From NCBI RefSeq assembly GCF_003290025.1, contig NZ_QNHG01000002.1, positions 1,186,976 to 1,250,975 of the forward strand: a DNA stretch of 64,000 nucleotides, in the 5' to 3' direction. A program made the translations under genes and the position numbers. This stretch comes from Pseudogemmobacter bohemicus. GTDB lineage: Bacteria; Pseudomonadota; Alphaproteobacteria; Rhodobacterales; Rhodobacteraceae. Shown here piece by piece: positions 1-64,000 of this stretch (the first letter of the stretch is position 1; each line of letters starts with the position of its first letter). The notes under the pieces are model-generated. The model ran no database searches. It saw nothing but the letters and a program-made list of their open reading frames with translations, and was not told where the DNA came from.

Positions 1-540
1 GCCCCGGGCGGCACAGGCGGCGGCGGTCCGCACATCATCATCCCATGCGGCCGGCTGGCGCCCGACGCGCAGGATGTCGATCGGCCGGTCGGCCGCGTCG
101 CTGCCCAGATCCAGCACATCCGCCCCCCAGCCAAGGAACATCGCCCGCCCCGGGGCCAGCGCCTCGTAATCTGCCGCATCGTCACGGCGGGTATAGGCCA
201 CGAGGTCGAAATGCGACAGCAGCCGGGCGGCGGGGCGCGGCCAGGTCTCCGTCCAGAAACTGTCGATCACCCAGAGCGCGCGGAAGGCGCGCCGCTCGCG
301 CCAGAGCGGATGGGCCAGCGCCCGCGTCAGCTCGGACGGGGAGCGCAAGAGGAAGATATCCCCACCCGCGCCGCCTTTCGGAGGGGCGGTAAGGGTGGTG
401 GCAATGCGGCGGGGCAGGGACAGCCGGCAGGGTGCCAGATCGCAAGGCCCGGCATCCAGAAGCCGCATCATCAGCCCCGCCAGATGGTTGACCGGCATCC
501 AGCCCGCATCGGAATTTCCGAAATAAAACAGCCTTGTCAT
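1..540 (-). CDS. Glycosyltransferase-like protein, C-terminus cut by window edge
   Basis: The reading frame is open from an ATG at 540 to the left edge (180 codons, no stop). It starts MTRLFYFGNSDAGWMPVN and later carries RPIDILRVGRQP, a pattern I associate with Rhodobacterales family-1-like glycosyltransferases of surface polysaccharide synthesis. The catalytic C-terminal half is outside the window, so donor and acceptor cannot be told. The kpsE/kpsT-like capsule-export pair lies 8 kb away on the same strand, and the island at about 600-7290 may have separated them. The family call is moderate and is not based on an alignment. Confidence 0.6.
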   Translation of the reverse strand, partial: MTRLFYFGNSDAGWMPVNHLAGLMMRLLDAGPCDLAPCRLSLPRRIATTLTAPPKGGAGGDIFLLRSPSELTRALAHPLWRERRAFRALWVIDSFWTETWPRPAARLLSHFDLVAYTRRDDAADYEALAPGRAMFLGWGADVLDLGSDAADRPIDILRVGRQPAAWDDDVRTAAACAARG

Positions 541-757
541 GGCACCGGCCTCCGGCAACTGATCAGGGGCCACTGGCCACGATAGCGGCAGCGATAGCAG
601 AAAACCCCAGGGCGCGAAATAGCGGGACACCTGCCGAAAACGTTGTGGACACCCGGAAGTGGTTCGTGACCCAGTGCGAGCGAGCTGGTGTCCCGGAGCA
701 TTTCACCGCGTCCATTGTCGGGCATCAGTCGGCAAGGTCGGAGAATCGCATGACCTA

Positions 758-1607
758 GGTCGTGTTGACAAAAGGGATTCCGCTGGCATTCGTCCTATGA
801 TTCAAGCTCATCTCTACGTGGGAGATGAACTTGGCACGCAACCTGATATCCGACGACGAGTGGACCTTCTTCGAGGGCTTCATTCGTGCCGTCCGGCACC
901 CTAACGGGCGGAAACCTGCGGACCATCGTCTTGTTCTCGATGGAGTTTTCTGGATCGCAAGGACTGGTGCGCCATGGCGTGATCTGCCCGAAGAGTTTGG
1001 CAAGTGGTCCTCGGTCTACCGTCAGTTCCGCCGGTGGACTTTGGCGGGACTGTGGGAGGATATCCTGGATGCGCTGAACCACGCTGGGATCGCGCCAGAC
1101 AAGCTCCAGATGGTCGACAGCACTGTGATCCGCGCTCATCATCATGCTGCGGGCGCAAAAGGGGGACTCCGAAAGAGGCTCTTGGCGTTCGAGAGGTGGC
1201 TTCTCGACCAAGATCCATCTCCGCGTCAATGGCGCAGGCCTCCCGATGAGGACTGAGATCACGCCGGGGCAGGTTTCCGACTACACCGGCTATGATCTGG
1301 TGATGGCCGACAACCTGCCGCAGCCAGCAGTTCTGGTCGCCGACAGGGGCTATGACTCTGATAAAATTCGGGAAGACATCGAGAACCGCAACGCCCTGCC
1401 CATGATACCGATGCGAAAGAACCGAAGGGTGCGCAAGGCTGTCGACATGACCATCTACACCCTGCGCAACATGGTCGAGCGCTGCTTCAACAAGCTGAAA
1501 AACAGCCGTCGGTTGGCAACCCGCTACGACAAAACCGCAGACAGTTTCCTCGGCTTCGTAGACGTTGCCTGCATCAGGCTATGGCTTCGCCATTTGTCAA
1601 CATGACC
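758..1607 (+). mobile_element. IS5-family insertion sequence (IS427-like), 850 bp
   Basis: The element starts GGTCGTGTTGACAAA at 758 and ends TTTGTCAACATGACC at 1607. These are terminal inverted repeats of 15 bp with one mismatch. It is flanked by TA on both sides (756-757 and 1608-1609), the two-base target duplication usual for this group. The uninterrupted second copy of the host module at about 3352-3366 gives the empty site, so the boundaries are exact. It carries a two-frame transposase and has inserted inside an integrase remnant. Confidence 0.93.
825..1605 (+). CDS. IS5-family transposase made by frameshifting (orfA/orfB)
   Basis: Frame A (825-1256) begins MNLARNLISDDEW and carries the first catalytic aspartate in LQMVDSTVIRAH. 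The rest lies in the +1 frame: it carries GGFSTKIHL, the second aspartate in VLVADRGYDS and the glutamate in NMVERCFNKLK, and stops at 1603-1605 inside the right terminal repeat. The frames meet at an A4G5 run near 1157-1165, a likely slippage site; skipping one G joins AKG to DSERGSW. The DDE triad is complete across the two parts, so the element may still be mobile. Programmed slippage is inferred from the family; a simple one-base mutation is the alternative. Confidence 0.88.
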
Positions 1608-1678
1608 TACGGCATCTATTCCGCCGGGATCAGCGATGAGCAAAAGCGGGAGATCGTGGAGCGGGTGGGGCTTCCGCC

Positions 1679-1867
1679 ATGCCATTGATTCCCGACATTG
1701 ATGCTTTCGAGGAAAGGGCCGCTATCATGCAATATGATGGCGGTCTTTCTCGTTCTATGGCTGAGGATCACGCTGCGCAGGCACAGGGCTTCCGGGATGC
1801 GGCACATTTCCGGGAGGTTCTGGCCGAGTATGTCCTGAATCGCAGACTGGGGGGCGGGCATGACTGA
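1679..1867 (+). CDS. Small conserved protein overlapping the integrase 3' end, copy 1 (62 aa)
   Basis: The ATG at 1679 overlaps the last codons and stop of the integrase remnant (TGA at 1686-1688), and the stop overlaps the next gene by 8 bp. The protein is acidic and helical in character, with EERAAIMQYDGGLSR followed by alanine-rich helix residues. The paralogue at 3431-3619 differs at only 4 of 62 residues, which points to real coding. I do not recognise a function. Overlap with an integrase suggests a role in the same element, for example a recombination accessory factor, but nothing in the sequence proves it. Confidence 0.65.
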   Translation: MPLIPDIDAFEERAAIMQYDGGLSRSMAEDHAAQAQGFRDAAHFREVLAEYVLNRRLGGGHD

Positions 1868-2135
1868 ACCCTATCCTCTGGTGCAGCGAGATGGGCGCTG
1901 GTGGTTGCCCTATGGCCTGGAGGTTGATGGCGAACAGTTGGCAGGCCTCTGGATGTCCGACGGCGACGTGGTGTTCCTTGGCCCGGAGGGCGGCAGCTTT
2001 GCCTATCGGGTGGATGAGAACGGGGCAGAGCAGGTCAGGCTCGACTACGGGGTCTGGCGGGCAATCCCTGATGATCTGGCAGACTGGCAACAGGAGGTTT
2101 TCCGGCTGGTCCGGGACGCGCTCGATAACATGTGA
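1860..2135 (+). CDS. Hypothetical 91-aa protein of the integrase module, copy 1
   Basis: It starts at an ATG 8 bp inside the preceding gene, so translation is probably coupled. The sequence is rich in aromatic and acidic residues (QRDGRWWLPYGLEVD, FLGPEGGSFAYRVDE), suggesting a small beta-rich soluble domain with a C-terminal helix ending VRDALDNM. The second copy at 3612-3887 is about 89% identical in protein (10 differences in 91), keeping length and frame. No signal peptide or membrane segment is visible. I recognise no family. Confidence 0.6.
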   Translation: MTEPYPLVQRDGRWWLPYGLEVDGEQLAGLWMSDGDVVFLGPEGGSFAYRVDENGAEQVRLDYGVWRAIPDDLADWQQEVFRLVRDALDNM

Positions 2136-2160
2136 TCAACCCTCGGCGGCTTCGGTCGGC

Positions 2161-2370
2161 GGCAAGGCTGAACTGCGCCAAGCCGGCGTGTCCGAGTTTC
2201 TGACCACCTTTGGCGAGGGCGTGAGCAACAATGCGGTGTTTCTGCTGCGGTGGGTGCCGGGCGTTGCCGTTGCCGACCGGATTATTCACGGCGGCAAGGT
2301 CTGGAACATTGTCGCTATTGCCGAGATCGGGCGCAGGAAGGGCATCGAATTGCGGGCGGTGGCGGCATGA
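2161..2370 (+). pseudogene. Phage head-closure (head-tail adaptor) protein, C-terminal fragment
   Basis: The frame read from about 2161 gives AELRQAGVSEFLTTF, VFLLRWVPGVAVADRI and WNIVAIAEIGRRKGIELRA. This resembles the C-terminal half of the small head-closure/adaptor proteins of tailed phages, which typically end in a similar IGRRxGxEL motif. No start or N-terminal half is present: the sequence is joined to the end of repeat copy 1. Its TGA overlaps the start of terS (ATGA), as expected of an intact phage operon, so truncation was on the left side only. Confidence 0.65.
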
Positions 2371-2759
2371 GCAAGCACCTTCGCGGCGTGAAGCCGGGCC
2401 TTGCTGCGGATGCCGAGGCGCTGACCAGAGCACCAGCCGCGCCCGCTTGGCTGACCAGCCATGCCAAGGCCGAGTGGCGGCGCATCATGCCGCAACTGAT
2501 CGCCCGGCAGGTTATCACAAAGGCCGATCTGGCGGGCATCGAGAACTATTGTGTGGCGGCGGGCGCAGTTCGCCAGATCGCGGATATTCTTGCGCTGAAC
2601 CCGATCCCCGACCTGAAACTGGCGGGGCTTCAAATCCGCTATGCGCAGACCGCCCGCCAGCTTGCCGCCGAATACGGGCTGACCCCGACCAGCCGGGCGA
2701 GGATTGGTTCTGCGCCGGAACCCGAGGATGACACCGACAACCCGCTGGCGGTGGCGTGA
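2367..2759 (+). CDS. terS: Phage terminase small subunit (P27-like)
   Basis: A 130-aa protein starting MSKHLRGVKPGLAADAEAL, with PAWLTSHAKAEWRRIMPQL and NYCVAAGAVRQI, the layout of P27-family terminase small subunits that bind the phage genome end and hand it to the large subunit. The ATG overlaps the stop of the adaptor fragment, and its TGA overlaps the ATG of the terL stub. The gene itself looks complete, but its partner is destroyed and no portal or capsid gene follows, so it is an orphan in a prophage remnant. Confidence 0.78.
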   Translation: MSKHLRGVKPGLAADAEALTRAPAAPAWLTSHAKAEWRRIMPQLIARQVITKADLAGIENYCVAAGAVRQIADILALNPIPDLKLAGLQIRYAQTARQLAAEYGLTPTSRARIGSAPEPEDDTDNPLAVA

Positions 2760-2932
2760 TGACTGGCAGCACCTTCCCGGCGTGGATTTATGACGGATCA
2801 CCGATCCCTGACCCTCTCGGGCATGGGGAACGCGCTGTCACCTTCCTGCGCCGCTTGAAGCATCCGAACAGCACGGCACCACGCCGGGGCTTCCAGCTTC
2901 ACGGCTGGCAGGGTCTTGCTGGCGCAGGATGA
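2759..2932 (+). pseudogene. terL: Phage terminase large subunit, N-terminal stub
   Basis: The first 50 codons (FPAWIYDGSPIPDP, GHGERAVTFLRRLKHP, RGFQLHGWQ) match the N-terminal adaptor-motif region of HK97-type terminase large subunits. After GWQ at about 2911 the similarity stops and a TGA follows at 2930-2932. The DNA from 2913 on encodes the catalytic end of an integrase in another frame. The ATPase and nuclease domains are therefore absent. This is a deletion or recombination joint between a packaging gene and an integrase gene. Confidence 0.8.
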
Positions 2933-3440
2933 TCCCCGCATTGGCGATGTCCTGACCTTCTGCCTGCTGACCGGGATGCGGGCCGGTGAGGCGGTGGGTC
3001 TGGTCCGGGGTGATCTGGTTTGGAAGGGCAATCTCGGCTGGTTCGCCTGGATACGTCCCAACGAGGTCCGGTCTCTGAAGACGGATGCGGCGGAACGGTT
3101 TATTCCGCTGCACTCGGCTCTTAGCCCTCTGCTCGCCCGACTGCCTGGACAGGGGCGGTTGTTCCCTGACCTGACCGTGTCGATAGTCACCAAGCGGTTT
3201 GCATCGCTGCGGGCCACTCTGGGGCTGTCCCGTCCCGGCGTCGTCTTCCATTCGACCCGGAAGTGGTTCGTGACCCAGTGTGAACGGGCGGGTGTCCCGG
3301 AGCATTTCACCGCATCGATTGTCGGCCACCAGTCAGCAAGGTCGGAGAATCGCATGACCTATGGCATCTATTCCGCCGGGATCAGCGACGAGCAGAAGCG
3401 GGAGATTGTGGAGCGGGTGGGGCTGCCACCATGCCATTGA
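2913..3440 (+). pseudogene. Tyrosine recombinase/integrase, 5'-truncated, catalytic domain kept
   Basis: About 175 codons of a phage-type integrase are open from the terL joint to the TGA at 3440. All catalytic positions can be seen: first arginine in LLTGMRAGEAVGL, histidine and second arginine in HSTRKWF, histidine in SIVGHQS, and tyrosine in MTYGIYSAG. The arm- and core-binding N-terminal domains are missing. The only candidate start is a TTG at 2916, so it is probably dead, though an isolated catalytic domain could conceivably be made. It overlaps the following small gene by 10 bp. Confidence 0.85.
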
Positions 3441-3619
3441 TTCCTGACATTGATGCTTTCGAGGAAAGGGCCGCTATCATGCAATATGATGGCGGTCTTT
3501 CTCGTTCAGTCGCTGAGGATCGGGCAGCACAGGCGCAGGGCTTCCAGGATGCGGCACATTTCCGGGAGGTTCTGGCGGAGTATGTCCTGAATCGCAGGTT
3601 GGGGGGCGGGCATGATTGA
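3431..3619 (+). CDS. Small conserved protein overlapping the integrase 3' end, copy 2 (62 aa)
   Basis: Paralogue of the 1679-1867 gene with four substitutions (M27V, H31R, R39Q and one synonymous-rich stretch around them); the core EERAAIMQYDGGLSR is unchanged. The start lies within the integrase end and the stop overlaps the next gene by 8 bp, so the three frames are probably co-translated. Function is not recognised. Confidence 0.65.
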   Translation: MPLIPDIDAFEERAAIMQYDGGLSRSVAEDRAAQAQGFQDAAHFREVLAEYVLNRRLGGGHD

Positions 3620-3887
3620 ACCCTACCCTCTGGTTCAGCGAGACGGGCGCTGGTGGCTGCCCTATGGCCTGGAGGTCGATGCCGAACAACTGGCTGGCCT
3701 CTGGATGTGCGACAGCGACGTCGTGTTCCTTGGCCCGGAGGGCGGCAGCTTTGCCTACCGGGTGGACGAGGACGGGGCAGAGCAGGTCAGGCTCAACTAT
3801 GGAGTCTGGAAGGCAGTCCCCGATGTTCTGGCGGACTGGCAGCAGGAGGTTTTCCGGCTGGTCCGGAAGGCGCTCGACAATATGTGA
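3612..3887 (+). CDS. Hypothetical 91-aa protein of the integrase module, copy 2
   Basis: Second copy of the 1860-2135 gene, starting MIEPYPLVQRDGRWW. The differences between copies are mostly mild substitutions with no frameshift. The stop at 3885-3887 is followed within 25 bp by the shared boundary of the duplicated module. Function is unknown. Confidence 0.6.
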   Translation: MIEPYPLVQRDGRWWLPYGLEVDAEQLAGLWMCDSDVVFLGPEGGSFAYRVDEDGAEQVRLNYGVWKAVPDVLADWQQEVFRLVRKALDNM

Positions 3888-3993
3888 TCAACCCTCGGCG
3901 GCTTCGGTCGCCGGGGAACCCCTTTTCTCTCTTTTTCTGCTTGGGGCGGGGGGAGGTAGTACCCATCTAAGGGGCCTCGGTAACAGCTACGGA

Positions 3994-4011
3994 GGTTAGG
4001 TATAGGTAATG
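3994..4011 (+). repeat. Left arm of an 18-bp inverted repeat around the polymerase-like gene
   Basis: GGTTAGGTATAGGTAATG reads the same, with one mismatch in 18, as the reverse complement of 5633-5650. The arm ends exactly on the ATG of the 533-aa gene and covers most of the space between GGAGG (3991-3995) and the start. A protein bound here would block translation initiation or transcription; alternatively these are element ends. No clear target duplication is visible outside the arms. Confidence 0.75.
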
Positions 4012-5610
4012 ATAGATAAGGGTGGATGGGACCACAGGATACCCAGCCCACACGACGATTGGGAACCCTCGTCCTCGGGGACACCCAGAGAAGACAGCCT
4101 GGAGGAGGTTGTCCAGGAGAAGAAAGAGAAGGCAATCGCCAACCCGTGGTTCTCAAGGCCGCTGGATGTGCATCGGTGGTCGGATCACGCGGAACTTGTC
4201 GCGGTGGTTGATCAGGTCTGGAACGAGCACTGCAGCGACTTTGATCGGTCACGCGGGGGTGGACCCAAGCCGAAATGTGCTTTCCGGGGCCAGTTGAGGA
4301 TCCTGCTGTTGGACCTTTACGTTGCCTGGCTGGAAAACCCGAACCTGTCGATCGGCGTGGCAATGTCACAGAACAGCTGGGATGCCTGGTCCCGCTACAA
4401 TAAGCTGGGCATCTCGAAGAAGATCGTCCAGTTGATCCACCGGCTGGTGGAGAGGGGACTGATTGACGAGGCCAAGGGTAGCTACAGCGGGCCTTATGCT
4501 CCGGGCAACAGAACAACGAGGATCAGGGCTGCGGAACCGTTACGGGCGATGTTCCGGGAGTTACAGACGAGCCGGAACGACGTGCATCAGGTCGTCGGGC
4601 AGGAATGTATCATCCTGAAGGCGGGTGATGGCGAGGAAGCGAAGTATCAGGAATACGATGATACCGAAGAAACCCTGCGGATGCGGGCGGAGCTGGAAGC
4701 CTATAACACGCTGATCGCGGATAGTTTCATCGACATTCCCACCCTCTCCGACCCCTGGATCACCCGGAGCGACAAGTTCGGCAAAGAGGCCAGAGTCCCG
4801 ATAAACCATCATCACCAATTCACCCGTCGGATTTTCAGCCGGGGGTCATGGAAGCTGAACGGGCGGTTCTATGGTCCGTGGTGGCAGCAGGTTGGCAAGG
4901 AACTCCGGGAGCGTATCTTCATCAACAACCGGCCCACGGTAGAGGTCGACTTCAAGGGGCTGCACCTTGCGATAATTGCGGCAAAACAGGGGGTCAGGGT
5001 TGTCGATGACCCCTATGAACTGCCGTCGAGAACTGTGCCTGACGTTGACAAGAGGCAGCAGCGGGAGATCGTGAAGCAGCTGGTCCTGACAGCCCTTAAC
5101 GCCCGGACGGAGAAGGCGGCCTTCAGCAGCTTCCGCGATGGCTGGCCCGCCGGTCACAGGGCTAAGGGGCTGACCAACAAAGAGCTTTCTTGTCTTCTTT
5201 CTCTCTTTTCCGAGAAGAACCCTTGGGCCAAATCCTCTCTTGGGGCTGACGTGGGGATCGGCCTGATGAACCTCGACTCACAGATTGCGGAACGAGTGCT
5301 GGGTCACTTCACCCGGAAAGGAATACCTGTTCTTTGTATCCATGACAGCTTCATCATCGACTATGGTTATGCCGGTGAGTTGCGGGCGGTCATGGCGGAG
5401 GCCTCTGAGGCCGTGGTGGGTAAGCCTTTGGCCTTAGATGGGAAAGCGGGGCTGGACGACTATCTTTCTGACAGTCCTCGGTACATCGTTCGTGACTATG
5501 TTGGCTACAAACGTAGGGGCTGTTGCGAGGCCTATAGAGACCGTCGCAGGGCGTGGGAGGCTCTTAAGGGAAGAAGGGTGGGGGCGAGGAGGAGGAACGA
5601 GGTGTCCTGA
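4009..5610 (+). CDS. Protein with winged-helix-like N-terminus and family-A polymerase-like palm motifs (533 aa)
   Basis: Residues 92-155 look like a winged-helix domain (YNKLGISKKIVQLIHRLVERG). After a linker come GRFYGPWWQ (285-293), then VEVDFKGLHLAIIA (311-324), which resembles motif A of family-A DNA polymerases and T7-type RNA polymerases with D314 as metal ligand. REIVKQLVLTALNA (352-365) resembles the O-helix (R352, K356), and VLCIHDSFIID (441-451) resembles motif C with the HDSF spelling of T7-like RNA polymerases. No 3'-5' exonuclease domain is present. The likely role is replication initiation or DNA synthesis for a mobile element. The motif match is by eye and the function is inferred. 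The gene is bracketed by inverted repeats and seems less GC-rich than the chromosome. Confidence 0.65.
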   Translation: MIDKGGWDHRIPSPHDDWEPSSSGTPREDSLEEVVQEKKEKAIANPWFSRPLDVHRWSDHAELVAVVDQVWNEHCSDFDRSRGGGPKPKCAFRGQLRILLLDLYVAWLENPNLSIGVAMSQNSWDAWSRYNKLGISKKIVQLIHRLVERGLIDEAKGSYSGPYAPGNRTTRIRAAEPLRAMFRELQTSRNDVHQVVGQECIILKAGDGEEAKYQEYDDTEETLRMRAELEAYNTLIADSFIDIPTLSDPWITRSDKFGKEARVPINHHHQFTRRIFSRGSWKLNGRFYGPWWQQVGKELRERIFINNRPTVEVDFKGLHLAIIAAKQGVRVVDDPYELPSRTVPDVDKRQQREIVKQLVLTALNARTEKAAFSSFRDGWPAGHRAKGLTNKELSCLLSLFSEKNPWAKSSLGADVGIGLMNLDSQIAERVLGHFTRKGIPVLCIHDSFIIDYGYAGELRAVMAEASEAVVGKPLALDGKAGLDDYLSDSPRYIVRDYVGYKRRGCCEAYRDRRRAWEALKGRRVGARRRNEVS

Positions 5611-5632
5611 CTTCCTGTTCTTTCTTCTTCTC

Positions 5633-5650
5633 CATTACCTATACCAAACC
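5633..5650 (-). repeat. Right arm of the 18-bp inverted repeat
   Basis: CATTACCTATACCAAACC, 17 of 18 complementary to 3994-4011, lies 23 bp after the stop of the polymerase-like gene and 25 bp before the stop of the convergent KAP gene. The two arms are 1.6 kb apart. Confidence 0.75.
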
Positions 5651-5674
5651 AAAGACATATCCAGTACAGAGACT

Positions 5675-7126
5675 TTAATCCGCCAGAATACTCTGGACAC
5701 CGTCGAGCATCGCTCGGTGTGAGGGGATGTAGGTCGGACCTAGACCTTTAAGGACTTTGTACCATTCATGGGAACTACGCTGCCCAGCTTGTGGTGAAAG
5801 CTGATACATCTCCTCCGCTAAGTCGACAAGTTCTGGGCATGCATCTCCTACAAAGGATCGGCATCGTTCAAATGCCTCACCAAGTTGTTGCCTGTCAAAG
5901 CCGCTCTGAGCGAACTCAAAGCCATCCATCAGTCTTTTAGCCCCTTCGGGTGTAAGGCTCGATCGTTTCAAAAGTGCGGATGGCAGAGACAAATGCTTGC
6001 GTGTACGCTCGGGCGCCACATCTGAAAATGCCATAAGCACAAGTAATGACGGATCAATTGGCACTCCTCTGTAGATCCTTGCCACCAAGTCTACCCTCTC
6101 AATGGTCCGCTTGATCTGCCGGAAGGAAAAGCCGCTTTGCTTTACTATTTCCTTGGAAAGCGTGGCTGCGGCTTCAACAGAGAAGTGCTCACTCTGCCCG
6201 AAAGAAATAGCAATCGGGATCTGCCGAACCAACTCTGCGGTGGCGAGCCCTTGTATCTCCGGGCTGGTTCGCAATGCGAGACGAAGGTCGACGAACTTAT
6301 CAAGATATAACTCATCTCCCTCTCTGGGTCCAAAGCGATGCCTGGCGATGTTCTCAAGGTAGTGAGGATTGACCATGAGGCAGAAGACGAATCCATTGCG
6401 CCCAAAGACAAGTTTCATCGCTTCAAGCAGGGCGATTGCGTATTCCGGGTGACAGCGGTCAAGCTCATCAACGATAATGATGATCCGGTCAGATGCCGCG
6501 CCTTCGGTGAGTGCGTCGCGCAGCTTGTCGATCTGGATTGGCAGCTCCTCGATGCGAGCGGTCTCTGCTGCGAGGTGTGTAGCGATCAGTTGGTATGCGA
6601 CTTTCGACATACCTGTCTCAAGTTCTTCGACTGCTTTGTCCAGGCCACCGATGTCAGGTGTTTGCTCCTGAACCCAGTCTGAGACAGCCCCCAAAACCAC
6701 ATCAGCACCACTGCGAAGAACAGCACGGGTAAGTGAGCGGGCTGCAATTCCGGCAATCTTCAGGGAGCCGTCTTTCAGGGTCTTCGCCAGTGGCTTGCCC
6801 GATACTGGCTGAGCTTTCAGGAGCGCGCCCATGAAGGTGATAATTGGATCGTCTGTGCGGTCTGACTGCTGCGCGTCAATCTCAATGACCAACTCACCTG
6901 AGGCGCGGAGCTGTTGAGCCCAGGCGCGACGGAAGAAGGTTTTACCGTGCCCAAACCCCGCCTCGATCGAAATGACCTTTGAGTCGTCGATGGATTTGAT
7001 CAGGCTGGTAAACGTGTCCCCGATCGCGGCATAGCCGAGACCGTCGTCTTTCCAAGGGGACACAGCGCCTTCAAGGTCTTTCATCTGCTCTGCTCCTGTC
7101 AGTCCAAAGACAACCTTAGGTGTCAT
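5675..7126 (-). CDS. KAP-family P-loop NTPase (possible phage-exclusion or defence gene)
   Basis: A 483-aa protein with Walker A GFGHGKT (57-63) near the N-terminus and Walker B IIIIVDELDRC (215-225), followed by HPEYAIALLEAMKLVF, the arrangement of KAP NTPases. Between the two Walker motifs is a hydrophobic alanine-rich stretch (about 110-160), but no strong paired membrane helices like those of membrane-bound KAP proteins. Known family members include PifA-type phage-exclusion proteins and ATPases of Qat-type defence operons. The gene stands alone, convergent with the polymerase-like gene, and its start is 170 bp from tRNA-Gln. No strong Shine-Dalgarno precedes the ATG. The defence role is inferred from family and location. 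Confidence 0.8.
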   Translation of the reverse strand: MTPKVVFGLTGAEQMKDLEGAVSPWKDDGLGYAAIGDTFTSLIKSIDDSKVISIEAGFGHGKTFFRRAWAQQLRASGELVIEIDAQQSDRTDDPIITFMGALLKAQPVSGKPLAKTLKDGSLKIAGIAARSLTRAVLRSGADVVLGAVSDWVQEQTPDIGGLDKAVEELETGMSKVAYQLIATHLAAETARIEELPIQIDKLRDALTEGAASDRIIIIVDELDRCHPEYAIALLEAMKLVFGRNGFVFCLMVNPHYLENIARHRFGPREGDELYLDKFVDLRLALRTSPEIQGLATAELVRQIPIAISFGQSEHFSVEAAATLSKEIVKQSGFSFRQIKRTIERVDLVARIYRGVPIDPSLLVLMAFSDVAPERTRKHLSLPSALLKRSSLTPEGAKRLMDGFEFAQSGFDRQQLGEAFERCRSFVGDACPELVDLAEEMYQLSPQAGQRSSHEWYKVLKGLGPTYIPSHRAMLDGVQSILAD

Positions 7127-7193
7127 CAGGATTTTCGCAAGCAGAGGACAAGCGGATATCTTCTAGCGATGGCTTCCCCGGTGGGGCATTCCC

Positions 7194-7219
7194 TGGGGCA
7201 GTCCGGCCCCACTGCCCCA
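7194..7219 (-). terminator. Possible hairpin terminator downstream of tRNA-Gln
   Basis: TGGGGCAGT and ACTGCCCCA form a perfect 9-bp stem with an 8-base GC-rich loop, about 80 bp beyond the 3' end of the tRNA. No T-run follows on the minus strand, so termination is uncertain. Confidence 0.35.
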
Positions 7220-7296
7220 ACCCGTCAACAGCCCAACCCCTTGCCCGCATTCGGTTTCCCGCTTGCGGCTGGTCTGCTCAACTGTCAGAGGAAGAT

Positions 7297-7371
<75 letters not shown>

Positions 7372-7446
7372 ACCGTGAGCGGGTGTTTAGCGAAGCCTCT
7401 TGCAGGCTGCAAGAGGGGTTATGAAGGAAATTTGGCGGGAGTTATC

Positions 7447-8634
7447 ATGGCCGGGACATGGGATGTCATCGTGCTCGGGGCCGGTGCTGCGGGAATGTTT
7501 GCGGCCATCGAGGCGGGGCGGCGTGGCCGGCGGGTGCTGGTGGTCGAACATGCGGCAAATCCGGGTGAGAAGATCCGCATCTCGGGCGGCGGGCGCTGCA
7601 ATTTCACCAATACCGGTATCGGGATTGAGAATTATCTCGGGCAGAATCCGCGATTTGCGCTTTCGGCGCTGAAACGGTTCACGCAATGGGATCTGGTGGC
7701 GCGCCTTGATCAGGCGGGCATTGCCTGGCATGAAAAGACGCTGGGGCAGTTGTTCTGCGATGGCTCGGCAAAGCAGGTTGTCGCCTGGCTGGCTGGCGAA
7801 ATGCGGGCGGCGGGGGTGGAGCTCTGGCTCTCAACCGAGCCGGGTGAGGTTACGCGCGCGGGCGGCGGGTTCCGCGTTGCGACGCCGCGCGGGGTTCAGG
7901 AGGCGCGGGCGCTGGTGCTGGCGACCGGCGGCAAGTCGATTCCGAAAATGGGAGCGAGCCCCTGGGGTTACCGGGTGGCGGAGAGTCTTGGGCTGAGCGT
8001 GACCGCGACGCGGCCGGCGCTGGTGCCGCTGACTTTCGCCGAACAGGAACTGGTCTGGATCGCGCCGCTGGCCGGGGTCTCGGCGCCGGTGCGGGTCAGG
8101 TGTGGGGTGGGGCGGTTCGATGAGGCGATGCTCTTCACCCATCGCGGGCTGTCGGGGCCGGCCATCCTGCAGATCTCCAGCTATTGGCGCGAGGGAGAGC
8201 GGATCTCGGTCGATCTGATGCCGGGCGCGGAGAGTGCCGCCGGGTTTGCGGCGCTGCTGAAGGCTGCCAAGCGCAAGGGCGGGCGGATTTCCCTGGCGCA
8301 AGCACTGGCCGGGGCGCTGCCGGAGCGGCTGGCGAAACATCTGGGCCAGGCCGTGCCGGGACCGCTGGCCGAGATGTCGGATGCAAAGCTCGACCAGCTG
8401 GCGGCGGGCCTGCATGACTGGCAGCTGATGCCGGTCGGCTCGGAAGGCTATCGCACCGCCGAGGTGACGCTGGGCGGCGTCGATACTGGCGGGCTGGACG
8501 CCAGGACGATGGAGGCGAAAACGGTCCCGGGCCTTTATGTGGTGGGGGAGCTGGTGGATATCACCGGCTGGCTTGGCGGCTATAACTTCCAATGGGCCTG
8601 GTCTTCGGGCTGGGCGGCGGGGCAGGTGGCCTGA
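7447..8634 (+). CDS. HI0933-like (YhiN-type) FAD-dependent oxidoreductase
   Basis: The ATG at 7447 opens MAGTWDVIVLGAGAAGMFAAIEA, an N-terminal Rossmann FAD-binding motif. RISGGGRCNFTN follows, the signature of the HI0933/YhiN flavoprotein family. The end carries GLYVVGELVDITGWLGGYNFQWAWSSG in pieces, the conserved C-terminal FAD contact. Length (395 aa) fits. The frame is open further upstream, across the tRNA gene, but that part is not protein-like. The substrate is unknown. The gene is single and ends at a strong terminator hairpin. Confidence 0.85.
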   Translation: MAGTWDVIVLGAGAAGMFAAIEAGRRGRRVLVVEHAANPGEKIRISGGGRCNFTNTGIGIENYLGQNPRFALSALKRFTQWDLVARLDQAGIAWHEKTLGQLFCDGSAKQVVAWLAGEMRAAGVELWLSTEPGEVTRAGGGFRVATPRGVQEARALVLATGGKSIPKMGASPWGYRVAESLGLSVTATRPALVPLTFAEQELVWIAPLAGVSAPVRVRCGVGRFDEAMLFTHRGLSGPAILQISSYWREGERISVDLMPGAESAAGFAALLKAAKRKGGRISLAQALAGALPERLAKHLGQAVPGPLAEMSDAKLDQLAAGLHDWQLMPVGSEGYRTAEVTLGGVDTGGLDARTMEAKTVPGLYVVGELVDITGWLGGYNFQWAWSSGWAAGQVA

Positions 8635-8652
8635 ACGCCGCTGCGGCAAAGC

Positions 8653-8682
8653 AAAAGGGCGGCCCCGCAAGGCCGCCCTTTT
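8653..8682 (+). terminator. Bidirectional intrinsic terminator
   Basis: AAAAGGGCGGCC and GGCCGCCCTTTT form a perfect 12-bp stem with a 6-base loop. A T-run on one strand and an A-run on the other serve the convergent flavoprotein and kpsE-like genes. Confidence 0.9.
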
Positions 8683-8709
8683 AATCTGCGCGGGTATTCT
8701 GTTCGGGCC

Positions 8710-10488
8710 TCAGGAAGAGACCTGTTCCCGCAGGATTGCCACCGTCATCGAGATCATCAGATAGATGCCGATCAGGATCAGCAGCGTCACAAGCGTATTT
8801 TCGAACACGCGCGGATAGGTCGGCACATCGGGCGGCACCGGTTCGACCGAGATCGACAGATAGCGGGTCTGGCTGTTCGCGGCCATCCGTGCGGTCTCCT
8901 TGGCCTGGAGCGATTGCGCCAGCATCATCTGCCGCGTCTCGACATCGGCCTGGGCCAGGCGCAGCTGACCCTGGATCTGCGCGAGCGAGATCTCTCCGCC
9001 CTGGCCTTCGGTCAGTTTGGTGCGCAGCATTGCGATTTCGGCTTCAAGCGTGGCGATGCGACGCTTGACCGGCTCCAGCCGGGCGGCATTGGGATTGGCA
9101 TTCGCCTCCATCTGCGCCAGCGCCAGCCGTTCCTGGATCAGCTGGCTGTCCAGCGTGCCGATCTGGCTGGTCAGAAGCGTCAGCTCGGTCTCGGAATTGA
9201 GGACCTTGAACTGTTCCTGCAGCGTGATGACCTTTTCCTGCGCCGCCAGCAGCGCGGTCTCGGCATCCTGATAGCTCTCATCCGCACCCGCCATCGCATC
9301 CTCGCGCAGGCGGTAGGTCAGCTGGTCGACCTGTTCTTCGGCATAGCCGATCAGCTGTTTCGACCAGTCGACCGAAAGCTGCGCATCGGGCGAGATCGCC
9401 TCCATCCGGATGATGCCCTCGGACGGATCGTAGGAGATCAGGATATGCGATTTGTAAAGCTTATAGGCGTCTTCCAGCGAGGCCTCGGGGGGCAGGCGCA
9501 GGATCGGGTCGATCGCATCACCCATGAAGGCCGCGCGGAAGCCGATATCGTCTTCCAGCCGCATCATCGCCTCACGCGATTGCAGATAGCCCTGCACCGC
9601 GATGGAATCCTGCGAGGTGGCCAGCGATGTGCCCTGCAACATGCCGCCAAGCGCGCCGCCGGCCTGCGGGCTTTCCGCCTTATGCACCGCGAATTCCGAT
9701 TTGGTGCCATATTGCCTTGTGGCGACCGACGAGAAATACCAGCCCGCGATCAGCGTCGGCAGCAGCACGAAGATGAACATCCGCACGAACAAGAGCGCCA
9801 GCTTGCGGCGGCGGCGCTTCGCGATGTCCTGCTGCATGCGCAGGATCTCGGCGGCATGGTTCACCTCGACCCTTTGTTCGGTCGAGGGAACCTGGATAGG
9901 CTTGACCGTCTGCGGCAGTTTCACCCCATCGCCCGGCAGCGGCGACAAAGCGCGCCCGGTTCCCGCTTTGCCGCCACCACCACCGCCATCGGCGGCAGTG
10001 GCGAGGCCCGTGCCTGTACCCGTGCCGGGCTCGGCCGCGACCAGATCCAGCATCGAGCCGCGCTCGAACGGGTTGATTCCGGCGGCACGCAGCAGCCGCA
10101 CCGCGTCATAATCCGAGGTTGCCGGCATATTATGGCTTTGCGCCAGGCGGCGGGCGGTGCGCAATTGCCGCCCCGTCAGCCCCTCTTTGCGGATCGCGGC
10201 CAGTTCCTTCGCGACCGGATCATTCTCGTCGACACCGGCATCGCCGCCCTCCGCATCGGCGGGCCGTTTCGCTGCGCCGCTGTCGGCAATGGCGCTTTTC
10301 AGCGCGGCACTGCCCACCGGGCCGCCTGCGGTTTCAAATTTCTGATCGCCGAAACCGTCTTCGGGATTGTCGAACAGCATCTCGCCCGGCGCCGGTTTGG
10401 GAACGAGAACAGGCCCCGGGCGGGGTGCTGCTGCGGCGGGGATGTCTTGGCGGCGGATGTTGAACCGCGCGGCCTTAAGCATAGTCAT
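8710..10488 (-). CDS. kpsE: Capsule polysaccharide export inner-membrane protein, KpsE-like
   Basis: A 592-aa protein with a long cytoplasmic proline/glycine-rich N-terminus, a membrane helix near LALLFVRMFIFVLLPTLIAG, a periplasmic coiled-coil region (AQEKVITLQEQF, AMEANANPNAARLEPVKRR-like heptads), and a C-terminal helix LVTLLILIGIYLMISM. This is the two-helix topology of polysaccharide co-polymerase/KpsE proteins, which connect the ABC exporter to the outer-membrane channel. The N-terminal extension with GLTGRQLRTARRLAQ is typical of Rhodobacterales members. The start is either ATG 10488 or 10482; both overlap the end of the kpsT-like gene, so translation is coupled. No kpsM neighbour is present. 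Confidence 0.8.
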   Translation of the reverse strand: MTMLKAARFNIRRQDIPAAAAPRPGPVLVPKPAPGEMLFDNPEDGFGDQKFETAGGPVGSAALKSAIADSGAAKRPADAEGGDAGVDENDPVAKELAAIRKEGLTGRQLRTARRLAQSHNMPATSDYDAVRLLRAAGINPFERGSMLDLVAAEPGTGTGTGLATAADGGGGGGKAGTGRALSPLPGDGVKLPQTVKPIQVPSTEQRVEVNHAAEILRMQQDIAKRRRRKLALLFVRMFIFVLLPTLIAGWYFSSVATRQYGTKSEFAVHKAESPQAGGALGGMLQGTSLATSQDSIAVQGYLQSREAMMRLEDDIGFRAAFMGDAIDPILRLPPEASLEDAYKLYKSHILISYDPSEGIIRMEAISPDAQLSVDWSKQLIGYAEEQVDQLTYRLREDAMAGADESYQDAETALLAAQEKVITLQEQFKVLNSETELTLLTSQIGTLDSQLIQERLALAQMEANANPNAARLEPVKRRIATLEAEIAMLRTKLTEGQGGEISLAQIQGQLRLAQADVETRQMMLAQSLQAKETARMAANSQTRYLSISVEPVPPDVPTYPRVFENTLVTLLILIGIYLMISMTVAILREQVSS

Positions 10489-11125
10489 AGAGGCGTTTCG
10501 CTTCTTCGAGTGTGTCGAACATATAGAGCTGGCCATTGCGCAGCACCGCGGCCTGGCGGCAGAATTTCTCCAGCGTTTGCGCCGAATGCGAGACGATGAC
10601 AACCGTTGCATTCTTCAGCCGCTCGCGCAGGATGCCGCCCGCCTTGCGGTTGAATTCAACATCGCCGGTCGAGGGCATGCCCTCGTCGATCAGGTAGATG
10701 TCGAATTCCAGCGCCAGCATCAGCGCAAAGTTGAAGCGCGATTTCATGCCCGAGGAATAGGTCGCATAGGGCATCCGGAAGTAATCGCCCAGATCACAGA
10801 CCCAGCGACAAAAGCTTTCGACATAATCCGGATCCAGCCCATAGAGCCTGGCGATATAGCGGCTGTTTTCCAGCGCCGACATCTTGCCCGATACGCCGCC
10901 CATAAAGCCCAGCGGAAACGAGACCCGGCTGGTCTTGGTGATGCGGCCGTCATCGGGTTTTTCCAGACCGGCCATCATCTGGATCAGCGTGGTCTTGCCG
11001 GTGCCATTGGGGGCGAGAATGCCCAGCGAGCGCCCCGGCTCGACCCGGAAAGAGGCGCGGTCAAGGATGACCTTGCGCCTTGTGCCGGTCCAGAAGGATT
11101 TGGAAACACTGTCGAACTCGATCAT
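10475..11125 (-). CDS. kpsT: Capsule export ABC transporter ATP-binding protein, KpsT-like
   Basis: MIEFDSVSKSFW starts the protein after a GGAGCAGG ribosome site. Walker A is LAPNGTGKTTL, a signature-like YSSGMKSRFNFAL replaces the usual LSGGQ, Walker B is FDIYLIDEGM, and the switch histidine is in VIVSHS. These are features of KpsT/TagH-type polysaccharide exporters. At 216 aa it is full length. It is followed by kpsE with overlap. The permease (kpsM) is not upstream, where an antiporter gene begins, so the membrane partner must be encoded elsewhere. Confidence 0.88.
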   Translation of the reverse strand: MIEFDSVSKSFWTGTRRKVILDRASFRVEPGRSLGILAPNGTGKTTLIQMMAGLEKPDDGRITKTSRVSFPLGFMGGVSGKMSALENSRYIARLYGLDPDYVESFCRWVCDLGDYFRMPYATYSSGMKSRFNFALMLALEFDIYLIDEGMPSTGDVEFNRKAGGILRERLKNATVVIVSHSAQTLEKFCRQAAVLRNGQLYMFDTLEEAKRLYDYA

Positions 11126-11381
11126 CTTGCAACCTGCTCCGGCCTGACGGGCCCATTTCCTTCTGCGTCTTCGCCGCTTGCGCCATTGCGGGGCACAGGC
11201 GGGCATCTGACCCGGTTATCCACAGCATACGCGCAGAGTCCGGCCTAATCGTTAACGCGTCCTGTGCGCAGTATCCTCCTGGATTCTGGCTGTATTATGT
11301 CTGAGGCGGGGGTGGTGTGACAAACATTTGTGAGACCGGCGGAGGATTTGCCCTGTCGGTCTCTGTATTCGGGCCGGCGGG

Positions 11382-12611
11382 TCAGCTGCCCGCCCCCTGG
11401 GCGCGGCGCAGCACCAGGCGTGACAGCAGCACCGCCAGCGGGCCTGCAAGCAGGCTGATCGCCATACCCATCCTCGCGGCCTCCCGCATGGCACCGCCGG
11501 GCAGGCTTGCTTCGATCGCGACGGCGGGTACGGTGAAGCCGATGGAAAGCAACAGGACCGAGAGCACCAGATCGCGCGCCCGGAGCCCGCGCGGCAGGCG
11601 TGAGCCGAAAATCGCGGCCAGCGCCAGAACCACAAGCGCCATGCCGACCGGCCGACCGATCCACAGCGCCCCCAGCATCACCAGCGTGGTCGGCGCAAAG
11701 GCGGCAAGATCCACCCCGCCCCGGATCAGCCCGAACAGGAAAAGCACCAGCACCACCGGCCAGACCAGCAGCCGGATCAGCCGGTTCAGCGGATCATGCA
11801 GGAAGTTCTCGGCCTCGGCGAAAAGGCCGAAGCTGCGATCCGCATGGGCAATGGCGGGCAAAAGCGGCAAAAGCCCCAGCGTCGCCGGCAGCCCGGCCGC
11901 CGCTACGCCGAACCAGCAAAAGGCACCGGCAACCGCATAGGGCCAGAGCGCGCCGGCGGCGCGCCGCTCGCGCTCGCTGGCGCCTTTGCCGGGGCTGCGT
12001 CCGAAGAATCGATGCACAGCCAGCGCCGAGGCAAGCGTGACCAGGAGCCACAAAAGACGCGGCGACAGCGCGAGATTGCTGATGCCAAGGATGACCAGCG
12101 CCATGATATCGGTGGCAATCGCCAGCAGCATCACCAGATGCAGCGCCGGACGCCGCCCGAAAACCATCCGGCCGAACAGGCAGACCAGCAAAGTGTCGCT
12201 GCCCAAAGGCGCCTGCCAGCCGCCGCCCGCCACAGCCTCCTGCGCGGTCTCGATCAGCGAGGAAAAGATCAGCCAGGCCAGCCCGGCCCCGATCAGCCCG
12301 CCCGCAGTCATGCCCAGCGGCAGGATCGCGCGGCGCCCCGAAAGCGAGCCGCGCTCCAGCGTCATCGCCTCCCAAAGCTCCTTGCCGATCAGGAAGAAGA
12401 ACAGCGCCATCAGGATATCGGCGACGATCATAAACGGGGTGAGGCTGACCGAACCGGCCCAGACCCAGTCCGGCATCGCCAGATCCGCCATCCGCCATTC
12501 GATGAAATCGTAATAGCTGCCCGGATCGAGATTGACCCAAAGCGTCGCCAGCCCGGCTCCGGCCAGCAGCGCCAGGGCAAATATGCGGATATGGGGCGAG
12601 ATTCGATACAT
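11382..12611 (-). CDS. NhaA-family Na+/H+ antiporter homologue
   Basis: A 409-aa protein with about 11 hydrophobic helices. FFFLIGKELWEAM corresponds to the conserved NhaA helix-2/3 region, and LGSDTLLVCLF and LLAIATDIMALVIL correspond to the two half-helices that carry the essential aspartates. E. coli NhaA has a DD pair in the second; here it is TD, so one of the two transport aspartates appears replaced. It may be an antiporter with altered stoichiometry or a diverged transporter. The start at MYRISPH is chosen because the upstream extension is not protein-like. Confidence 0.78.
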   Translation of the reverse strand: MYRISPHIRIFALALLAGAGLATLWVNLDPGSYYDFIEWRMADLAMPDWVWAGSVSLTPFMIVADILMALFFFLIGKELWEAMTLERGSLSGRRAILPLGMTAGGLIGAGLAWLIFSSLIETAQEAVAGGGWQAPLGSDTLLVCLFGRMVFGRRPALHLVMLLAIATDIMALVILGISNLALSPRLLWLLVTLASALAVHRFFGRSPGKGASERERRAAGALWPYAVAGAFCWFGVAAAGLPATLGLLPLLPAIAHADRSFGLFAEAENFLHDPLNRLIRLLVWPVVLVLFLFGLIRGGVDLAAFAPTTLVMLGALWIGRPVGMALVVLALAAIFGSRLPRGLRARDLVLSVLLLSIGFTVPAVAIEASLPGGAMREAARMGMAISLLAGPLAVLLSRLVLRRAQGAGS

Positions 12612-12764
12612 TTCGGGCGCAGTCCGGGGCAGGTACTCCAATCGGCTTAGACATGGCGGCGAGGGGCTGCAACCGCCCACCCCGGATGAATCGGACCCTG
12701 TTGCAGCGCTGCCCGCCCCGGCGGCAACCAGGCGCCTGGCGGCCGAGTGCGGATGCATCCGGCG

Positions 12765-12827
12765 GGGATATTTAGAGACAGATGAAAACCAGCCGCTGCT
12801 CTGATTTCATCTGTCTCTAAATATCCC
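12765..12827. repeat. Dispersed palindromic intergenic repeat, copy R1
   Basis: A 23-bp arm (12765-12787, core TATTTAGAGACAGATGAAA) is perfectly inverted at 12805-12827 across a 17-base loop. GC hairpins follow (GGCTCCGCAGGAGCC, then GAGGGGGCTGGCCCCCTC). Related copies lie at 16658, 33597, 43064 and 52832. Confidence 0.85.
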
Positions 12828-12911
12828 GGGGGTGAGGCTCCGCAGGAGCCGAGGGGGCTGGCCCCCTCGACCCGGCTGGAAATATATGCGAGCGGCACCT
12901 ATTCTCACCCT

Positions 12912-13514
12912 ATGGAACTGATCGGGGAAATCCGGGCCTGCCGCCTTTGCGAGGCGCGTTTTCAGGCGACCGCAACGGCGCATGAACCGCGGCCGGTGGT
13001 CTGGTTCCGGCCCGCTCCTTCGGGGCAGGGGCCGCGCCTGCTGATCGCCGGTCAGGCGCCGGGGGCGAGGGTGCATCTTTCCGGGCGCCCTTTCACCGAT
13101 CCCAGTGGTGACCGGCTCAGGCAATGGACCGGCCTGAATGAGGGCCAGTTCTACGAGCTCTCACGCATCGCGATCGTGCCGATGGCGTTCTGCTTCCCGG
13201 GCTATGACGCAAAGGGATCAGACCTGCCTCCGCCTCCGCTTTGCGCCCGCACCTGGCGGGACCGGGTCATTGCCGGCCTGCCCGATCTGCGGCTGACCCT
13301 TCTCGTTGGAGGTGCTGCGATCCGCTGGCATCTGGGGGCAAAGGATGTCACCGCCACCGTCCGGGCCTGGCGCGATTTCCTGCCCCGGGGGATCTTTCCC
13401 TTGCCCCATCCCTCCTGGCGCAATACGGGATGGCTGAAACGCAACCCCTGGTTCGGGGACGAGCTGCTGCCGGAGCTGCGCGCCCGGATCCGCAGCGTGA
13501 TGGAGATGCCATGA
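12912..13514 (+). CDS. Uracil-DNA glycosylase superfamily protein
   Basis: A 200-aa protein beginning with IRACRLCEARF. It has LLIAGQAPGARVH (motif 1-like, but with A/P where family-4 enzymes have GEAPG) and PLPHPSWRNTGW (motif 2-like). These are marks of the UDG fold in COG1573-type proteins. Only the first CxxC of the usual four iron-sulfur cysteines is obvious, so cluster binding is doubtful. Catalytic activity is not assured. It overlaps sseB by ATGA and so is co-translated with it. Confidence 0.75.
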   Translation: MELIGEIRACRLCEARFQATATAHEPRPVVWFRPAPSGQGPRLLIAGQAPGARVHLSGRPFTDPSGDRLRQWTGLNEGQFYELSRIAIVPMAFCFPGYDAKGSDLPPPPLCARTWRDRVIAGLPDLRLTLLVGGAAIRWHLGAKDVTATVRAWRDFLPRGIFPLPHPSWRNTGWLKRNPWFGDELLPELRARIRSVMEMP

Positions 13515-14320
13515 GCGAGACCACGCCTCCCAGCCTGCTTGACGAGGCCCATGCGGCGCTCTCTGCCGATCCGGGCAATGAGGCGGCGCTTTTGCGGTTC
13601 TACGACCGGCTGGCGGATGGCGAACTCTACCTTCTGCTTGAACGCGAGGCGGTGGGGGAGACCCTTGATCCGAAAGTCTTCGATCTTGAATCCGGCCCGG
13701 TGGTGCTGGTCTTCGACCGCGAAGAGCGGCTGGCGGATTTCACCGGCGGGATCGCCCCCTGGGCGGCGCTGCCCGGGCGGGTGATTGCGGGTTTTTTGCG
13801 CGGCCAGGGGATCGGGCTGGGCGTCAATCTCGGCGTCGCGCCCTCGGAAATGCTGTTGCCGCCCGAAGCGATGGACTGGCTCTCAGACGCGCTGGAGCCG
13901 GCGCCGGAAGAGGCGATGGGGCGGCCCGTGCGGTTCTTCGCGCCCTTGGTCCCGGCGGGGCTGAGCCTGGCGTTGCAGGACAAATTCGCCTCGGCCCGTG
14001 GGCTGGCCAGTGCCGCGCTGCTGGCAGGGGTCGAATATGATGATGGCAGGCGCGGCCATATGCTGGCCTTTATCGGCGCAAATACCGGGGCGGAACCTGC
14101 GCTGGCGCGGGCGGTGCAGGAGGCGCTGATTTTCTCGGGTCTCGATGCTGCCGCGCTGGACGTCGCTTTCTTTGGCCCGCAAGACCGGGCCCTGGCCGGG
14201 ATCGGAGAAAAGGCGTTGCGCTTTGATCTGCCCGAACCCGAGGCCCCGCCGGCGGCAGAGGCCAGGCCGGTATCGCCCGGGCCCGGAATGAACCCGGAAA
14301 AGCCGCCTTACCTGCGCTGA
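13511..14320 (+). CDS. sseB: SseB-family protein
   Basis: The protein (269 aa) starts MSETTPPSLLDEAHAAL with an ATG overlapping the stop of the UDG-like gene. It contains LYLLLEREAVGETL, LVFDREERLADFTG and GLGVNLG, matching the SseB N-terminal domain seen in enhanced-serine-sensitivity proteins. The C-terminus is proline/alanine rich. The molecular role of the family is poorly defined. No signal peptide is visible. Confidence 0.75.
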   Translation: MSETTPPSLLDEAHAALSADPGNEAALLRFYDRLADGELYLLLEREAVGETLDPKVFDLESGPVVLVFDREERLADFTGGIAPWAALPGRVIAGFLRGQGIGLGVNLGVAPSEMLLPPEAMDWLSDALEPAPEEAMGRPVRFFAPLVPAGLSLALQDKFASARGLASAALLAGVEYDDGRRGHMLAFIGANTGAEPALARAVQEALIFSGLDAAALDVAFFGPQDRALAGIGEKALRFDLPEPEAPPAAEARPVSPGPGMNPEKPPYLR

Positions 14321-14473
14321 ATATGGGGTATTATTTAACCACATATATCAGCACATTGTTTTTGCTGTATTTTTTGTAATTTCTGGCGCTTGACCGCCAT
14401 CGCACCATCTGCGACAAGCCCCCATCTGAATTCGCGCGGGGATTCCCCGCCTCTATCCTTGATGGAACCACCG

Positions 14474-14938
14474 ATGAAAACCTTCTCTGCTACCCCAGCG
14501 GATATCGAGAAGAAGTGGATCCTGATCGACGCCGAGGGCGTTGTTCTGGGTCGCCTCGCCACGATCGTCGCCAATATCCTGCGCGGCAAGAACAAGCCGA
14601 CCTATACCCCGCATATGGACATGGGTGACAATGTCATCGTGATCAATGCCGACAAGGTTCAGTTGACCGGCAACAAGCGCGAAGACAAGCGTTACTACTG
14701 GCATACCGGCCACCCGGGCGGCATCAAGTCGCGCACCGTGCGCGAAGTGCTGGAAGGCAACCACCCCGAGCGCGTCGTGATCAAAGCTGTCGAGCGTATG
14801 ATCACCCGCAACAGCCTGGGCCGTCAGCAAATGTCGAACCTGCGCGTCTATGCCGGCGCCGAACATGCCCATGAAGCTCAGCAGCCCACCGTCCTCGACG
14901 TCAAGCCGCTGAACCCGAAGAACACCCGGAGCGCGTGA
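14474..14938 (+). CDS. rplM: 50S ribosomal protein L13
   Basis: A 154-aa protein with [18 protein letters not shown] at the start and [15 protein letters not shown] and [16 protein letters not shown] inside, all hallmarks of L13. The start MKTFSATP fits alphaproteobacterial L13; an in-frame ATG four codons upstream (14462) is the alternative. rpsI follows after 5 bp, the usual rplM-rpsI operon. A TTGACC at about 14390 could be the -35 of its promoter. Confidence 0.97.
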
Positions 14939-14943
14939 TTTAA

Positions 14944-15447
14944 ATGGCCGATATCAAGTCTCTCGACGATCTGAAGGCCGCTGTGGGCACTGCTGCTCCG
15001 GCCGCCGCTGCCGAGGCTGCTCCGCGCGCCCCGGTCCGTGACAAGCTGAACCGTTCGTACGCGACCGGCAAGCGTAAGGATGCGGTTGCCCGCGTCTGGG
15101 TCAAGCCGGGTTCGGGCAAGTTCTTGATCCGCAACAACAAAGGCGAGTATGTCGATTATACCGCCTATTTCGCGCGTCCGGTGCTGCAGATGATCCTGCG
15201 TCAGCCCTTCCAGGTCGCGAATGTCGAAGGTCAGTATGACGTGATGGCGACTGTCGCCGGCGGCGGCCTCTCGGGCCAGGCTGGTGCGGTCAAGCACGGC
15301 ATCTCGAAAGCGCTGCAACTGTTCGAGCCGTCGCTCCGTGGCGCTCTGAAAGCCGCTGGTTTCCTGACCCGCGACAGCCGCGTTGTGGAACGGAAGAAAT
15401 ACGGCAAGGCCAAAGCCCGCCGTTCCTTCCAGTTCTCGAAGCGCTGA
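14944..15447 (+). CDS. rpsI: 30S ribosomal protein S9
   Basis: A 167-aa protein with an alanine-rich N-terminal extension typical of alphaproteobacteria, then [35 protein letters not shown] and the basic tail [16 protein letters not shown] that reaches the tRNA P-site. It is translated directly after rplM and followed by an intrinsic terminator. Confidence 0.97.
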
Positions 15448-15465
15448 TCCGCTTCACAGTATCCG

Positions 15466-15496
15466 AAAGGCGCGGGGGGAAACCTCCGCGTCTTTT
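15466..15496 (+). terminator. Intrinsic terminator of the rplM-rpsI operon
   Basis: A GC-rich stem with G-T wobbles (AAAGGCGCGGGG pairing with CCTCCGCGTCTTTT) ends in TTTT about 20 bp after the rpsI stop. Confidence 0.75.
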
Positions 15497-16657
15497 GCAT
15501 TGGCGGGGCCGGCTGTGGCGGAGTGCCGTGACCTCCGGCGGCGAGATCAGGGCGTATTCATTCTGAAACAGCCAGCGGATCCTGCCCCCGGCGGTTGGAC
15601 GGATTGCCGCTGGATTCCAGCGGGGAATCCACTCTGTTGCCATCCGGCCCTTGCCCGCCCGATACCGCCTGGAGAACCGGCTGCCATGCCGCAAAGAATG
15701 CTGGCTATGCCGCTCTGCGCCGGTTGGTCATGCAGAGGCTGGACACGCGCGGCTCCCGGTCGTTGGGGGGGGGGCGGGCATTCTGCGATGCAGCCATCCG
15801 GATTTGCCGGGGGGGGAAGGCTTGTCATCATCTGGGCGTGACTGGCAGTAGCCCCCCGGCAGCCCCGCTTGCGGAGCCCGATGGCCGAGAGCACGGCGAC
15901 CTGATCATGTGACGGGGCATGGCTCTCGGGCAGATCTGATACAGCGCAGGCCGGAATCGCGAGACTCGCGCGATAAATACGGCCGTCGGCGATATACGTG
16001 CGGCAGAGCTGACCCCGGGCGGCAAGGGTGACAGCCCGACCCGCCCCACCTTCCGGACCAGGACCCGCCCGAAGGGCCTGGTCGTACCGTGACCTGCGAC
16101 GACGCGGAGCTACTCTGCGCCCTGGGCATGTTGGTCCGGATATCGCCCAATCCGGTTAGGCGCAAGAAACGTCCATCCAGGGGCGGTCAGATGGCGGATA
16201 GTGTCATATGCCTGCCAGGCCCGACTGCAGGGGGCACGCATTGCGGTGCCCTTCGCCACGCAATCAAGGTCAGTATCAGGGGCGTCGGGGGATCCCCGCC
16301 ATCCGCTTCGATGTCCGGCCTTTCACCGGGATCCGATGTGTTCGAACCGGAATGGACATAATCCGCCGCGCGAAGGGGATACCCCCTGAACGGTGATGCC
16401 CGGGCGCATAGCCATCCGTTCATTCCGGGCCTGCGCTATGATCCCCATGCCCGCCAATCCCGAAGATGCTGATCCGACCGATGCGATCAGGCGCTTCCCG
16501 GGCAATGGACGCAGCCAGTCAAACCCCTCGCCGAATGACGGCCCAATCTCGCCCCACCCGAAGGCGCGCGCCCTTAAGGCTATGGCCCGGCTGGGCCGTC
16601 GCATCACCGGGACAGCCAGCCCCCCACGGTCAGGGGTGCAGAAAACTCCTGGCTGAC
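15497..16657. other. 1.2-kb gap with no recognisable gene
   Basis: Several short frames are open on both strands because of high GC, but none gives protein-like sequence or a motif I know. A run of ten G lies at 15765-15774. It may be decayed DNA like the 46.6-49.5 kb region. Confidence 0.5.
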
Positions 16658-16717
16658 TTCATCTGTCCTTAAATATCCCGGGGTGAGCGGCGTATGCCGC
16701 GAGGGGCAGCGCCCCTC
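16658..16717. repeat. Dispersed intergenic repeat, copy R2 (single arm plus hairpins)
   Basis: TTCATCTGTCCTTAAATATC at 16658 is one arm of the repeat. It is followed by two small hairpins, GCGGCGTATGCCGC (16687-16700) and GAGGGGCAGCGCCCCTC (16701-16717), just past the end of the M48 gene, where they may act as its terminator. Confidence 0.75.
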
Positions 16718-16736
16718 AGCGTGGCTGGCCCGGGCA

Positions 16737-17444
16737 TCACAATGGCCCGCTCAGGGCAGGGCGCTGCCAGCGTGCCTCATTCGCCTCAATCGCGGCGATG
16801 CGCTCTTCGGCTTTCGGATGGCTGCGCAGCCAGACCGGAATTTCCCCACCGCCAGTGCCGGTCAGGCCGGCGAGCTTGCGGAACAGGCTGATCTGCGGCG
16901 CCGTGCCATAGCCCGCCCGGATCATCAGCGCGGTGGCCCAGGCATCGGCCTCGAACTCATCGCGCCTCGAGAGTTTCGCCATCAGCATCCGCGAGATCAT
17001 ATTGGCGATCATGCCACCAATGCCGGGGACAAAGCGGTTCAGAATGCCGGCAAGCAGGATCCCCACCGCATTCTGCCCGGTGAAGTCGATCATCCGCCGC
17101 CGCGTATGGCCATGCGCCACATGGCCCAGCTCATGCGCGATCACCGAGGCCAGCTCTTCGGGGGAGACATGGCCCTCGGCCTTTTTCTTCAGAAAGCCGC
17201 GTGTCAGGAAGATGCGCCCGTCATACGCGGCGAGGCCATTGACGGGCTCGATCTCCAGCACATTGACCCTGACCTCGGGCAGATCCAGTGCCGCCGCCAG
17301 CCGCACGGCCACCGCCTGGATCTCGGGATCGTCCAGCGGGCGCGATTGCTCATCCAGCATCCGTTTCGAGCGCCAGACCGAAAAGCGCATCATCAGGAAG
17401 CCATAGGCGATCAGGATCAGAAAGGGCATAAGGCGCAGGATCAT
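16737..17444 (-). CDS. M48-family zinc metalloprotease, membrane-anchored
   Basis: A 235-aa protein with an N-terminal hydrophobic helix (LRLMPFLILIAYGFLMM), the zinc motif VIAHELGHVAHGH, and the third ligand in RRDEFEADAWA. A second hydrophobic stretch lies around VGILLAGILNRFVPGIGG. This is the plan of HtpX/M48-type proteases that degrade or clear membrane proteins. It lies 38 bp downstream of the Rieske oxygenase gene on the same strand and may share its transcript. Confidence 0.88.
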   Translation of the reverse strand: MILRLMPFLILIAYGFLMMRFSVWRSKRMLDEQSRPLDDPEIQAVAVRLAAALDLPEVRVNVLEIEPVNGLAAYDGRIFLTRGFLKKKAEGHVSPEELASVIAHELGHVAHGHTRRRMIDFTGQNAVGILLAGILNRFVPGIGGMIANMISRMLMAKLSRRDEFEADAWATALMIRAGYGTAPQISLFRKLAGLTGTGGGEIPVWLRSHPKAEERIAAIEANEARWQRPALSGPL

Positions 17445-17482
17445 ACCCTGAATATAGGGCGCCTGCGCGGCTTGAACAGCCC

Positions 17483-18544
17483 TCAGACATCAAGCGCCCG
17501 CGCCACCCGCTCCTGGAAATACTGCACGCCGCGTTCGTGCCTGCCGGAGAGCGGCCCCGATGTATAGGCGCCGGCTGCGTAATTGCGATGGGTCTCGACG
17601 CAGACCTGATAATCCTCGCGTACGACTGCGAGCGTTCCCTGCACCGATTTCTGCCGCGCCTCTTCGCCATCCGGCGCGGTATCTGCGAAAAAGAAATGGT
17701 AGTGCTGATCGGTATGGCCCACCGAGGTCGGGTTGATCCGGCTGACATTCATGCCGCCATCGAACAGCGAAAGCGTCCAGTTCGGCCACATCCAGAGCCA
17801 TTTGCCGCGATAGAACAGCCCGTCCTTCGGCGGTGCGGTCATCTTCACATAGCCCTTATGCGCGGTGGTGGCGAAAGCCTCGAAATCAATCGCCGCGAAG
17901 AAGGCAGGATGGGTGCCGGGGATATGGTAGCCCTCGACGAAATTGTCGGTATAGACCTTCCAGTTGGCGTCGAAACTGACGGTGGCGGTATCGGTGGCGG
18001 TGTAGCGCTCCATCGGCTCATCGGCCAGCTCATCGGGCAGATCGCCCAGCTGATCCATCAGGCTTTCCACCGGGTCGATGGCGGCAAACAAGAGCCCGCG
18101 CCATTCCGCCAGCGAGACCGGCTCCAGCGGCCAGTCCTCGGGGATGATGGCCGGGTCCTTGCCATACCAGGGCGCCTGGACCAGCCTTCCGGTATCGGCA
18201 AAGGACCATTTGTGATAGGGGCAGACGATCAGCCCGCATTTCCCCGTCCCATCCGCCAGGAGTTTCGCGCCGCGATGGCGGCAGACGTTCTTGAAGCCCC
18301 GGAGTGCCCCATCCCGCCCCCGGATCGCAAAGACCGGAATACCGGCTATGTCGATGGCGAGATAGCGCCCGCTCTCTGCCAGATCCGCGACCGGCCCCAT
18401 CAGCTGCCATGAGCGGTTGAAGATCCTGGCGCGCTCCTCCTGAAAGATCTCGGGCCGGATATAGAGGCCTGGGTCGAGATTCAGATATTGCTGGCCCGGA
18501 TGGATCTGGGGATGGGCCTCTTCATGGCGGCTATCGGCTGGCAT
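17483..18544 (-). CDS. Rieske-type ring-hydroxylating oxygenase, alpha subunit
   Basis: A 353-aa protein with the Rieske [2Fe-2S] ligands C88-x-H90 (NVCRHRGAK) and C108-x2-H111 (VCPYHKWSF), and the mononuclear iron site DNFVEGYHIPGTHPAFF further on. This is the normal architecture of the large subunit of aromatic and quaternary-amine oxygenases. No ferredoxin reductase or beta subunit gene is next to it, so its electron donor and substrate are unknown. It sits between a VWA protein gene and an M48 protease gene. Confidence 0.9.
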   Translation of the reverse strand: MPADSRHEEAHPQIHPGQQYLNLDPGLYIRPEIFQEERARIFNRSWQLMGPVADLAESGRYLAIDIAGIPVFAIRGRDGALRGFKNVCRHRGAKLLADGTGKCGLIVCPYHKWSFADTGRLVQAPWYGKDPAIIPEDWPLEPVSLAEWRGLLFAAIDPVESLMDQLGDLPDELADEPMERYTATDTATVSFDANWKVYTDNFVEGYHIPGTHPAFFAAIDFEAFATTAHKGYVKMTAPPKDGLFYRGKWLWMWPNWTLSLFDGGMNVSRINPTSVGHTDQHYHFFFADTAPDGEEARQKSVQGTLAVVREDYQVCVETHRNYAAGAYTSGPLSGRHERGVQYFQERVARALDV

Positions 18545-18610
18545 CTGCTCGCTCCATTCGATTTTGTACGAATGTGCCAGACTCGTCCCGCCTCTGGCAA
18601 GGCCCAGGCT

Positions 18611-19792
18611 TCAGCGCAGTGCTTTGACGCCCCTCGCAATGCCTTCCAGCGTCATCGGCACCATACGGCCTTCGAAAATCGCGTCGATCAGCCTTGTGGA
18701 CTGGCTGTAGCCCCACTGCGCTTCGGCCACCGGATTGATCCAGAGGTGATGCGGCCATTGTTCCACCGCCCGGGTCAGCCAGGTCTGGCCGGATTCGCGG
18801 TTCCAGTGCTCATTGGCGCCGCCGGGATGGGTGATCTCATAGGGCGACATCGCGGCATCGCCGACAAAGATCGCGCGCCAGTCGGGGCCGTGGCTGCGCA
18901 GAATGTCCCAGGTCGCGGTCTGCCCGGTCCAGCGGCGCTGATTGTCTTTCCAGACGCCCTCATAAAGGCAGTTGTGGAAATACCAGGTCTCCAGATGGCG
19001 GAATTCGGAACGCGCGGCGGAGAACAGTTCTTCCAGAACCTTCACATGCGGATCCATCGAGCCGCCAATGTCCAGAAACAACAAGACCTTGATCGCATTC
19101 CTGCGCTCTGGCCGGGTCTGCACATCCAGCCAGCCCTGTTTCGCGGTGGCGCGGATGGTGCCGGCAAGATCCAGCTCTTCGGTGGCACCGTCGCGCGCCC
19201 AGCGGCGCAGCGCCCGGAGCGCGAGCTTGATATTCCTGGACCCGATCTCGGCCCTGTCATCGAGGTTCCTGAATTCGCGCCTGTCCCAGACCTTGACCGC
19301 ACGCCTGTGGCGGCTTTCCTGCTGGCCGATGCGGATGCCCTCGGGATTGTAGCCATAGGCGCCAAAGGGCGAGGTGCCGGCGGTGCCGATCCATTTATTG
19401 CCGCCCTGGTGGCGGCCTTTCTGGTCTTCCAGCCGCTGGCGCAGCGTCTCCATCAGCGTGTCAAAGCCGCCAAGCGCCTTGATCCCGGCCTTTTCTTCCT
19501 CGCTCAGGAATTTCTCGGCCAGCTTTTCCAGCCAGTCGCCCGGCAGGTCCAGCGCCTCGATGACAGAGCTGTCGGGGATCTGGTCCAGCCCGGCAAAGGC
19601 TGCGGCAAAGGCGCGGTCATAGCGGTCTAGATGGCGCTCATCCTTGACCAGGGTAAGCCGGCCCAGATGGTAGAAACCCTCGCTGTCATTGGTGGCGAGC
19701 CCGGCCTCAAGCGCCTCAAGAAAAGCGAGGAATTCGCGCGGGCTGACCGGCACACCTTCGCGACGCAGCGTCTCGAAAAAGGGCAGGAACAT
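18611..19792 (-). CDS. VWA-domain protein, CoxE-like
   Basis: A 393-aa protein with an N-terminal helical part (FFETLRREGVPVSPREFLAFLEAL) and a C-terminal von Willebrand A domain whose metal site begins VLLFLDIGGSMDPH (DxGxS). HNCLYEGVWKDN and IFVGDAAMSPYEI fit the CoxE-type VWA family. Such proteins work with MoxR AAA+ ATPases to mature metalloenzymes or complexes; a MoxR gene lies at 22152-22991 on the same strand. The intended client is not obvious; the adjacent Rieske enzyme is one option. Confidence 0.87.
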   Translation of the reverse strand: MFLPFFETLRREGVPVSPREFLAFLEALEAGLATNDSEGFYHLGRLTLVKDERHLDRYDRAFAAAFAGLDQIPDSSVIEALDLPGDWLEKLAEKFLSEEEKAGIKALGGFDTLMETLRQRLEDQKGRHQGGNKWIGTAGTSPFGAYGYNPEGIRIGQQESRHRRAVKVWDRREFRNLDDRAEIGSRNIKLALRALRRWARDGATEELDLAGTIRATAKQGWLDVQTRPERRNAIKVLLFLDIGGSMDPHVKVLEELFSAARSEFRHLETWYFHNCLYEGVWKDNQRRWTGQTATWDILRSHGPDWRAIFVGDAAMSPYEITHPGGANEHWNRESGQTWLTRAVEQWPHHLWINPVAEAQWGYSQSTRLIDAIFEGRMVPMTLEGIARGVKALR

Positions 19793-19810
19793 CGCGCCGC
19801 CCCCCCGGTA

Positions 19811-19978
19811 TCAGCTGAGAAAGCGCAGGAGGATGATCTGGATGAAAAGCCCGGTCACCCCCAGAAGCAGCCCGATTCCAAAGGCATATTGCGCCATGTC
19901 AGGCGCTTTGCCGCCAAGGCTCCGGGCACGGAACACACCGATCACCGCCCCCAGAACGAAGCCACCGATTGCCAGCAT
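19811..19978 (-). CDS. Small membrane protein, 55 aa
   Basis: ATG at 19978, TGA at 19811-19813. The protein has two hydrophobic segments, AIGGFVLGAVIGVF at the start and FGIGLLLGVTGLFIQIILL at the end, with RARSLGGKAPD between them. The N- and C-termini would lie on the same side of the membrane. It is between the VWA gene and the DUF2927 gene on the same strand. No function is recognised. Coding is supported by composition and operon position. Confidence 0.6.
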   Translation of the reverse strand: MLAIGGFVLGAVIGVFRARSLGGKAPDMAQYAFGIGLLLGVTGLFIQIILLRFLS

Positions 19979-20035
19979 TGCTTTGCTCCCGTCCTGCCTG
20001 CTCAGGGCCGGCCGGAGGCTCTCTGGCCCGACGGA

Positions 20036-21412
20036 TCAGCCGCGGAAGAGGCCGCTCAGCCCGAGCGCGCCAATCTCGCGCGTGCGGGCCCGGATATTGG
20101 CCTCAGAGCCGAAGCCATAGCGCGCCAGCGGCTGACTGTCCACTCGCAGCCGGTCTGCCTCGGCCTTGCGGCCCAGCATGTCCAGCGCCTCGGCCCGGAT
20201 CAGCTGCGTCGTGGCCAGCAGCCCGTGATTTTCGGCGCCGCGGATCACCGGGATCGCGCGATCGGTAAAGCGCAGCACCTGGTCGGGCTGACCATTGGTC
20301 AGCGCCAGCGCGGCAAGCTGCATGTCGATATGGGCGACGTAAAGCGCGCCGCCGGGCTGGGTGCGCCAGATCGACGAGGCCTTGGAGAACTCGGCCACCG
20401 CCGCCACCCGGTCCGAGCCGACCAGCAGGCGGGCATTTGCAAAATAGGCAAAGGCGAGGCGGCTGTCCTTCCAGCCCTGGGCATGGGCCATGGTGATCGC
20501 GCGCTCGACCGCGGCCTTGCGCCGCGCAGTGCCGTAGCCGGGGTTCAGCGCGACCGCGATCAGGTCTTTCCAGGCCGGCGGCGTGATCGAGATGTCCTGG
20601 TTGAGCGGGCCACCGGTTCCGAAAATCCCCGCCATCTGGGCGGCGACCTCAGGCTTCGACATCCCCGAGCGCAGTTTGGGCGAATACCAGGCGCGCAGGA
20701 TCTTCATGTCGAAATCGGTCAGCACGGTCTGGAAATTGTCGTCATTGAAGACCGAATCGGTCAGGCGATACATGTCGTTCAAGGGCCCCATCGCCTGGGC
20801 CAGCTCTTCATGCAGGCAGTCGCGCACCTCTTGCGGGCTGGCATCCGAGGGCGCGAAGATGCCAACGGTCTTCCGCTCGCGCACCTGGGTCCAGTCGACA
20901 CGGTAGGTGCCGCGATTGCCCTGATATTCCGCGAGGCTGGAGACATTCGGGACGACGAAACAGGCGGCATTCGGGGCCGCGCGGCTGAGTTCGCGGCGCG
21001 TGCTGAATTCGATGGTTACCGAGGCAGCTTCACCGGGGCTGACGCGGCGGACATTGATCCCCGCCTCATTGCGGAAGCGCTGCAGCAAGCGGTCCAGATC
21101 GGCACCGGCGGTGGCTGGCACATTGCCGGTCAGCGCCACGGTTATCGGCCCCTCAAAGCGGCTGAAATACGGAAGCTCGCGACCGCTTTCCAGCCGGAAG
21201 CCAAGCCCCATAAAGGCCGCCGTCAGATCGGCCGGGCTATGGCGCACCGAGGCGACAGGCGCGAGGCCGGCAACCGGATCGAGGAAGGCGGCAGCAGGCG
21301 CCGCCGGTTCCGTGACCGGGATCGGCCGGCTCTTGGTTACTTCGGCGTTCGGGGCCGGCGTGCAGGCGGTAATGGCCGCCAGGGAGGCGGCAAGCAGCGG
21401 GATGTTTCGCAT
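20036..21412 (-). CDS. DUF2927-family lipoprotein
   Basis: A 458-aa protein with a lipoprotein signal (LAASLAAITAC, lipobox cysteine at residue 17). It has the DUF2927 core, including FVVPN and the CLHEELAQAMGPLNDMY segment, whose HEExxQ looks like a gluzincin-type metal motif. The second half is helical and repeat-like. Metal-dependent hydrolysis would be an inference; the family has no settled function. It belongs to the same-strand run that includes the VWA and MoxR genes. A 16-bp perfect hairpin lies 65 bp upstream. Confidence 0.8.
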   Translation of the reverse strand: MRNIPLLAASLAAITACTPAPNAEVTKSRPIPVTEPAAPAAAFLDPVAGLAPVASVRHSPADLTAAFMGLGFRLESGRELPYFSRFEGPITVALTGNVPATAGADLDRLLQRFRNEAGINVRRVSPGEAASVTIEFSTRRELSRAAPNAACFVVPNVSSLAEYQGNRGTYRVDWTQVRERKTVGIFAPSDASPQEVRDCLHEELAQAMGPLNDMYRLTDSVFNDDNFQTVLTDFDMKILRAWYSPKLRSGMSKPEVAAQMAGIFGTGGPLNQDISITPPAWKDLIAVALNPGYGTARRKAAVERAITMAHAQGWKDSRLAFAYFANARLLVGSDRVAAVAEFSKASSIWRTQPGGALYVAHIDMQLAALALTNGQPDQVLRFTDRAIPVIRGAENHGLLATTQLIRAEALDMLGRKAEADRLRVDSQPLARYGFGSEANIRARTREIGALGLSGLFRG

Positions 21413-21476
21413 TGAGTGGCAGCTCGATCTTTGCGTGCGGGAGTTTGCCCCCGGCAGTTACATTGTCCTCCGGCCC

Positions 21477-21512
21477 GGCCAGCATGCGATGCCCCCGCAT
21501 CGCATGCTGGCC
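21477..21512. repeat. Perfect 16-bp inverted repeat upstream of the DUF2927 gene
   Basis: GGCCAGCATGCGATGC and GCATCGCATGCTGGCC are perfectly complementary with CCCC between. No T-run follows. It could be an operator, a structured 5' leader or a terminator of something from the right. Confidence 0.8.
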
Positions 21513-22151
21513 AGAACCGGCGGTGGTCCGTGACGGGCGCATCCGACGGCGCGGTAACGGGGGGGCGAGCAGACATTGAGGTGCCCCCCGGAACCGCGTC
21601 GTTCAAAGCCGTCCCGGGGACCTTCCGGGTGGCGATGCGCGAAATCTCTGACGGCAGGACGCTCCGGGCAGGGAGACGCGGGCGGTCAGAGAATGCTGTT
21701 GAAGACGGATGGAGCGCGGCAGATCCGGCCGTTCGGCACCGGCAAGGCCAGGCATTGCCCCGGCCGCCGGGGAACCCGGTAGCCGTCTGAACGATGCCCA
21801 TTGTTGCCGACATGAGGGTGAGGCTCCATCACCAAAGCTTCTGTGCTGGTATTCAACACAATGCCTTTGTCGTGATCGCGACCCGGATGTGTCAATTGCG
21901 CGGAATCTCGGTGTTTACGAAGTTACTAGCCATCGCGGTCTCTGATGGCTCAGGGACCAGATATGCCCCTAAATTATCACGCAATATTTCATATTGTTTC
22001 AAAAACTGTAATCGCGTGATTAGATTGTGGCAAGATCGTGGCCTAACCTGGGCAGGGTCGCCCGATTCGTCCTTCCGGCCTGCCTTAATGGCGCGGCAGG
22101 ATTCGGGCGGAGGCAATTCCAGGTTGATCCCTTTCCGGGCGAGCGGGGGTC
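21513..22151. other. 640-bp gap, AT-rich in the second half, no gene seen
   Basis: The stretch at about 21830-22030 is clearly AT-richer than its surroundings (for example TTATCACGCAATATTTCATA) and could hold a promoter or a small RNA. No convincing coding sequence is present. Confidence 0.45.
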
Positions 22152-22991
22152 TCAGCGATTCTCGCGTGACATGAAGGCGAGCCGTTCGAAAAGCTGGACA
22201 TCCTGCTCGCTCTTCAACAGCGCGCCATGCAGCCTGGGCAGCAGATGCCGGGCATCACGGGCAAGGTCTTCGGGCGCCAGATCCTCGGCGAGGATCAGCT
22301 TGAGCCAGTCCAGCACTTCCGAGGTCGAGGGCTTCTTCTTCAACCCCGGCGTCTCGCGGATGGCAAAGAACCCGGTCAGTGCCGCCGCAAGCAGTTTTTC
22401 CTTAATTTCCGGGAAATGCACCCGGATGATCGCCGCAAGGGTGTCGGCATCCGGGAAGCGTATATAGTGAAAGAAGCAGCGGCGCAGAAAGGCGTCGGGC
22501 AGCTCTTTTTCATTGTTCGAGGTGATGATCACCACCGGGCGTTGCCGGGCCTTCACCGTCTCGCCGGTTTCATAGACATGGAACTCCATCCGGTCGAGTT
22601 CCTGAAGCAGGTCATTGGGAAACTCGATATCGGCCTTGTCGATCTCGTCGATCAGCAGCACGACCCGCTCGGGCGCGTCAAAGGCCTGCCACAGTTTCCC
22701 GCGCCGGATGTAATTCTGTACGTCGTGGACGCGGGCCTCGCCCAGCTGACTGTCCCTCAGCCGGCTGACCGCGTCATATTCATAAAGCCCCTGTTGCGCG
22801 CGGGTGGTGGATTTCACATGCCATTCGATCAGCTCCATCCCGAGGCTGGCGGATACCTGGCGCGCAAGCTCGGTCTTGCCGGTGCCGGGCTCGCCTTTGA
22901 CCAGCAAAGGCCGGCCCAGAACCACCGCCGCATTCACCGCTACGGCGAGGTCGGGCGCTGCGATATAGCCTGTGGTTGACCGGAATTTCAT
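22152..22991 (-). CDS. MoxR-family AAA+ ATPase
   Basis: A 279-aa protein with Walker A LLVKGEPGTGKTEL, Walker B VLLIDEIDKAD and the sensor region VIITSNNEKELPDAFLRRC. This is the compact MoxR layout with no extra domains. MoxR ATPases partner VWA proteins as chaperones for complex or cofactor assembly; the CoxE-like VWA gene is 2.4 kb downstream on the same strand. A 740-bp gap separates it from the DUF2927 gene, so co-transcription is not certain. Confidence 0.92.
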   Translation of the reverse strand: MKFRSTTGYIAAPDLAVAVNAAVVLGRPLLVKGEPGTGKTELARQVSASLGMELIEWHVKSTTRAQQGLYEYDAVSRLRDSQLGEARVHDVQNYIRRGKLWQAFDAPERVVLLIDEIDKADIEFPNDLLQELDRMEFHVYETGETVKARQRPVVIITSNNEKELPDAFLRRCFFHYIRFPDADTLAAIIRVHFPEIKEKLLAAALTGFFAIRETPGLKKKPSTSEVLDWLKLILAEDLAPEDLARDARHLLPRLHGALLKSEQDVQLFERLAFMSRENR

Positions 22992-23173
22992 GTCAGCGCG
23001 CGCCTTTGCCGGATTGGGTGCCTTACGGGCCTGCGGACCCTATCGAGGCCGGGAAATTATCGCAACTGCTAGTGACATTGCTGACCGCATGGGCTACATG
23101 CCGCGCCAACAGGAGTGCGCATATGACAGAAGCCCACCTGTCGGCGCCCGCCGGCGACAAGGAGAGATCTGCG

Positions 23174-23596
23174 ATGAAGGCCGAAGTTTTCCTGCCCGAC
23201 GATTATCGTCCCGCCGAGGACGAACCCTTTATGAATGACCGTCAGCTGGAATATTTCCGCCGCAAGCTGATCATCTGGAAACAAGAGCTGCTTGGCCAGT
23301 CGGCCGAGACCCTTGGCAACCTGACCGAAAGCGGCCGCAACGTTCCCGACCTTGCCGACCGCGCCTCTGAAGAGACCGACCGCGCGCTTGAGCTGCGCAC
23401 CCGCGACCGCCAGCGCAAGCTGATCTCCAAGATCGACTCGGCTTTGCGCCGCATCGAGAATGGCGAATACGGCTATTGCGAGATGACCGGCGAGCCGATC
23501 AGCCTGAAACGGCTGGATGCGCGCCCGATCGCCACCATGACGCTGGAAGCGCAGGAAAAGCATGAGCGGCGTGAAAAGGTGCATCGCGACGACTGA
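23174..23596 (+). CDS. dksA: RNA polymerase-binding transcription factor DksA
   Basis: A 140-aa protein MKAEVFLPDDYRPAEDEPFMN, then a coiled coil (FRRKLIIWKQELL ... SEETDRALELRTRDRQRKL) and a C-terminal segment YGYCEMTGEPISLKRLDARP. Only one of the four zinc cysteines of E. coli DksA is visible, as in cysteine-poor DksA forms. It modulates initiation with ppGpp. AAGGAGA lies before ATG 23174; a second in-frame ATG at 23123 also has AGGAG 7 bases upstream and would add 17 residues. Confidence 0.92.
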   Translation: MKAEVFLPDDYRPAEDEPFMNDRQLEYFRRKLIIWKQELLGQSAETLGNLTESGRNVPDLADRASEETDRALELRTRDRQRKLISKIDSALRRIENGEYGYCEMTGEPISLKRLDARPIATMTLEAQEKHERREKVHRDD

Positions 23597-23750
23597 GCCG
23601 TGCCAAAACCCTGCTGGTCCCGTCCGGCAGGGAATGCAAGGCTTGCAACCGCGTCGCCGACACTGGAAAAGGAAGCCGGGCTCTTGCCCGGCTTTGTCAT
23701 TGCCGGCAGCCGGCACAGGACCAGAGACCCGGGTTCAGGATCAGGACAGA

Positions 23751-24932
23751 ATGGCGCTAAAAGACCAGTCGGTGACCATAATCGGGGCGGGCGTGGCCGG
23801 TCTCGCACTGGCGCGGGCGCTGGCGCTGAAAGGCGCGCGGGTTCTGGTGATGGAACAGGCCGATGCCATTCGCGAGGTCGGCGCCGGCCTCCAGATCAGC
23901 CCGAACGGGGCGCAGGTGCTGCGCGCGCTTGGCCTCGGCGAGGCGCTTGAGGCCGCCTCCTGCCGCGCGGAGGCCGTCGAGCTGCGCGACGGCTTTGACG
24001 GCGATCTGGTGACGCGGCTTGATGTGGCGCGGCTCAGGCCCGATCAGGGCTGGCATTTCCTCCACCGCGCCGATCTGGTCGGCCTGCTGCTGGAGGGCGC
24101 CAAAGCCGCCGGAGCCGAGCTGCGGCTTTTGCAAAAGCTGCGCCGTGTCGATCTGTCGGGCCCGCAGCCGGTGATCGAGACCTGCACCGGCGCGCAGGAG
24201 CCGGCGCCGCTGTTGATCGGGGCCGACGGGCTGCACTCGCATACCCGCATCGCGCTGAATGGCGAGGCGAAGCCGTTTTTCACCAATCAGGTCGCCTGGC
24301 GCGCTCTGGTCCCCTGCGACCCGGCAGAGCCGAATGTGGCCGAGGTTCATATGGGGCCGGGCCGCCACCTGGTCAGCTATCCGCTGCGGGGCGGCACTTT
24401 GCGCAATATTGTGGCCGTTGAGGAGCGCCGCCGCTGGACCGAAGAGGGCTGGGCGCTGCGCGACGACCCGATGGAGTTGCGGCTGGCCTTCGAGGCTTTC
24501 AGCCCGCGGGTGCGTGGCTGGCTCGACCAGGTCGAGGATGCCTGGCTCTGGGGTCTCTTCCGCCATCCGGTCGCGAAGACCTGGTATCGTGTCTTGCCCG
24601 AAGGCGCGGTGGCGATCCTCGGCGATGCCGCGCATCCGACGCTGCCCTTCCTGGCCCAGGGCGCCAATATGGCGCTGGAGGATGTCTGGACCCTCGCCAG
24701 CATGCTGGATCGTCATGGCACTGCCGGGCTGGTTGCCTATCAGGTGGCGCGGGCGCGGCGCTCGGCCCGGATCGTGACGGCGGCCAACCGCAATGCGCGG
24801 CTCTATCACCTCGGGGGGCCGCTGCGCAGCATCGCACATCTCGGGCTGAAGCTCGGTGGCCGCATCGCGCCGGGGGCGGCGCTGTCGCGGTTCAACTGGC
24901 TTTACGATTACGACGTGACAAAGCTCGGCTGA
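23751..24932 (+). CDS. FAD-dependent aromatic monooxygenase (salicylate hydroxylase-like)
   Basis: A 393-aa group A flavin monooxygenase with GxGxxG motif IIGAGVAGLALARAL, the middle GADG motif (LLIGADGLHSHTR) and the FAD ribityl motif AILGDAAHPTLPFLAQGANMALED in pieces. Such enzymes hydroxylate salicylate- or 3-hydroxybenzoate-like rings using NAD(P)H. Substrate cannot be read from the sequence and no degradation genes surround it. It follows dksA by 150 bp and converges with xth. Confidence 0.88.
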   Translation: MALKDQSVTIIGAGVAGLALARALALKGARVLVMEQADAIREVGAGLQISPNGAQVLRALGLGEALEAASCRAEAVELRDGFDGDLVTRLDVARLRPDQGWHFLHRADLVGLLLEGAKAAGAELRLLQKLRRVDLSGPQPVIETCTGAQEPAPLLIGADGLHSHTRIALNGEAKPFFTNQVAWRALVPCDPAEPNVAEVHMGPGRHLVSYPLRGGTLRNIVAVEERRRWTEEGWALRDDPMELRLAFEAFSPRVRGWLDQVEDAWLWGLFRHPVAKTWYRVLPEGAVAILGDAAHPTLPFLAQGANMALEDVWTLASMLDRHGTAGLVAYQVARARRSARIVTAANRNARLYHLGGPLRSIAHLGLKLGGRIAPGAALSRFNWLYDYDVTKLG

Positions 24933-24946
24933 GCCTCGCCCTCTTT

Positions 24947-25726
24947 TCAGGCCGCCAGCCGCACCCAGACCGGGACGTGATCGGATGGCTTGTCACCGGC
25001 GCGCACATCCTTGTCGATGCCGGTCTCTTCCAGCAGATCGGCGGCCTGGGGCGTCAGCAGCACATGGTCGATGCGGATGCCGTTGCCGCGCTCCCATGAA
25101 TTGGCCTGATAGTCCCAGAAGGTGTAAACCCCCGGGCGCGGGTCGCGGGTGCGGATCGCCTCGGTCAGGCCAAGATTCAGCAGGCGCCGGAACGCGGCGC
25201 GGCTTTGGGGCAGGAACAGCGCGTCCTCAAGCCAGGCCCCGGGCTTTGCGGCATCCTCGGCCTGGGGGATGACGTTGTAATCACCAAGGAACAGGGTCGG
25301 TTCTTCCAGCGCCATGAGCGCGCGGGCGCGGGCTTCCAGCCGTTCCATCCAGGCAAGCTTATAGTCATATTTCGGCCCCGGCGCCGGGTTGCCGTTGGGC
25401 AGATAGAGCCCGCAGACCCGGACCACGCGCGGCCCTTCGACCGTGGCCTCGATCCAGCGCGCCTGTTCGTCGCTCGCGTCACCCGGCAGACCGCGCGTCA
25501 CATCCGAGAGCGGGTATTTCGACAGGATCGCGACGCCGTTGAAGCTTTTCTGCCCATGGGTTTCGACCTGATAGCCCATCTCCTCGAACAGCTCGCGCGG
25601 GAAGCCCTCGTCGACGGATTTGATCTCCTGGAGGCAGACCACATCCGGCTCTGCCGCCTTCAGCCAGCGCGGCAGCGCCTCGATCCTTGCCTTGATGCCG
25701 TTGATGTTGAAGGTGGCGATCTTCAT
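24947..25726 (-). CDS. xthA: Exodeoxyribonuclease III
   Basis: A 259-aa protein, MKIATFNINGIKAR at the start, VVCLQEIKS (metal-binding glutamate), VCGLYLPNGNP, LFLGDYNVIP, and RIDHVLLTPQAADLL with SDHVPVWVRL at the end. This is the full set of AP-endonuclease/exonuclease III motifs for base-excision repair. It lies 72 bp downstream of pheT on the same strand. Confidence 0.95.
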   Translation of the reverse strand: MKIATFNINGIKARIEALPRWLKAAEPDVVCLQEIKSVDEGFPRELFEEMGYQVETHGQKSFNGVAILSKYPLSDVTRGLPGDASDEQARWIEATVEGPRVVRVCGLYLPNGNPAPGPKYDYKLAWMERLEARARALMALEEPTLFLGDYNVIPQAEDAAKPGAWLEDALFLPQSRAAFRRLLNLGLTEAIRTRDPRPGVYTFWDYQANSWERGNGIRIDHVLLTPQAADLLEETGIDKDVRAGDKPSDHVPVWVRLAA

Positions 25727-25797
25727 GGCAGTCTCCCGGAAGGGCTGTCGGCGCGAAGGGGACGGCGACGCGAGGCCGGACCCCGCGCCGGAGTGGA

Positions 25798-28218
25798 TCA
25801 GGCGCGCAGGCTGCCGCCGGTCGCTTTCGAGACCTTTTCGATGATCTTTTGCGACACGGCCTCGATTTCGGCCTCGGTCAGGGTGGCGGTGGTCGGTTGC
25901 AGCCGCACGCTCAGCGCAATCGACTTCTTGCCAGCGCCCATCTGGGCCTCAGCCTTCTCGCCGGTGAACTGATCGAACACACGCACCTGGTCGATCAGTG
26001 CCTTATCGGCGCCCAGGGCGGCGTTGACCGCCAGCAGCGCCTCGACTTTCGCGTCGACCACAAAGGCGAAATCGCGCTCGACCGCCTGGAGGTCGCTGAC
26101 CGCCAGCGCGGGCCGGGTCGGTGTCTTCACCTTCGGCGCCGGGATATTGGCGATCTGCACCGTGAAGCCGACGGCCGGCCCCTTGACCCCCATCGCCGCC
26201 AGCACGCGGGGATGGATCTCGCCAAATGTCGCCAGCGCATTCGGCCCAAGGCCGATCACGCCCGAGCGGCCGGGATGCCACCAGGCATCGGCCTTGCGGG
26301 TGATCTGCACCTTGGCGGGCGCGCCGAGGATGGCAAGCACCGCCTCGACATCGGCCTTGGCCTCGAACACATCCACCGGGCGTCGCGAGCCCCAGGGGTC
26401 ACGGGGCGCCGTCGATCCGACCAGCAGGCCCGAGGCCAGCAGCACCTGTTCTCCGGGCTCGCCGCCACTGAACACCGGGCCGACCTCGAAAAGCGCCATA
26501 TCCTGGAAACCGCGCGCCTGGTTCCGCGCCGCTGCCGCCAGCAGGCCCGGCAGCAGATCGGGGCGCAGATGGCTCATCTCGGAGGAGATCGGGTTGTCGA
26601 CGCGGACCGCATCGGTGCCGCCCCCGAACAGGGCCGCAGACGGCCCGTCGATGAAGCTATAGGTCACGCATTCATTATAGCCGAGCCCGGCGATCTGGCG
26701 CCGCGCGGCCTTCTCGCGCTGCTGCATCGGCGTCAGGATCGGCTTCGGCACGCCGGGCAGGCTGCGCCGCATCGGCGCGCCGACGAGTTTCGTCAGGCTG
26801 GCGATGCGGGCAACCTCTTCGACCAGATCGGCCTCGCCCTGGACATCGGGGCGCCAGGAGGGGGGGGCGGCCATCAGCCCGTCCAGACGGAAGCCAAGCG
26901 CCTCAAGCGTGCGGATCTGTTCGGGCTCGGGGATCTCCATGCCGACAAGGCTGATCAGCCGCGCCGGGTCCAGGAGGTAGGCGCGGGTGGTGTCGATGGC
27001 GGCGCCGTCGGTGACCACATGGCTGGCCTCGCCGCCGCAAAGATCCAGCACCATCTGCGTTGCCAGTTCCAGCCCGGGAAGCGTGAAGGCGGGATCGACG
27101 CCGCGCTCAAACCGGTAGCGGGCATCAGAGTTGATCTTCAGCGCGCGGCCCGTGGCGGCCACGGTGATCGGATCCCAGAAGGCGGATTCCAGAAAGACAG
27201 TGGTGGTGTCATCGGTGCAGCCCGACTCTTCGCCGCCCATGATACCGGCGAGGCTTTCCGGCCCGCGCGCGTCGGCGATCACCATGTCACTGGCGCGCAG
27301 AGCGTAGGTCTTGCCGTCGAGCGCCAGCAGGGTTTCGCCCGCCGCAGCGGGGCGGATATGCAGTTCCGAACCCTGCATCCGGTCTACGTCGAACACATGC
27401 AGCGGGCGGTTCAGCGCGAAGGTGAAGTAATTGGTGATATCGACCAGCGCCGAGATCGGGCGCAATCCGATCGCCTTCAGCCGGTTCGAAAGCCAGGCCG
27501 GAGAAGGCCCGTTCTTCACGCCCCGGATCACCCGCCCCGCGAAATGCGGCGCGGCCTTTGCCTTCAGTGCGGGCTCGATCCGCACAGTGACCGGGCTGTC
27601 GAACCTCCCCGGCACCGCCGCGATTTCCAGCGGTTTCAGCTTGCCCAGACCCCGCGCGGCCAGATCGCGCGCCACGCCCCGGATCCCCAGGGCATCGGGG
27701 CGGTTCGGGGTGATCTTGATCTCGATCACCGGGTCATTGACACCCTTATAGTCGATGTAACGCGCGCCCAGCGGCGCATCCGCAGGCAGCTCGATAATGC
27801 CGTCATGGTCGTCAGAGAGCTCCAGCTCACGCTCGGAACACAGCATCCCGTTCGAGTCGACGCCGCGGATATTGCCGGGTTTCAGATCGACGCCGGTGCC
27901 GGGCACATGGGTGCCCACGGGCGCGAACACCCCCACAAGCCCGGTCTTTGCATTGGGCGCCCCGCAGACCACCTGCACCTCGACCGGCTCAGACCCAGGC
28001 CCGGCCGGATATGTCGCGACGCGGCAAACGCGCAGCCGGTCGGCATTGGGGTGCTGCACCGCCTCGATCACCCGGCAGATGCGGAAGGCGCCCAAGCGCG
28101 CCGCCGGGTCTTCGATCTCCTCGACCTCAAGCCCCAGATCGGTCAGCGCATCGGCGATTTCCGTAACGGAAGCGTCGGTTTCCAGATGGTCTTTAAGCCA
28201 GGAGAGGGTGAATTTCAT
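25798..28218 (-). CDS. pheT: Phenylalanyl-tRNA synthetase beta subunit
   Basis: An 806-aa protein starting MKFTLSWLKDHLETD. It has the EMAP/tRNA-binding region (VVCGAPNAKTGLVGVFAPVGTHVPG), the B3/B4 editing region (IEIKITPNRPDALGIRGVARDLAA), the B5 domain, the catalytic-like core and the C-terminal ferredoxin-fold anticodon domain. It forms the alpha2-beta2 enzyme with PheS. The usual pheS neighbour is not adjacent; a lipoprotein gene reads away divergently. The frame continues upstream of 28218 but without protein-like content. Confidence 0.97.
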   Translation of the reverse strand: MKFTLSWLKDHLETDASVTEIADALTDLGLEVEEIEDPAARLGAFRICRVIEAVQHPNADRLRVCRVATYPAGPGSEPVEVQVVCGAPNAKTGLVGVFAPVGTHVPGTGVDLKPGNIRGVDSNGMLCSERELELSDDHDGIIELPADAPLGARYIDYKGVNDPVIEIKITPNRPDALGIRGVARDLAARGLGKLKPLEIAAVPGRFDSPVTVRIEPALKAKAAPHFAGRVIRGVKNGPSPAWLSNRLKAIGLRPISALVDITNYFTFALNRPLHVFDVDRMQGSELHIRPAAAGETLLALDGKTYALRASDMVIADARGPESLAGIMGGEESGCTDDTTTVFLESAFWDPITVAATGRALKINSDARYRFERGVDPAFTLPGLELATQMVLDLCGGEASHVVTDGAAIDTTRAYLLDPARLISLVGMEIPEPEQIRTLEALGFRLDGLMAAPPSWRPDVQGEADLVEEVARIASLTKLVGAPMRRSLPGVPKPILTPMQQREKAARRQIAGLGYNECVTYSFIDGPSAALFGGGTDAVRVDNPISSEMSHLRPDLLPGLLAAAARNQARGFQDMALFEVGPVFSGGEPGEQVLLASGLLVGSTAPRDPWGSRRPVDVFEAKADVEAVLAILGAPAKVQITRKADAWWHPGRSGVIGLGPNALATFGEIHPRVLAAMGVKGPAVGFTVQIANIPAPKVKTPTRPALAVSDLQAVERDFAFVVDAKVEALLAVNAALGADKALIDQVRVFDQFTGEKAEAQMGAGKKSIALSVRLQPTTATLTEAEIEAVSQKIIEKVSKATGGSLRA

Positions 28219-28510
28219 CGTCAGCTTCCGCAAGGGCGAGGCTGCAGCGCAGCCGGTTGGGCAAAGGCGGGCCATTGTCACGGGCCAGGCAATCGCAAAG
28301 GGGATTAGCGCAAAGGCGGTCAAAGGGAAAGGCGCCAGCAGTATTTCCACCGCCCCCGGGAGAGCGGCGTCCCCGTGTCTCTGCACCCCGGCCTGGCGCC
28401 AGTGAGCGCTTGCCGCCACCCGCAGGGCGATTTAACCATCTTGTGATCGTCACTTGCGATGCTGCGGGCCCGAATGCTGCGGGCCTGAATGCTGCAGGAA
28501 GGAAACCTCT

Positions 28511-29158
28511 TTGTCTGATGCGCCTCCATTTTCCGCTTTTCCGGCAGTCCTGACCTGTCCATGGCCCTGGCGAAAAGGGGCGGCGGCGATCCTGGGCCTC
28601 GCCTTGCTGGCCGGCTGTGTCGCGCCGAAGGGCGGCTCGGGTGCAATGGGCTTCGTCGGCGACGATATCCGCGTCAGCCCCCCCGCCGGCTATTGCGTCA
28701 ACCAGGCGGCCAGCAGCGATTCGCAGACCGGGGCGGTGATCCTGATCGGCGAATGCAGCCGAAAGGCCGATGTGGTGCCGGCGGTGATCAGCATCACGGT
28801 GGGCGATGAGGGATCGGCGGAAATCCTGAAATCCGGGGCGAAGGCGCTGTCGGATTACTTCACCTCGCCTGCCGGGCGGGCGGCTCTGGCGCGGGACGGC
28901 GATCCCGGCTCGGTCGCCGTGCGCGAGACCGCGCTCTCGGGGGGCGCGCTGGTGATGCGGATGTTTGACCGCCAGGTCGGCGAATACTGGCGGGCGGTGC
29001 TGGGGCTCCGGGGGCGGCTGGTTTCGGTCTCGGTGATGGCGCCCGAAACAAGCAGCCTTTCGCCCGAACAAAGCCGCGCGCTGCTTGGGCAAACCATCAC
29101 CGCGATCCGCGCCGCCAATGGCTCGGCGGTGAAAGCGGCGGGTGGCGCGGCGCCGTAA
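28511..29158 (+). CDS. Putative lipoprotein, 215 aa, likely TTG start
   Basis: From the TTG at 28511 (AGGAAA 5-10 bases upstream) the protein has a late signal segment, AAAILGLALLAGCVAP, with a lipobox cysteine. The rest is a soluble domain with two further cysteines (AGYCVNQ, IGECSRK) that could pair in the periplasm. An ATG at 28454 would add 19 residues made from a tandem GAATGCTGCGGGCC repeat, giving CCGPECCGPECC, which I think is not protein. I do not recognise the family. Confidence 0.65.
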   Translation: MSDAPPFSAFPAVLTCPWPWRKGAAAILGLALLAGCVAPKGGSGAMGFVGDDIRVSPPAGYCVNQAASSDSQTGAVILIGECSRKADVVPAVISITVGDEGSAEILKSGAKALSDYFTSPAGRAALARDGDPGSVAVRETALSGGALVMRMFDRQVGEYWRAVLGLRGRLVSVSVMAPETSSLSPEQSRALLGQTITAIRAANGSAVKAAGGAAP

Positions 29159-29285
29159 GGGGTTTGCACGCGAAACAGCAATGTTTTCTGCTGCAACACC
29201 CGGCCGGGCCTGCTAACCAGGGATCGGGCAGGAAACCGGCAGGCGGCTTTGAGGACGTGAGCCGGAAAAATCGGAACAGGAAGCA

Positions 29286-30059
29286 ATGGCAGGGCGACTG
29301 AGAGAGAAACTTGACCGTCTGCTCCTGCGCCGGGCGCTGGCGCGCTGGTCGGCAAATGCCGGCGAGGCCACCACCGTCACGCTTGATCGCCTGCGCAACC
29401 TGCGCGGCCTTGCCCGCCAGACCCGCCGCGAGGTCGACCGCGTGCTGTTCGAGGCCGAATACCGCCTTACCCTGCCGCTGATCGGTGCAGGCTCGTTCCG
29501 CCGCCTGCCCGGCACCGACTGGGCCTGGCGCCCCGATCTGTGGAAAGGCCCGATCCCGGTCCCGGGGATGACGGCGGTAGAGGGCAAATCGCTGATTTGC
29601 GAGGGCACCACCCTGTTCCACGACTGCCGCCGCTCGGAACTGACGGTGCGGCAGCTGCGCAATTCGCGCGAAAAGGATGTGGCCCCTTTCGGCTTCCGCA
29701 TGGATGTCTTCCGCTTCGACGGCAGCTTTCTGTCACTGGTGCTTGATCTGCCGGAGTCTGCGGCCCAGGGGCTGCGCCTGCGGCATCTGATCCGGCTCGA
29801 CGCCATTGTCGAGACCGAGAAGCCGCTGGAGGTTTTTGCGCGGCTCAATATCCGCCACGGGCCGAATGTCGAGCAGGTGGTGCGTGAATTGCCGCTGGAC
29901 GGCGAGGAGGTCTTTGTCGAATTCGACCTCGCCTATACGCGGGTCAATGAGAAACGCATCGAAAAGCTCTGGATCGACCTGATTTTCGAAGGGCCCGAAA
30001 TGAACCAGGTGACGCTGCGCGATCTGACGATCAGCCGGCGCCCCAGGGCTGAACTGTAA
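29286..30059 (+). CDS. DUF6478-type conserved protein
   Basis: A 257-aa protein, RLREKLDRLLLRRALARW at the start, with LPLIGAGSFRRLPGTDWAWRPDLW and GTTLFHDCRRSELTVRQLRN inside. I associate this pattern with a conserved Rhodobacterales protein of unknown function (DUF6478). No signal or membrane helix is seen. It is followed after 10 bp by a 130-aa gene with its own AAGGA, so the two are probably an operon. Confidence 0.7.
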   Translation: MAGRLREKLDRLLLRRALARWSANAGEATTVTLDRLRNLRGLARQTRREVDRVLFEAEYRLTLPLIGAGSFRRLPGTDWAWRPDLWKGPIPVPGMTAVEGKSLICEGTTLFHDCRRSELTVRQLRNSREKDVAPFGFRMDVFRFDGSFLSLVLDLPESAAQGLRLRHLIRLDAIVETEKPLEVFARLNIRHGPNVEQVVRELPLDGEEVFVEFDLAYTRVNEKRIEKLWIDLIFEGPEMNQVTLRDLTISRRPRAEL

Positions 30060-30069
30060 GGAATACGCC

Positions 30070-30462
30070 ATGCCGGACGCTGTGACCCTGACCCGCACCC
30101 GCATCCGCGCCGGAACCTGGGAGGGCATCCTTTCAGGCGGCGGCGAGACTGCTCCGATGCTTGAGGTCACCCTTGACGGCGCGCTGCAACCCGGGGTCAC
30201 CGTCACCGCGATCCCGGGCCGCGCCGGTGATTTCGCGGTCAGGATCCCGGTTCGTGCCGAGGTTCTGTCCGAAGGCGTGCAGACCTTCCTGATCCGCCGC
30301 AAAGGCGGGCCGGCAGAGCCGGTGCTGGCGCATTTCACCATCATCACCGGCGTTGCGATGGAAGACGATCTGCGCGCCGAATTCGACCTCCTGCGCGCCG
30401 AGCTCGACATGCTCAAACGCGCCTTCCGCCGCCATTGCCTGGAAACCGCCGGGCAAAGCTGA
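30070..30462 (+). CDS. Hypothetical 130-aa protein in operon with the DUF6478 gene
   Basis: The N-terminal part looks like a small beta domain (TRIRAGTWEGILSGGG, LEVTLDGALQPG), and the C-terminus is a predicted coiled coil (DLRAEFDLLRAELDMLKRAFRRH). The ribosome site AAGGA is 9 bases before the ATG. No family is recognised. Confidence 0.65.
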   Translation: MPDAVTLTRTRIRAGTWEGILSGGGETAPMLEVTLDGALQPGVTVTAIPGRAGDFAVRIPVRAEVLSEGVQTFLIRRKGGPAEPVLAHFTIITGVAMEDDLRAEFDLLRAELDMLKRAFRRHCLETAGQS

Positions 30463-30615
30463 ACGCCCGCAGACCAGTTGTTGATCGCGCGAACCGGTAC
30501 GGAACCGGGCCGCAGACGCCCTGTTCAACGCCCTGTGCCCGGCTCCCGCTCTTCCTCTTGACCTAAATACTCCCCCCGCCGGGAGGCGCTTCGCCCGCTT
30601 CCGGCGGGCGAAATC

Positions 30616-32100
30616 CTACATCCGCCCGGTTTTCCGCAGCCGGACATGCCAGGACAAAGCCTCTTCCAGAATGTGTGGCGTATGGCCGCCAAAACTCAGC
30701 GCCCGCTCATAATAATCCGCAAGGCTTGCCCGCCAGTCGGGATGGGCGCAACTGGCGATGATCCTGACCGCGCGCTCACGCGGTGCCAGCCCGCGCAGAT
30801 CCGCAAGCCCCTGTTCCGTCACCAGAATATCCACATCATGCTCGGTGTGATCGACATGGCTGACCATCGGGACGACGGATGAAATCGCGCCATTCTTCGC
30901 AATCGACTTGGTGACAAACACCGACAGCATCGAATTTCTCGCAAAATCACCCGAGCCGCCAATGCCGTTCATCATATTCGTCCCCATCACATGGGTCGAA
31001 TTGACATTGCCGTAAATATCGAACTCCAGCGCCGTATTGATCGCGATCAGCCCCAGCCGCCGCACCACTTCCGGATGGTTGGAAATCTCCTGCGGGCGCA
31101 GGATCAGCTTTGACTTATAGCGCTCGAAATGCGCCATCACCCGCGCATTGCAGTCTGCGGAAAGTGTGATCGACGAGCCCGAGGCGAAACTCAGCTTCCC
31201 GGCATCCATCAGATCGAAAGTGCTGTCCTGCAGCACCTCGGAATACATCCGCATATCCTCGAACGGGCTGTCGATCAGCCCATGCAGCACCGCATTGGCA
31301 ATCGTGCCGATCCCGGCCTGCAACGGCGCGAGCCGCTTCGTCAGCCGCCCCGCCGCCATTTCACCTTCGAAAAACCGGATCAGATGGCCGGCAATCGCGC
31401 GGGTCTCAGCGTCAGGCGCCGAAATCGCCGCCGCCGAATCCTGCTTCTCGGTGATCACAATCGCCGCGATCTTCCCGGGTGGAATTGCGATCCAGGGCGT
31501 ACCGATCCGGCTGTCGACCGTCACCACCGGAATGGGCATCCGGTTCGGCGCATAGGTCGGAATGAAGACATCATGCAGCCCCTCGAAAGCCAGCGGCTGC
31601 GAAAGGTTGATCTCGACAATCACCTTATCGGCCAGGATCGCAAAAGAGGCGGAATTGCCGATGGACGTCGTCGGAATGATGCCGCCATCCGAGGTGATCG
31701 CCACCGCCTCGATCACCGCTACATCGACGCCCGGGATCTGGCCGCGCCGGAGCTGCTCGACCGTTTCCGACAGATGCTGGTCGATGAACATCACCTCGCC
31801 GGCATTGATCGCGCGCCTGAGCCCGGGGTCAGACTGGAATGGCATCCGTCGCGCCGTCACCTTTGCCTCGGCGAGGATCTTGTCGAGGTCATGGCCAAGG
31901 CTCGCGCCGGTCATCAGGGTGATCTTCAGCGGGTCGGTCTTCGCCCGCTCGGCCAGGGCCAGCGGCACCGCCATCGCCTCACCGGCACGGGTAAAGCCCG
32001 ACATGCCGACCACCATCCCGTCCCGGATCAGGCTGGCGGCCTCTGCGGCAGAGACCACTTTCCCGCGCAGGGCCTCGTGACGGATGCGGTCCTCATGCAT
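30616..32100 (-). CDS. Acetyl-CoA hydrolase/transferase (succinyl-CoA:acetate CoA-transferase type)
   Basis: A 494-aa class I CoA-transferase with GMSGFTRAGEAMAVP near the start, the catalytic-glutamate region MRMYSEVLQDSTFDLM, and the glycine-rich NGIGGSGDFARNSMLSV of the second half. Members interconvert succinyl-CoA and acetate with acetyl-CoA and succinate, or hydrolyse acetyl-CoA. The gene is single, with the repeat-like CTAAATACTCC sequence downstream at about 30562. Confidence 0.9.
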   Translation of the reverse strand: MHEDRIRHEALRGKVVSAAEAASLIRDGMVVGMSGFTRAGEAMAVPLALAERAKTDPLKITLMTGASLGHDLDKILAEAKVTARRMPFQSDPGLRRAINAGEVMFIDQHLSETVEQLRRGQIPGVDVAVIEAVAITSDGGIIPTTSIGNSASFAILADKVIVEINLSQPLAFEGLHDVFIPTYAPNRMPIPVVTVDSRIGTPWIAIPPGKIAAIVITEKQDSAAAISAPDAETRAIAGHLIRFFEGEMAAGRLTKRLAPLQAGIGTIANAVLHGLIDSPFEDMRMYSEVLQDSTFDLMDAGKLSFASGSSITLSADCNARVMAHFERYKSKLILRPQEISNHPEVVRRLGLIAINTALEFDIYGNVNSTHVMGTNMMNGIGGSGDFARNSMLSVFVTKSIAKNGAISSVVPMVSHVDHTEHDVDILVTEQGLADLRGLAPRERAVRIIASCAHPDWRASLADYYERALSFGGHTPHILEEALSWHVRLRKTGRM

Positions 32101-32234
32101 GGCAGTCCTCCTCTGACACTACGGCTGGCCGATCCCTGCTAGGATGCAAGCGCCCGTCACGCAACTTTTGTATGCGAAAGTATGCGAAGACCTGATATGC
32201 AAAAAGCACATAAATCATCCAGAAAATGCATGGC

Positions 32235-32705
32235 TTATGCGATCAGCGCCGCAGCCTTGCCGCCGCTTGCCGCCAGGGCATCCCCCGGCGCGATCCCCAG
32301 CAAAAGACCCCGCTGCCCGGCATTGATCCAGACCTTTTCCGCCCCCGCCACACTGGCCTCCAGCGCGGTCGGCACAGGTCTGCGCTGTCCGAAAGGAGAG
32401 ATGCCGCCGGTGTGATAGCCGGTCAGCTTCTCTGCCTTTGCCGGCGGCATCATCGCCGCCTGTTTGCCGCCAAAAGCCGCCGCCACCTTCTTCATCGAGA
32501 GGCTGGCATCCGAGGGGATCACGCAGCAGGCCGGTTTGCCATCCACCTCGACCATCAGGCATTTCAGTGCCAGATGCGGGTCAAGCGACAAGGCGGCCGC
32601 CGCCGCGATGCCGATCTTTTCCGCCCCCGGATCATAGTCATAGGGATGCAGCGTGAAGGCCACACCCGCCCGGGTCAGCTGATCGGTGCCCCGCGTCGCA
32701 GCCAT
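32235..32705 (-). CDS. ybaK: Cys-tRNA(Pro) deacylase, YbaK/EbsC family
   Basis: A 156-aa protein with KCLMVEVDGKPACCVIPSD, the catalytic-lysine region SMKKVAAAFG and the family motif TGYHTGGISPFG. It clears mischarged Cys-tRNA(Pro). Its ATG overlaps the stop of map by one base (TAATG), so the pair is translationally coupled. Confidence 0.9.
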   Translation of the reverse strand: MAATRGTDQLTRAGVAFTLHPYDYDPGAEKIGIAAAAALSLDPHLALKCLMVEVDGKPACCVIPSDASLSMKKVAAAFGGKQAAMMPPAKAEKLTGYHTGGISPFGQRRPVPTALEASVAGAEKVWINAGQRGLLLGIAPGDALAASGGKAAALIA

Positions 32706-33526
32706 TATTCTGCCGTCTGTTCCCAGGTCCTGAAAAACCTGCCCGCCGGAGACAGCGTAAAGATCTCGCAGCCGGTCGCCGTCACCCCGATGGAATGCTC
32801 ATATTGCGCCGAAAGCGATTTGTCGCGCGTCACCGCAGTCCAGTCATCGGCCAGCGTCTTGGTCTCGGGGCGACCGAGATTGACCATCGGCTCGATGGTG
32901 AAGAACATCCCCTCTTCGAGGATCAGCCGGTCGGCATTGCGGGTGTGGTAATGCAGCACATTGGGCGGCGCGTGGAAGACAAGCCCCAGCCCATGGCCGC
33001 AAAAATCGCGCACCACCGACATGCGCTGAGCCTCTACATAAGTCTGGATCGCGCGGCCGATATCACCAAAAGTCGCGCCGGGCTTCACCTCGGCAATGCC
33101 GCGCATCAGGCTTTCATGGGTGACCTCGATCAGCCGCTCGGCCTTTCGCGGCAGCTTCCCCGCCACATACATCCGGCTGGAATCGCCATACCAGCCATCG
33201 GCGATCACCGTCACATCGACATTGGTGATATCGCCATCCTGCAGCGCTTTCGGGCCGGGAATGCCGTGGCAGACGACATGATTGATCGAAATACACGAGG
33301 CGTGCTGATAGCCCTTATAGCCGATGGTGGCCGAAATCAGCCCGCGCCGCCGGATCTCTTCGCGGATGAAATCGTCGATCTGCGCCGTGGTCACCCCGGG
33401 CTGCACCAGCGGTGCCACCAGATCAAGGATCTCTGCAACCTGCCGCCCCGCCGCGCGCATCCCCGCAAAATCCGCCTCTTCATAGATGCGAATACCGTCT
33501 TTCGTGATCCGTCCGCGCGTATCCAT
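32705..33526 (-). CDS. map: Methionine aminopeptidase, type I
   Basis: A 273-aa protein starting MDTRGRITKDGIRIY. The metal ligands are visible: HGIPG histidine region, NVDVTVIADGWYGDSSR (two aspartates), CGHGLGLVFHAPP (histidine), EEGMFFTIEPM (glutamate) and AQYEHSIGV (glutamate). It removes initiator methionine. It is first in a two-gene operon with ybaK. Confidence 0.96.
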   Translation of the reverse strand: MDTRGRITKDGIRIYEEADFAGMRAAGRQVAEILDLVAPLVQPGVTTAQIDDFIREEIRRRGLISATIGYKGYQHASCISINHVVCHGIPGPKALQDGDITNVDVTVIADGWYGDSSRMYVAGKLPRKAERLIEVTHESLMRGIAEVKPGATFGDIGRAIQTYVEAQRMSVVRDFCGHGLGLVFHAPPNVLHYHTRNADRLILEEGMFFTIEPMVNLGRPETKTLADDWTAVTRDKSLSAQYEHSIGVTATGCEIFTLSPAGRFFRTWEQTAE

Positions 33527-33596
33527 CGCCCCTCGCTTTCTGCCGCCTTAAATAGGCGCCCACGCAACAAAACACCAGAGCCAGGGCCGGCTTCCG

Positions 33597-33650
33597 CTTT
33601 TCATCTGTCCTTAAATATCCTCCGGGGGTGTGGGGGTGGAAAACCCCCAC
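33597..33650. repeat. Dispersed intergenic repeat, copy R3 (single arm plus hairpin)
   Basis: TTTTCATCTGTCCTTAAATA begins at 33597. A GTGGGGGTGGAAAACCCCCAC hairpin follows at 33630-33650. It lies between the divergent map and molybdopterin-binding genes. Confidence 0.75.
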
Positions 33651-33693
33651 CGCGCGGCTATACCTATAGCGCAACGCATCTGATGAGGCGCCT

Positions 33694-34413
33694 ATGGCCA
33701 ATCCCAAAGCCGCAATGCTGGTGATCGGAGACGAGATCCTCTCGGGCCGCACCCGCGATTCCAATCTCTGGCATCTGGCGGGCGAACTGACCCGCACCGG
33801 CATCGACCTGACCGAGGCGCGGGTGGTCGGCGATGACCATGCGGCGATTGTCGGGGCGGTCCGGGCGCTCTCGGCCTCGCATGATTATGTGTTCACCTCG
33901 GGCGGCATCGGGCCGACCCATGACGATATCACCGCTGATGCGGTTGCGGATGCAATGGGCGCGGCCATCTCCCACCGCGCCGATGCGATGACACTTCTCA
34001 AGGCGCATTACGACCGCCAGAGCCTGCCCTTCAACGAGGCGCGCCAGCGCATGGCCCGCATCCCCGATGGCGCGGCGCTGATCGACAACCCGATCTCGGT
34101 GGCACCGGGCTTCATCCTCGGAAATGTCCATGTGATGGCGGGAGTGCCGAATATCTTTGAATCCATGCTGGCCTCGATAATCCCGCGCCTGACCGGCGGC
34201 GCGCCGCTTTTGTCGCAAAACCTGCGCGTCATGCGCGGCGAGGGCGAGATTGCCGGCGAATTCGGCCGCCTCGCCGCCGACTTCCCCGATCTCAGCATGG
34301 GCTCTTACCCGTTCCAGCAAAACGGCGCTTTCGGCACCAATCTGGTGATCCGCGGCACCGATCCGGGGCGGCTGGATCAGGCAATGATGCGTCTTGTGGG
34401 GTTGTTCGGATGA
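33694..34413 (+). CDS. Molybdopterin-binding domain protein (CinA N-terminal type)
   Basis: A 239-aa protein with AMLVIGDEILSGRTRDSN, YVFTSGGIGPTHDDIT and MAGVPNIFESM, the MoCF-biosynthesis/CinA-N fold. It lacks the C-terminal nicotinamide-nucleotide amidase domain of full CinA. The specific role is unclear. A CTATACCTATAG palindromic promoter-like box lies 25-35 bp upstream. Its stop overlaps the next gene (ATGA). Confidence 0.88.
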   Translation: MANPKAAMLVIGDEILSGRTRDSNLWHLAGELTRTGIDLTEARVVGDDHAAIVGAVRALSASHDYVFTSGGIGPTHDDITADAVADAMGAAISHRADAMTLLKAHYDRQSLPFNEARQRMARIPDGAALIDNPISVAPGFILGNVHVMAGVPNIFESMLASIIPRLTGGAPLLSQNLRVMRGEGEIAGEFGRLAADFPDLSMGSYPFQQNGAFGTNLVIRGTDPGRLDQAMMRLVGLFG

Positions 34414-35117
34414 GCTGGCCGGCGAAGCTGATTTCTGCGGTGATGGAGGCCACCTGGCCGCCGCTTACAAGCAGTGACCTCGGGCCATTCCGGCTGCGAG
34501 ACGGGGCAGGGGGCGGGAAAAGGGTCTCGGCAGCCTCGGTGATTGCGCCCTGGGATGCGGCGGCTCTGGATGCAGCCGAGGCTGCGATGGCGGAACCCCT
34601 CTTCACCCTTTCCGAGGGCGACGAGGCGCTGGACAGCACGCTTGCCGCGCGCGGCTATCGCGTGATCGACCCGGTGGTGATCTATGCCGGCCAGGTCGCG
34701 GATCTGGCGCGCGACTTACCGCCCCTCGCTGCTTTCGCCCATTGGCCGCCTTTGGAGACTGCCCGCGAGATCTGGGCCGAAGGCGGTATCGGCCCGGCCC
34801 GTATCCGCGTGATGGAGCGGGTGGCCAGCGCAAAGACCGCACTGCTGGCCCGCCATGGCGACCGCCCGGCAGGGGTGGCTTTCGTGGCGCTTTCCGGCAG
34901 TCATGCCATGATCCATGCGATCGAGGTTGCGCCCGGGATGCGCCGCCAGGGCGTCGGCGCCACTTTGCTGGCGGCGGCCGCGAACTGGGCGATCGAAGAG
35001 GGGGGGCATTCGCTCGGCCTCGCGGTGACAGAGCAGAACACCGCCGCCCGCGCGCTTTATGATCGCGCCGGCATGTCGATTGTGGGAAAATACCATTACC
35101 GGATCCGGACGGCCTGA
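34410..35117 (+). CDS. GNAT-family N-acetyltransferase
   Basis: A 235-aa protein whose C-terminal half has the acetyl-CoA motif VAPGMRRQGVGATLLAAAANWA and a terminal ALYDRAGMSIVGKYHYR, typical of GNAT enzymes. The N-terminal half is diverged. The start overlaps the preceding gene by ATGA. The substrate is unknown. Confidence 0.85.
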   Translation: MSWPAKLISAVMEATWPPLTSSDLGPFRLRDGAGGGKRVSAASVIAPWDAAALDAAEAAMAEPLFTLSEGDEALDSTLAARGYRVIDPVVIYAGQVADLARDLPPLAAFAHWPPLETAREIWAEGGIGPARIRVMERVASAKTALLARHGDRPAGVAFVALSGSHAMIHAIEVAPGMRRQGVGATLLAAAANWAIEEGGHSLGLAVTEQNTAARALYDRAGMSIVGKYHYRIRTA

Positions 35118-35184
35118 ACCCTAGGCGTCCGGCCCGGCACAAAGCCCTTTGCCCGTTCCAGGTCGTACAGGATTTCCGATTACC

Positions 35185-36171
35185 GTGACGCTCCGCCTGC
35201 CTTTGCTCGCCCTGATCTGCGCGCTTGTTCCGGCGCTGCCTTTGTATGCGGCCGACCCGTTCCAGCCGGTCTTCCCCTTTCCGGTCAGCGGTGCCACTGC
35301 GCAGCCTTCGGTCTATGACAGCTATGATCTGCCCATCGCGCCCTGGCGGGATGATGCTCTGCCGGTCGCGCGTTTCGAGGGCCAGGTCGACCGCCGTGCC
35401 TGGCAGCTTGAGACCGGGGGAGCCTCGCTGCTGGAGGTGCTGGCGCCTTTGCGCGATCAGCTGGAGGCGCTTGGCTATGAAATCGTGCTGGATTGCGAGG
35501 CGCGCAGCTGCGGCGGCTTCGATTTCCGTTTCGCGACCGAGGTGCTGCCGGAACCCGGGATGCATGTCGATCTGAACGAATTCCGCTTTCTCTCGGCCCG
35601 GCGGGGCGGCGAGGCGGTGGGGCTGATGATCAGCCGCTCGGCCAGTGCGGGCTTTGTGCAGATCATCACCGTCGGGCAAGAGGCGCTGCCGGCGCCGGTG
35701 CCGGGCCAGAGGCCGGGGGCCGGAGAGGACCCGCCGGCGACTGCGCTGATTCCGCTGGCAAAGCCCGTCACCCTGCCGTCAGAGCCGCTTGCTGCTGGCG
35801 ATGCGCTGGCTTTGCTGGATGCGGGCCTGCCCTTCGCGCTGGATGATCTGGTGTTCGAGACCGGCTCTGCCGCGCTCAGCCATCGCGATTATCCCTCGCT
35901 GGCGCTGGTGGCCGAATGGTTGCGGGCCGATGAGGCCCGGCGCCTGATCCTCGTGGGGCATACCGATCTGTCCGGCTCGCTTGATGCCAATATCGCTTTG
36001 TCGAAACGCCGCGCCGAAGCGGTGCGCGCCGCCCTGATCGCCGATTTCGGCATTTCTGCCGCCCGGATCAGCGCCGAAGGCGCCGGCCCGCTGGCGCCGC
36101 GCGCGACCAATGCGAGTGATGAGGGGCGCCAGAAAAACAGAAGGGTCGAGGCCATTCCGGCCTCGACCTGA
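35185..36171 (+). CDS. OmpA-family protein with signal peptide
   Basis: GTG at 35185 gives a clean signal peptide (LRLPLLALICALVPALPLYAADP). The C-terminal OmpA domain has FETGSAALSHRDYPSLALVAEWL, ILVGHTDLSGS and LSKRRAEAVRAAL, with the DxxxxR-type peptidoglycan contacts ending in GRQKNRRVEA. The middle region is proline rich. It anchors the envelope to peptidoglycan. An upstream TTG at 35149 is a possible but less likely start. Confidence 0.85.
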   Translation: MTLRLPLLALICALVPALPLYAADPFQPVFPFPVSGATAQPSVYDSYDLPIAPWRDDALPVARFEGQVDRRAWQLETGGASLLEVLAPLRDQLEALGYEIVLDCEARSCGGFDFRFATEVLPEPGMHVDLNEFRFLSARRGGEAVGLMISRSASAGFVQIITVGQEALPAPVPGQRPGAGEDPPATALIPLAKPVTLPSEPLAAGDALALLDAGLPFALDDLVFETGSAALSHRDYPSLALVAEWLRADEARRLILVGHTDLSGSLDANIALSKRRAEAVRAALIADFGISAARISAEGAGPLAPRATNASDEGRQKNRRVEAIPAST

Positions 36172-36240
36172 GTTAGGCTTTCCCGCAAGGCGTGAACAGG
36201 AAAGTCGAGGGATTTCAGTCTCGTATCGCCGTCTGGCGGG

Positions 36241-37146
36241 TCACCACCTGTCGGGCCCCTTGTCGATGAAGCGGCGGGCGAGGAAGTCGATGAAGGCGCG
36301 GACCTTCGGCTGGGTGAACCGGCCCGGCGGGTAGACGGCATAGATGCCCAGAACCTCGGTGGGCAGGCCCGGAATGGCCTCTTCGACCTGGCCCTGACGC
36401 ATCGCATCGGCATAGAGGAACGAGGGCAGATAGGCAATGCCCAGCCCCGCCAGCGCGGCATTCAAGAGGCTTTGACCGTCATTCACCGTCAGCCAGCCAT
36501 TCGAGCGCACCTGGCGGCGCTCGCCCGAGGGGGCGGTGATTTTCCACACATTGCCATTGGCCTGGTTGGAATAATGCAAGAGTTTGTGTTCGTTCAGATC
36601 GTCGATCTTCAGCGGGCGGCCATAGCGCTGGAAATAACCCGGCGAGGCGATCATGCGCTTGGTGGTCTCGGTCAGCTTGCGGGCGCGAAGGCTGCTGTCT
36701 TCCAGCTCGCCCACCCGGATCGCCATATCGAACCCTTCCGAGATCAGTTCCACATAGCGGTTGTTCAGCACCATGTTGACGGTGATATCGGGATATTCCA
36801 GCAGGAAATCGCCAAGGATCGGCGAGAGCAGGTTCACCCCGAAATCGGTCGCGACCGAGATCCGGAGCAGCCCCGAAGGCGCCGATTGCATCGAGGTGAC
36901 CAGCGCATCGGCCTCTCCCGCATCATTCAGCACCCGCCGCGCCCTGTCGTAATAGGCGAGGCCGATCTCGGTCGGCGAGACCCGGCGCGTGGTGCGGTTC
37001 AGAAGCCTTGCGCCGAGCCGCGCCTCCAGCGATGAGACATGTTTCGAGACGGCAGATTTCGAAATACCCATCTTCTTGGCCGCATCTGTGAATCCGCCCT
37101 GATCCACAACGGTGGCAAAAGCTTCCATTTCGGTCAGTCGATCCAT
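36241..37146 (-). CDS. LysR-family transcriptional regulator
   Basis: A 301-aa protein with an N-terminal helix-turn-helix (FTDAAKKMGISKSAVSKHVSSLEARLG) and a periplasmic-binding-like effector domain (LLRISVATDFGVNLL ... AALAGLGIAYLPSFL). It belongs to the GcvA/DmlR-like branch that acts on small-molecule signals. A 450-bp gap and a divergently read small EF-hand gene follow; the target is not clear. Confidence 0.93.
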   Translation of the reverse strand: MDRLTEMEAFATVVDQGGFTDAAKKMGISKSAVSKHVSSLEARLGARLLNRTTRRVSPTEIGLAYYDRARRVLNDAGEADALVTSMQSAPSGLLRISVATDFGVNLLSPILGDFLLEYPDITVNMVLNNRYVELISEGFDMAIRVGELEDSSLRARKLTETTKRMIASPGYFQRYGRPLKIDDLNEHKLLHYSNQANGNVWKITAPSGERRQVRSNGWLTVNDGQSLLNAALAGLGIAYLPSFLYADAMRQGQVEEAIPGLPTEVLGIYAVYPPGRFTQPKVRAFIDFLARRFIDKGPDRW

Positions 37147-37597
37147 CGGGTTCCTCGGCAGCAGAATTGAGGGCAGGTATTAAACGGTGGCAGCAGTCGA
37201 AGGCGGCGGGTCCGGTCCTGCGGGGCTGAAGAGACAGCCTGGCAGAGAGGTTCCAGATCCTGGGCCTTTCCCTTCTTTGACCCCCAATTCGGGCGGGATC
37301 GGGGCAGAGGCGCGTCCTATCCGGGGAATTACCGGGGATCGTTGAAGGCACGGAAACGCAAATCGCGCGTCCCCGCGCCTGGCAGCGCCGCGCGCAAAGC
37401 CGCCCGGGGCGTCGGCGGAAAAAGGCCCGATACGGCCTCCTGGCGGGGAAAACCCGCTTTGGCCGGCACTTTCGGCGGGCGATCCCCGCCGGTCCGGTCC
37501 GCCCCTTTACGCCGCCGCCTTCCTGCCCAGATTGGAGACGGGCGCCGCAAATGCCGGTTGCCCTCTGACTGAAACGGATAACCGAAAGGAACACCCG
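37147..37597. other. 450-bp gap between LysR and EF-hand genes
   Basis: No gene or clear repeat is visible. It must contain the promoters of the divergent LysR-type and EF-hand genes. Several GC-rich short inverted motifs (for example GGCGGGCGATCCCCGCC) occur around 37475. Confidence 0.4.
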
Positions 37598-37852
37598 ATG
37601 AAACGCATGGCTCTCTTCGCAATGCCCTTTGGCCTCTTCGCCGCCGCGGCCGTCGCGCAGACCGCGCTGCCGATGATCGAGGACCTGGACGCCAGCGGGG
37701 ACTGGTCGCAGGCTGAGCTGCAATCGGTCTGGCCGGATCTGACGGCCGAAGGCTTTGCCGCAATCGACACCGATGCGAATGGGGCGGTCTCGCCCGAGGA
37801 ATTGCAGGCGGCGGTCGATAACGGCCTGGTGCAGCTGCCCACCCAGCAATAA
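37598..37852 (+). CDS. Secreted EF-hand protein, 84 aa
   Basis: The protein starts MKRMALFAMPFGLFAAAAVAQ, a signal peptide, after AAAGGA. It has one complete calcium loop, DTDANGAVSPEEL, and a first degenerate one at DLDASGDWSQAEL. It is a small periplasmic calcium-binding protein, common in Rhodobacterales. It converges with fadH. Confidence 0.82.
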   Translation: MKRMALFAMPFGLFAAAAVAQTALPMIEDLDASGDWSQAELQSVWPDLTAEGFAAIDTDANGAVSPEELQAAVDNGLVQLPTQQ

Positions 37853-37909
37853 GCGGGCGGCTCAAAGGGGAGCAGGGGGCGGCTGTCCGGGTCGCCCCCA
37901 ACCTTTGAC

Positions 37910-39949
37910 CTAAAGCTGCGCCGCCAGCCGCATGGCCTGGTCAATGGCGCGTTTAGCATCCAGTTCTGATGCGACATCCGCGCCGCCGATCAGGTGGTGG
38001 CCGATGCCCAGATCCTCAAGCTGTGCGGACAGCCCGCCCCCTGACCTGCCGCCCGGCTCCTGACCTGCGCAAAGGACCACCGTATCGGCGGGGATCAGCT
38101 GCGGTTCGGTCGCGGTTCCGGGCCCTTCCGGCCTGAGGTCGATTTCCAGCCCCCCGGCCCGGATCTGCCGATAGCTGACCCCGCCGATCATCTGCACCCC
38201 TTTCGCGGCCAGCGTCGCGCGATGGATCCAGCCCGTGGTCTTGCCAAGGGTCTTGCCGGGCTTGCCGGGCTTGCGCTGCAACAGCCAGACCTCGCGCGCA
38301 GGGCGGGCGGGTTCGGGCCGCACCAGTCCACCACGCGCCTCCCAGGCCGGGGCCACGCCCCATTCGTGCCGCCACAGATCGCGGTTCATGGCCGGGCTTT
38401 CGCCCGCCTCCACCAGATATTCCGCCACATCGAACCCGATCCCGCCGGCGCCGATCACCGCCACCCTTGGCCCGACGGCGGCGCCCTTCAGCACGTCGAT
38501 ATAGCTTAACACATGGGCGCCCGGCTCAGAAGGGATGCCGGGATCGCGCGGCAATACGCCAATGGCCAGGATCACCTCGTCAAAGCCCGCGAGATCCGCA
38601 GCCTCGGCCCGCTCCCCTTCGCGCAAGCTGATGCCGGGATGGTCCAGCATGGTGCGAAACCAGGCGATCAGCCCATGGAATTCCTCTTTCCCCGGCACCT
38701 GTTTCGCAAGGTTCAGCTGGCCGCCGACCTCGCCCGCCTCCCAAAGCGTGACCTGATGCCCGCGTTCCGCCAGCGTCACCGCCGCCGTCATCCCCGCCGG
38801 CCCGGCACCGACCACCGCCACCCGTTTCGGGCGGGCTGCGGGGGTGATGACCAGCCCGGTCTCATGGCAGGCGCGCGGATTGACAAGGCAAGAGGTCAGC
38901 CTGCCGGAAAAAGTATGGTCCAGACAGGCCTGGTTGCAGGCGATACAGGGCGCGATCCGCGCCGCCTGGCCGCTGGCGGCCTTTGCGATGAAATCGGCAT
39001 CGGCCAGCCAGGGCCGCGCCATCGAGACCATATCCGCCTGGCCCGAGGCGAGGATCTCCTCCGCCACCTCGGGCCGGTTGATCCGGTTCGAGGCGATCAC
39101 CGGCAGCGAGACCTCGCGCCTGAGCTGCGCCGTCAGATCGGCAAATCCCGCGCGGGGCACCGAGGTGGCAATGGTCGGCACCCGCGCCTCATGCCAGCCG
39201 ATGCCGGTATTCAGCACATCGGCCCCGGCCGCCTCGACCGCGCGGGCAAGCGCCGCCACCTCTTCCCAGGTCGAGCCGCCCGGGATCAGGTCGATCAGCG
39301 AGATGCGGAAGATCAGGATCTTTGAGGGCCCAAGTACTGCGCGCACCTGGGTGACCACCTCCAGCGGCAGCCGCATGCGGTTTTCATAAGCCCCGCCCCA
39401 GCGATCCTCGCGCTTATTGGTATGGGTCACCAGAAACTGGTTGAGGAAATAGCCCTCGGACCCCATCACCTCGACCCCGTCATAACCGGCTTCAACGGCG
39501 CGGGCGGCGGCACTGGCGATGTCGGCGATCTGCTTTTCGATCCCCTCTTCATCCAGCGCGCGGGGCGGGAATGGCGATATCGGCGATTTCACCGCCGAGG
39601 GTGCCACGCAATCCGGCCCGTAAGCATAGCGACCGGCATGCAGGATCTGCATCGCGATATGGCCGCCTTCGGCATGGACAGCGTCGGTCACCAGCCGGTG
39701 CTTTGCGATATCCTTGTCCGAGAACAGGCCCGAGGCACCGGGAAACACACCGCCCTCGCGGTTCGGCGCCATGCCGCCGGTGACGATCAGCCCGGCGCCG
39801 CCGCGCGCCCGCGCCGCGTAAAAGGCCGCTACCCGCGCCTGGTCGCCGGTCTCTTCCAGCCCGGTATGCATCGACCCCATCAGCGCGCGGTTCCTGAGCC
39901 GGATCCCGGCAAGCTCCAGCGGCTCCAGGAGATGGCGAAATTCAGTCAT
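37910..39949 (-). CDS. fadH: 2,4-dienoyl-CoA reductase (FadH-type) / NADH:flavin oxidoreductase
   Basis: A 679-aa three-part enzyme: an N-terminal FMN TIM barrel (RALMGSMHTGLE, active tyrosine region GSEGYFLNQFL, histidine in GIGWHEARVPTIA), a 4Fe-4S segment (CIACNQACLD with CLVNPRACHE), and C-terminal FAD/NADPH domains (VAVVGAGPAGMTAAVTLAERG). It reduces dienoyl-CoA intermediates of unsaturated fatty acid breakdown. Length and motif order are normal. No other beta-oxidation gene is adjacent. Confidence 0.93.
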   Translation of the reverse strand: MTEFRHLLEPLELAGIRLRNRALMGSMHTGLEETGDQARVAAFYAARARGGAGLIVTGGMAPNREGGVFPGASGLFSDKDIAKHRLVTDAVHAEGGHIAMQILHAGRYAYGPDCVAPSAVKSPISPFPPRALDEEGIEKQIADIASAAARAVEAGYDGVEVMGSEGYFLNQFLVTHTNKREDRWGGAYENRMRLPLEVVTQVRAVLGPSKILIFRISLIDLIPGGSTWEEVAALARAVEAAGADVLNTGIGWHEARVPTIATSVPRAGFADLTAQLRREVSLPVIASNRINRPEVAEEILASGQADMVSMARPWLADADFIAKAASGQAARIAPCIACNQACLDHTFSGRLTSCLVNPRACHETGLVITPAARPKRVAVVGAGPAGMTAAVTLAERGHQVTLWEAGEVGGQLNLAKQVPGKEEFHGLIAWFRTMLDHPGISLREGERAEAADLAGFDEVILAIGVLPRDPGIPSEPGAHVLSYIDVLKGAAVGPRVAVIGAGGIGFDVAEYLVEAGESPAMNRDLWRHEWGVAPAWEARGGLVRPEPARPAREVWLLQRKPGKPGKTLGKTTGWIHRATLAAKGVQMIGGVSYRQIRAGGLEIDLRPEGPGTATEPQLIPADTVVLCAGQEPGGRSGGGLSAQLEDLGIGHHLIGGADVASELDAKRAIDQAMRLAAQL

Positions 39950-40262
39950 GGCTGGCCTCCCTCAGACAGCGCGATACTGCCGCGCCGCGCGCGCAGGGTC
40001 ACCCGAAACGCAGCGTCATCCCGAGGTCCGGGTGGCTTTCATCCTGGCAATACCACGCCTGCCGGAGGCATCCGCCGCCCGCCCCAGGTTCCCGGACTAC
40101 GGGTTCCCTGCTCTGTCTTCCCCGACCCGCGCGTGCCGGCCCGGCATCTGCTCACGTTTCTGTGAAGACGCCCTCGTATGGCCCGCTATCGCCGCCGCCG
40201 GCGACATGCTTAACTTCGCCTATCCATGTCCAGCAAACCAAGTCCAGCACCGGAGCCAGACC
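39950..40262. other. 310-bp gap between divergent fadH and cytochrome c' genes
   Basis: The region has no coding sequence that I can support. It should hold both promoters. No repeat copy is present. Confidence 0.4.
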
Positions 40263-40694
40263 ATGAGACCCGTTACCGCCGCCCTGATCACCTCGATGAT
40301 GCTTGCCGGCGCCGCTTTTGCCGCCGATCCGACCCAGCCCGAGGCAATAGCCCGCGCCACCCTGATGCAAGAGGTCGGTCGCAATTCAAAGATCCTCGGT
40401 GATATGGCCGGCGGAAAATCCGGCTATGACGCCGCTGCGGCCGAGGCCGCCAGGGCCGCGCTGATCAAGGCTGCAGGTGAGATCGACACGGTTTTCGCGA
40501 CCGAAGGCGCCCCGGATGATGTGTCCGAAGCCCTGCCTGCGATCTGGACCAGCTGGGGTGATTTCACCACGAAATCCGCCGCTTTCGCCCAGGCCGCCGC
40601 AGGGCTCGACACTGGCTCGGCCGAGACGATCAAGGTGGGGATGGGGGCGATCGGCGGCAGCTGCAAGGGCTGCCATTCGGTTTACCGCGAGTAA
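40263..40694 (+). CDS. cycP: Cytochrome c'
   Basis: A 143-aa protein with signal peptide (MRPVTAALITSMMLAGAAFA) and a four-helix-bundle composition ending in GGSCKGCHSVYRE, the C-terminal CxxCH haem site of class II cytochromes c. Cytochrome c' binds NO and is linked to nitrosative stress in Rhodobacter. It is followed by a strong terminator. Confidence 0.92.
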   Translation: MRPVTAALITSMMLAGAAFAADPTQPEAIARATLMQEVGRNSKILGDMAGGKSGYDAAAAEAARAALIKAAGEIDTVFATEGAPDDVSEALPAIWTSWGDFTTKSAAFAQAAAGLDTGSAETIKVGMGAIGGSCKGCHSVYRE

Positions 40695-40721
40695 TCCCGT
40701 TGTCACCTGCCCCCTGAAAGA

Positions 40722-40754
40722 AAAGCCGCGCCGGGTCTGATCCGGCGCGGCTTT
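40722..40754 (+). terminator. Intrinsic terminator after cytochrome c' gene
   Basis: AAAGCCGCGCCGG and CCGGCGCGGCTTT form a perfect 13-bp stem with a 7-base loop. It can work on both strands and also serves the convergent I78 gene cluster. Confidence 0.9.
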
Positions 40755-40779
40755 CTGGTTTCGGTTGCGCAGTTCAGGT

Positions 40780-41103
40780 TCAGCCGCAGCTCAGGCGGAT
40801 GATCTTTCCGGCGGCATCCAGCTCCACATTCAGGCGGGTTTGCAGGTAATCCATCGTCATCGGCTGACCCGGCGAGAGCACGCGGATCGGGTCTCGCCGA
40901 TTGGCAAGCGCCGAAAGCGCGGCCGCGTCCTTGCCGATCACATGGCTCGATTCCCGGGCAGCGCAGGTGTCATTGGCCGGTTCGGGTACAATCGGCCGGG
41001 TATCCGCCGGTGGGGTCGTGGGGACGCAGGCGCTCAGCAGCAGGCCGGCGCTCAGCGCAAGACCGGCGTAAAGCGGCAGCGGATTTTGACGGGAGAGGGT
41101 CAT
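40780..41103 (-). CDS. I78-family peptidase inhibitor lipoprotein, paralogue 3
   Basis: A 107-aa protein with lipobox LLLSACVP and a C-terminal I78 domain (CAARESSHVIGKD, LSPGQPMTMDYLQTRLNVELD, IIRLSCG). Known members inhibit serine proteases. AAGGAAG lies before the ATG. It is the last of three tandem homologues on the minus strand. Confidence 0.85.
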   Translation of the reverse strand: MTLSRQNPLPLYAGLALSAGLLLSACVPTTPPADTRPIVPEPANDTCAARESSHVIGKDAAALSALANRRDPIRVLSPGQPMTMDYLQTRLNVELDAAGKIIRLSCG

Positions 41104-41140
41104 TTCAGTCTTCCTTATGATCGGCAGAGTGTCCGGCAGT

Positions 41141-41443
41141 TTACCCGCAGGTCAGGCTGATGATGTGATCCTGCGCGTTCAGCGTAACGTTCAGCCGCGC
41201 GGGGTTGAAATCCTCGGTGACCATATCGCCGGGGCGGATCAGCCGCAGCGGCCCGTTCACCTCATCGCCGGGCAGCGCAGTTGCCGGTCCGCCGGTCAGA
41301 TGCGCCATACGGTCGGCACCGCAAAGGGCCGGATCGGCCACCTGGCGCGGCGCCGGAACGTCACCGCTGCCACCTCCCGCACAGCCCGCAAGGCCGGCCA
41401 GCGCCAGTATCAGCAGTCCAGTTCCAAAGGCGCGGCTTTGCAT
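41141..41443 (-). CDS. I78-family peptidase inhibitor lipoprotein, paralogue 2
   Basis: A 100-aa protein starting MQSRAFGTGLLILALAGLAGCAG after GGGAGGAAA. It has a lipobox cysteine and the I78 core (LCGADRMAHLTG, IRPGDMVTEDFNPARLNVTL, IISLTCG). An ATG 12 codons upstream lacks a ribosome site. Confidence 0.85.
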   Translation of the reverse strand: MQSRAFGTGLLILALAGLAGCAGGGSGDVPAPRQVADPALCGADRMAHLTGGPATALPGDEVNGPLRLIRPGDMVTEDFNPARLNVTLNAQDHIISLTCG

Positions 41444-41471
41444 CGTTTTCCTCCCGGGGTTGTTCACGGAT

Positions 41472-41792
41472 TTAACCACATTCCAGCCGGGTTATGATCC
41501 CCTGATCATCAATATACGCGTTGATCCGCTGAGGGATGTAATCCGTCTGATCGACGATGCCGCCGGGCGGAATGATGCGCGAGACGCCCGCGAGGCGGAC
41601 GGTGCGCAGATTGCCGGCGGGCTGGCCCTGCAGCGCGCTCAGCGCGGCCAGGCGGCAGGTGTCGGGGGTGCGCTCGGTCAGCGCCGGGCGGGTGGAGGCG
41701 GGAACAGCGACCGGTCGGGGAGCCACCGCCGGCGGGGAACAGGCCGCCAGTATCAGGGCAAGGGCGGCAAACCGGGAAACAAGGGCAAACAT
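41472..41792 (-). CDS. I78-family peptidase inhibitor lipoprotein, paralogue 1
   Basis: A 106-aa protein, MFALVSRFAALALILAACSPP, with a lipobox and the I78 C-terminus (CRLAALSALQGQPAG, IPPGGIVDQTDYIPQRINAYI, ITRLECG). AGGAAGAG precedes the ATG. It is first of three and reads divergently from the formaldehyde dehydrogenase gene 73 bp away. Confidence 0.83.
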   Translation of the reverse strand: MFALVSRFAALALILAACSPPAVAPRPVAVPASTRPALTERTPDTCRLAALSALQGQPAGNLRTVRLAGVSRIIPPGGIVDQTDYIPQRINAYIDDQGIITRLECG

Positions 41793-41865
41793 ATCTCTTC
41801 CTGCGTTGCTTTCCGCGCCAGTCTGGCCCAGGTTACGCGCGATTGTTAAGGGAGAAACATAAGCC

Positions 41866-42996
<1,131 letters not shown>

Positions 42997-43063
42997 GCGC
43001 CTGGGGGATCTGCGGGGCGCCTCTGGCAGATGCCGGGGGCGCTTCGCCCCCCGGACCCCCCGA

Positions 43064-43123
43064 GGATATTTAAGGACAGATGAAAGGCACCCTCGGGCTA
43101 TTTTCATCTGTCCTTAAATATCC
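43064..43123. repeat. Dispersed palindromic intergenic repeat, copy R4
   Basis: A perfect 22-bp inverted pair (43064-43085 and 43102-43123; core ATTTAAGGACAGATGAAA) with a 16-base loop, followed by a GCGGGGGTGTGAAACCCCCGC-like hairpin. It lies between the convergent ends of adhI and trhO. Confidence 0.88.
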
Positions 43124-43178
43124 CACGGGGGTGCGGGGGTGTGAAACCCCCGCTCCTGCGCCGGCAACCAGTGCATCC

Positions 43179-44090
43179 TCAGCCGGAATTCGCGCCCAGA
43201 TGCTTTTCTCCGCGAGCCTGTGAAAGCCGCATCTGCTTTTCTCTTTCGCGGAAGCGGGCGCGATCCTCCGCCGGGTATTCCCCGACGCAGGCCGGGCAGC
43301 AGACACCCTCTTCGTAATCCGGGTGCAGGCGGTCATCGGAAGAGACAGGACGGCGGCAGGCGCCGCAGCTGTGATAATCACCCGGAACCAGGCCGTGCCC
43401 GACAGAGACGCGACCGTCGAAGACATAGCATTCGCCCTGCCAGAGTGAGGCCTCTTCCGACGTCTCTTCCAGATATTTCAGGATGCCGCCTTTCAGATGG
43501 AAGACATCCTCGATCCCCTGGGAGATCAGGTAATTGGTCGATTTCTCGCAGCGGATGCCGCCGGTGCAGAACATCGCGATGCGCTTGTTGTGAAAGCGCT
43601 CGCGATTGGCTTCCCACCAGGCGGGGAAGTCGCGAAAGCTTTTGGTGCCGGGATCGACCGCGCCTTTGAAGGTGCCGATCCCCACTTCGTAATCGTTGCG
43701 GGTGTCGATCACCGCCACATCCGGGGCCGAGATCAGCGCGTTCCATTCGGCGGGCGTGACGTAATGCCCGACCGAGGCACGCGGATCGACACCTTCGATG
43801 CCCATGGTGACGATCTCGCGCTTCAGCTTCACCTTCATGCGGCCGAAAGGCATCTCTGCTGCTTCGGCCTCTTTCCAGTCCAGATCGGCGCAGCCGGGCA
43901 GGGCGCGCAGATGGGCCAGCACCGCGTCAATACCCTCGCGCGGGCCTGCAATAGTGCCGTTCACGCCTTCATCCGCCAGCAAGAGCGACCCTTTCACCCC
44001 CTTGTCAAGGCACAGCGCCATCAGGGGGGCGCGCAAAGCGGCCGGATCGGGAAAGCGGGTGAAGTGATACAGCGCGGCGATGATGATCAT
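43179..44090 (-). CDS. trhO: tRNA uridine(34) hydroxylase TrhO (rhodanese domain)
   Basis: A 303-aa protein with an N-terminal acylphosphatase-like part, the rhodanese domain with active-site loop FCTGGIRCEKST, and a C-terminal cysteine cluster (CGACRRPVS, GVCCPACVGEYP) that can bind zinc. These match TrhO/YceA, which makes 5-hydroxyuridine at tRNA wobble position 34. The start is MIIIAALYHF; the frame upstream is not protein-like. Confidence 0.92.
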   Translation of the reverse strand: MIIIAALYHFTRFPDPAALRAPLMALCLDKGVKGSLLLADEGVNGTIAGPREGIDAVLAHLRALPGCADLDWKEAEAAEMPFGRMKVKLKREIVTMGIEGVDPRASVGHYVTPAEWNALISAPDVAVIDTRNDYEVGIGTFKGAVDPGTKSFRDFPAWWEANRERFHNKRIAMFCTGGIRCEKSTNYLISQGIEDVFHLKGGILKYLEETSEEASLWQGECYVFDGRVSVGHGLVPGDYHSCGACRRPVSSDDRLHPDYEEGVCCPACVGEYPAEDRARFREREKQMRLSQARGEKHLGANSG

Positions 44091-44187
44091 GGGCGCGAAA
44101 TGGACCCGCGCGGGTCTGAAATCAAGCGGATTGGTTGACGCAGCCGCAGGCCCGCGAGAGGGTGGGGCGAAAGCGGAGGGGAACAGG

Positions 44188-44802
44188 ATGCGCGAGACCG
44201 ATACGGCCCTGATCGTGATTGATGTGCAGAATGATTTCTGCCCGGGCGGCGCGCTGGCGGTTGCGGGCGGCGATGAGATCGTCCCCGGCATCAATGCGCT
44301 GATGGCGGAGTTTTCCTGTATCGTGCTGACCCAGGACTGGCATCCGGCGGATCACAGCTCTTTCGCCGACAACCACCCCGGCGCAGCGCCTTTCTCGGTG
44401 ACCGAGATGCCTTACGGCGCGCAAGTCCTCTGGCCGCGCCATTGCGTGATCGGAAGCGCGGGGGCGGCGTTTCACCCCGGGCTCAACACCGACCCGGCGC
44501 AGCTGATCCTGAGGAAGGGCTTTCGCCCCGGCATCGACAGCTATTCGGCATTTTTCGAAAATGACCGCGAGACCGCGACCGGGCTGGAGGCCTGGCTGCA
44601 CGCGCGTGGCATCACCACGCTGGTAATTGTGGGCCTCGCCACCGATTACTGCGTCGCTTATTCGGCGCTGGATGCGGTGCGCCTGGGCTTCCGGGTCGAG
44701 TTGCGCGAGCATCTGTCCCGCGCCATCGACCTTGACGGCTCGCTTGAAGAGGCCATGGCGCAGATGGAGGATGCCGGCGTCGTCATGGTCAATATGCCCT
44801 GA
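44188..44802 (+). CDS. pncA: Nicotinamidase
   Basis: A 204-aa protein with ALIVIDVQNDFCPGGAL (catalytic aspartate and FCPGG), metal ligands in TQDWHPADHSSF, KGFRPGIDSYSAFF (lysine) and VGLATDYCVAYSALDA (catalytic cysteine). It converts nicotinamide to nicotinate. GGAGGGG precedes the ATG. pncB follows 91 bp downstream. Confidence 0.95.
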   Translation: MRETDTALIVIDVQNDFCPGGALAVAGGDEIVPGINALMAEFSCIVLTQDWHPADHSSFADNHPGAAPFSVTEMPYGAQVLWPRHCVIGSAGAAFHPGLNTDPAQLILRKGFRPGIDSYSAFFENDRETATGLEAWLHARGITTLVIVGLATDYCVAYSALDAVRLGFRVELREHLSRAIDLDGSLEEAMAQMEDAGVVMVNMP

Positions 44803-44893
44803 GATGCTTTGCATCCGGATTTCCTGACAGGAATACTGGACACTTCGCCGCCCGGTTGCTTTAACCGCTCTATCCGCCCCGCAGGAGGCCTGA

Positions 44894-46186
44894 ATGGTCG
44901 ATATCGCAACCCGCGTTCACAACCATAACTGGAAGATCGACCCGATCGTCCGGTCTCTGCTGGATACCGATTTTTACAAGCTGTTGATGTGTCAGTCGAT
45001 TTTCCGCAACCGGCCGGATACCAATGTGACCTTCTCGCTGATCAACCGCACGAAATCGGTGCGGCTGGCCGATCTGATCGACGAAGGCGAATTGCGAGAA
45101 CAGCTGGATCATGTGCGCTCGCTGTCTTTGCGGCGCGGCGAAAGCACCTGGCTCAGGGGCAATACTTTTTACGGCAAGCGCCAGATGTTCCGCCCCGATT
45201 TCATGGAATGGTTCGAGGGGCTGAAACTGCCGCCTTACTATCTGGAAAAGCGGGACGGCCAGTATGAGCTGACTTTCGAGGGCAAATGGCCCGAGGTCAT
45301 GCTGTGGGAGATCCCGGCGCTGGCGGTGATCATGGAGCTGCGCTCGCGGGCCGTGCTGAAGGACATGCACAAATTCGAGCTTCAGGTGCTTTATGCCCGC
45401 GCCATGACCCGGCTTTGGGAAAAGGTCGAAAGGCTGCGCCAGATCCCGGGGCTGAAAATGGCCGATTTCGGCACGCGCCGCCGGCACAGCTATCTCTGGC
45501 AGGACTGGTGTGTGCAGGCACTGCAAGAGGGGCTGGGAGAGGCCTTTACAGGCACCTCGAACTGCCTGATCGCGATGAAGCGCGATATCGAGGCGATCGG
45601 CACCAACGCCCATGAGCTGCCCATGGTTTATGCGGCACTGGCAAAGACCGATGCCGAACTGGCCCAGGCGCCCTATCAGGTTCTCGCCGACTGGCATGAT
45701 GAACATGATGGCAATCTTCGGATGATCCTGCCCGATACATTCGGGACCGAAGGCTTCCTGAAACGCGCGCCGGACTGGCTGGCGGGCTGGACCGGCATTC
45801 GTATCGACAGCGGCGATCCGGCGGCGGCGGCAGAGATGGCGATCCGCTGGTGGAAGGAACGCGGCGAGGATCCGCGCGAAAAGCTGGTGATTTTTTCGGA
45901 CGGGCTGGATGTGGCGATGATCGAAAAACTGCATGCGCAATTCCAGCGGCGGGTGAAGGTCTCCTTCGGCTGGGGCACCAATCTGACCAATGATTTCCGG
46001 GGCTTCGTCCCGAATGACGCGCTGGCGCCGTTCAGCCTGGTGTGCAAGGCGGTCTCGGCCGATGGGCGTCCGACGGTAAAGCTGTCGGACAACCCGAACA
46101 AGGCGATGGGTCCGGCATCCGAGATCGAGCGCTACAAGCGCGTCTTCGCGGTGGGCGAGCAGCAGGCGCAGGAGGTGCTGGTCTGA
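44894..46186 (+). CDS. pncB: Nicotinate phosphoribosyltransferase
   Basis: A 430-aa protein: [17 protein letters not shown], then [28 protein letters not shown] with the family histidine-containing GTNAHELPM, and RIDSGDP and WGTNLTND. It makes nicotinate mononucleotide, the next step after PncA in Preiss-Handler salvage. GCAGGAGG lies before the start. Confidence 0.96.
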
Positions 46187-46256
46187 GAGGGCCAGTCCTG
46201 AGAGCGCCGGCTTGGGCGGGCGCTGCCGCAACACGGGGCGCGAAGAGGAAACACCT

Positions 46257-46565
46257 GTGCAATTCCGGCATTTCTACCTGGCAATGGCGGTCATCGGAAC
46301 GCTGCTGCCCTGGTTTTTCTTCGGCTCGTTCTTTGCTCTGAACGGCCTCGATATCCCGCTCTTCCTGCAATCGCTGTTCGTAAACGGGGCGGCGGCCGGT
46401 TTCGCTGTCGATGTGCTTTTGTCGATCCTCGTTTTCCTGATCTGGTCCTGGCGGGACTCCGCGCAGAATAATATCCGGCATTGGTGGCTGGTGCTGCCCG
46501 CAAGCTGCACCGTCGGCCTTTCCCTGTCCTTGCCGCTCTATCTGTGGTTGCGCGAGCGGGTGTAA
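46257..46565 (+). CDS. DUF2834-family small membrane protein
   Basis: From GTG 46257 (AGAGGAA upstream) the 102-aa protein has three hydrophobic helices: FYLAMAVIGTLLPWFFFG, FAVDVLLSILVFLIWSW and LVLPASCTVGLSLSLPLYLWL. NGLDIPLFLQSLFVNG between helices one and two is typical of DUF2834. Function is unknown. It is probably co-transcribed with pncB. Confidence 0.8.
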   Translation: MQFRHFYLAMAVIGTLLPWFFFGSFFALNGLDIPLFLQSLFVNGAAAGFAVDVLLSILVFLIWSWRDSAQNNIRHWWLVLPASCTVGLSLSLPLYLWLRERV

Positions 46566-47400
46566 GCCCCCGAGGCCCATAACGCCTCAGTCTGGCCCTG
46601 CCCGCCGGGGTCAGTGTCGGAACACAGAACCTCATAATTCCGGGTCAGAGCGCGCATCCTGCACCGCAGACCTTCACCAATGCAACATGTGGAGTTGGGT
46701 GACAGCCGGGTGGCCAGGGGTGATTGTGCTTTTGATTATGATGCGCGGCACCGCTGGTATCAGACTGGCCATCAAATTATCTGCGATCTGGGTCATATGC
46801 GCGTTCACAATGATCAGGATGCAGGGCTGGAATGCGGCTCCGATCTTGTGTGACCCTCATGGTGGCACTTCTTGTGTCTCTGGAAATTGTCCGTAACCGG
46901 AGCGAAATCAGCTTCTCCTCAGAAGACACCAGAGTACATTCCTTCCCCGAAGGAGTGCGGCAGGCAGGCGTGGTTCTTTTGCGGGGTACATGGTTCTGTC
47001 AGTCTTCTTTATAGCGCCGGTCTTTCCCGCGATTTTTGCGACTGACAGCTTCCATATGGCACCAGCAGTAATCTTTACCAGCATGTCGGGTCGTGCGGCG
47101 TTCCTGTCGGACTGTGCCTTGGCCTGGCCCGGCAGGGGCAGGGAAGACGAAACGCTCGGTAACCTGCACCTCCGCTGAGGTGCCGTTTTTAATACTGTCC
47201 GTTGCGCGGGGCTTGGGCGTGGGATGGCGTTGGGAACGCTCGCGGGGGTGCCGCTGCGGGGTCCTGGCGTTGCCTTTGGGGAATGGGCGCTGACGGTGGG
47301 GCGGCCATAAGGACTGGTAAGGGCCGGAGGTGCGATTGTGGTGCAGGCCGGGAGGTTGTGGCCGGGAATTGTGATATGCGGGCGGTTCCATCATAGTGGA
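46566..47400. other. 830-bp stretch without recognisable gene
   Basis: It is somewhat AT-richer than the core genome in 46620-47060. Short frames on both strands show no family signal. It leads into the decayed IS91 region and is probably part of the same dead accessory DNA. Confidence 0.45.
47167..47190 (+). terminator. Terminator-like hairpin with T-run
   Basis: CACCTC and GAGGTG form a 6-bp stem with loop CGCT, followed by CCGTTTTT. It may be the relic terminator of a lost gene to its left. Confidence 0.45.
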
Positions 47401-47409
47401 GCCTGGCCA

Positions 47410-47830
47410 TTTACAGGTGCTCGTGCCGCCCTGGACAAGCGCCGGCACGCCGGAATCTCGGAATCTGAACGGGGGCGGGTTGACGGAGATGACGGGGCTT
47501 CATCATGCGGCCCGCCCCGTGGCGATGCTCCCGTGCCGGTGCGCGCGATTGCGGCTTTTGCCCGGGCGGGATGAGAGCGCGGGCCTCTGCGATGGTCTGT
47601 GGGGCGGTCTCAGGGTCTGTGACCTGGAGGAGGTTGCGGAACTTCGCCATATTGGCCTTGCGGGTGGCGCCGGCGAGCAAGCCGTAGTGACGGATTCAAT
47701 GAAAGCCAGGACATGGATCTGGAAGCGGTGGATGAACGCAGCGGTGGACAGCCGCATGATCTTTTGCCGATCATCCTGCCTGATGCGGTACTCTTTCCGG
47801 TGGAAGGCCACCGCCCGGGCGCACGCAGAT
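47410..47830 (-). pseudogene. IS91-family transposase, C-terminal remnant (frameshifted)
   Basis: One frame reads VAFHRKEYRIRQDDRQKIM and FIHRFQIHVL, then a neighbouring frame continues HYGLLAGATRKANMAKFRNLL. These match the ordered C-terminal motifs I know from IS91/IS801 transposases (KxYR... FIxRFxxHVLP... RHYGxxA). A frameshift near 47695 and missing catalytic regions make it a pseudogene. Confidence 0.7.
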
Positions 47831-48049
47831 TTCCTGCCGCTGACCGGTTGGCTCCGGGCGCCTGCGGCGAACCGGTTCTGCCGCTGCGACGCAGGCGCAT
47901 TGCTGCGGCAGCCGTGAAGGGCGGCTTTGAAACAGGGAATTCAGCGTTCCGGGCTGCTGAGCCGCTGAAAAGGGCCGGTCGGCTGAACCCGATCCCGGCA
48001 TGTTGCTGCAAGCCTGCCCCTCCGGACAGCGTCCGCACGCCTTCAGAGC

Positions 48050-48140
48050 CGATGCCGGGATATCGGACAGTGCTGTCGATCTTAGTGTGACCAGGCAAAA
48101 GCGGAACGGCCCGCAGGTTGCCGGTCGGCTTGCCGATCTG
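48050..48140 (-). pseudogene. Tyrosine recombinase C-terminal scrap
   Basis: The minus strand reads GKPTGNLRAVPLLPGHTKIDSTVRY. This matches the end of a common integrase family (TGNLRAVQLLLGHTKIESTVRYLG), including the GH motif and catalytic tyrosine, but nothing upstream belongs to it. It lies within the decayed IS91 element. Confidence 0.7.
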
Positions 48141-48152
48141 CGCAACCTTCGA

Positions 48153-48420
48153 TCAGCGCATCGGGTGGGGCCTGTAGCGCTCGGCCTGGGCCCTGTTGAT
48201 GTGATCCAGGCTGCAGGATGCGGGCATATCGGGGCGTCGAGAGATGCACATTCTGGTGGATACAGCGGGGCCACAGATAGCCACATGCCTGACCCAGGCC
48301 CTCGGCCGGCAGGCTGCTGGCGCCGGCATCACCGCGCGCCGGGTCAGGCTGACATGGCCGGCATTGGCCTGCTGCGAGGCAGGGCCATGGGCGCGAAAGC
48401 TGTCAGCCAGGTCCGGCTCT
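48153..48420 (-). pseudogene. IS91-family transposase, N-terminal remnant
   Basis: The frame reads PDLADSFRAHGPASQQ, ANAGHVSL and AACRPRAWVRHVAICG. It corresponds to the start of IS91-type transposases (FRAHGPAWRxANAGHVSL ... CRTAALGGHVxxC). The zinc-finger cysteines and the catalytic tyrosines downstream are lost. Confidence 0.7.
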
Positions 48421-48449
48421 GCCGGGGCAGCGCGCGCGCCGGGACTATC

Positions 48450-49386
48450 GCGGCTGTCCTGGCCCGTTCTGGCCTTGCAGCGTCGGGAGCGCTTCGAAAG
48501 CGCTGACGGTGTTGCGGATCGTCCTGGTGGCACCAGGGGTGTATCGGGCCGTGGTGCCGGGTCCCGGCCATGCCCCGGCAGCCGCTGGATCACGCGGATA
48601 TCGGGGTTCGGCTCCGGAAGATGCGTCCGCGATCCTGTGGCGCAGGGCGTGCAACCTGGCGGCCTTCTGTCCCCGCCAGAGCCATGACCCAGCCAGAACC
48701 ATCGCACCGCCAGAACCATCGCGCCGTCACAGCCATGACCCCGGCGAAAGCACGGCCCGGATGTCGTGGGGGATCGGATTGACCCGGGCGTGCCAGCGCG
48801 CGCGGCCTGCCCTCGTGCCGGGGGCGCGGCCTGCCCTTGTGTCGCGCCTCGCGCCAGAAGAGGCACAGCAGATCCGGGCCGGGCCGGGCGGCAGCATGAC
48901 CCTGTGGTCCTTCGGGCCCTTGCCCTGCCCGACCCTTTGCCCTGCCCGACACGAATCGGCATCCGATCCCTGTCGATGGTGCCGATCCCGGGAGTGCAGC
49001 CCCCGGTCGCCCGCAGTCCTGAAGTCCCGCAGTCCCGCAGCAGAGGTGATGCCGGGCGCAGCCCGATCCGTCAGCCCCGGCCCCGGCGCGGCCATCAGGA
49101 GGCCGGAAACCGCCTCCAGGCTGAAAACCACGGGCCGCCAGGCGCGGCCGGACCGAAACGGCATGAACCGCTGCATGTCTTCGCGCCCGCAGGTCATTCT
49201 GAAAAGAACCGCAGCGCCGCAGGGTGTCGGAGGCCGGGGCGTGATACCCGCATCGGCCATATGGGGCGGCCAGGCCCGGGGCTCCTCCGGCCTGGCCGTA
49301 TCGGGAGGCTCCGGGAAAGAGGCGAAGCCCCGGATGACACGGATGCGTAACTGCCGGGCCTTCTTCCCCATACCCCGGATGCACAT
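48450..49386 (-). pseudogene. IS91-associated tyrosine recombinase, heavily decayed
   Basis: From 49386 the minus frame reads VIRGFASFPEPPDTARPEE, FSLEAVSGLLMAAPGPGL and GKGPKDHRVMLPP. A neighbouring frame then gives HALRHRIADASS and TTARYTPGATRTIRN. In order these match the N-terminal, core and C-terminal motifs of the recombinase that accompanies many IS91-type transposases. At least one frameshift, lost catalytic residues and several short tandem duplications (about 48640-48720, 48800-48850, 48915-48945, 49010-49040) show decay. Confidence 0.72.
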
Positions 49387-49585
49387 GGCTTGATCCTGGG
49401 CCGGCGCAGCGGGGCAGTGCCCGCCCCGGTCATGGACCCCTCCCGCCCGATGAAGCCCCCCGAGCGTCAGACAGAAATCCCCGCAGCCAAAGGCACCGCG
49501 CCCACATCACCCATGGACGCCCAAAAATCTACCAATGCAGACAGCCGCATCGGCAAGGAGACCATTTGGCCGTGACGCCATCCGC

Positions 49586-50008
49586 TCACTCCTCGTCACC
49601 GATCCGGCCCCGCATCGCCTTGACCTCGCCGCGCGCGGATTTTGACGCGAGCCGGCGTTGCTGGCTGCCCCAGGTCGCCTTGGTGGCGATGCGGCGTTTG
49701 GGGGTGACCAGCGCCTGGCGGATCAGCTCGACCAGCCGTTCGCGGGCGATCTCGCGGTTGCGGGCCTGGCTGCGGGTCTCGTCGACCTGGATGATCAGCG
49801 CACCTTCCAGCGTCCATTTCCGCCCCGCAAGGCGTTTCAGCCGCGTCTTTACCGGCGCGCTCAGATTCGGTGAGCGTTCGGCCTCGAATCGCAGCTCAAC
49901 CGCGGTCGAGACCTTGTTGACATTCTGCCCCCCCGGCCCCGAGGCGCGCATGAAGCTTTCGGAAAGCTCCCAATCGGCGATGGCGATGGAATCGGTGACA
50001 TGCAGCAT
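49586..50008 (-). CDS. arfB: Ribosome-rescue peptidyl-tRNA hydrolase ArfB
   Basis: A 140-aa protein with SFMRASGPGGQNVNKVSTAVELRF in pieces (the GGQ catalytic motif) and a basic C-terminal tail (KRRIATKATWGSQQRRLASKSARGEVK) that enters the empty mRNA channel of stalled ribosomes. The ATG at 50008 has no Shine-Dalgarno: the bases before it are CCCCCCCTTTGCGCC. A terminator hairpin ends 15 bases upstream. It is preceded by an 18-codon leader frame, which suggests regulated expression. Confidence 0.93.
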   Translation of the reverse strand: MLHVTDSIAIADWELSESFMRASGPGGQNVNKVSTAVELRFEAERSPNLSAPVKTRLKRLAGRKWTLEGALIIQVDETRSQARNREIARERLVELIRQALVTPKRRIATKATWGSQQRRLASKSARGEVKAMRGRIGDEE

Positions 50009-50023
50009 GGCGCAAAGGGGGGG

Positions 50024-50057
50024 CAAAGAAGAGAAAGGGCCGCCTTGTCGGCGACCC
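50024..50057 (-). terminator. Intrinsic terminator directly upstream of arfB
   Basis: On the minus strand GGGTCGCC and GGCGGCCC pair (one G-T) around GACAA, followed by TTTCTCTTCTTTG. It lies between the leader frame (50134-50190) and the arfB ATG (50008), so it is either the end of a short transcript or an attenuator. Confidence 0.75.
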
Positions 50058-50133
50058 CTTCCGAGTTCCAAGGAGATGGGCCAGTTAGGAATTGAAGGCC
50101 CAATCAGTCGTTCGTCTTACTGAGGGGCTGCCC

Positions 50134-50190
50134 TCAGAAAACACCCCTCCTGACTGTCTTGACACCTCTCTCCAATATCACTCTAGACAC
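50134..50190 (-). CDS. Possible 18-codon leader peptide with a very long Shine-Dalgarno match
   Basis: GTG at 50190 opens MSRVILERGVKTVRRGVF and stops at 50134-50136. The 16 bases AAAGGAGGTGATCCAG (50190-50205) are a full complement of the 16S rRNA 3' tail, with the GTG 7 bases after GGAGG. The stop codon lies in a CTGAGGG/CCCTCAG hairpin (50120-50137). The peptide is basic and hydrophobic. The arrangement looks like a leader, but no experiment or homologue is known to me. Confidence 0.45.
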   Translation of the reverse strand: MSRVILERGVKTVRRGVF

Positions 50191-50260
50191 TGGATCACCT
50201 CCTTTCGAAATGTTTCCGATAGGGTGATGCTGGCACAGATTTGGTATCGATCAAGTAAAT

Positions 50261-50881
50261 TTACGCAAATCTTGCGGTCACTTTGCCGATTATGATGCGG
50301 AAAGGCACCAGTGCGATCAGGGCCAGCGCAATTTTTACGCACCAGTCACCAATGGCGAGCGAGATCCAGAAAGGTGCTGCCGGCCCAAAACCCAGAAGGG
50401 GGGTTGGCTGGGCGGCCCAGGACACATCAACGGCGGGTTCCAGGAAGGTGAAAAGGGCGGCGAAGGCCACCGAAAAGAAGATCACCGTGTCGATGGTCGA
50501 AGAGATCAGCGTCGAGATCAGCGGCGCCTGCCACCAGGGCCGGTTGCGCAAAGCGGTAAAGATCGAGACATCGCTCATCTGTGCGACAAGATAGGCGAGG
50601 CCCGAGCCGATGGCGACGCGCAGCGTCACGAGCGGGCCGAATTCGCCCATGATCTGCGTGCCGATCAGCGAACAGACAAGGCCGGTCAGAAACCCCGCCA
50701 ATACGACGATCCGCGCGGCGCGCGGGCCCTGGATGCGGTTGACAAGGTCACCGACCAGGAAGGCGAAAGGATAGGTGAAAGCGCCCCAGGTCAGCCAGGC
50801 CCCGAAGGGAAACTGAACCAGGATATTCGAGGCCAGCACAATGGCGGCCATGGCAATGATGCCGGGCAGAAGGCGGGTCAT
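50261..50881 (-). CDS. yhhQ: Queuosine precursor transporter, YhhQ/VUT family
   Basis: A 206-aa protein with six hydrophobic helices starting LLPGIIAMAAIVLASNILVQF, then TWGAFTYPFAFLVGDLVNR and VAIGSGLAYLVAQMSDVSIF, the conserved DUF165/VUT segments. It imports preQ0/preQ1 or queuine-type bases for tRNA modification. I saw no preQ1 riboswitch upstream. The start is set at MTRLL; the upstream frame is not protein-like. Confidence 0.9.
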   Translation of the reverse strand: MTRLLPGIIAMAAIVLASNILVQFPFGAWLTWGAFTYPFAFLVGDLVNRIQGPRAARIVVLAGFLTGLVCSLIGTQIMGEFGPLVTLRVAIGSGLAYLVAQMSDVSIFTALRNRPWWQAPLISTLISSTIDTVIFFSVAFAALFTFLEPAVDVSWAAQPTPLLGFGPAAPFWISLAIGDWCVKIALALIALVPFRIIIGKVTARFA

Positions 50882-51079
50882 GGATGTATTTTCCGTTTTG
50901 ACAAGGTAGCGGAGACTTGGCCCCCGCCTGCGCGGGGAGACGGCGCTCATTACGCCTGTCGCGTCGGGGCGTCAACCGCGCCCATGCCCGGGTCCCGGGT
51001 GCAAACTATGTGTAACTGCTTATACCGCTGAGCCACCATTTGGGTCGCAATGACGGAAGTGGCCGGCGGCCAGACCAGC

Positions 51080-51350
51080 GGCATCATCCGGTATCAATAC
51101 CGTTTCCGGCGATCCTGCCCTGGGTTTCGCGCCACCATTCCCGGATGGCTGGTTGCGAGGGCCGCGAAAAGCCGTCCTTCCGGCAGAACCGCCGGGTCCG
51201 CTTGCGGTTCAGCCATGGCCGTCCCGGCGAAAGATCACATGCAGGCGGCGATGGCCGAACCGCGGATGCGTCCCCGCTCGGCACCTCGCGGCCAACCGCA
51301 TCGACGTCCAGAGCCGGTCGCGAAAGCCATTGGTCACTTTGCGAACCAGC
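51080..51350 (-). pseudogene. IS3-family orfB N-terminal remnant
   Basis: Two adjacent minus frames read HPRFGHRRLHVIFRRDGH and then NRKRTRRFCRKDGF. These match the first motifs of IS3/IS407-type orfB transposases (RFGYRRLHVLLRREG ... NxKRxxRLYREEGL). A frameshift near 51240 and loss of the DDE core make it non-functional. Confidence 0.7.
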
Positions 51351-51359
51351 GCGGGGTTC

Positions 51360-52070
51360 CTATTGACCGGGCCAGAGCTGATCCGGACAGCCCAGGCTTC
51401 ATTCGGGAACATGTGGCGTTTTTGCCGGTCTCTGGATCCTCGAATTTCGGCAGGCCGCGATGGGGCTCGTTGTTGTATGCCTAGATCATCGCTCAGGCAG
51501 CGGCGACAAACTCTTCCCAGCTGGGGAGATGGCGGGACTTGCCGAATTCCTTCAGCTCGCGGTGGGTGATCTTGTGGATCTTCTGCCCGACCTCTTTGTC
51601 CATCTTCGCGCCGATATAGGTCGGGAAGCGCTCAGCCGGGCGATCCCAGACCGTGGCATTCGGGCGCTCGATCCGGCCCTTGGCCTGCGTCCATAGGGCG
51701 CGGCATGCATCTTCGTGATGCCGGGGCGGCCCATCAGACCGCTGACACCGGCGTCCATCGCATCATTGCGATAGCCCGGCCCCCCGGTCGGTGTAGAAGA
51801 TGGTGCAGATCCCATGCGAGATGCAGGAATTGCGCAGGGCCTCCGCGACCGGGTGCTGGTTTTCAGAGCGGGCCAGCGAGATGCCGACGATCTTGCGCGT
51901 CACGATATCCAGAACCGTGGTGATCTCGGGGCGGATCGGGCGATCTGTATGCGGGTCCGCGATCTCGGCCGCGAAGGTCTTGCCGTCCGAGGTGTAGATC
52001 AAACCTGGCAGCATGTCGTCGGTGGTGCGGGTGACATATTTGCCGTCGAAGGGAACTGCCAACACCTGAG
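51360..52070 (-). pseudogene. Mu-type DDE transposase remnant
   Basis: The minus frame reads LIYTSDGKTFAAEIADPHTDRP, then ITTVLDIVTRKIVG and GICTIFYTDRGAG. After a frameshift it reads GYRNDAMDAGVSGLMGR and GITKMHAAPY, then AYNNEPHRGLPK and DPETGK. The order is that of MuA-like transposases with an rve core (D in VLDIVTRK, D in FYTDRG). At least two frameshifts and stops in the last part (near 51480) show it is dead. Confidence 0.75.
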
Positions 52071-52124
52071 CCCTTCACCGCAAAATCCATCGCAGGGGAC
52101 GTGATGACCAAACGGTTGATCGAC

Positions 52125-52202
52125 CACGGGTACGGCCACACCGCTCTCGGGCTGACGAAGCACAGCCATGATCTGCGGTTCCGTGAAACGGCTCTTTCTC
52201 AT
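52125..52202 (-). pseudogene. IS3-family orfA N-terminal remnant
   Basis: The minus frame starts MRKSRFTEPQIMAVLRQPESG, the typical start of IS3/IS407 orfA, and after about 25 codons changes to unrelated sequence joined to the Mu-type remnant. Together with the orfB remnant at 51080-51350 it shows one IS3 element interrupted by another transposon. Confidence 0.75.
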
Positions 52203-52239
52203 TCGAATCTCCTCAGCTCACGCTACGAGAAACCCCTAC

Positions 52240-52830
52240 TTATGTAGCCCCTTAGCCCTGGGCAGAAGTACCGAACTGCCGGGGGAGAGGTCAAAGCCAG
52301 TCGCACTCGCGCTGAGCAACCCCCGCCAGTAAGCGCGATCAAACCCTGGCTCCGGCACCTCGTGGCCCTTTCGTCGTCAACGGTTTCTGCACGGCCCCCC
52401 CCCCGGCGCGAACAGAGCCGCAAGACGGTCGGGGTCACGGGAAGCGAATTGACCTCTGTGAGCCAGCGTATTGACTATCCCAAAGCCGCTGATGATGCCT
52501 TCTGCTTCGTCGGCCCGAACAGGTTGCACCCTTTCCGCAAGGTCTTTGCGAGGCGGAAAGGGCGAACCGGTTCCGGCACCCGCATGACCGCCAGCTCTGT
52601 CAGAAGGATTGCGCTCTTTGCTGCCGGTGAGGGTGAAGCCTTCTCAACCGGGATATAAAGCAATCACTTGCTTTACAGATCGAAGTCACTTTTTGCGCCG
52701 CAACGGCTCTGATATCTCCAGGCGAGATAAACGACACATCCCTGACAGCCCGGTCTCGCGCTCTGCCGCCTTACTGCGATACAATTCGTTGTGCGCCATG
52801 CGCGCGCGGCCCCCCGTCTCCTGCGAAGCC
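52240..52830. other. 590-bp stretch without recognisable gene
   Basis: Short frames occur on both strands but none is protein-like. A C-run (CCCCCCCCC at about 52396) is present. It is probably the outer flank of the mobile-element remnants. Confidence 0.4.
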
Positions 52831-52831
52831 C

Positions 52832-52887
52832 CGGGGATATTCAGAAACAGATAAAAGAAGGCGCGCTTTTCATCTGTCCTTAAATAC
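52832..52887. repeat. Dispersed intergenic repeat, copy R5 (imperfect)
   Basis: GGATATTCAGAAACAGATAAAA on the left and TTTTCATCTGTCCTTAAATA on the right form an imperfect palindrome with loop GAAGGCGCGC. It lies just past the end of mepA. Confidence 0.75.
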
Positions 52888-52940
52888 CCCCGCCGGAGGC
52901 ACTCCCGGAGCCGCTTGCGGCTTCGGGACGGTCTTTTGCT

Positions 52941-53861
52941 TCAATTGGCGTCCAGAACGCCCTGACACTGGCGCGGCAGGTCGGCCATGGTGAACTGGCG
53001 CGGGTGCTTTTTCTTAGGCGGATCCTCTTCGTCGGGATCCTTTTTGCCCGGCTGCTTCTTGGGTGGGTTGAGGTAATCGGTCACCCACCAGTCCAGCGTC
53101 TCATCGCAGCCATTGCCGCCTTTCGACAGCTCCGCGACGGTCGGTGTCTGGGTCTCGCAGGCACCGGCGCCGGCCGGACATTTCAGCCGTACATGGAAAT
53201 GCGTGTCATGCCCCGCCACCGGGCGCAGCTTTTGCAGCCAGGCGGTGTCCGACTTCTTCGCGGCCTTGCAGATCTCCAGCTTGATCGCGGCGGCGACGAA
53301 AATCCGGTCCACCCGCGGGTCAGAGGCCGCCGTCTTCAGCAGGTTCCGCGCCGTCGGCCCCCAGGCGCCGGTCACCGATTTCTGATCGGCCGAGCGCATC
53401 GGGATCGACGAGAGGCTTTCCCGTTCCGCCACCGACAGATCCAGCCGCTTCGGCGCCAGCCACCAGAGATCCACATCCAGCCCGATCTGATGGCTGGCAT
53501 GGCCGGTGATCATCGGCCCGCCCCTCGGCTGGCTGATATCGCCGATGTAAAGCCCCTTGCCCCAGCCGATCTGGCTGGCGCTATAAGAGAGGTCCATCAG
53601 GAACTCGACCATCACCGGCTGCCCCCAGTTGCGGTTTCTCGACAGCCGCATCGACTGCCAGGTCGGGCCGTTTTCAGGCATTTTCAGCAGCCCGGCCGCG
53701 CAGCCTTTGGCATAGGAGCCTATCGGCATCGGATCCTGTTTCGAGGGTGTCTTCCAGGCGCCGAACAGATCCTTGGCAAGCTGCTGCGCGGCGGCGGGCA
53801 GCGGCGCGCTCAGCGCCACGCAAAAGGCTGCCAGAAAAAGCGGGGCACGCAGGTTGATCAT
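52941..53861 (-). CDS. mepA: Penicillin-insensitive murein endopeptidase MepA
   Basis: A 306-aa protein with signal peptide (LFLAAFCVALSAPLPAAAQQ) and the LAS-type zinc motifs ITGHASHQIGLDVDLWW and GHDTHFHVRLKCP. The C-terminus is a charged, proline/lysine-rich segment (KKQPGKKDPDEEDPPKKK) before a last FTMADLPRQCQ. It cleaves D-Ala-mDAP cross-links. Its ATG overlaps the MFS stop (ATGA). Confidence 0.92.
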   Translation of the reverse strand: MINLRAPLFLAAFCVALSAPLPAAAQQLAKDLFGAWKTPSKQDPMPIGSYAKGCAAGLLKMPENGPTWQSMRLSRNRNWGQPVMVEFLMDLSYSASQIGWGKGLYIGDISQPRGGPMITGHASHQIGLDVDLWWLAPKRLDLSVAERESLSSIPMRSADQKSVTGAWGPTARNLLKTAASDPRVDRIFVAAAIKLEICKAAKKSDTAWLQKLRPVAGHDTHFHVRLKCPAGAGACETQTPTVAELSKGGNGCDETLDWWVTDYLNPPKKQPGKKDPDEEDPPKKKHPRQFTMADLPRQCQGVLDAN

Positions 53862-55336
53862 GGCTGTTCACCTTTGGGATTGACGAAGGCCAGCATCACC
53901 AGCCCCAGGAGGAAAAGCACGATCAGCGGCAGGCCGATACCAATCCGGTCCGACCCCGAGATCGCGGCAACCAGCGCGATGGCCGAAGGGGCGATGAAGC
54001 TTGCCACCTTGCCCGAAAGCGCGAAGAGACCAAAGGCCTCGGAGGCGCGCTCGGGTGTGGTGTGGCGCAGCATCATGGTCCGCGAGGCGGCCTGGACCAC
54101 GCCGCCGGCGCCGCCGATCAGCGCGCCGCAGATCATAAAGATGCGGTCGGATTCGCTGGAGGCCGAGTCCAATGCGATGCCCCAGACCTGTTCGCGCGTC
54201 AGACCCAGTAGGACCACGCAAACAAGCGTCAGCACGACGATGGCAAAGGCGATCACCGGTTTCGGGCCGAGGGCGCGGTCTGCCCGCCCGCCGATCCAGG
54301 CGCAGATCACCGCCGCGAGAGCGCCAACGATGCCGAAAATGCCGATCTGCCCGACGCTCCAGCCCAGCACATTCGATGCATAGATGCCGCCAAAGGCATA
54401 AAGCGCGTTCAGCGCGTCGCGATAAAGCAGCGAGGACCCGAGATAGGCGCTGAGGCTTTTGCGAAACCTGAGCGAGGCCAGCAGCGCGCGCAATTCCCCG
54501 AGCGCACGGCCCAGCTGCAGCGGCCGGCTGACGGTCTTCGGCTCTTTGACCCAAAGGAAGAAGGGGATCATAAAGACGATGAACCAGATCGCGACAAAGG
54601 GGCCGACGATGCGGGTGCCGATCATCGTTTCGCTGTCATCGCCCAGGATCGGCGGGATGCCGAGATAGGTGCGGGGTCCCGCATCACGGGTTTCTGCTGC
54701 ATCAGTTTCGGGGCCGGCAAGCGTGTCATCCTCGACCAGCGGCTGGCCGGTCTCGCCCATCATGCCGGCCATCTCTCCGCCATTGGATTGCGGTGCGGTG
54801 ATAAACAGGCCCAGCATCAGCAACAGCGCAATCAGGCCGCCCAGATAGCCAAAGGCGAAACCATAGCCGGAAATCGCGCCAAGATCCTCGTGATCCGACA
54901 GCGATGGCATCAGCGAATTGGTGAAGATGGTGGCGAATTCCATGCCCACGAAGCCAAGGCCGAAGAACACGACCGCCCACCACAGGATGGCGGCCTCTCC
55001 GCCCGGAGCCACCCACCACAAGGCCCAGGCCCCGACCACATAAAAGGCCGAGAAGATCCAGACCCAGATCAGCCGCCTGCCGGTGGAATCCGCGATGGCG
55101 CCAAGGATCGGGGCAAGCACGGCGATGATCACCGATGTCGCGGCGATACCCCAGCCCCAGAAGCTGGTTGCGGCGGCTTTTGCGGCCTCTTCATCAAGGC
55201 CCGTGCCCATGTAATAGCCGCGCGCGACCTCGGCGAAATAGGGGACGAAGATGAAGGTCATCAGCAATGTGCTGTAGGGCTGGCTGGCCCAGTCAAAGAA
55301 ATACCAGCCCCAGATCCGTTTCTTCGCACTGACCAT
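53858..55336 (-). CDS. MFS transporter, UMF1/Atg22-like
   Basis: A 492-aa protein with about 12 hydrophobic helices. It starts RIWGWYFFDWASQPYSTLLMTF, the characteristic opening of the UMF1 (unknown major facilitator 1) family, and has APILGAIADSTGRR as loop 2-3 motif. The family is related to eukaryotic vacuolar amino-acid exporters. It may export or recycle an envelope product, since mepA is translated directly after it. The substrate is unknown. Confidence 0.88.
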   Translation of the reverse strand: MVSAKKRIWGWYFFDWASQPYSTLLMTFIFVPYFAEVARGYYMGTGLDEEAAKAAATSFWGWGIAATSVIIAVLAPILGAIADSTGRRLIWVWIFSAFYVVGAWALWWVAPGGEAAILWWAVVFFGLGFVGMEFATIFTNSLMPSLSDHEDLGAISGYGFAFGYLGGLIALLLMLGLFITAPQSNGGEMAGMMGETGQPLVEDDTLAGPETDAAETRDAGPRTYLGIPPILGDDSETMIGTRIVGPFVAIWFIVFMIPFFLWVKEPKTVSRPLQLGRALGELRALLASLRFRKSLSAYLGSSLLYRDALNALYAFGGIYASNVLGWSVGQIGIFGIVGALAAVICAWIGGRADRALGPKPVIAFAIVVLTLVCVVLLGLTREQVWGIALDSASSESDRIFMICGALIGGAGGVVQAASRTMMLRHTTPERASEAFGLFALSGKVASFIAPSAIALVAAISGSDRIGIGLPLIVLFLLGLVMLAFVNPKGEQP

Positions 55337-55449
55337 TGCACACCCTCTGTTTCGATTATCAGTGAATCGCGAAACGGTGCCGGGCGCAAGCGCTACGGTT
55401 CAGGCAGTCGGGTCAGGGCGGTCAGATGCGGGCGGTCAGGTCCAGGCAG

Positions 55450-55995
55450 TCAGGCCGGATCAGACTGCATCGGCGGCCAGGGCCGGCCGGCATCGGCATC
55501 GGACCAGGCGCTGACCCAGGCGGGCAGCGGCGGGCTTTCCGGCGCCAGCCCAAGCGCCACCGCCATTTCGGATGGCGCCACGATGCCGCGCGCACCCCGG
55601 GTGATCGCCGAGCGGATCAGCACATGCGAGGTGCATTCGCCCTGCCGCCACATGCTTTGCTCAAGATAGACGAAACGGCTGTCCCAGCCCACCATGCGAG
55701 ACCGCATCTCAAAGCGCTGAAACGCCCGCACCCGCCGGCGATAGCGGACCGAAGCGCCGGCAACCGCCATGCCCCAGCGTTTTTCCTTTGCCACCCGATG
55801 CAGCCCGGTGCGTTCCCCCAATGGCAGGCGGCCGAGATCGTAAAGCGTCAGCGTGCGGCCATTGTTCAGCTCCCTCCAGGGGTCGATATCCCAGGGCAGG
55901 CAGAGATGGCTGGCGATATGGGTGCCGAACGGGTCAAGCGCCGGCTGCCGCCGCGCCTTTGCGATCACGAGGATCATGCGAAACCAGGGATACAT
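55450..55995 (-). CDS. Thioesterase-superfamily (4HBT-like) protein
   Basis: A 181-aa protein, MYPWFRMILVIAKARRQPA, with THIASHLCLPWDIDPWRELNNGRTLTLYDLGR in pieces, which I associate with hot-dog-fold acyl-CoA thioesterase-like proteins. The ELNNGR segment would hold the acidic catalytic site. Substrate is unknown. The start is chosen at the first ATG giving the family-like N-terminus. Confidence 0.78.
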   Translation of the reverse strand: MYPWFRMILVIAKARRQPALDPFGTHIASHLCLPWDIDPWRELNNGRTLTLYDLGRLPLGERTGLHRVAKEKRWGMAVAGASVRYRRRVRAFQRFEMRSRMVGWDSRFVYLEQSMWRQGECTSHVLIRSAITRGARGIVAPSEMAVALGLAPESPPLPAWVSAWSDADAGRPWPPMQSDPA

Positions 55996-56185
55996 CGCGT
56001 TCTCCGTGCGGTTCCGGCTCTGCCTGGCCAAAGCATTTGCAAAGGTCAAGGCTGACCCGGCGTTCAGACGGGCCCCGTTAACCGCGGCTTCACCAGCTGC
56101 CCGATAGTGTGGCGGCATTCTGCTTTGGCTTGCCCTGAGACCCGGCTCGCGCTACCTGTTCCAAAGCGCTCGTTATGGGGGAAAG

Positions 56186-56473
56186 ATGAAGTCCGTTTAC
56201 GATATCCTGATGCTTCTCCTTGGCGTGGCGCAATTTGTGGTGCTTGCCCATGTCATTCTCAGCTGGCTGATCAATTTCCAGGTGCTGAATATCCGCCAGC
56301 CTCTGGTGGCCCAGATCTGGTACAGTCTGAACCGCCTGCTGGAGCCGGTTTACAACCGCGTCCGCAGTTTCCTGCCTTCGATGCAGGGCATTGATTTCGC
56401 GCCGCTGGTGGTGCTGCTGGTGATCATTGGGCTTCGGATGATCCTCTTCAACAACCAATACGCCTTCCTCTGA
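56186..56473 (+). CDS. yggT: YggT-family membrane protein
   Basis: A 95-aa protein with two membrane helices, ILMLLLGVAQFVVLAHVILSWL and LVVLLVIIGLRMILF, and the conserved LNRLLEPVYNRVRSFLP between them. YggT proteins are linked to osmotic tolerance and to cell-division or shape loci. GGGGGAAAG precedes the ATG. The stop overlaps the recQ start by one base. Confidence 0.9.
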   Translation: MKSVYDILMLLLGVAQFVVLAHVILSWLINFQVLNIRQPLVAQIWYSLNRLLEPVYNRVRSFLPSMQGIDFAPLVVLLVIIGLRMILFNNQYAFL

Positions 56474-58533
56474 TGCGCGATACCGGCCAGCCGTCTCCCG
56501 CCGCGCTGCTGGCGGAGATTTTCGGATTCCAGGGTTTCCGCCCTGGTCAGGCCGAGATTGTCGAGGCGGTGACCCTGGGGCAGAACACGCTGGCGATCAT
56601 GCCGACCGGCGGCGGCAAATCGCTTTGCTTCCAGCTGCCCGCCTTGTGCCGTGAGGGTGTCACAGTGGTGATCTCGCCGCTGATCGCGCTGATGCGCGAC
56701 CAGGTGCGGGGGCTGCGTGAGGCAGGGGTTGAGGCGGGGGCGCTGACCTCCGGCAATACCGATGAGGAAACAGAAGAGGTCTTTCAGGCGCTGGATGAAG
56801 GGCGGCTGAAGCTGTTATATATGGCGCCTGAGCGGCTGGCTGCGGGGGCGACCATGGCGCTTTTGCGCCGGATCGGTGTTTCGCTGATCGCGGTCGATGA
56901 GGCGCATTGCGTCAGCCAGTGGGGCCATGATTTCCGCCCCGATTACCTCCGCATTGGCGAGCTGAAACGGGCGCTGAACGTGCCGCTCGCGGCCTTTACC
57001 GCCACCGCGGATGAGGAAACCCGGGCCGAGATCGTGCAGCGCCTGTTCGACGGCCAGCCGCCCGCGACCTTCCTGCGCGGCTTTGACCGTCCGAATATCC
57101 ATCTCAGTTTCGCCGCCAAGGATGGCCCGCGCGAGCAGATCCTCGCCTATGCGGCGGCGCGGCGCGGGCAGTCGGGCATCGTCTATTGCGGCACCCGCGC
57201 CAAGACCGAGACGCTGGCCCAGGCTTTGCGCGAGGCGGGGCATACCGCGCTGCATTACCATGGCGGCATGGACCCCCAGGACCGCCGCGATGTCGAGACC
57301 CGCTTCCAGCGCGATGACGGGCTGATCGTGGTGGCGACGGTGGCTTTCGGCATGGGAATCGACAAGCCCGATATCCGCTGGGTCGCCCATGCCGATCTGC
57401 CGAAATCCATCGAATCCTATTACCAGGAGATCGGCCGTGCCGGTCGCGATGGGGCGCCGGCCGAGGCGCTGACGCTTTATGGCGCCGATGATATCCGCTA
57501 CCGCCGCACCCAGATCGACGAAGGCGCCGCACCACCCGAGCGCAAGGCCGCCGATCACGGGCGGCTGAATGCGCTGCTCGGTCTGGCCGAAGCGCTGGCC
57601 TGTCGCCGCCAGGTGTTGCTGTCTTACTTTGGTGAGGAAAGCGGGCCTTGCGGCAATTGCGACCTCTGCGCCGCGCCGCCTGCGGTGTTTGACGGGACAG
57701 AATCCGTTCGCAAGGCGCTTTCCGCCGTGTTGCGCACCGGGGAAAGCTATGGCGCCGGCCATCTGATCGACATCCTGACCGGCACCACGACCGAAAAGGT
57801 CCGCGCGCGCAGCCATCAGGACCTGCCGACCTTTGGCGTCGGGCGGGACCTGTCGAAACAGGCCTGGGGGTCGGTTTTCCTGCAGATGATGGGGCGCGAC
57901 CTTCTGCGCCCGGATTTTGAACGGCACGGCGCGCTTCGGATGACCGATTCCGCGCGTCCCGTTCTGCGCGGTGAGGTGGAAATCCGGCTGCGCCGCCCCG
58001 ATATCCGCGCCCCGAAAGCGGTGGTAAAGACGCTGGTGGCCGAGGAGGACGCACCGCTTCTGTCCGCGCTGAAGGCGAAACGCCGCGCGCTGGCCGAGGC
58101 GGCGGGCGTGCCGGCCTATGTGATTTTCGCGGATCGCACCCTGATCGAGATGGCCGAGAAACGGCCGGAAACGCTGGATCAGATGGCAGGGATCAACGGG
58201 GTCGGCGCGAAGAAGCTGGACAGCTATGGCCGGGCGTTTTTGCAGGTGATCGCCGGGGCGGTGCAGGCGCCGCATCCGGCGCGGGCCGCGCTGGCGGGGC
58301 AGGCGGCGGGCGTGGTCTATGACCTGCTGGCCGAGGCGCAGCTGCGGCTGGTGCGGGGCGAAGACGGGATCGGCAAACACCTCTCCTGCACCGCCACGAC
58401 GCTGCGCCAGATCGCGGAACGCCGGCCGTCAAACCTGGACGAGCTGGAGCGCGTCCAGGGCATGGGCGCGCAAAAGGCCGAGCGTTTCGGCCCGGCCTTT
58501 CTGGAAATCCTGCAAGGCGTTCCCCGCCGCTGA
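56473..58533 (+). CDS. recQ: ATP-dependent DNA helicase RecQ with two HRDC-like domains
   Basis: A 686-aa protein: FGFQGFRPGQAEIV, Walker A MPTGGGKSLCFQLP, DEAH box AVDEAHCVSQWGHDFRPDY, motif VI QEIGRAGRDG, and an RQC zinc cluster (CRRQVLLSYFGEESGPCGNCDLC, in order C-x-C spacing). The C-terminus has one HRDC-like domain around residues 525-590 (PAYVIFADRTLIEMAEKRP ... INGVGAKKLDSYG) and a second around 615-680 (CTATTLRQIAERRP ... VQGMGAQKAERFG). Most bacterial RecQ proteins have one. It is translated with yggT. Confidence 0.94.
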   Translation: MRDTGQPSPAALLAEIFGFQGFRPGQAEIVEAVTLGQNTLAIMPTGGGKSLCFQLPALCREGVTVVISPLIALMRDQVRGLREAGVEAGALTSGNTDEETEEVFQALDEGRLKLLYMAPERLAAGATMALLRRIGVSLIAVDEAHCVSQWGHDFRPDYLRIGELKRALNVPLAAFTATADEETRAEIVQRLFDGQPPATFLRGFDRPNIHLSFAAKDGPREQILAYAAARRGQSGIVYCGTRAKTETLAQALREAGHTALHYHGGMDPQDRRDVETRFQRDDGLIVVATVAFGMGIDKPDIRWVAHADLPKSIESYYQEIGRAGRDGAPAEALTLYGADDIRYRRTQIDEGAAPPERKAADHGRLNALLGLAEALACRRQVLLSYFGEESGPCGNCDLCAAPPAVFDGTESVRKALSAVLRTGESYGAGHLIDILTGTTTEKVRARSHQDLPTFGVGRDLSKQAWGSVFLQMMGRDLLRPDFERHGALRMTDSARPVLRGEVEIRLRRPDIRAPKAVVKTLVAEEDAPLLSALKAKRRALAEAAGVPAYVIFADRTLIEMAEKRPETLDQMAGINGVGAKKLDSYGRAFLQVIAGAVQAPHPARAALAGQAAGVVYDLLAEAQLRLVRGEDGIGKHLSCTATTLRQIAERRPSNLDELERVQGMGAQKAERFGPAFLEILQGVPRR

Positions 58534-58561
58534 GCCCCCCCCCCGCCGCTGAGCGGTCACC

Positions 58562-59971
58562 TCAGCCGGTCACCCGCTTATCGGCGCAAAGCTGGCCGAT
58601 CGCCATCTGCGCCATGCCCTGGTTCATCACCTGAGCATCCGCGAGCAGGAAGACCATGCCCTTGCCGCTGACGATCTGGAACAGCACACGCCGCCTGCCG
58701 GTGGCGAGGCTGAAGAAACTGACCGGCCCGCCGCTGGTGGTCAGCCGCTCATCTTCCAGCTGCGTCAGCATGGTTGAGCAGAAACCGGCAAGCTGCGCGA
58801 CGGTCGCTTCATCCCCTGCAAGCGTGGTGAGGCCCGCATCGTTTTCAGGCAGCAGCCCGGCCTGCAACAGCCCCGGCAGGACGGGGGCGGGTTTCGCGGC
58901 TTCCGGCCCGGGTTCGGGCACAGGTTCCGCTTCCGGTTCCGCAGCGGCCTCCGTCGGCTCGGCAACGGCTTCCCCGGCTTCGGCTTCTTCCACGATCTCC
59001 GGGCCGGTGTTTTCGTCGGCGGTGTCTTCGCCGGCGATGTCTTCGTCCTGGATCTCCTCCGCACCCGCTTGCGCTCTGGCAGCCGCCTGAGCCTCATTTA
59101 CAATCTCTTCGGCCTGTGCCTCCGGTTCAAAGGCGATATCTGCCGTTTCCTCCGGCTCCGCCTCCGCTTCCCCGGCAGGGGCCAGATCATCCTCTGCCGC
59201 CGGCTCATCCGCTTCCGGCCAGTCGCGCCGGGCCTCGCCCTCATAGACCGTCCGTTCCGGTCTGGTGGCGAAAGTGCTCAGCAGGGCGGCAAGTCCGGCG
59301 CCTCCGCTTTCTTCCCATTCGGCATCCGAGTCCGCCGAGGCTGCGATCCGGCGACGCTCGCCATAGAGGTACATCCGATGCGCGAAAAGCGCATTGGTCT
59401 CGCGCTCCATCCGCTCCATCAGCCGGCCGCGATCCTTGTCCGAGCGCAGCTTGTCCCCGCGCGACACCACCAGGATCGAGCGATCCGGCCTTGCATCGCC
59501 CAGGGCCTCGACAATGGCCTTTTCGGTCAGCCGCCAGGCTTGCGAGCCAATGGTGACCCAGATCATCACATCGGCCGAATTCACCAGGGCGATCTGCTCG
59601 TCGGTCAGTTCCTCGGCCTTGGTCATCGGCAATTCGATCAGCTCAATCCCCGCGAGATGCGGCTGATCCAGCCAGAGCCGGACGAATTCCGTCTGATGGA
59701 ACAGTGCCGGAGTGCCGGGCAGCGCCGCGCGCATCTCATGCCCGTGGCGGCCGACCGCCTCGATCCCGGGGATATCGCGCCAGCCCGCGACCAGCACCGG
59801 GCGTTCGCTGCGGCCGATATTGTCGGGCAGCAGATGGCTGCGCATCAGCGCATTCATCACGGTGGATTTGCCGGCGCTGACTTCGCCGCAGATCACCACG
59901 CGCAGCGGCGTATCGCTGCCGGCGGCCTTGCGTTTTTCGTGCAGGAGGGCGGTCAGATCTGTCATTTTCAT
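58562..59971 (-). CDS. GTPase with acidic linker and Roadblock-like C-terminus
   Basis: A 469-aa protein. The N-terminal half has P-loop VICGEVSAGKSTVMNAL (G29-T37), an ELPMTKA segment in the G3 position and VVSRGDKL in the G4 position, as in dynamin-related GTPases. Residues about 250-370 are a low-complexity acidic Glu/Ala/Pro region. The last 100 residues (GFCSTMLTQL, RVLFQIVSGKGMVFLLADAQVMNQGMAQMAIGQL in part) resemble a Roadblock/LC7 fold. The start overlaps the stop of the dynamin-like gene (ATGA), so the two are made together. The Roadblock assignment is tentative. Confidence 0.7.
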   Translation of the reverse strand: MKMTDLTALLHEKRKAAGSDTPLRVVICGEVSAGKSTVMNALMRSHLLPDNIGRSERPVLVAGWRDIPGIEAVGRHGHEMRAALPGTPALFHQTEFVRLWLDQPHLAGIELIELPMTKAEELTDEQIALVNSADVMIWVTIGSQAWRLTEKAIVEALGDARPDRSILVVSRGDKLRSDKDRGRLMERMERETNALFAHRMYLYGERRRIAASADSDAEWEESGGAGLAALLSTFATRPERTVYEGEARRDWPEADEPAAEDDLAPAGEAEAEPEETADIAFEPEAQAEEIVNEAQAAARAQAGAEEIQDEDIAGEDTADENTGPEIVEEAEAGEAVAEPTEAAAEPEAEPVPEPGPEAAKPAPVLPGLLQAGLLPENDAGLTTLAGDEATVAQLAGFCSTMLTQLEDERLTTSGGPVSFFSLATGRRRVLFQIVSGKGMVFLLADAQVMNQGMAQMAIGQLCADKRVTG

Positions 59972-62088
59972 GCCGCAGCCCCAAGATCGGTTCGCTTCAG
60001 CCCGGTCTCAAGGCCGGCCAGCGCGGTCAGACGGCGCTCCAGCGCCTCCACCTTGCTTTGCAGGCGCTGCACGACTGCTTTCTGGGCATCCGGGTTCAGC
60101 GCAATGCGTTCCATATCGATCTTGTCCTGTTTCAGGCGTTGTGCGTTTTCCGACAGGATCGAGTCGAACATCCGCAGCATCACGCGGATGCGCGACATGC
60201 CGGCGCTGGCACGATCCAGCTGGGCCTCGTTATAGGCCGCAAGGATCTTCTCGACCGAGGGACGCAGTTCTTCGGTGGTCAGTGTGCGCAGCGCGCCCAG
60301 CGATTTGCCCACATTCAGCGTGGGGCGGCGCCAGAAGGCCCAGCTGCGATCGACAATCATGCCGACGCGGAGGCTGCGTTTCGCGAAAGTCAGCGTCGAG
60401 GTGAAGCTGTCATAGGGCAGACCCTCCAGCGTGATCTCGGCGGTCGGGTCCTGGAATTTGGTGCCGATGGTCTGGCGGCAGGCCTGGATGCAGCTTTCCA
60501 GCGCCGCATCGGTGCCACTGCGCGAGCCGGTATAACAGTCGCGCACCTCGGCTTCGAGCGCGGCCTGCAAGGGCAGCATGTCGAAATCCAGCACCGCGCC
60601 GGCATCGCCGCGCTGACCGTCGCCGAAGAGACGCTCTTCGAATGTGTCCTTATGGCCATCGACAAAGGTTTCGATGGCCGCAATCAGCCGTGCCTCAAGC
60701 CCGGACCAGGATTTCGACACCACCCGCTCGATCTGCGCATCCGCTGTATCGACCAGGCTCTCCAGCCGGTTGCGCAGATCGCGGATGCCGGTGATCTCGC
60801 TTGCCACATCGCGGGCGGCGGTTTTGGCGATATCGCTGCGCAGGCTCTCCATCTGCACCTGGAGCGCGTCGCGCTCGCGGCGGCCGACGAATTGCGCCGC
60901 GTTCAGCTCGGCCCGGATATCGCCGCGCAGCTGGTTGAGCTGCTGGCTGCCGACACCGCTGTCAAGCGTGTCTGAGAGGGTGTTTTTCAGGCTGGTCAGC
61001 CCCGAGGCCAGCAAGAGCCGGTCATTGCGGTCGCGCGGAAGGCGGCCAAAGGTCTGGCGGATATAGAGTGCCAGCTCGTCGCTGTCGGCGGCCTCGCGCA
61101 GCGTCCCGGCCTCGTCATCCTCGCGCAAAGCGAGATCGGCAAGCCAGGCCGACCCGGCGACGATGCGGAAATCGATGCCCGGGATCGCGGCCCGCAGGCG
61201 CTGTTCGACATCGGCGATCACGCGCGGCACATTCGTGCTGTAATCATCCAGCTCGTCGATGCGGTTGATAAAGACCATCACATCCTTTTCGTCCTGATTG
61301 GCAAGGATGCGGATCAGCGCGAGGTCTACATCGGTCAGCGGCTGATGCGCCGAAAGGACCATCACGAAGACATCGGATTTGTCGAGGCTGCGGCAGGTCA
61401 GCTCATCGCGGACAAGGAAGGGGTCATTCACGCCTGGCGTATCGGTGATGATGGCCGGCACCTCGAATTCGGGCAGGCGCATGTAGATGCTGGCGCTTTT
61501 GGTCAGCGCGGCATAGCGGCCAAGCGCCTCGCGGTCGAGGCCGTCATCGCTGCCCGGCCCGGCGCAGACATAGCGTTTCAGCAGATCGGCCGAGAGGAAT
61601 TCATGGTCATGTTTGCTGCCCAGCAGCGCATGGTAATGGCGCCCCAGCCGGCGCTGCGCACGGTCGCGCATCTCTTCGCTCTGGCGGCGCAGCACTTCGC
61701 TGTCGAAACCGGGCAGCAATTCCTCGGTCAGCTGGCGGATGGCCGAGCCGCTGCCGGTGATCTCCTGCCAGTCGGATTCGTCAAAGAATTCGAAACGCGC
61801 GCCCGAGATCGGGTCGGTCGGGATATTGACGCGGATATTGGTGACCACCGACGTCCAGGGATTGATATCCGAGGGCAGGAAATCATGTTGATGCAGGAAG
61901 GCGTTCAGGAAGGTCGATTTGCCGGCCTTGACCTGGCCGATCACCGCGACTTTCGCGGTCCAGCTGTCCAGCCTGTTGCGCAGCGGCGCGAAATTTGGCC
62001 TGGTCTTTTCGTCCACCAGGCGGTCGATGCTGTCGAGCCCGTCGCGCAGAAAGGCGAGCTCCTGCCGCAGTTGCGGAGCGATTTTCAC
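59968..62088 (-). CDS. Dynamin-family GTPase
   Basis: A 706-aa protein. GTG at 62088 follows AAAGGAGACC. It has P-loop VIGQVKAGKSTFLNAFL (G51-T59), switch-I threonines in NPWTSVVTN, G3 ITDTPGVNDPFL, and G4 FINRIDELDD. A long helical region follows (about residues 380-700) with heptads at the end (KAVVQRLQSKVEALERRLTAL), the GTPase-plus-helical-trunk plan of bacterial dynamin-like proteins. No membrane helix is obvious, so membrane binding would be through the trunk or the partner GTPase. Its stop overlaps the next gene's start. Confidence 0.87.
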   Translation of the reverse strand: MKIAPQLRQELAFLRDGLDSIDRLVDEKTRPNFAPLRNRLDSWTAKVAVIGQVKAGKSTFLNAFLHQHDFLPSDINPWTSVVTNIRVNIPTDPISGARFEFFDESDWQEITGSGSAIRQLTEELLPGFDSEVLRRQSEEMRDRAQRRLGRHYHALLGSKHDHEFLSADLLKRYVCAGPGSDDGLDREALGRYAALTKSASIYMRLPEFEVPAIITDTPGVNDPFLVRDELTCRSLDKSDVFVMVLSAHQPLTDVDLALIRILANQDEKDVMVFINRIDELDDYSTNVPRVIADVEQRLRAAIPGIDFRIVAGSAWLADLALREDDEAGTLREAADSDELALYIRQTFGRLPRDRNDRLLLASGLTSLKNTLSDTLDSGVGSQQLNQLRGDIRAELNAAQFVGRRERDALQVQMESLRSDIAKTAARDVASEITGIRDLRNRLESLVDTADAQIERVVSKSWSGLEARLIAAIETFVDGHKDTFEERLFGDGQRGDAGAVLDFDMLPLQAALEAEVRDCYTGSRSGTDAALESCIQACRQTIGTKFQDPTAEITLEGLPYDSFTSTLTFAKRSLRVGMIVDRSWAFWRRPTLNVGKSLGALRTLTTEELRPSVEKILAAYNEAQLDRASAGMSRIRVMLRMFDSILSENAQRLKQDKIDMERIALNPDAQKAVVQRLQSKVEALERRLTALAGLETGLKRTDLGAAA

Positions 62089-62517
62089 GACGGTCTCCTT
62101 TCGGCCGGGATTCCGGCCACCTTGACTGGGAAAGCGGGGCGTGCGGGCCTGGTGCCCCGCCTCCGCTGACATTCACCGCTGACATTCCGGCACCCCTGAA
62201 CCCGGTGTGTCGTACCGGGAAGGGGCAGTTTCACTGGCAAGGCCGGCAGCATCCGGCCCTGTCCGCAGGCTGATCACCCTGCCCGCAGCCAGATGGCCCG
62301 GCAGGGGGGACAAGTTTACTCGTTACGGCTGTCCACCCGGCGACTCAGCGATCCGGGCAGGCAGAACACAAAGGCCCCATCTTCATGTCTTTTTTTGGTC
62401 TGGCCGGCCGGGGAAGGCGTCGGGCCCTCCCCGGCCAGGCAGTCCGGGTCTTTCCCGGCCCGGGGCGCGGCCCCGGTCAGCCCGGAAGCAGCCGCTACCA
62501 TGCCGGGCGCGGTCGGA
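62089..62517. other. 430-bp gap between the dynamin-like and Roadblock genes
   Basis: No gene is visible. The region is GC rich and should contain the promoter of the two-GTPase operon. No repeat copy is present. Confidence 0.4.
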
Positions 62518-62874
62518 TCAGACCTTCAGTTTGCCTTCGACGTTTTTCACGGCGATCCGGGCGAGGCCCAGGTTGGCGTTCGAACGGTCCAGGGCGACAT
62601 AGACGAAGACCGCCGGGTTCGAGGTCAGCGGGCGGATCAGGTGCAGCTGGGTGCCGAGCGTGATCAGGATGTCTTCGATATGGTCGTCAAGGCCCAGAGC
62701 GACCATGGCGGCGTTCTTGGCACGCACCACCTCGGTATTCGCGGCACCGGCAGCTTCGAGGTCAAATTTGATGCCGCTCGACTCGCTTGCCAGCATCAGG
62801 CCGGTTTCGGAGTCAACGAGGCAGGCGCCGATGAAGCCGGCGATTTTTTTCAGTTCGATGATGTTGGTCGACAT
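62518..62874 (-). CDS. Roadblock/LC7-domain protein (MglB-like)
   Basis: A 118-aa protein, MSTNIIELKKIAGFIGACLVDSETGLMLAS, with ITLGTQLHLIRPL and VFVYVALDRSNANLGLARIAVKNVE, the alpha-beta pattern of single-domain Roadblock/LC7 proteins. In other bacteria such proteins regulate small GTPases (MglB acts on MglA). Here it is upstream of two large GTPase genes on the same strand, separated by 430 bp. A very AT-rich upstream region may drive it strongly. Confidence 0.8.
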   Translation of the reverse strand: MSTNIIELKKIAGFIGACLVDSETGLMLASESSGIKFDLEAAGAANTEVVRAKNAAMVALGLDDHIEDILITLGTQLHLIRPLTSNPAVFVYVALDRSNANLGLARIAVKNVEGKLKV

Positions 62875-63440
62875 TTGGGATGGGTTCCTGTGATTGCACG
62901 ATGCCCTATTCCTGCATTCAACATTTGTTTTAATGTGGACCTGATTAGCGCCATTTTGCGGAAAATATGCCGTCGATTTGGGCGCAAAGATGGCGAAGGT
63001 CGATGTTTTTAATCGAATTTTTCAATAATAAATTATATTAATCATGTGGTTATGTGTATATTTATCTCTTTGATTGAGTTGTTGTATTCAGTGAAACTCA
63101 AAGTTGTAGATGCCGATTTTTGGTATGTGTGTGGGGTGTGACTGCGCCGGTCCGGCAATGAAAGTGGATGAAATAGGAATCGGTTAATGCCGTCGGTATG
63201 GGCGGGGTTTTCCGGATGAAGGTGACGAAAATGGAATTGGGTATGCCGAATCTTATAAGGCAATTGTTTGTGAATTGAAGCTGAAATTCAATTAAAGATC
63301 AGATTGAATGATGGGAATTTCAATCATTGCGAGAATTAAGCAACCATAGATTGCATGATTGTTGTGCAGGATTAAACAACCAGCGGAACGCGATGCCCGG
63401 ATTATCTGCCGCATAAGGCCGGATTGTCGGGCGAGGCGGT
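62875..63440. other. AT-rich intergenic region, about 560 bp
   Basis: This region is much richer in A+T than the rest of the window (for example TTTTTCAATAATAAATTATA near 63018). Frames that are open here give His/Thr/Ser-rich sequence without protein character. It may contain a strong promoter, a nucleoid-protein binding site or recently acquired DNA. Confidence 0.6.
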
Positions 63441-64000
63441 TCAGGCGGGTGCGGCGCCGGGTTCTGCGAGGCGGGCGGGGATCAGGCCGCGCAGGGCATT
63501 GCCAACCCAGAGCCGTACGCAAGCCAGATCGTGCAGCAGCAGTACCTCTTCCGGGCAGGCCAGTTCGCGGCGCAAGACCCCTGGCAGCAAGCCGCAGGCC
63601 AAAGGCGGCGTACGCATCCCCTCGCCGCGGTCAAAGAAGAGCGTGGTGATGCTGCCCTCGCAAAGTTCACCGCGCTCATTGAGGAAAAGCGCCTCATCCA
63701 CCCCATCGGGCAATGCGGCGCGGGCCCTGTCATGCAGCGCGCGGTGGGTGGACTTCAGCGAAAGCCATGGATCGTCCGAAAGAAGCCGCTCTGTAGCAAG
63801 GCACAGGGTCCAAAGCGGCTTTGCCGCCGGCAGCGGGTGCTGTTCCCAGACCATCCGCCCGGCACCGTCCAGTGTCAGCCGCAGCCGGGCGGCCCCGGCC
63901 GGGCCTGCGGGCGGTGGGGGCAGGGGGGGCGCCCAGCCAAGCGCCACCGCACTGCGCTGCAACCGCTCCAGATGCAAAGGCCAGCGCGGCGCCAAGGCGC
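63441..64000 (-). CDS. pabC: Class IV aminotransferase (aminodeoxychorismate lyase-like), N-terminus cut by window edge
   Basis: The frame is open to the right edge. LHLERLQRSAVALGW resembles the HxxRL helix near the start of the family, and GVDEALFLNERGELCEGSITTLFF carries the E-x-S-x-x-N/T-type PLP-binding region. LPGVLRRELA follows. This fits short PabC-like lyases that make 4-aminobenzoate for folate. The first residues, including the region before the HxxRL helix, are outside the window. Confidence 0.78.
   Translation of the reverse strand, partial: ALAPRWPLHLERLQRSAVALGWAPPLPPPPAGPAGAARLRLTLDGAGRMVWEQHPLPAAKPLWTLCLATERLLSDDPWLSLKSTHRALHDRARAALPDGVDEALFLNERGELCEGSITTLFFDRGEGMRTPPLACGLLPGVLRRELACPEEVLLLHDLACVRLWVGNALRGLIPARLAEPGAAPA

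Follow-up and report, generated by a model that had tools for sequence, protein, structure and literature searches.

The gene at 4009-5610 of the window (the whole stretch of 64,000 nucleotides of Pseudogemmobacter bohemicus DNA that was analysed) appears to encode the polymerase that replicates a small integrative element. The enzyme would be of the TV-Pol type and would probably also carry out priming. In the reading favoured here, which as a whole we regard as fairly probable, a tyrosine integrase would insert the element at the 3' end of tRNA-Gln, and two 18-bp repeats, termed M sites, would serve as the element's own cis sites and as inward-facing starting points. The winged-helix-like N-terminal region of the polymerase would bind M, and the enzyme would begin purine-rich strands from it while replicating the free circle. 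The circular form in a number of relatives would carry two inverted copies of the attachment site (attP), each made up of an I-arm, a 17-nt core and an M-arm. These copies would divide the circle into two invertible halves, one with the replicase and one with the integrase, a design known from the 2-micron plasmid of yeast.

The following features of the window were used in the analysis.
648-1685, plus strand: further integrase remnant (residues ~381-440), interrupted by an IS5-family element at ~755-1609
2910-3437, plus strand: truncated tyrosine integrase that retains roughly residues 266-440 of 440 and lacks the N-terminal part
3612-3887, plus strand: 91-aa open reading frame, located after the integrase remnant and before the left M site
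3994-4011, plus strand: left M site, GGTTAGGTATAGGTAATG, ending on the ATG, facing inward, conserved in relatives
4009-5610, plus strand: TV-Pol-type family-A polymerase gene, 533 aa, with D314, R352/K356 and H445/D446; ATG inside the left M site
4012-4033, plus strand: purine-rich tract 3' of the left M site, as after M in 41 non-redundant sites
5611-5632, read on the minus strand: purine-rich tract 3' of the right M site, on the same basis (41 sites)
5633-5650, minus strand: right M site, GGTTTGGTATAGGTAATG, facing inward, conserved in relatives
5675-7126, minus strand: KAP-family P-loop NTPase gene (PF07693, 1.9e-26), between the right M site and tRNA-Gln
7297-7371, minus strand: tRNA-Gln(ttg), the integration target, with its 3' end towards the polymerase gene
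7297-7313, minus strand: last 17 nt of tRNA-Gln, corresponding to the att core of relatives

The polymerase gene in the window is open and its catalytic residues are kept. The motifs lie where the sequence-only reading had placed them, with VDFKGLH from V313, REIVK at R352-K356 and IHDSF from I444. The 533-aa protein was assigned to no family by Pfam (cut-off E 1) or NCBIfam (cut-off E 10). In agreement with the sequence-only reading, Pfam gave no exonuclease domain, and PDB sequence searches gave no match. The PHROGs match was phrog_4756, of unknown function (4.2e-46). An AlphaFold model built from 52 aligned sequences had a mean pLDDT of 86.7 and a pTM of 0.85. Comparison of this model with the PDB using Foldseek gave 71 matches at E 0.001 or better, and all 50 that were listed of these 71 were family-A DNA polymerases. 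The best E value was 2.2e-5 and the TM scores were 0.22-0.30, indicating that the match covers part of the polymerase chain only. In the viral library the top matches were phage proteins, mostly unnamed, with one named DNA polymerase (Rheinheimera phage Barba31A). The sequence-only reading had likened the palm to those of family-A DNA polymerases and T7-type RNA polymerases; the first of these was confirmed by the predicted structure together with the residues described below. A T7-type enzyme as the closest fold was not favoured, as T7-like RNA polymerases were absent from the 50 listed of the 71 PDB matches, and a single DNA-directed RNA polymerase appeared among the viral-library matches, at rank 47 (E 7.1e-4).

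Conservation was measured in two alignments. The first, A1, contained 27 of 53 rows of open reading frames (P0001 standing for L001), the rest being pieces or further close relatives, and the second, A2, contained 52 rows: 43 of 48 viral reading frames (L096, L111, L112, L116 and L119 were dropped), eight genome rows and P0001. R286, D314, R352, K356, H445 and D446 were invariant in both; D314, K356 and D446, whose conservation had been proposed as a check, were thus kept in 27/27 and 52/52 rows. D334 was invariant in A1 and fell outside the 90% list of A2. The winged-helix-like N-terminus suggested earlier fits the predicted order of helix 61-79, helix 92-109, strand 114-117, helix 138-148 and strands 152-155 and 170-174. 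The thumb had been described as lacking; in the AlphaFold model a single long helix, 220-237, precedes the palm and could form part of a thumb, which in TV-Pols consists of two antiparallel helices.

These features are those published for the TV-Pol family by Iyer, Abhiman & Aravind in 2008 (PMC2579912), to which the protein was likened through the description of the family in the accessible part of that paper. There the TV-Pols are a minimal superfamily-A polymerase core without a nuclease, with a conserved hairpin arginine, two aspartates and an RxxxK motif. A subset occurs in mobile elements together with lambda-type integrase genes, the species aligned include Paracoccus denitrificans, Roseovarius nubinhibens and other Rhodobacterales, and the family was predicted to comprise primase-polymerases of replicative elements. 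In the present protein the two palm aspartates are D314 and D446, the beta-hairpin arginine before the palm is R286 (in strand 284-288 of the model), the fingers contain R352 and K356, and the conserved aspartate is D334, in A1 only. Pfam matched no nuclease domain in it, and the integrase context consists of integrase remnants in the window and of long open integrases in relatives. The kind of enzyme was therefore already known, and the layout, of which the sequence-only reading knew no characterised example, is covered by the family description. The accessible part of the paper describes neither M sites nor insertion at tRNA-Gln nor inverted attP, and the terms 'inverted repeat', 'tRNA' and 'linear' were absent from its main text in a term search (PMC2579912). 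The window polymerase also differs from the published TV-Pols in that no adjoining helicase gene was found; in other elements a helicase replaces the polymerase.

The polymerase or part of its gene was present in 47 of 394 genomes of the family at E 1e-5, not always at tRNA-Gln. Viral contigs gave no match with the single protein as query and 52 polymerase loci with an alignment as query. Relatives of the polymerase were seen in 227 phage records (Rheinheimera 115, Vibrio 92, Aeromonas 14, and others) and were annotated 'hypothetical protein' among the matches listed. Some phage genomes have them at two or three places (L016, L087/L098, L093/L112), and two viral contigs hold two each.

The M sites match each other at 17 of 18 positions, and the left site ends on the start codon, both as noted from the sequence alone. 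The pair was detected by a pattern search and by a separate scan, and was missed by a general repeat finder. These two sites were the sole matches at three mismatches or fewer in the 64 kb, with none in 100 shuffles, and a 17/18 match was not reached in any of 300 mononucleotide shuffles of the two flanks of ~100 bp (best 14). In relatives the motif is GGTATA[A/G]GTAATG followed by a purine tract, and the consensus over 41 non-redundant sites is ggggAATAGGTATAAGTAATGGAtaagaagg. After the ATG, purines occupied at least 75% of these sites at 17 of 20 positions; as the 41 sites were picked by the motif, the flanks alone are independent evidence. M (TATAAGTA) may resemble the yeast mitochondrial promoter, a likeness to which no weight was given here.

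When a 15-base form of M was searched for in the 394 family genomes, 27 matches were obtained in 17 genomes, compared to one for a reversed control. All 27 adjoin either the tRNA-Gln 3'-end core or the polymerase gene, whole or in part. In 21 of them the 17-nt core (up to one mismatch) is no more than 430 bp away, and the remaining six are beside the gene or a piece of it. M was 3' of the core and in the same orientation in 20 of the 21, the exception being G289, where it is on the wrong side. A polymerase match (1e-5) was found in 12 of the 17 genomes; G111, G112, G212, G289 and G353 have M and no polymerase match at this threshold, and in three of these, G111, G112 and G353, the contig ends near M. 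Close homologues also carry M pairs, which was a further check proposed with the earlier reading, and wherever M stands on both sides of the gene at one locus the two sites face inward (9/9: the window, L002, L005, L006, L052, L053, L054, L055 and one unit of L066 with the gene in pieces). The third base of the M core motif, G or T, tracks the polymerase tree with two changes, compared to a shuffled mean of 5.4 and none of 500 shuffles as low; close relatives among the 22 labelled rows contribute to this agreement. Within 300 bp of 66 genes of phages and distant chromosomal relatives, no inverted repeat was clearly above controls (best 14, control maximum 13).

The sequence-only reading had suggested a replication initiator-polymerase for a small integrative element, with the repeats as binding sites or as ends. 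A replicative role with the repeats as binding sites is close to the reading favoured here; M as an element end was rejected. The ends are tRNA-Gln cores, the 17-nt tRNA 3' end lying beyond M by 91-360 bp in most relatives and by more in L002, L011 and the window (1.6 kb).

The replicase is exchanged in some elements. In G416, G442, G409:C18, G344 and G434 a DUF5906 primase-helicase replaces the TV-Pol; the DUF5906 scores were 4.8e-22, 4.3e-22 and 7.9e-21 in the three proteins scanned, and the other two were found by tblastn. These proteins are akin to DNA primases in PHROGs, and that of G416, whose gene is followed by an HNH-like gene, matched PDB entry 6k9e, 'Primase', at 3.9e-9, an entry that we take to be NrS-1. 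M was absent from all of these loci at up to one mismatch. G409 contains two kinds of element whose arms are 96.7-97.6% identical over their first 209 bp, and M is located 66 bp past this shared stretch in the TV-Pol element only. The loci lacking M and the G409 pair together indicate that M goes with the TV-Pol and not with the integrase, with the one exception of W01 (P. versutus pBEN), which has the polymerase and no M at up to one mismatch. No start site for TV-Pols is given in the accessible part of the family paper (PMC2579912). M, which is common to polymerases of about 50% identity and missing where the polymerase has been replaced, is thus a concrete candidate.

It is also conceivable that M is a promoter or regulatory site, the inverted copy being a mere duplication of the att arm and inversion having no role in replication. 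In the window, L002 and L004 the left M and the start codon overlap, several further loci have M upstream of the polymerase gene, and chance recombination can yield inverted duplications at tRNA islands. However, a scan of 3850-5800 for sigma-70-type promoters, the only type covered, gave no match at either M, the right M faces the 3' end of the gene, and M was not found where the TV-Pol has been replaced, which makes a purely regulatory role unlikely in our view.

Many relatives occur at tRNA-Gln in other Rhodobacterales, several with an integrase nearby. The core has two sides, with an M-arm 3' of CCA and either the tRNA body or an I-arm 5'. In five genomes, G408, G048 and G296 with TV-Pol and G416 and G442 with primase-helicase, the order is tRNA, core (+), M-arm, replicase, M-arm, core (-), I-arm, integrase, I-arm, core (+), which is the order expected from an integrating circle with two inverted attP copies. 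The M-arms and I-arms are 334 bp (100%) and 278 bp (100%) in G408, 430 bp and 136 bp (both 100%) in G048, 443 bp (98.4%) and 286 bp (82.5%) in G296, 537 bp (97.4%) and 221 bp (100%) in G416, and 356 bp (98.6%) and 367 bp (88.8%) in G442. The far core of G408, the genome of L006, was predicted by this model and then found outside L006. The orientations of replicase and integrase relative to the tRNA are (+,+) in G408 and G442, (-,-) in G296, (+,-) in G048 and (-,+) in G416, so that all four possible isomers occur across five genomes of different species. The elements that lack an inverted core, namely those of G405, W01, the window and G434 and the first one of G254, are all (-,-); that of G434 spans two contigs whose join was assumed.

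Over their first 130 nt the two I-arm copies are 88-100% identical within each of the five genomes and 48-78% identical between genomes; G408 and G442 have I-arms at 78% and integrases at 95% identity. Being alike within and unlike between genomes, the copies were either kept alike or made separately. Of the genomes with double attP, all but G442 are drafts or a metagenome bin; the G442 contig measures 3,536,096 bases, the whole genome being about 3.6 Mb in size, which makes a short-contig artefact unlikely there. An empty site was looked for on the right-hand side, where the sequence beyond the tRNA differs among the relatives tried; on the left side the similarity of G443 to G408 and G442 stops 7 nt after the core. 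Two relatives fit neither form cleanly and are decayed forms: G085, with a direct pair of cores, polymerase (+) and no integrase found, and G087, which is in fragments. The inverted-attP architecture looks new, no description of it having been found in the accessible parts of open-licence PMC papers.

The exact core TCCTACCRCCCCAGCCA was present in 248 of the 394 family genomes, mostly once. Both orientations were on one contig in seven genomes (G048, G050, G254, G289, G296, G339 and G344) and on separate contigs, which is uninformative, in six more. In the genus of G408 the core TCCTACCACCCCAGCCA was present in 69 of 84 genomes, with both orientations on one contig in four (G408, G409, G416 and G442). 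These counts are lower bounds, as variants such as the core of the window were left out. Direct copies of the 17-nt core on one contig numbered five in G045:C10 and three in G184:C1, which are perhaps stacked elements.

Inversion of the halves would be driven by the integrase; a flip through homologous recombination of the repeats is also conceivable. A linear replicon or self-synthesising transposon was the initial idea: the inverted repeats would be terminal, the ends would carry the tRNA-Gln 3' sequence, and the TV-Pol would copy the element from end to end. In some loci the inverted repeats are indeed perfect, and they share a common outer end, the 17-nt tRNA 3' end, and their inner ends vary, reaching into one or the other end of the polymerase gene. 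This model fell back on the second set of inverted arms, the I-arms, around the integrase half beyond the inverted core, and on the third core, which is directly oriented. Both follow without further assumption from a circle with inverted attP but not from linear ends, and we therefore consider a linear element distinctly improbable.

The yeast 2-micron plasmid encodes a tyrosine recombinase and contains two identical inverted repeats of ~600 bp, holding the recombination site, that separate two unique halves and give two circular isomers. It is nuclear, does not integrate and is copied by host polymerases. The likeness lies in the two inverted copies of a recombination site that halve the element in five relatives, though not in the window, and in both orientations of each half being seen, here between genomes of different species. 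Unlike the 2-micron plasmid, the present elements sit in tRNA-Gln and carry their own replicase. Pipolins and casposons also combine their own DNA polymerase with a recombinase or integrase and insert at tRNA genes; their polymerases are of family B, and we know of no inverted attP pair in them. We tentatively propose, as an idea with rather less than an even chance of being right, that the elements are a bacterial counterpart of the 2-micron plasmid. Inverted attP would surround exchangeable replicase halves (TV-Pol with M, or a primase-helicase), the integrase would both integrate the element and flip it during replication to raise copy number, and the TV-Pol would start at M. If true, inverted attP would mean that the 2-micron design arose a second time, independently, in bacteria and joined to integration, and recombination-driven amplification would become testable in a tractable host.

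A further reading is that the polymerase is a defence or phage-remnant gene with no part in element replication. In its favour, a P27-type terminase small subunit gene, the KAP NTPase and truncated integrases are nearby, polymerase relatives occur in phages, and a defence role is raised for PolA-SSB primases in the discussion of PMC10061031. Against it, the polymerase occupies the replicase half, and its place is taken there by a primase-helicase in other elements, which argues for a role in replication; we consider this reading very improbable. PolA-SSB primases, in the accessible part of the same paper, are A-family polymerases of an integrative element, SCC, for which primer-independent synthesis with a partner protein is reported from earlier work (PMC10061031). 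They differ from the present system in belonging to Bacillota, in being associated mostly with serine recombinases and in having a helicase in the same operon, and no flanking M-like sites are described for them in that part of the paper (PMC10061031).

The window itself looks like a single-attP form with a truncated integrase. No other core within two mismatches was found in the 40 kb searched, so the interpretation of invertible halves rests on the relatives, and with its integrase truncated the window element is probably immobile without help. The KAP NTPase gene is likely to be cargo; a weak KAP match (28%) is also present inside the G442 element. A second copy of the 91-aa reading frame, 89% identical, is at 1860-2135, and the region 650-3890 contains the remains of two related elements in tandem (each an integrase end with the 91-aa reading frame), 91% identical over 562 bp, the first split by the IS5-family element and followed by the P27-type terminase small subunit gene. 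In L009, two tandem tRNA-Gln genes whose starts are 216 bp apart are located at the element boundary (1101-1391). In L014 (P. versutus pBEN), a perfect inverted repeat of 1082 bp, at 6299-7380 and 8404-9485, lies downstream of the polymerase and is possibly a pair of insertion sequences.
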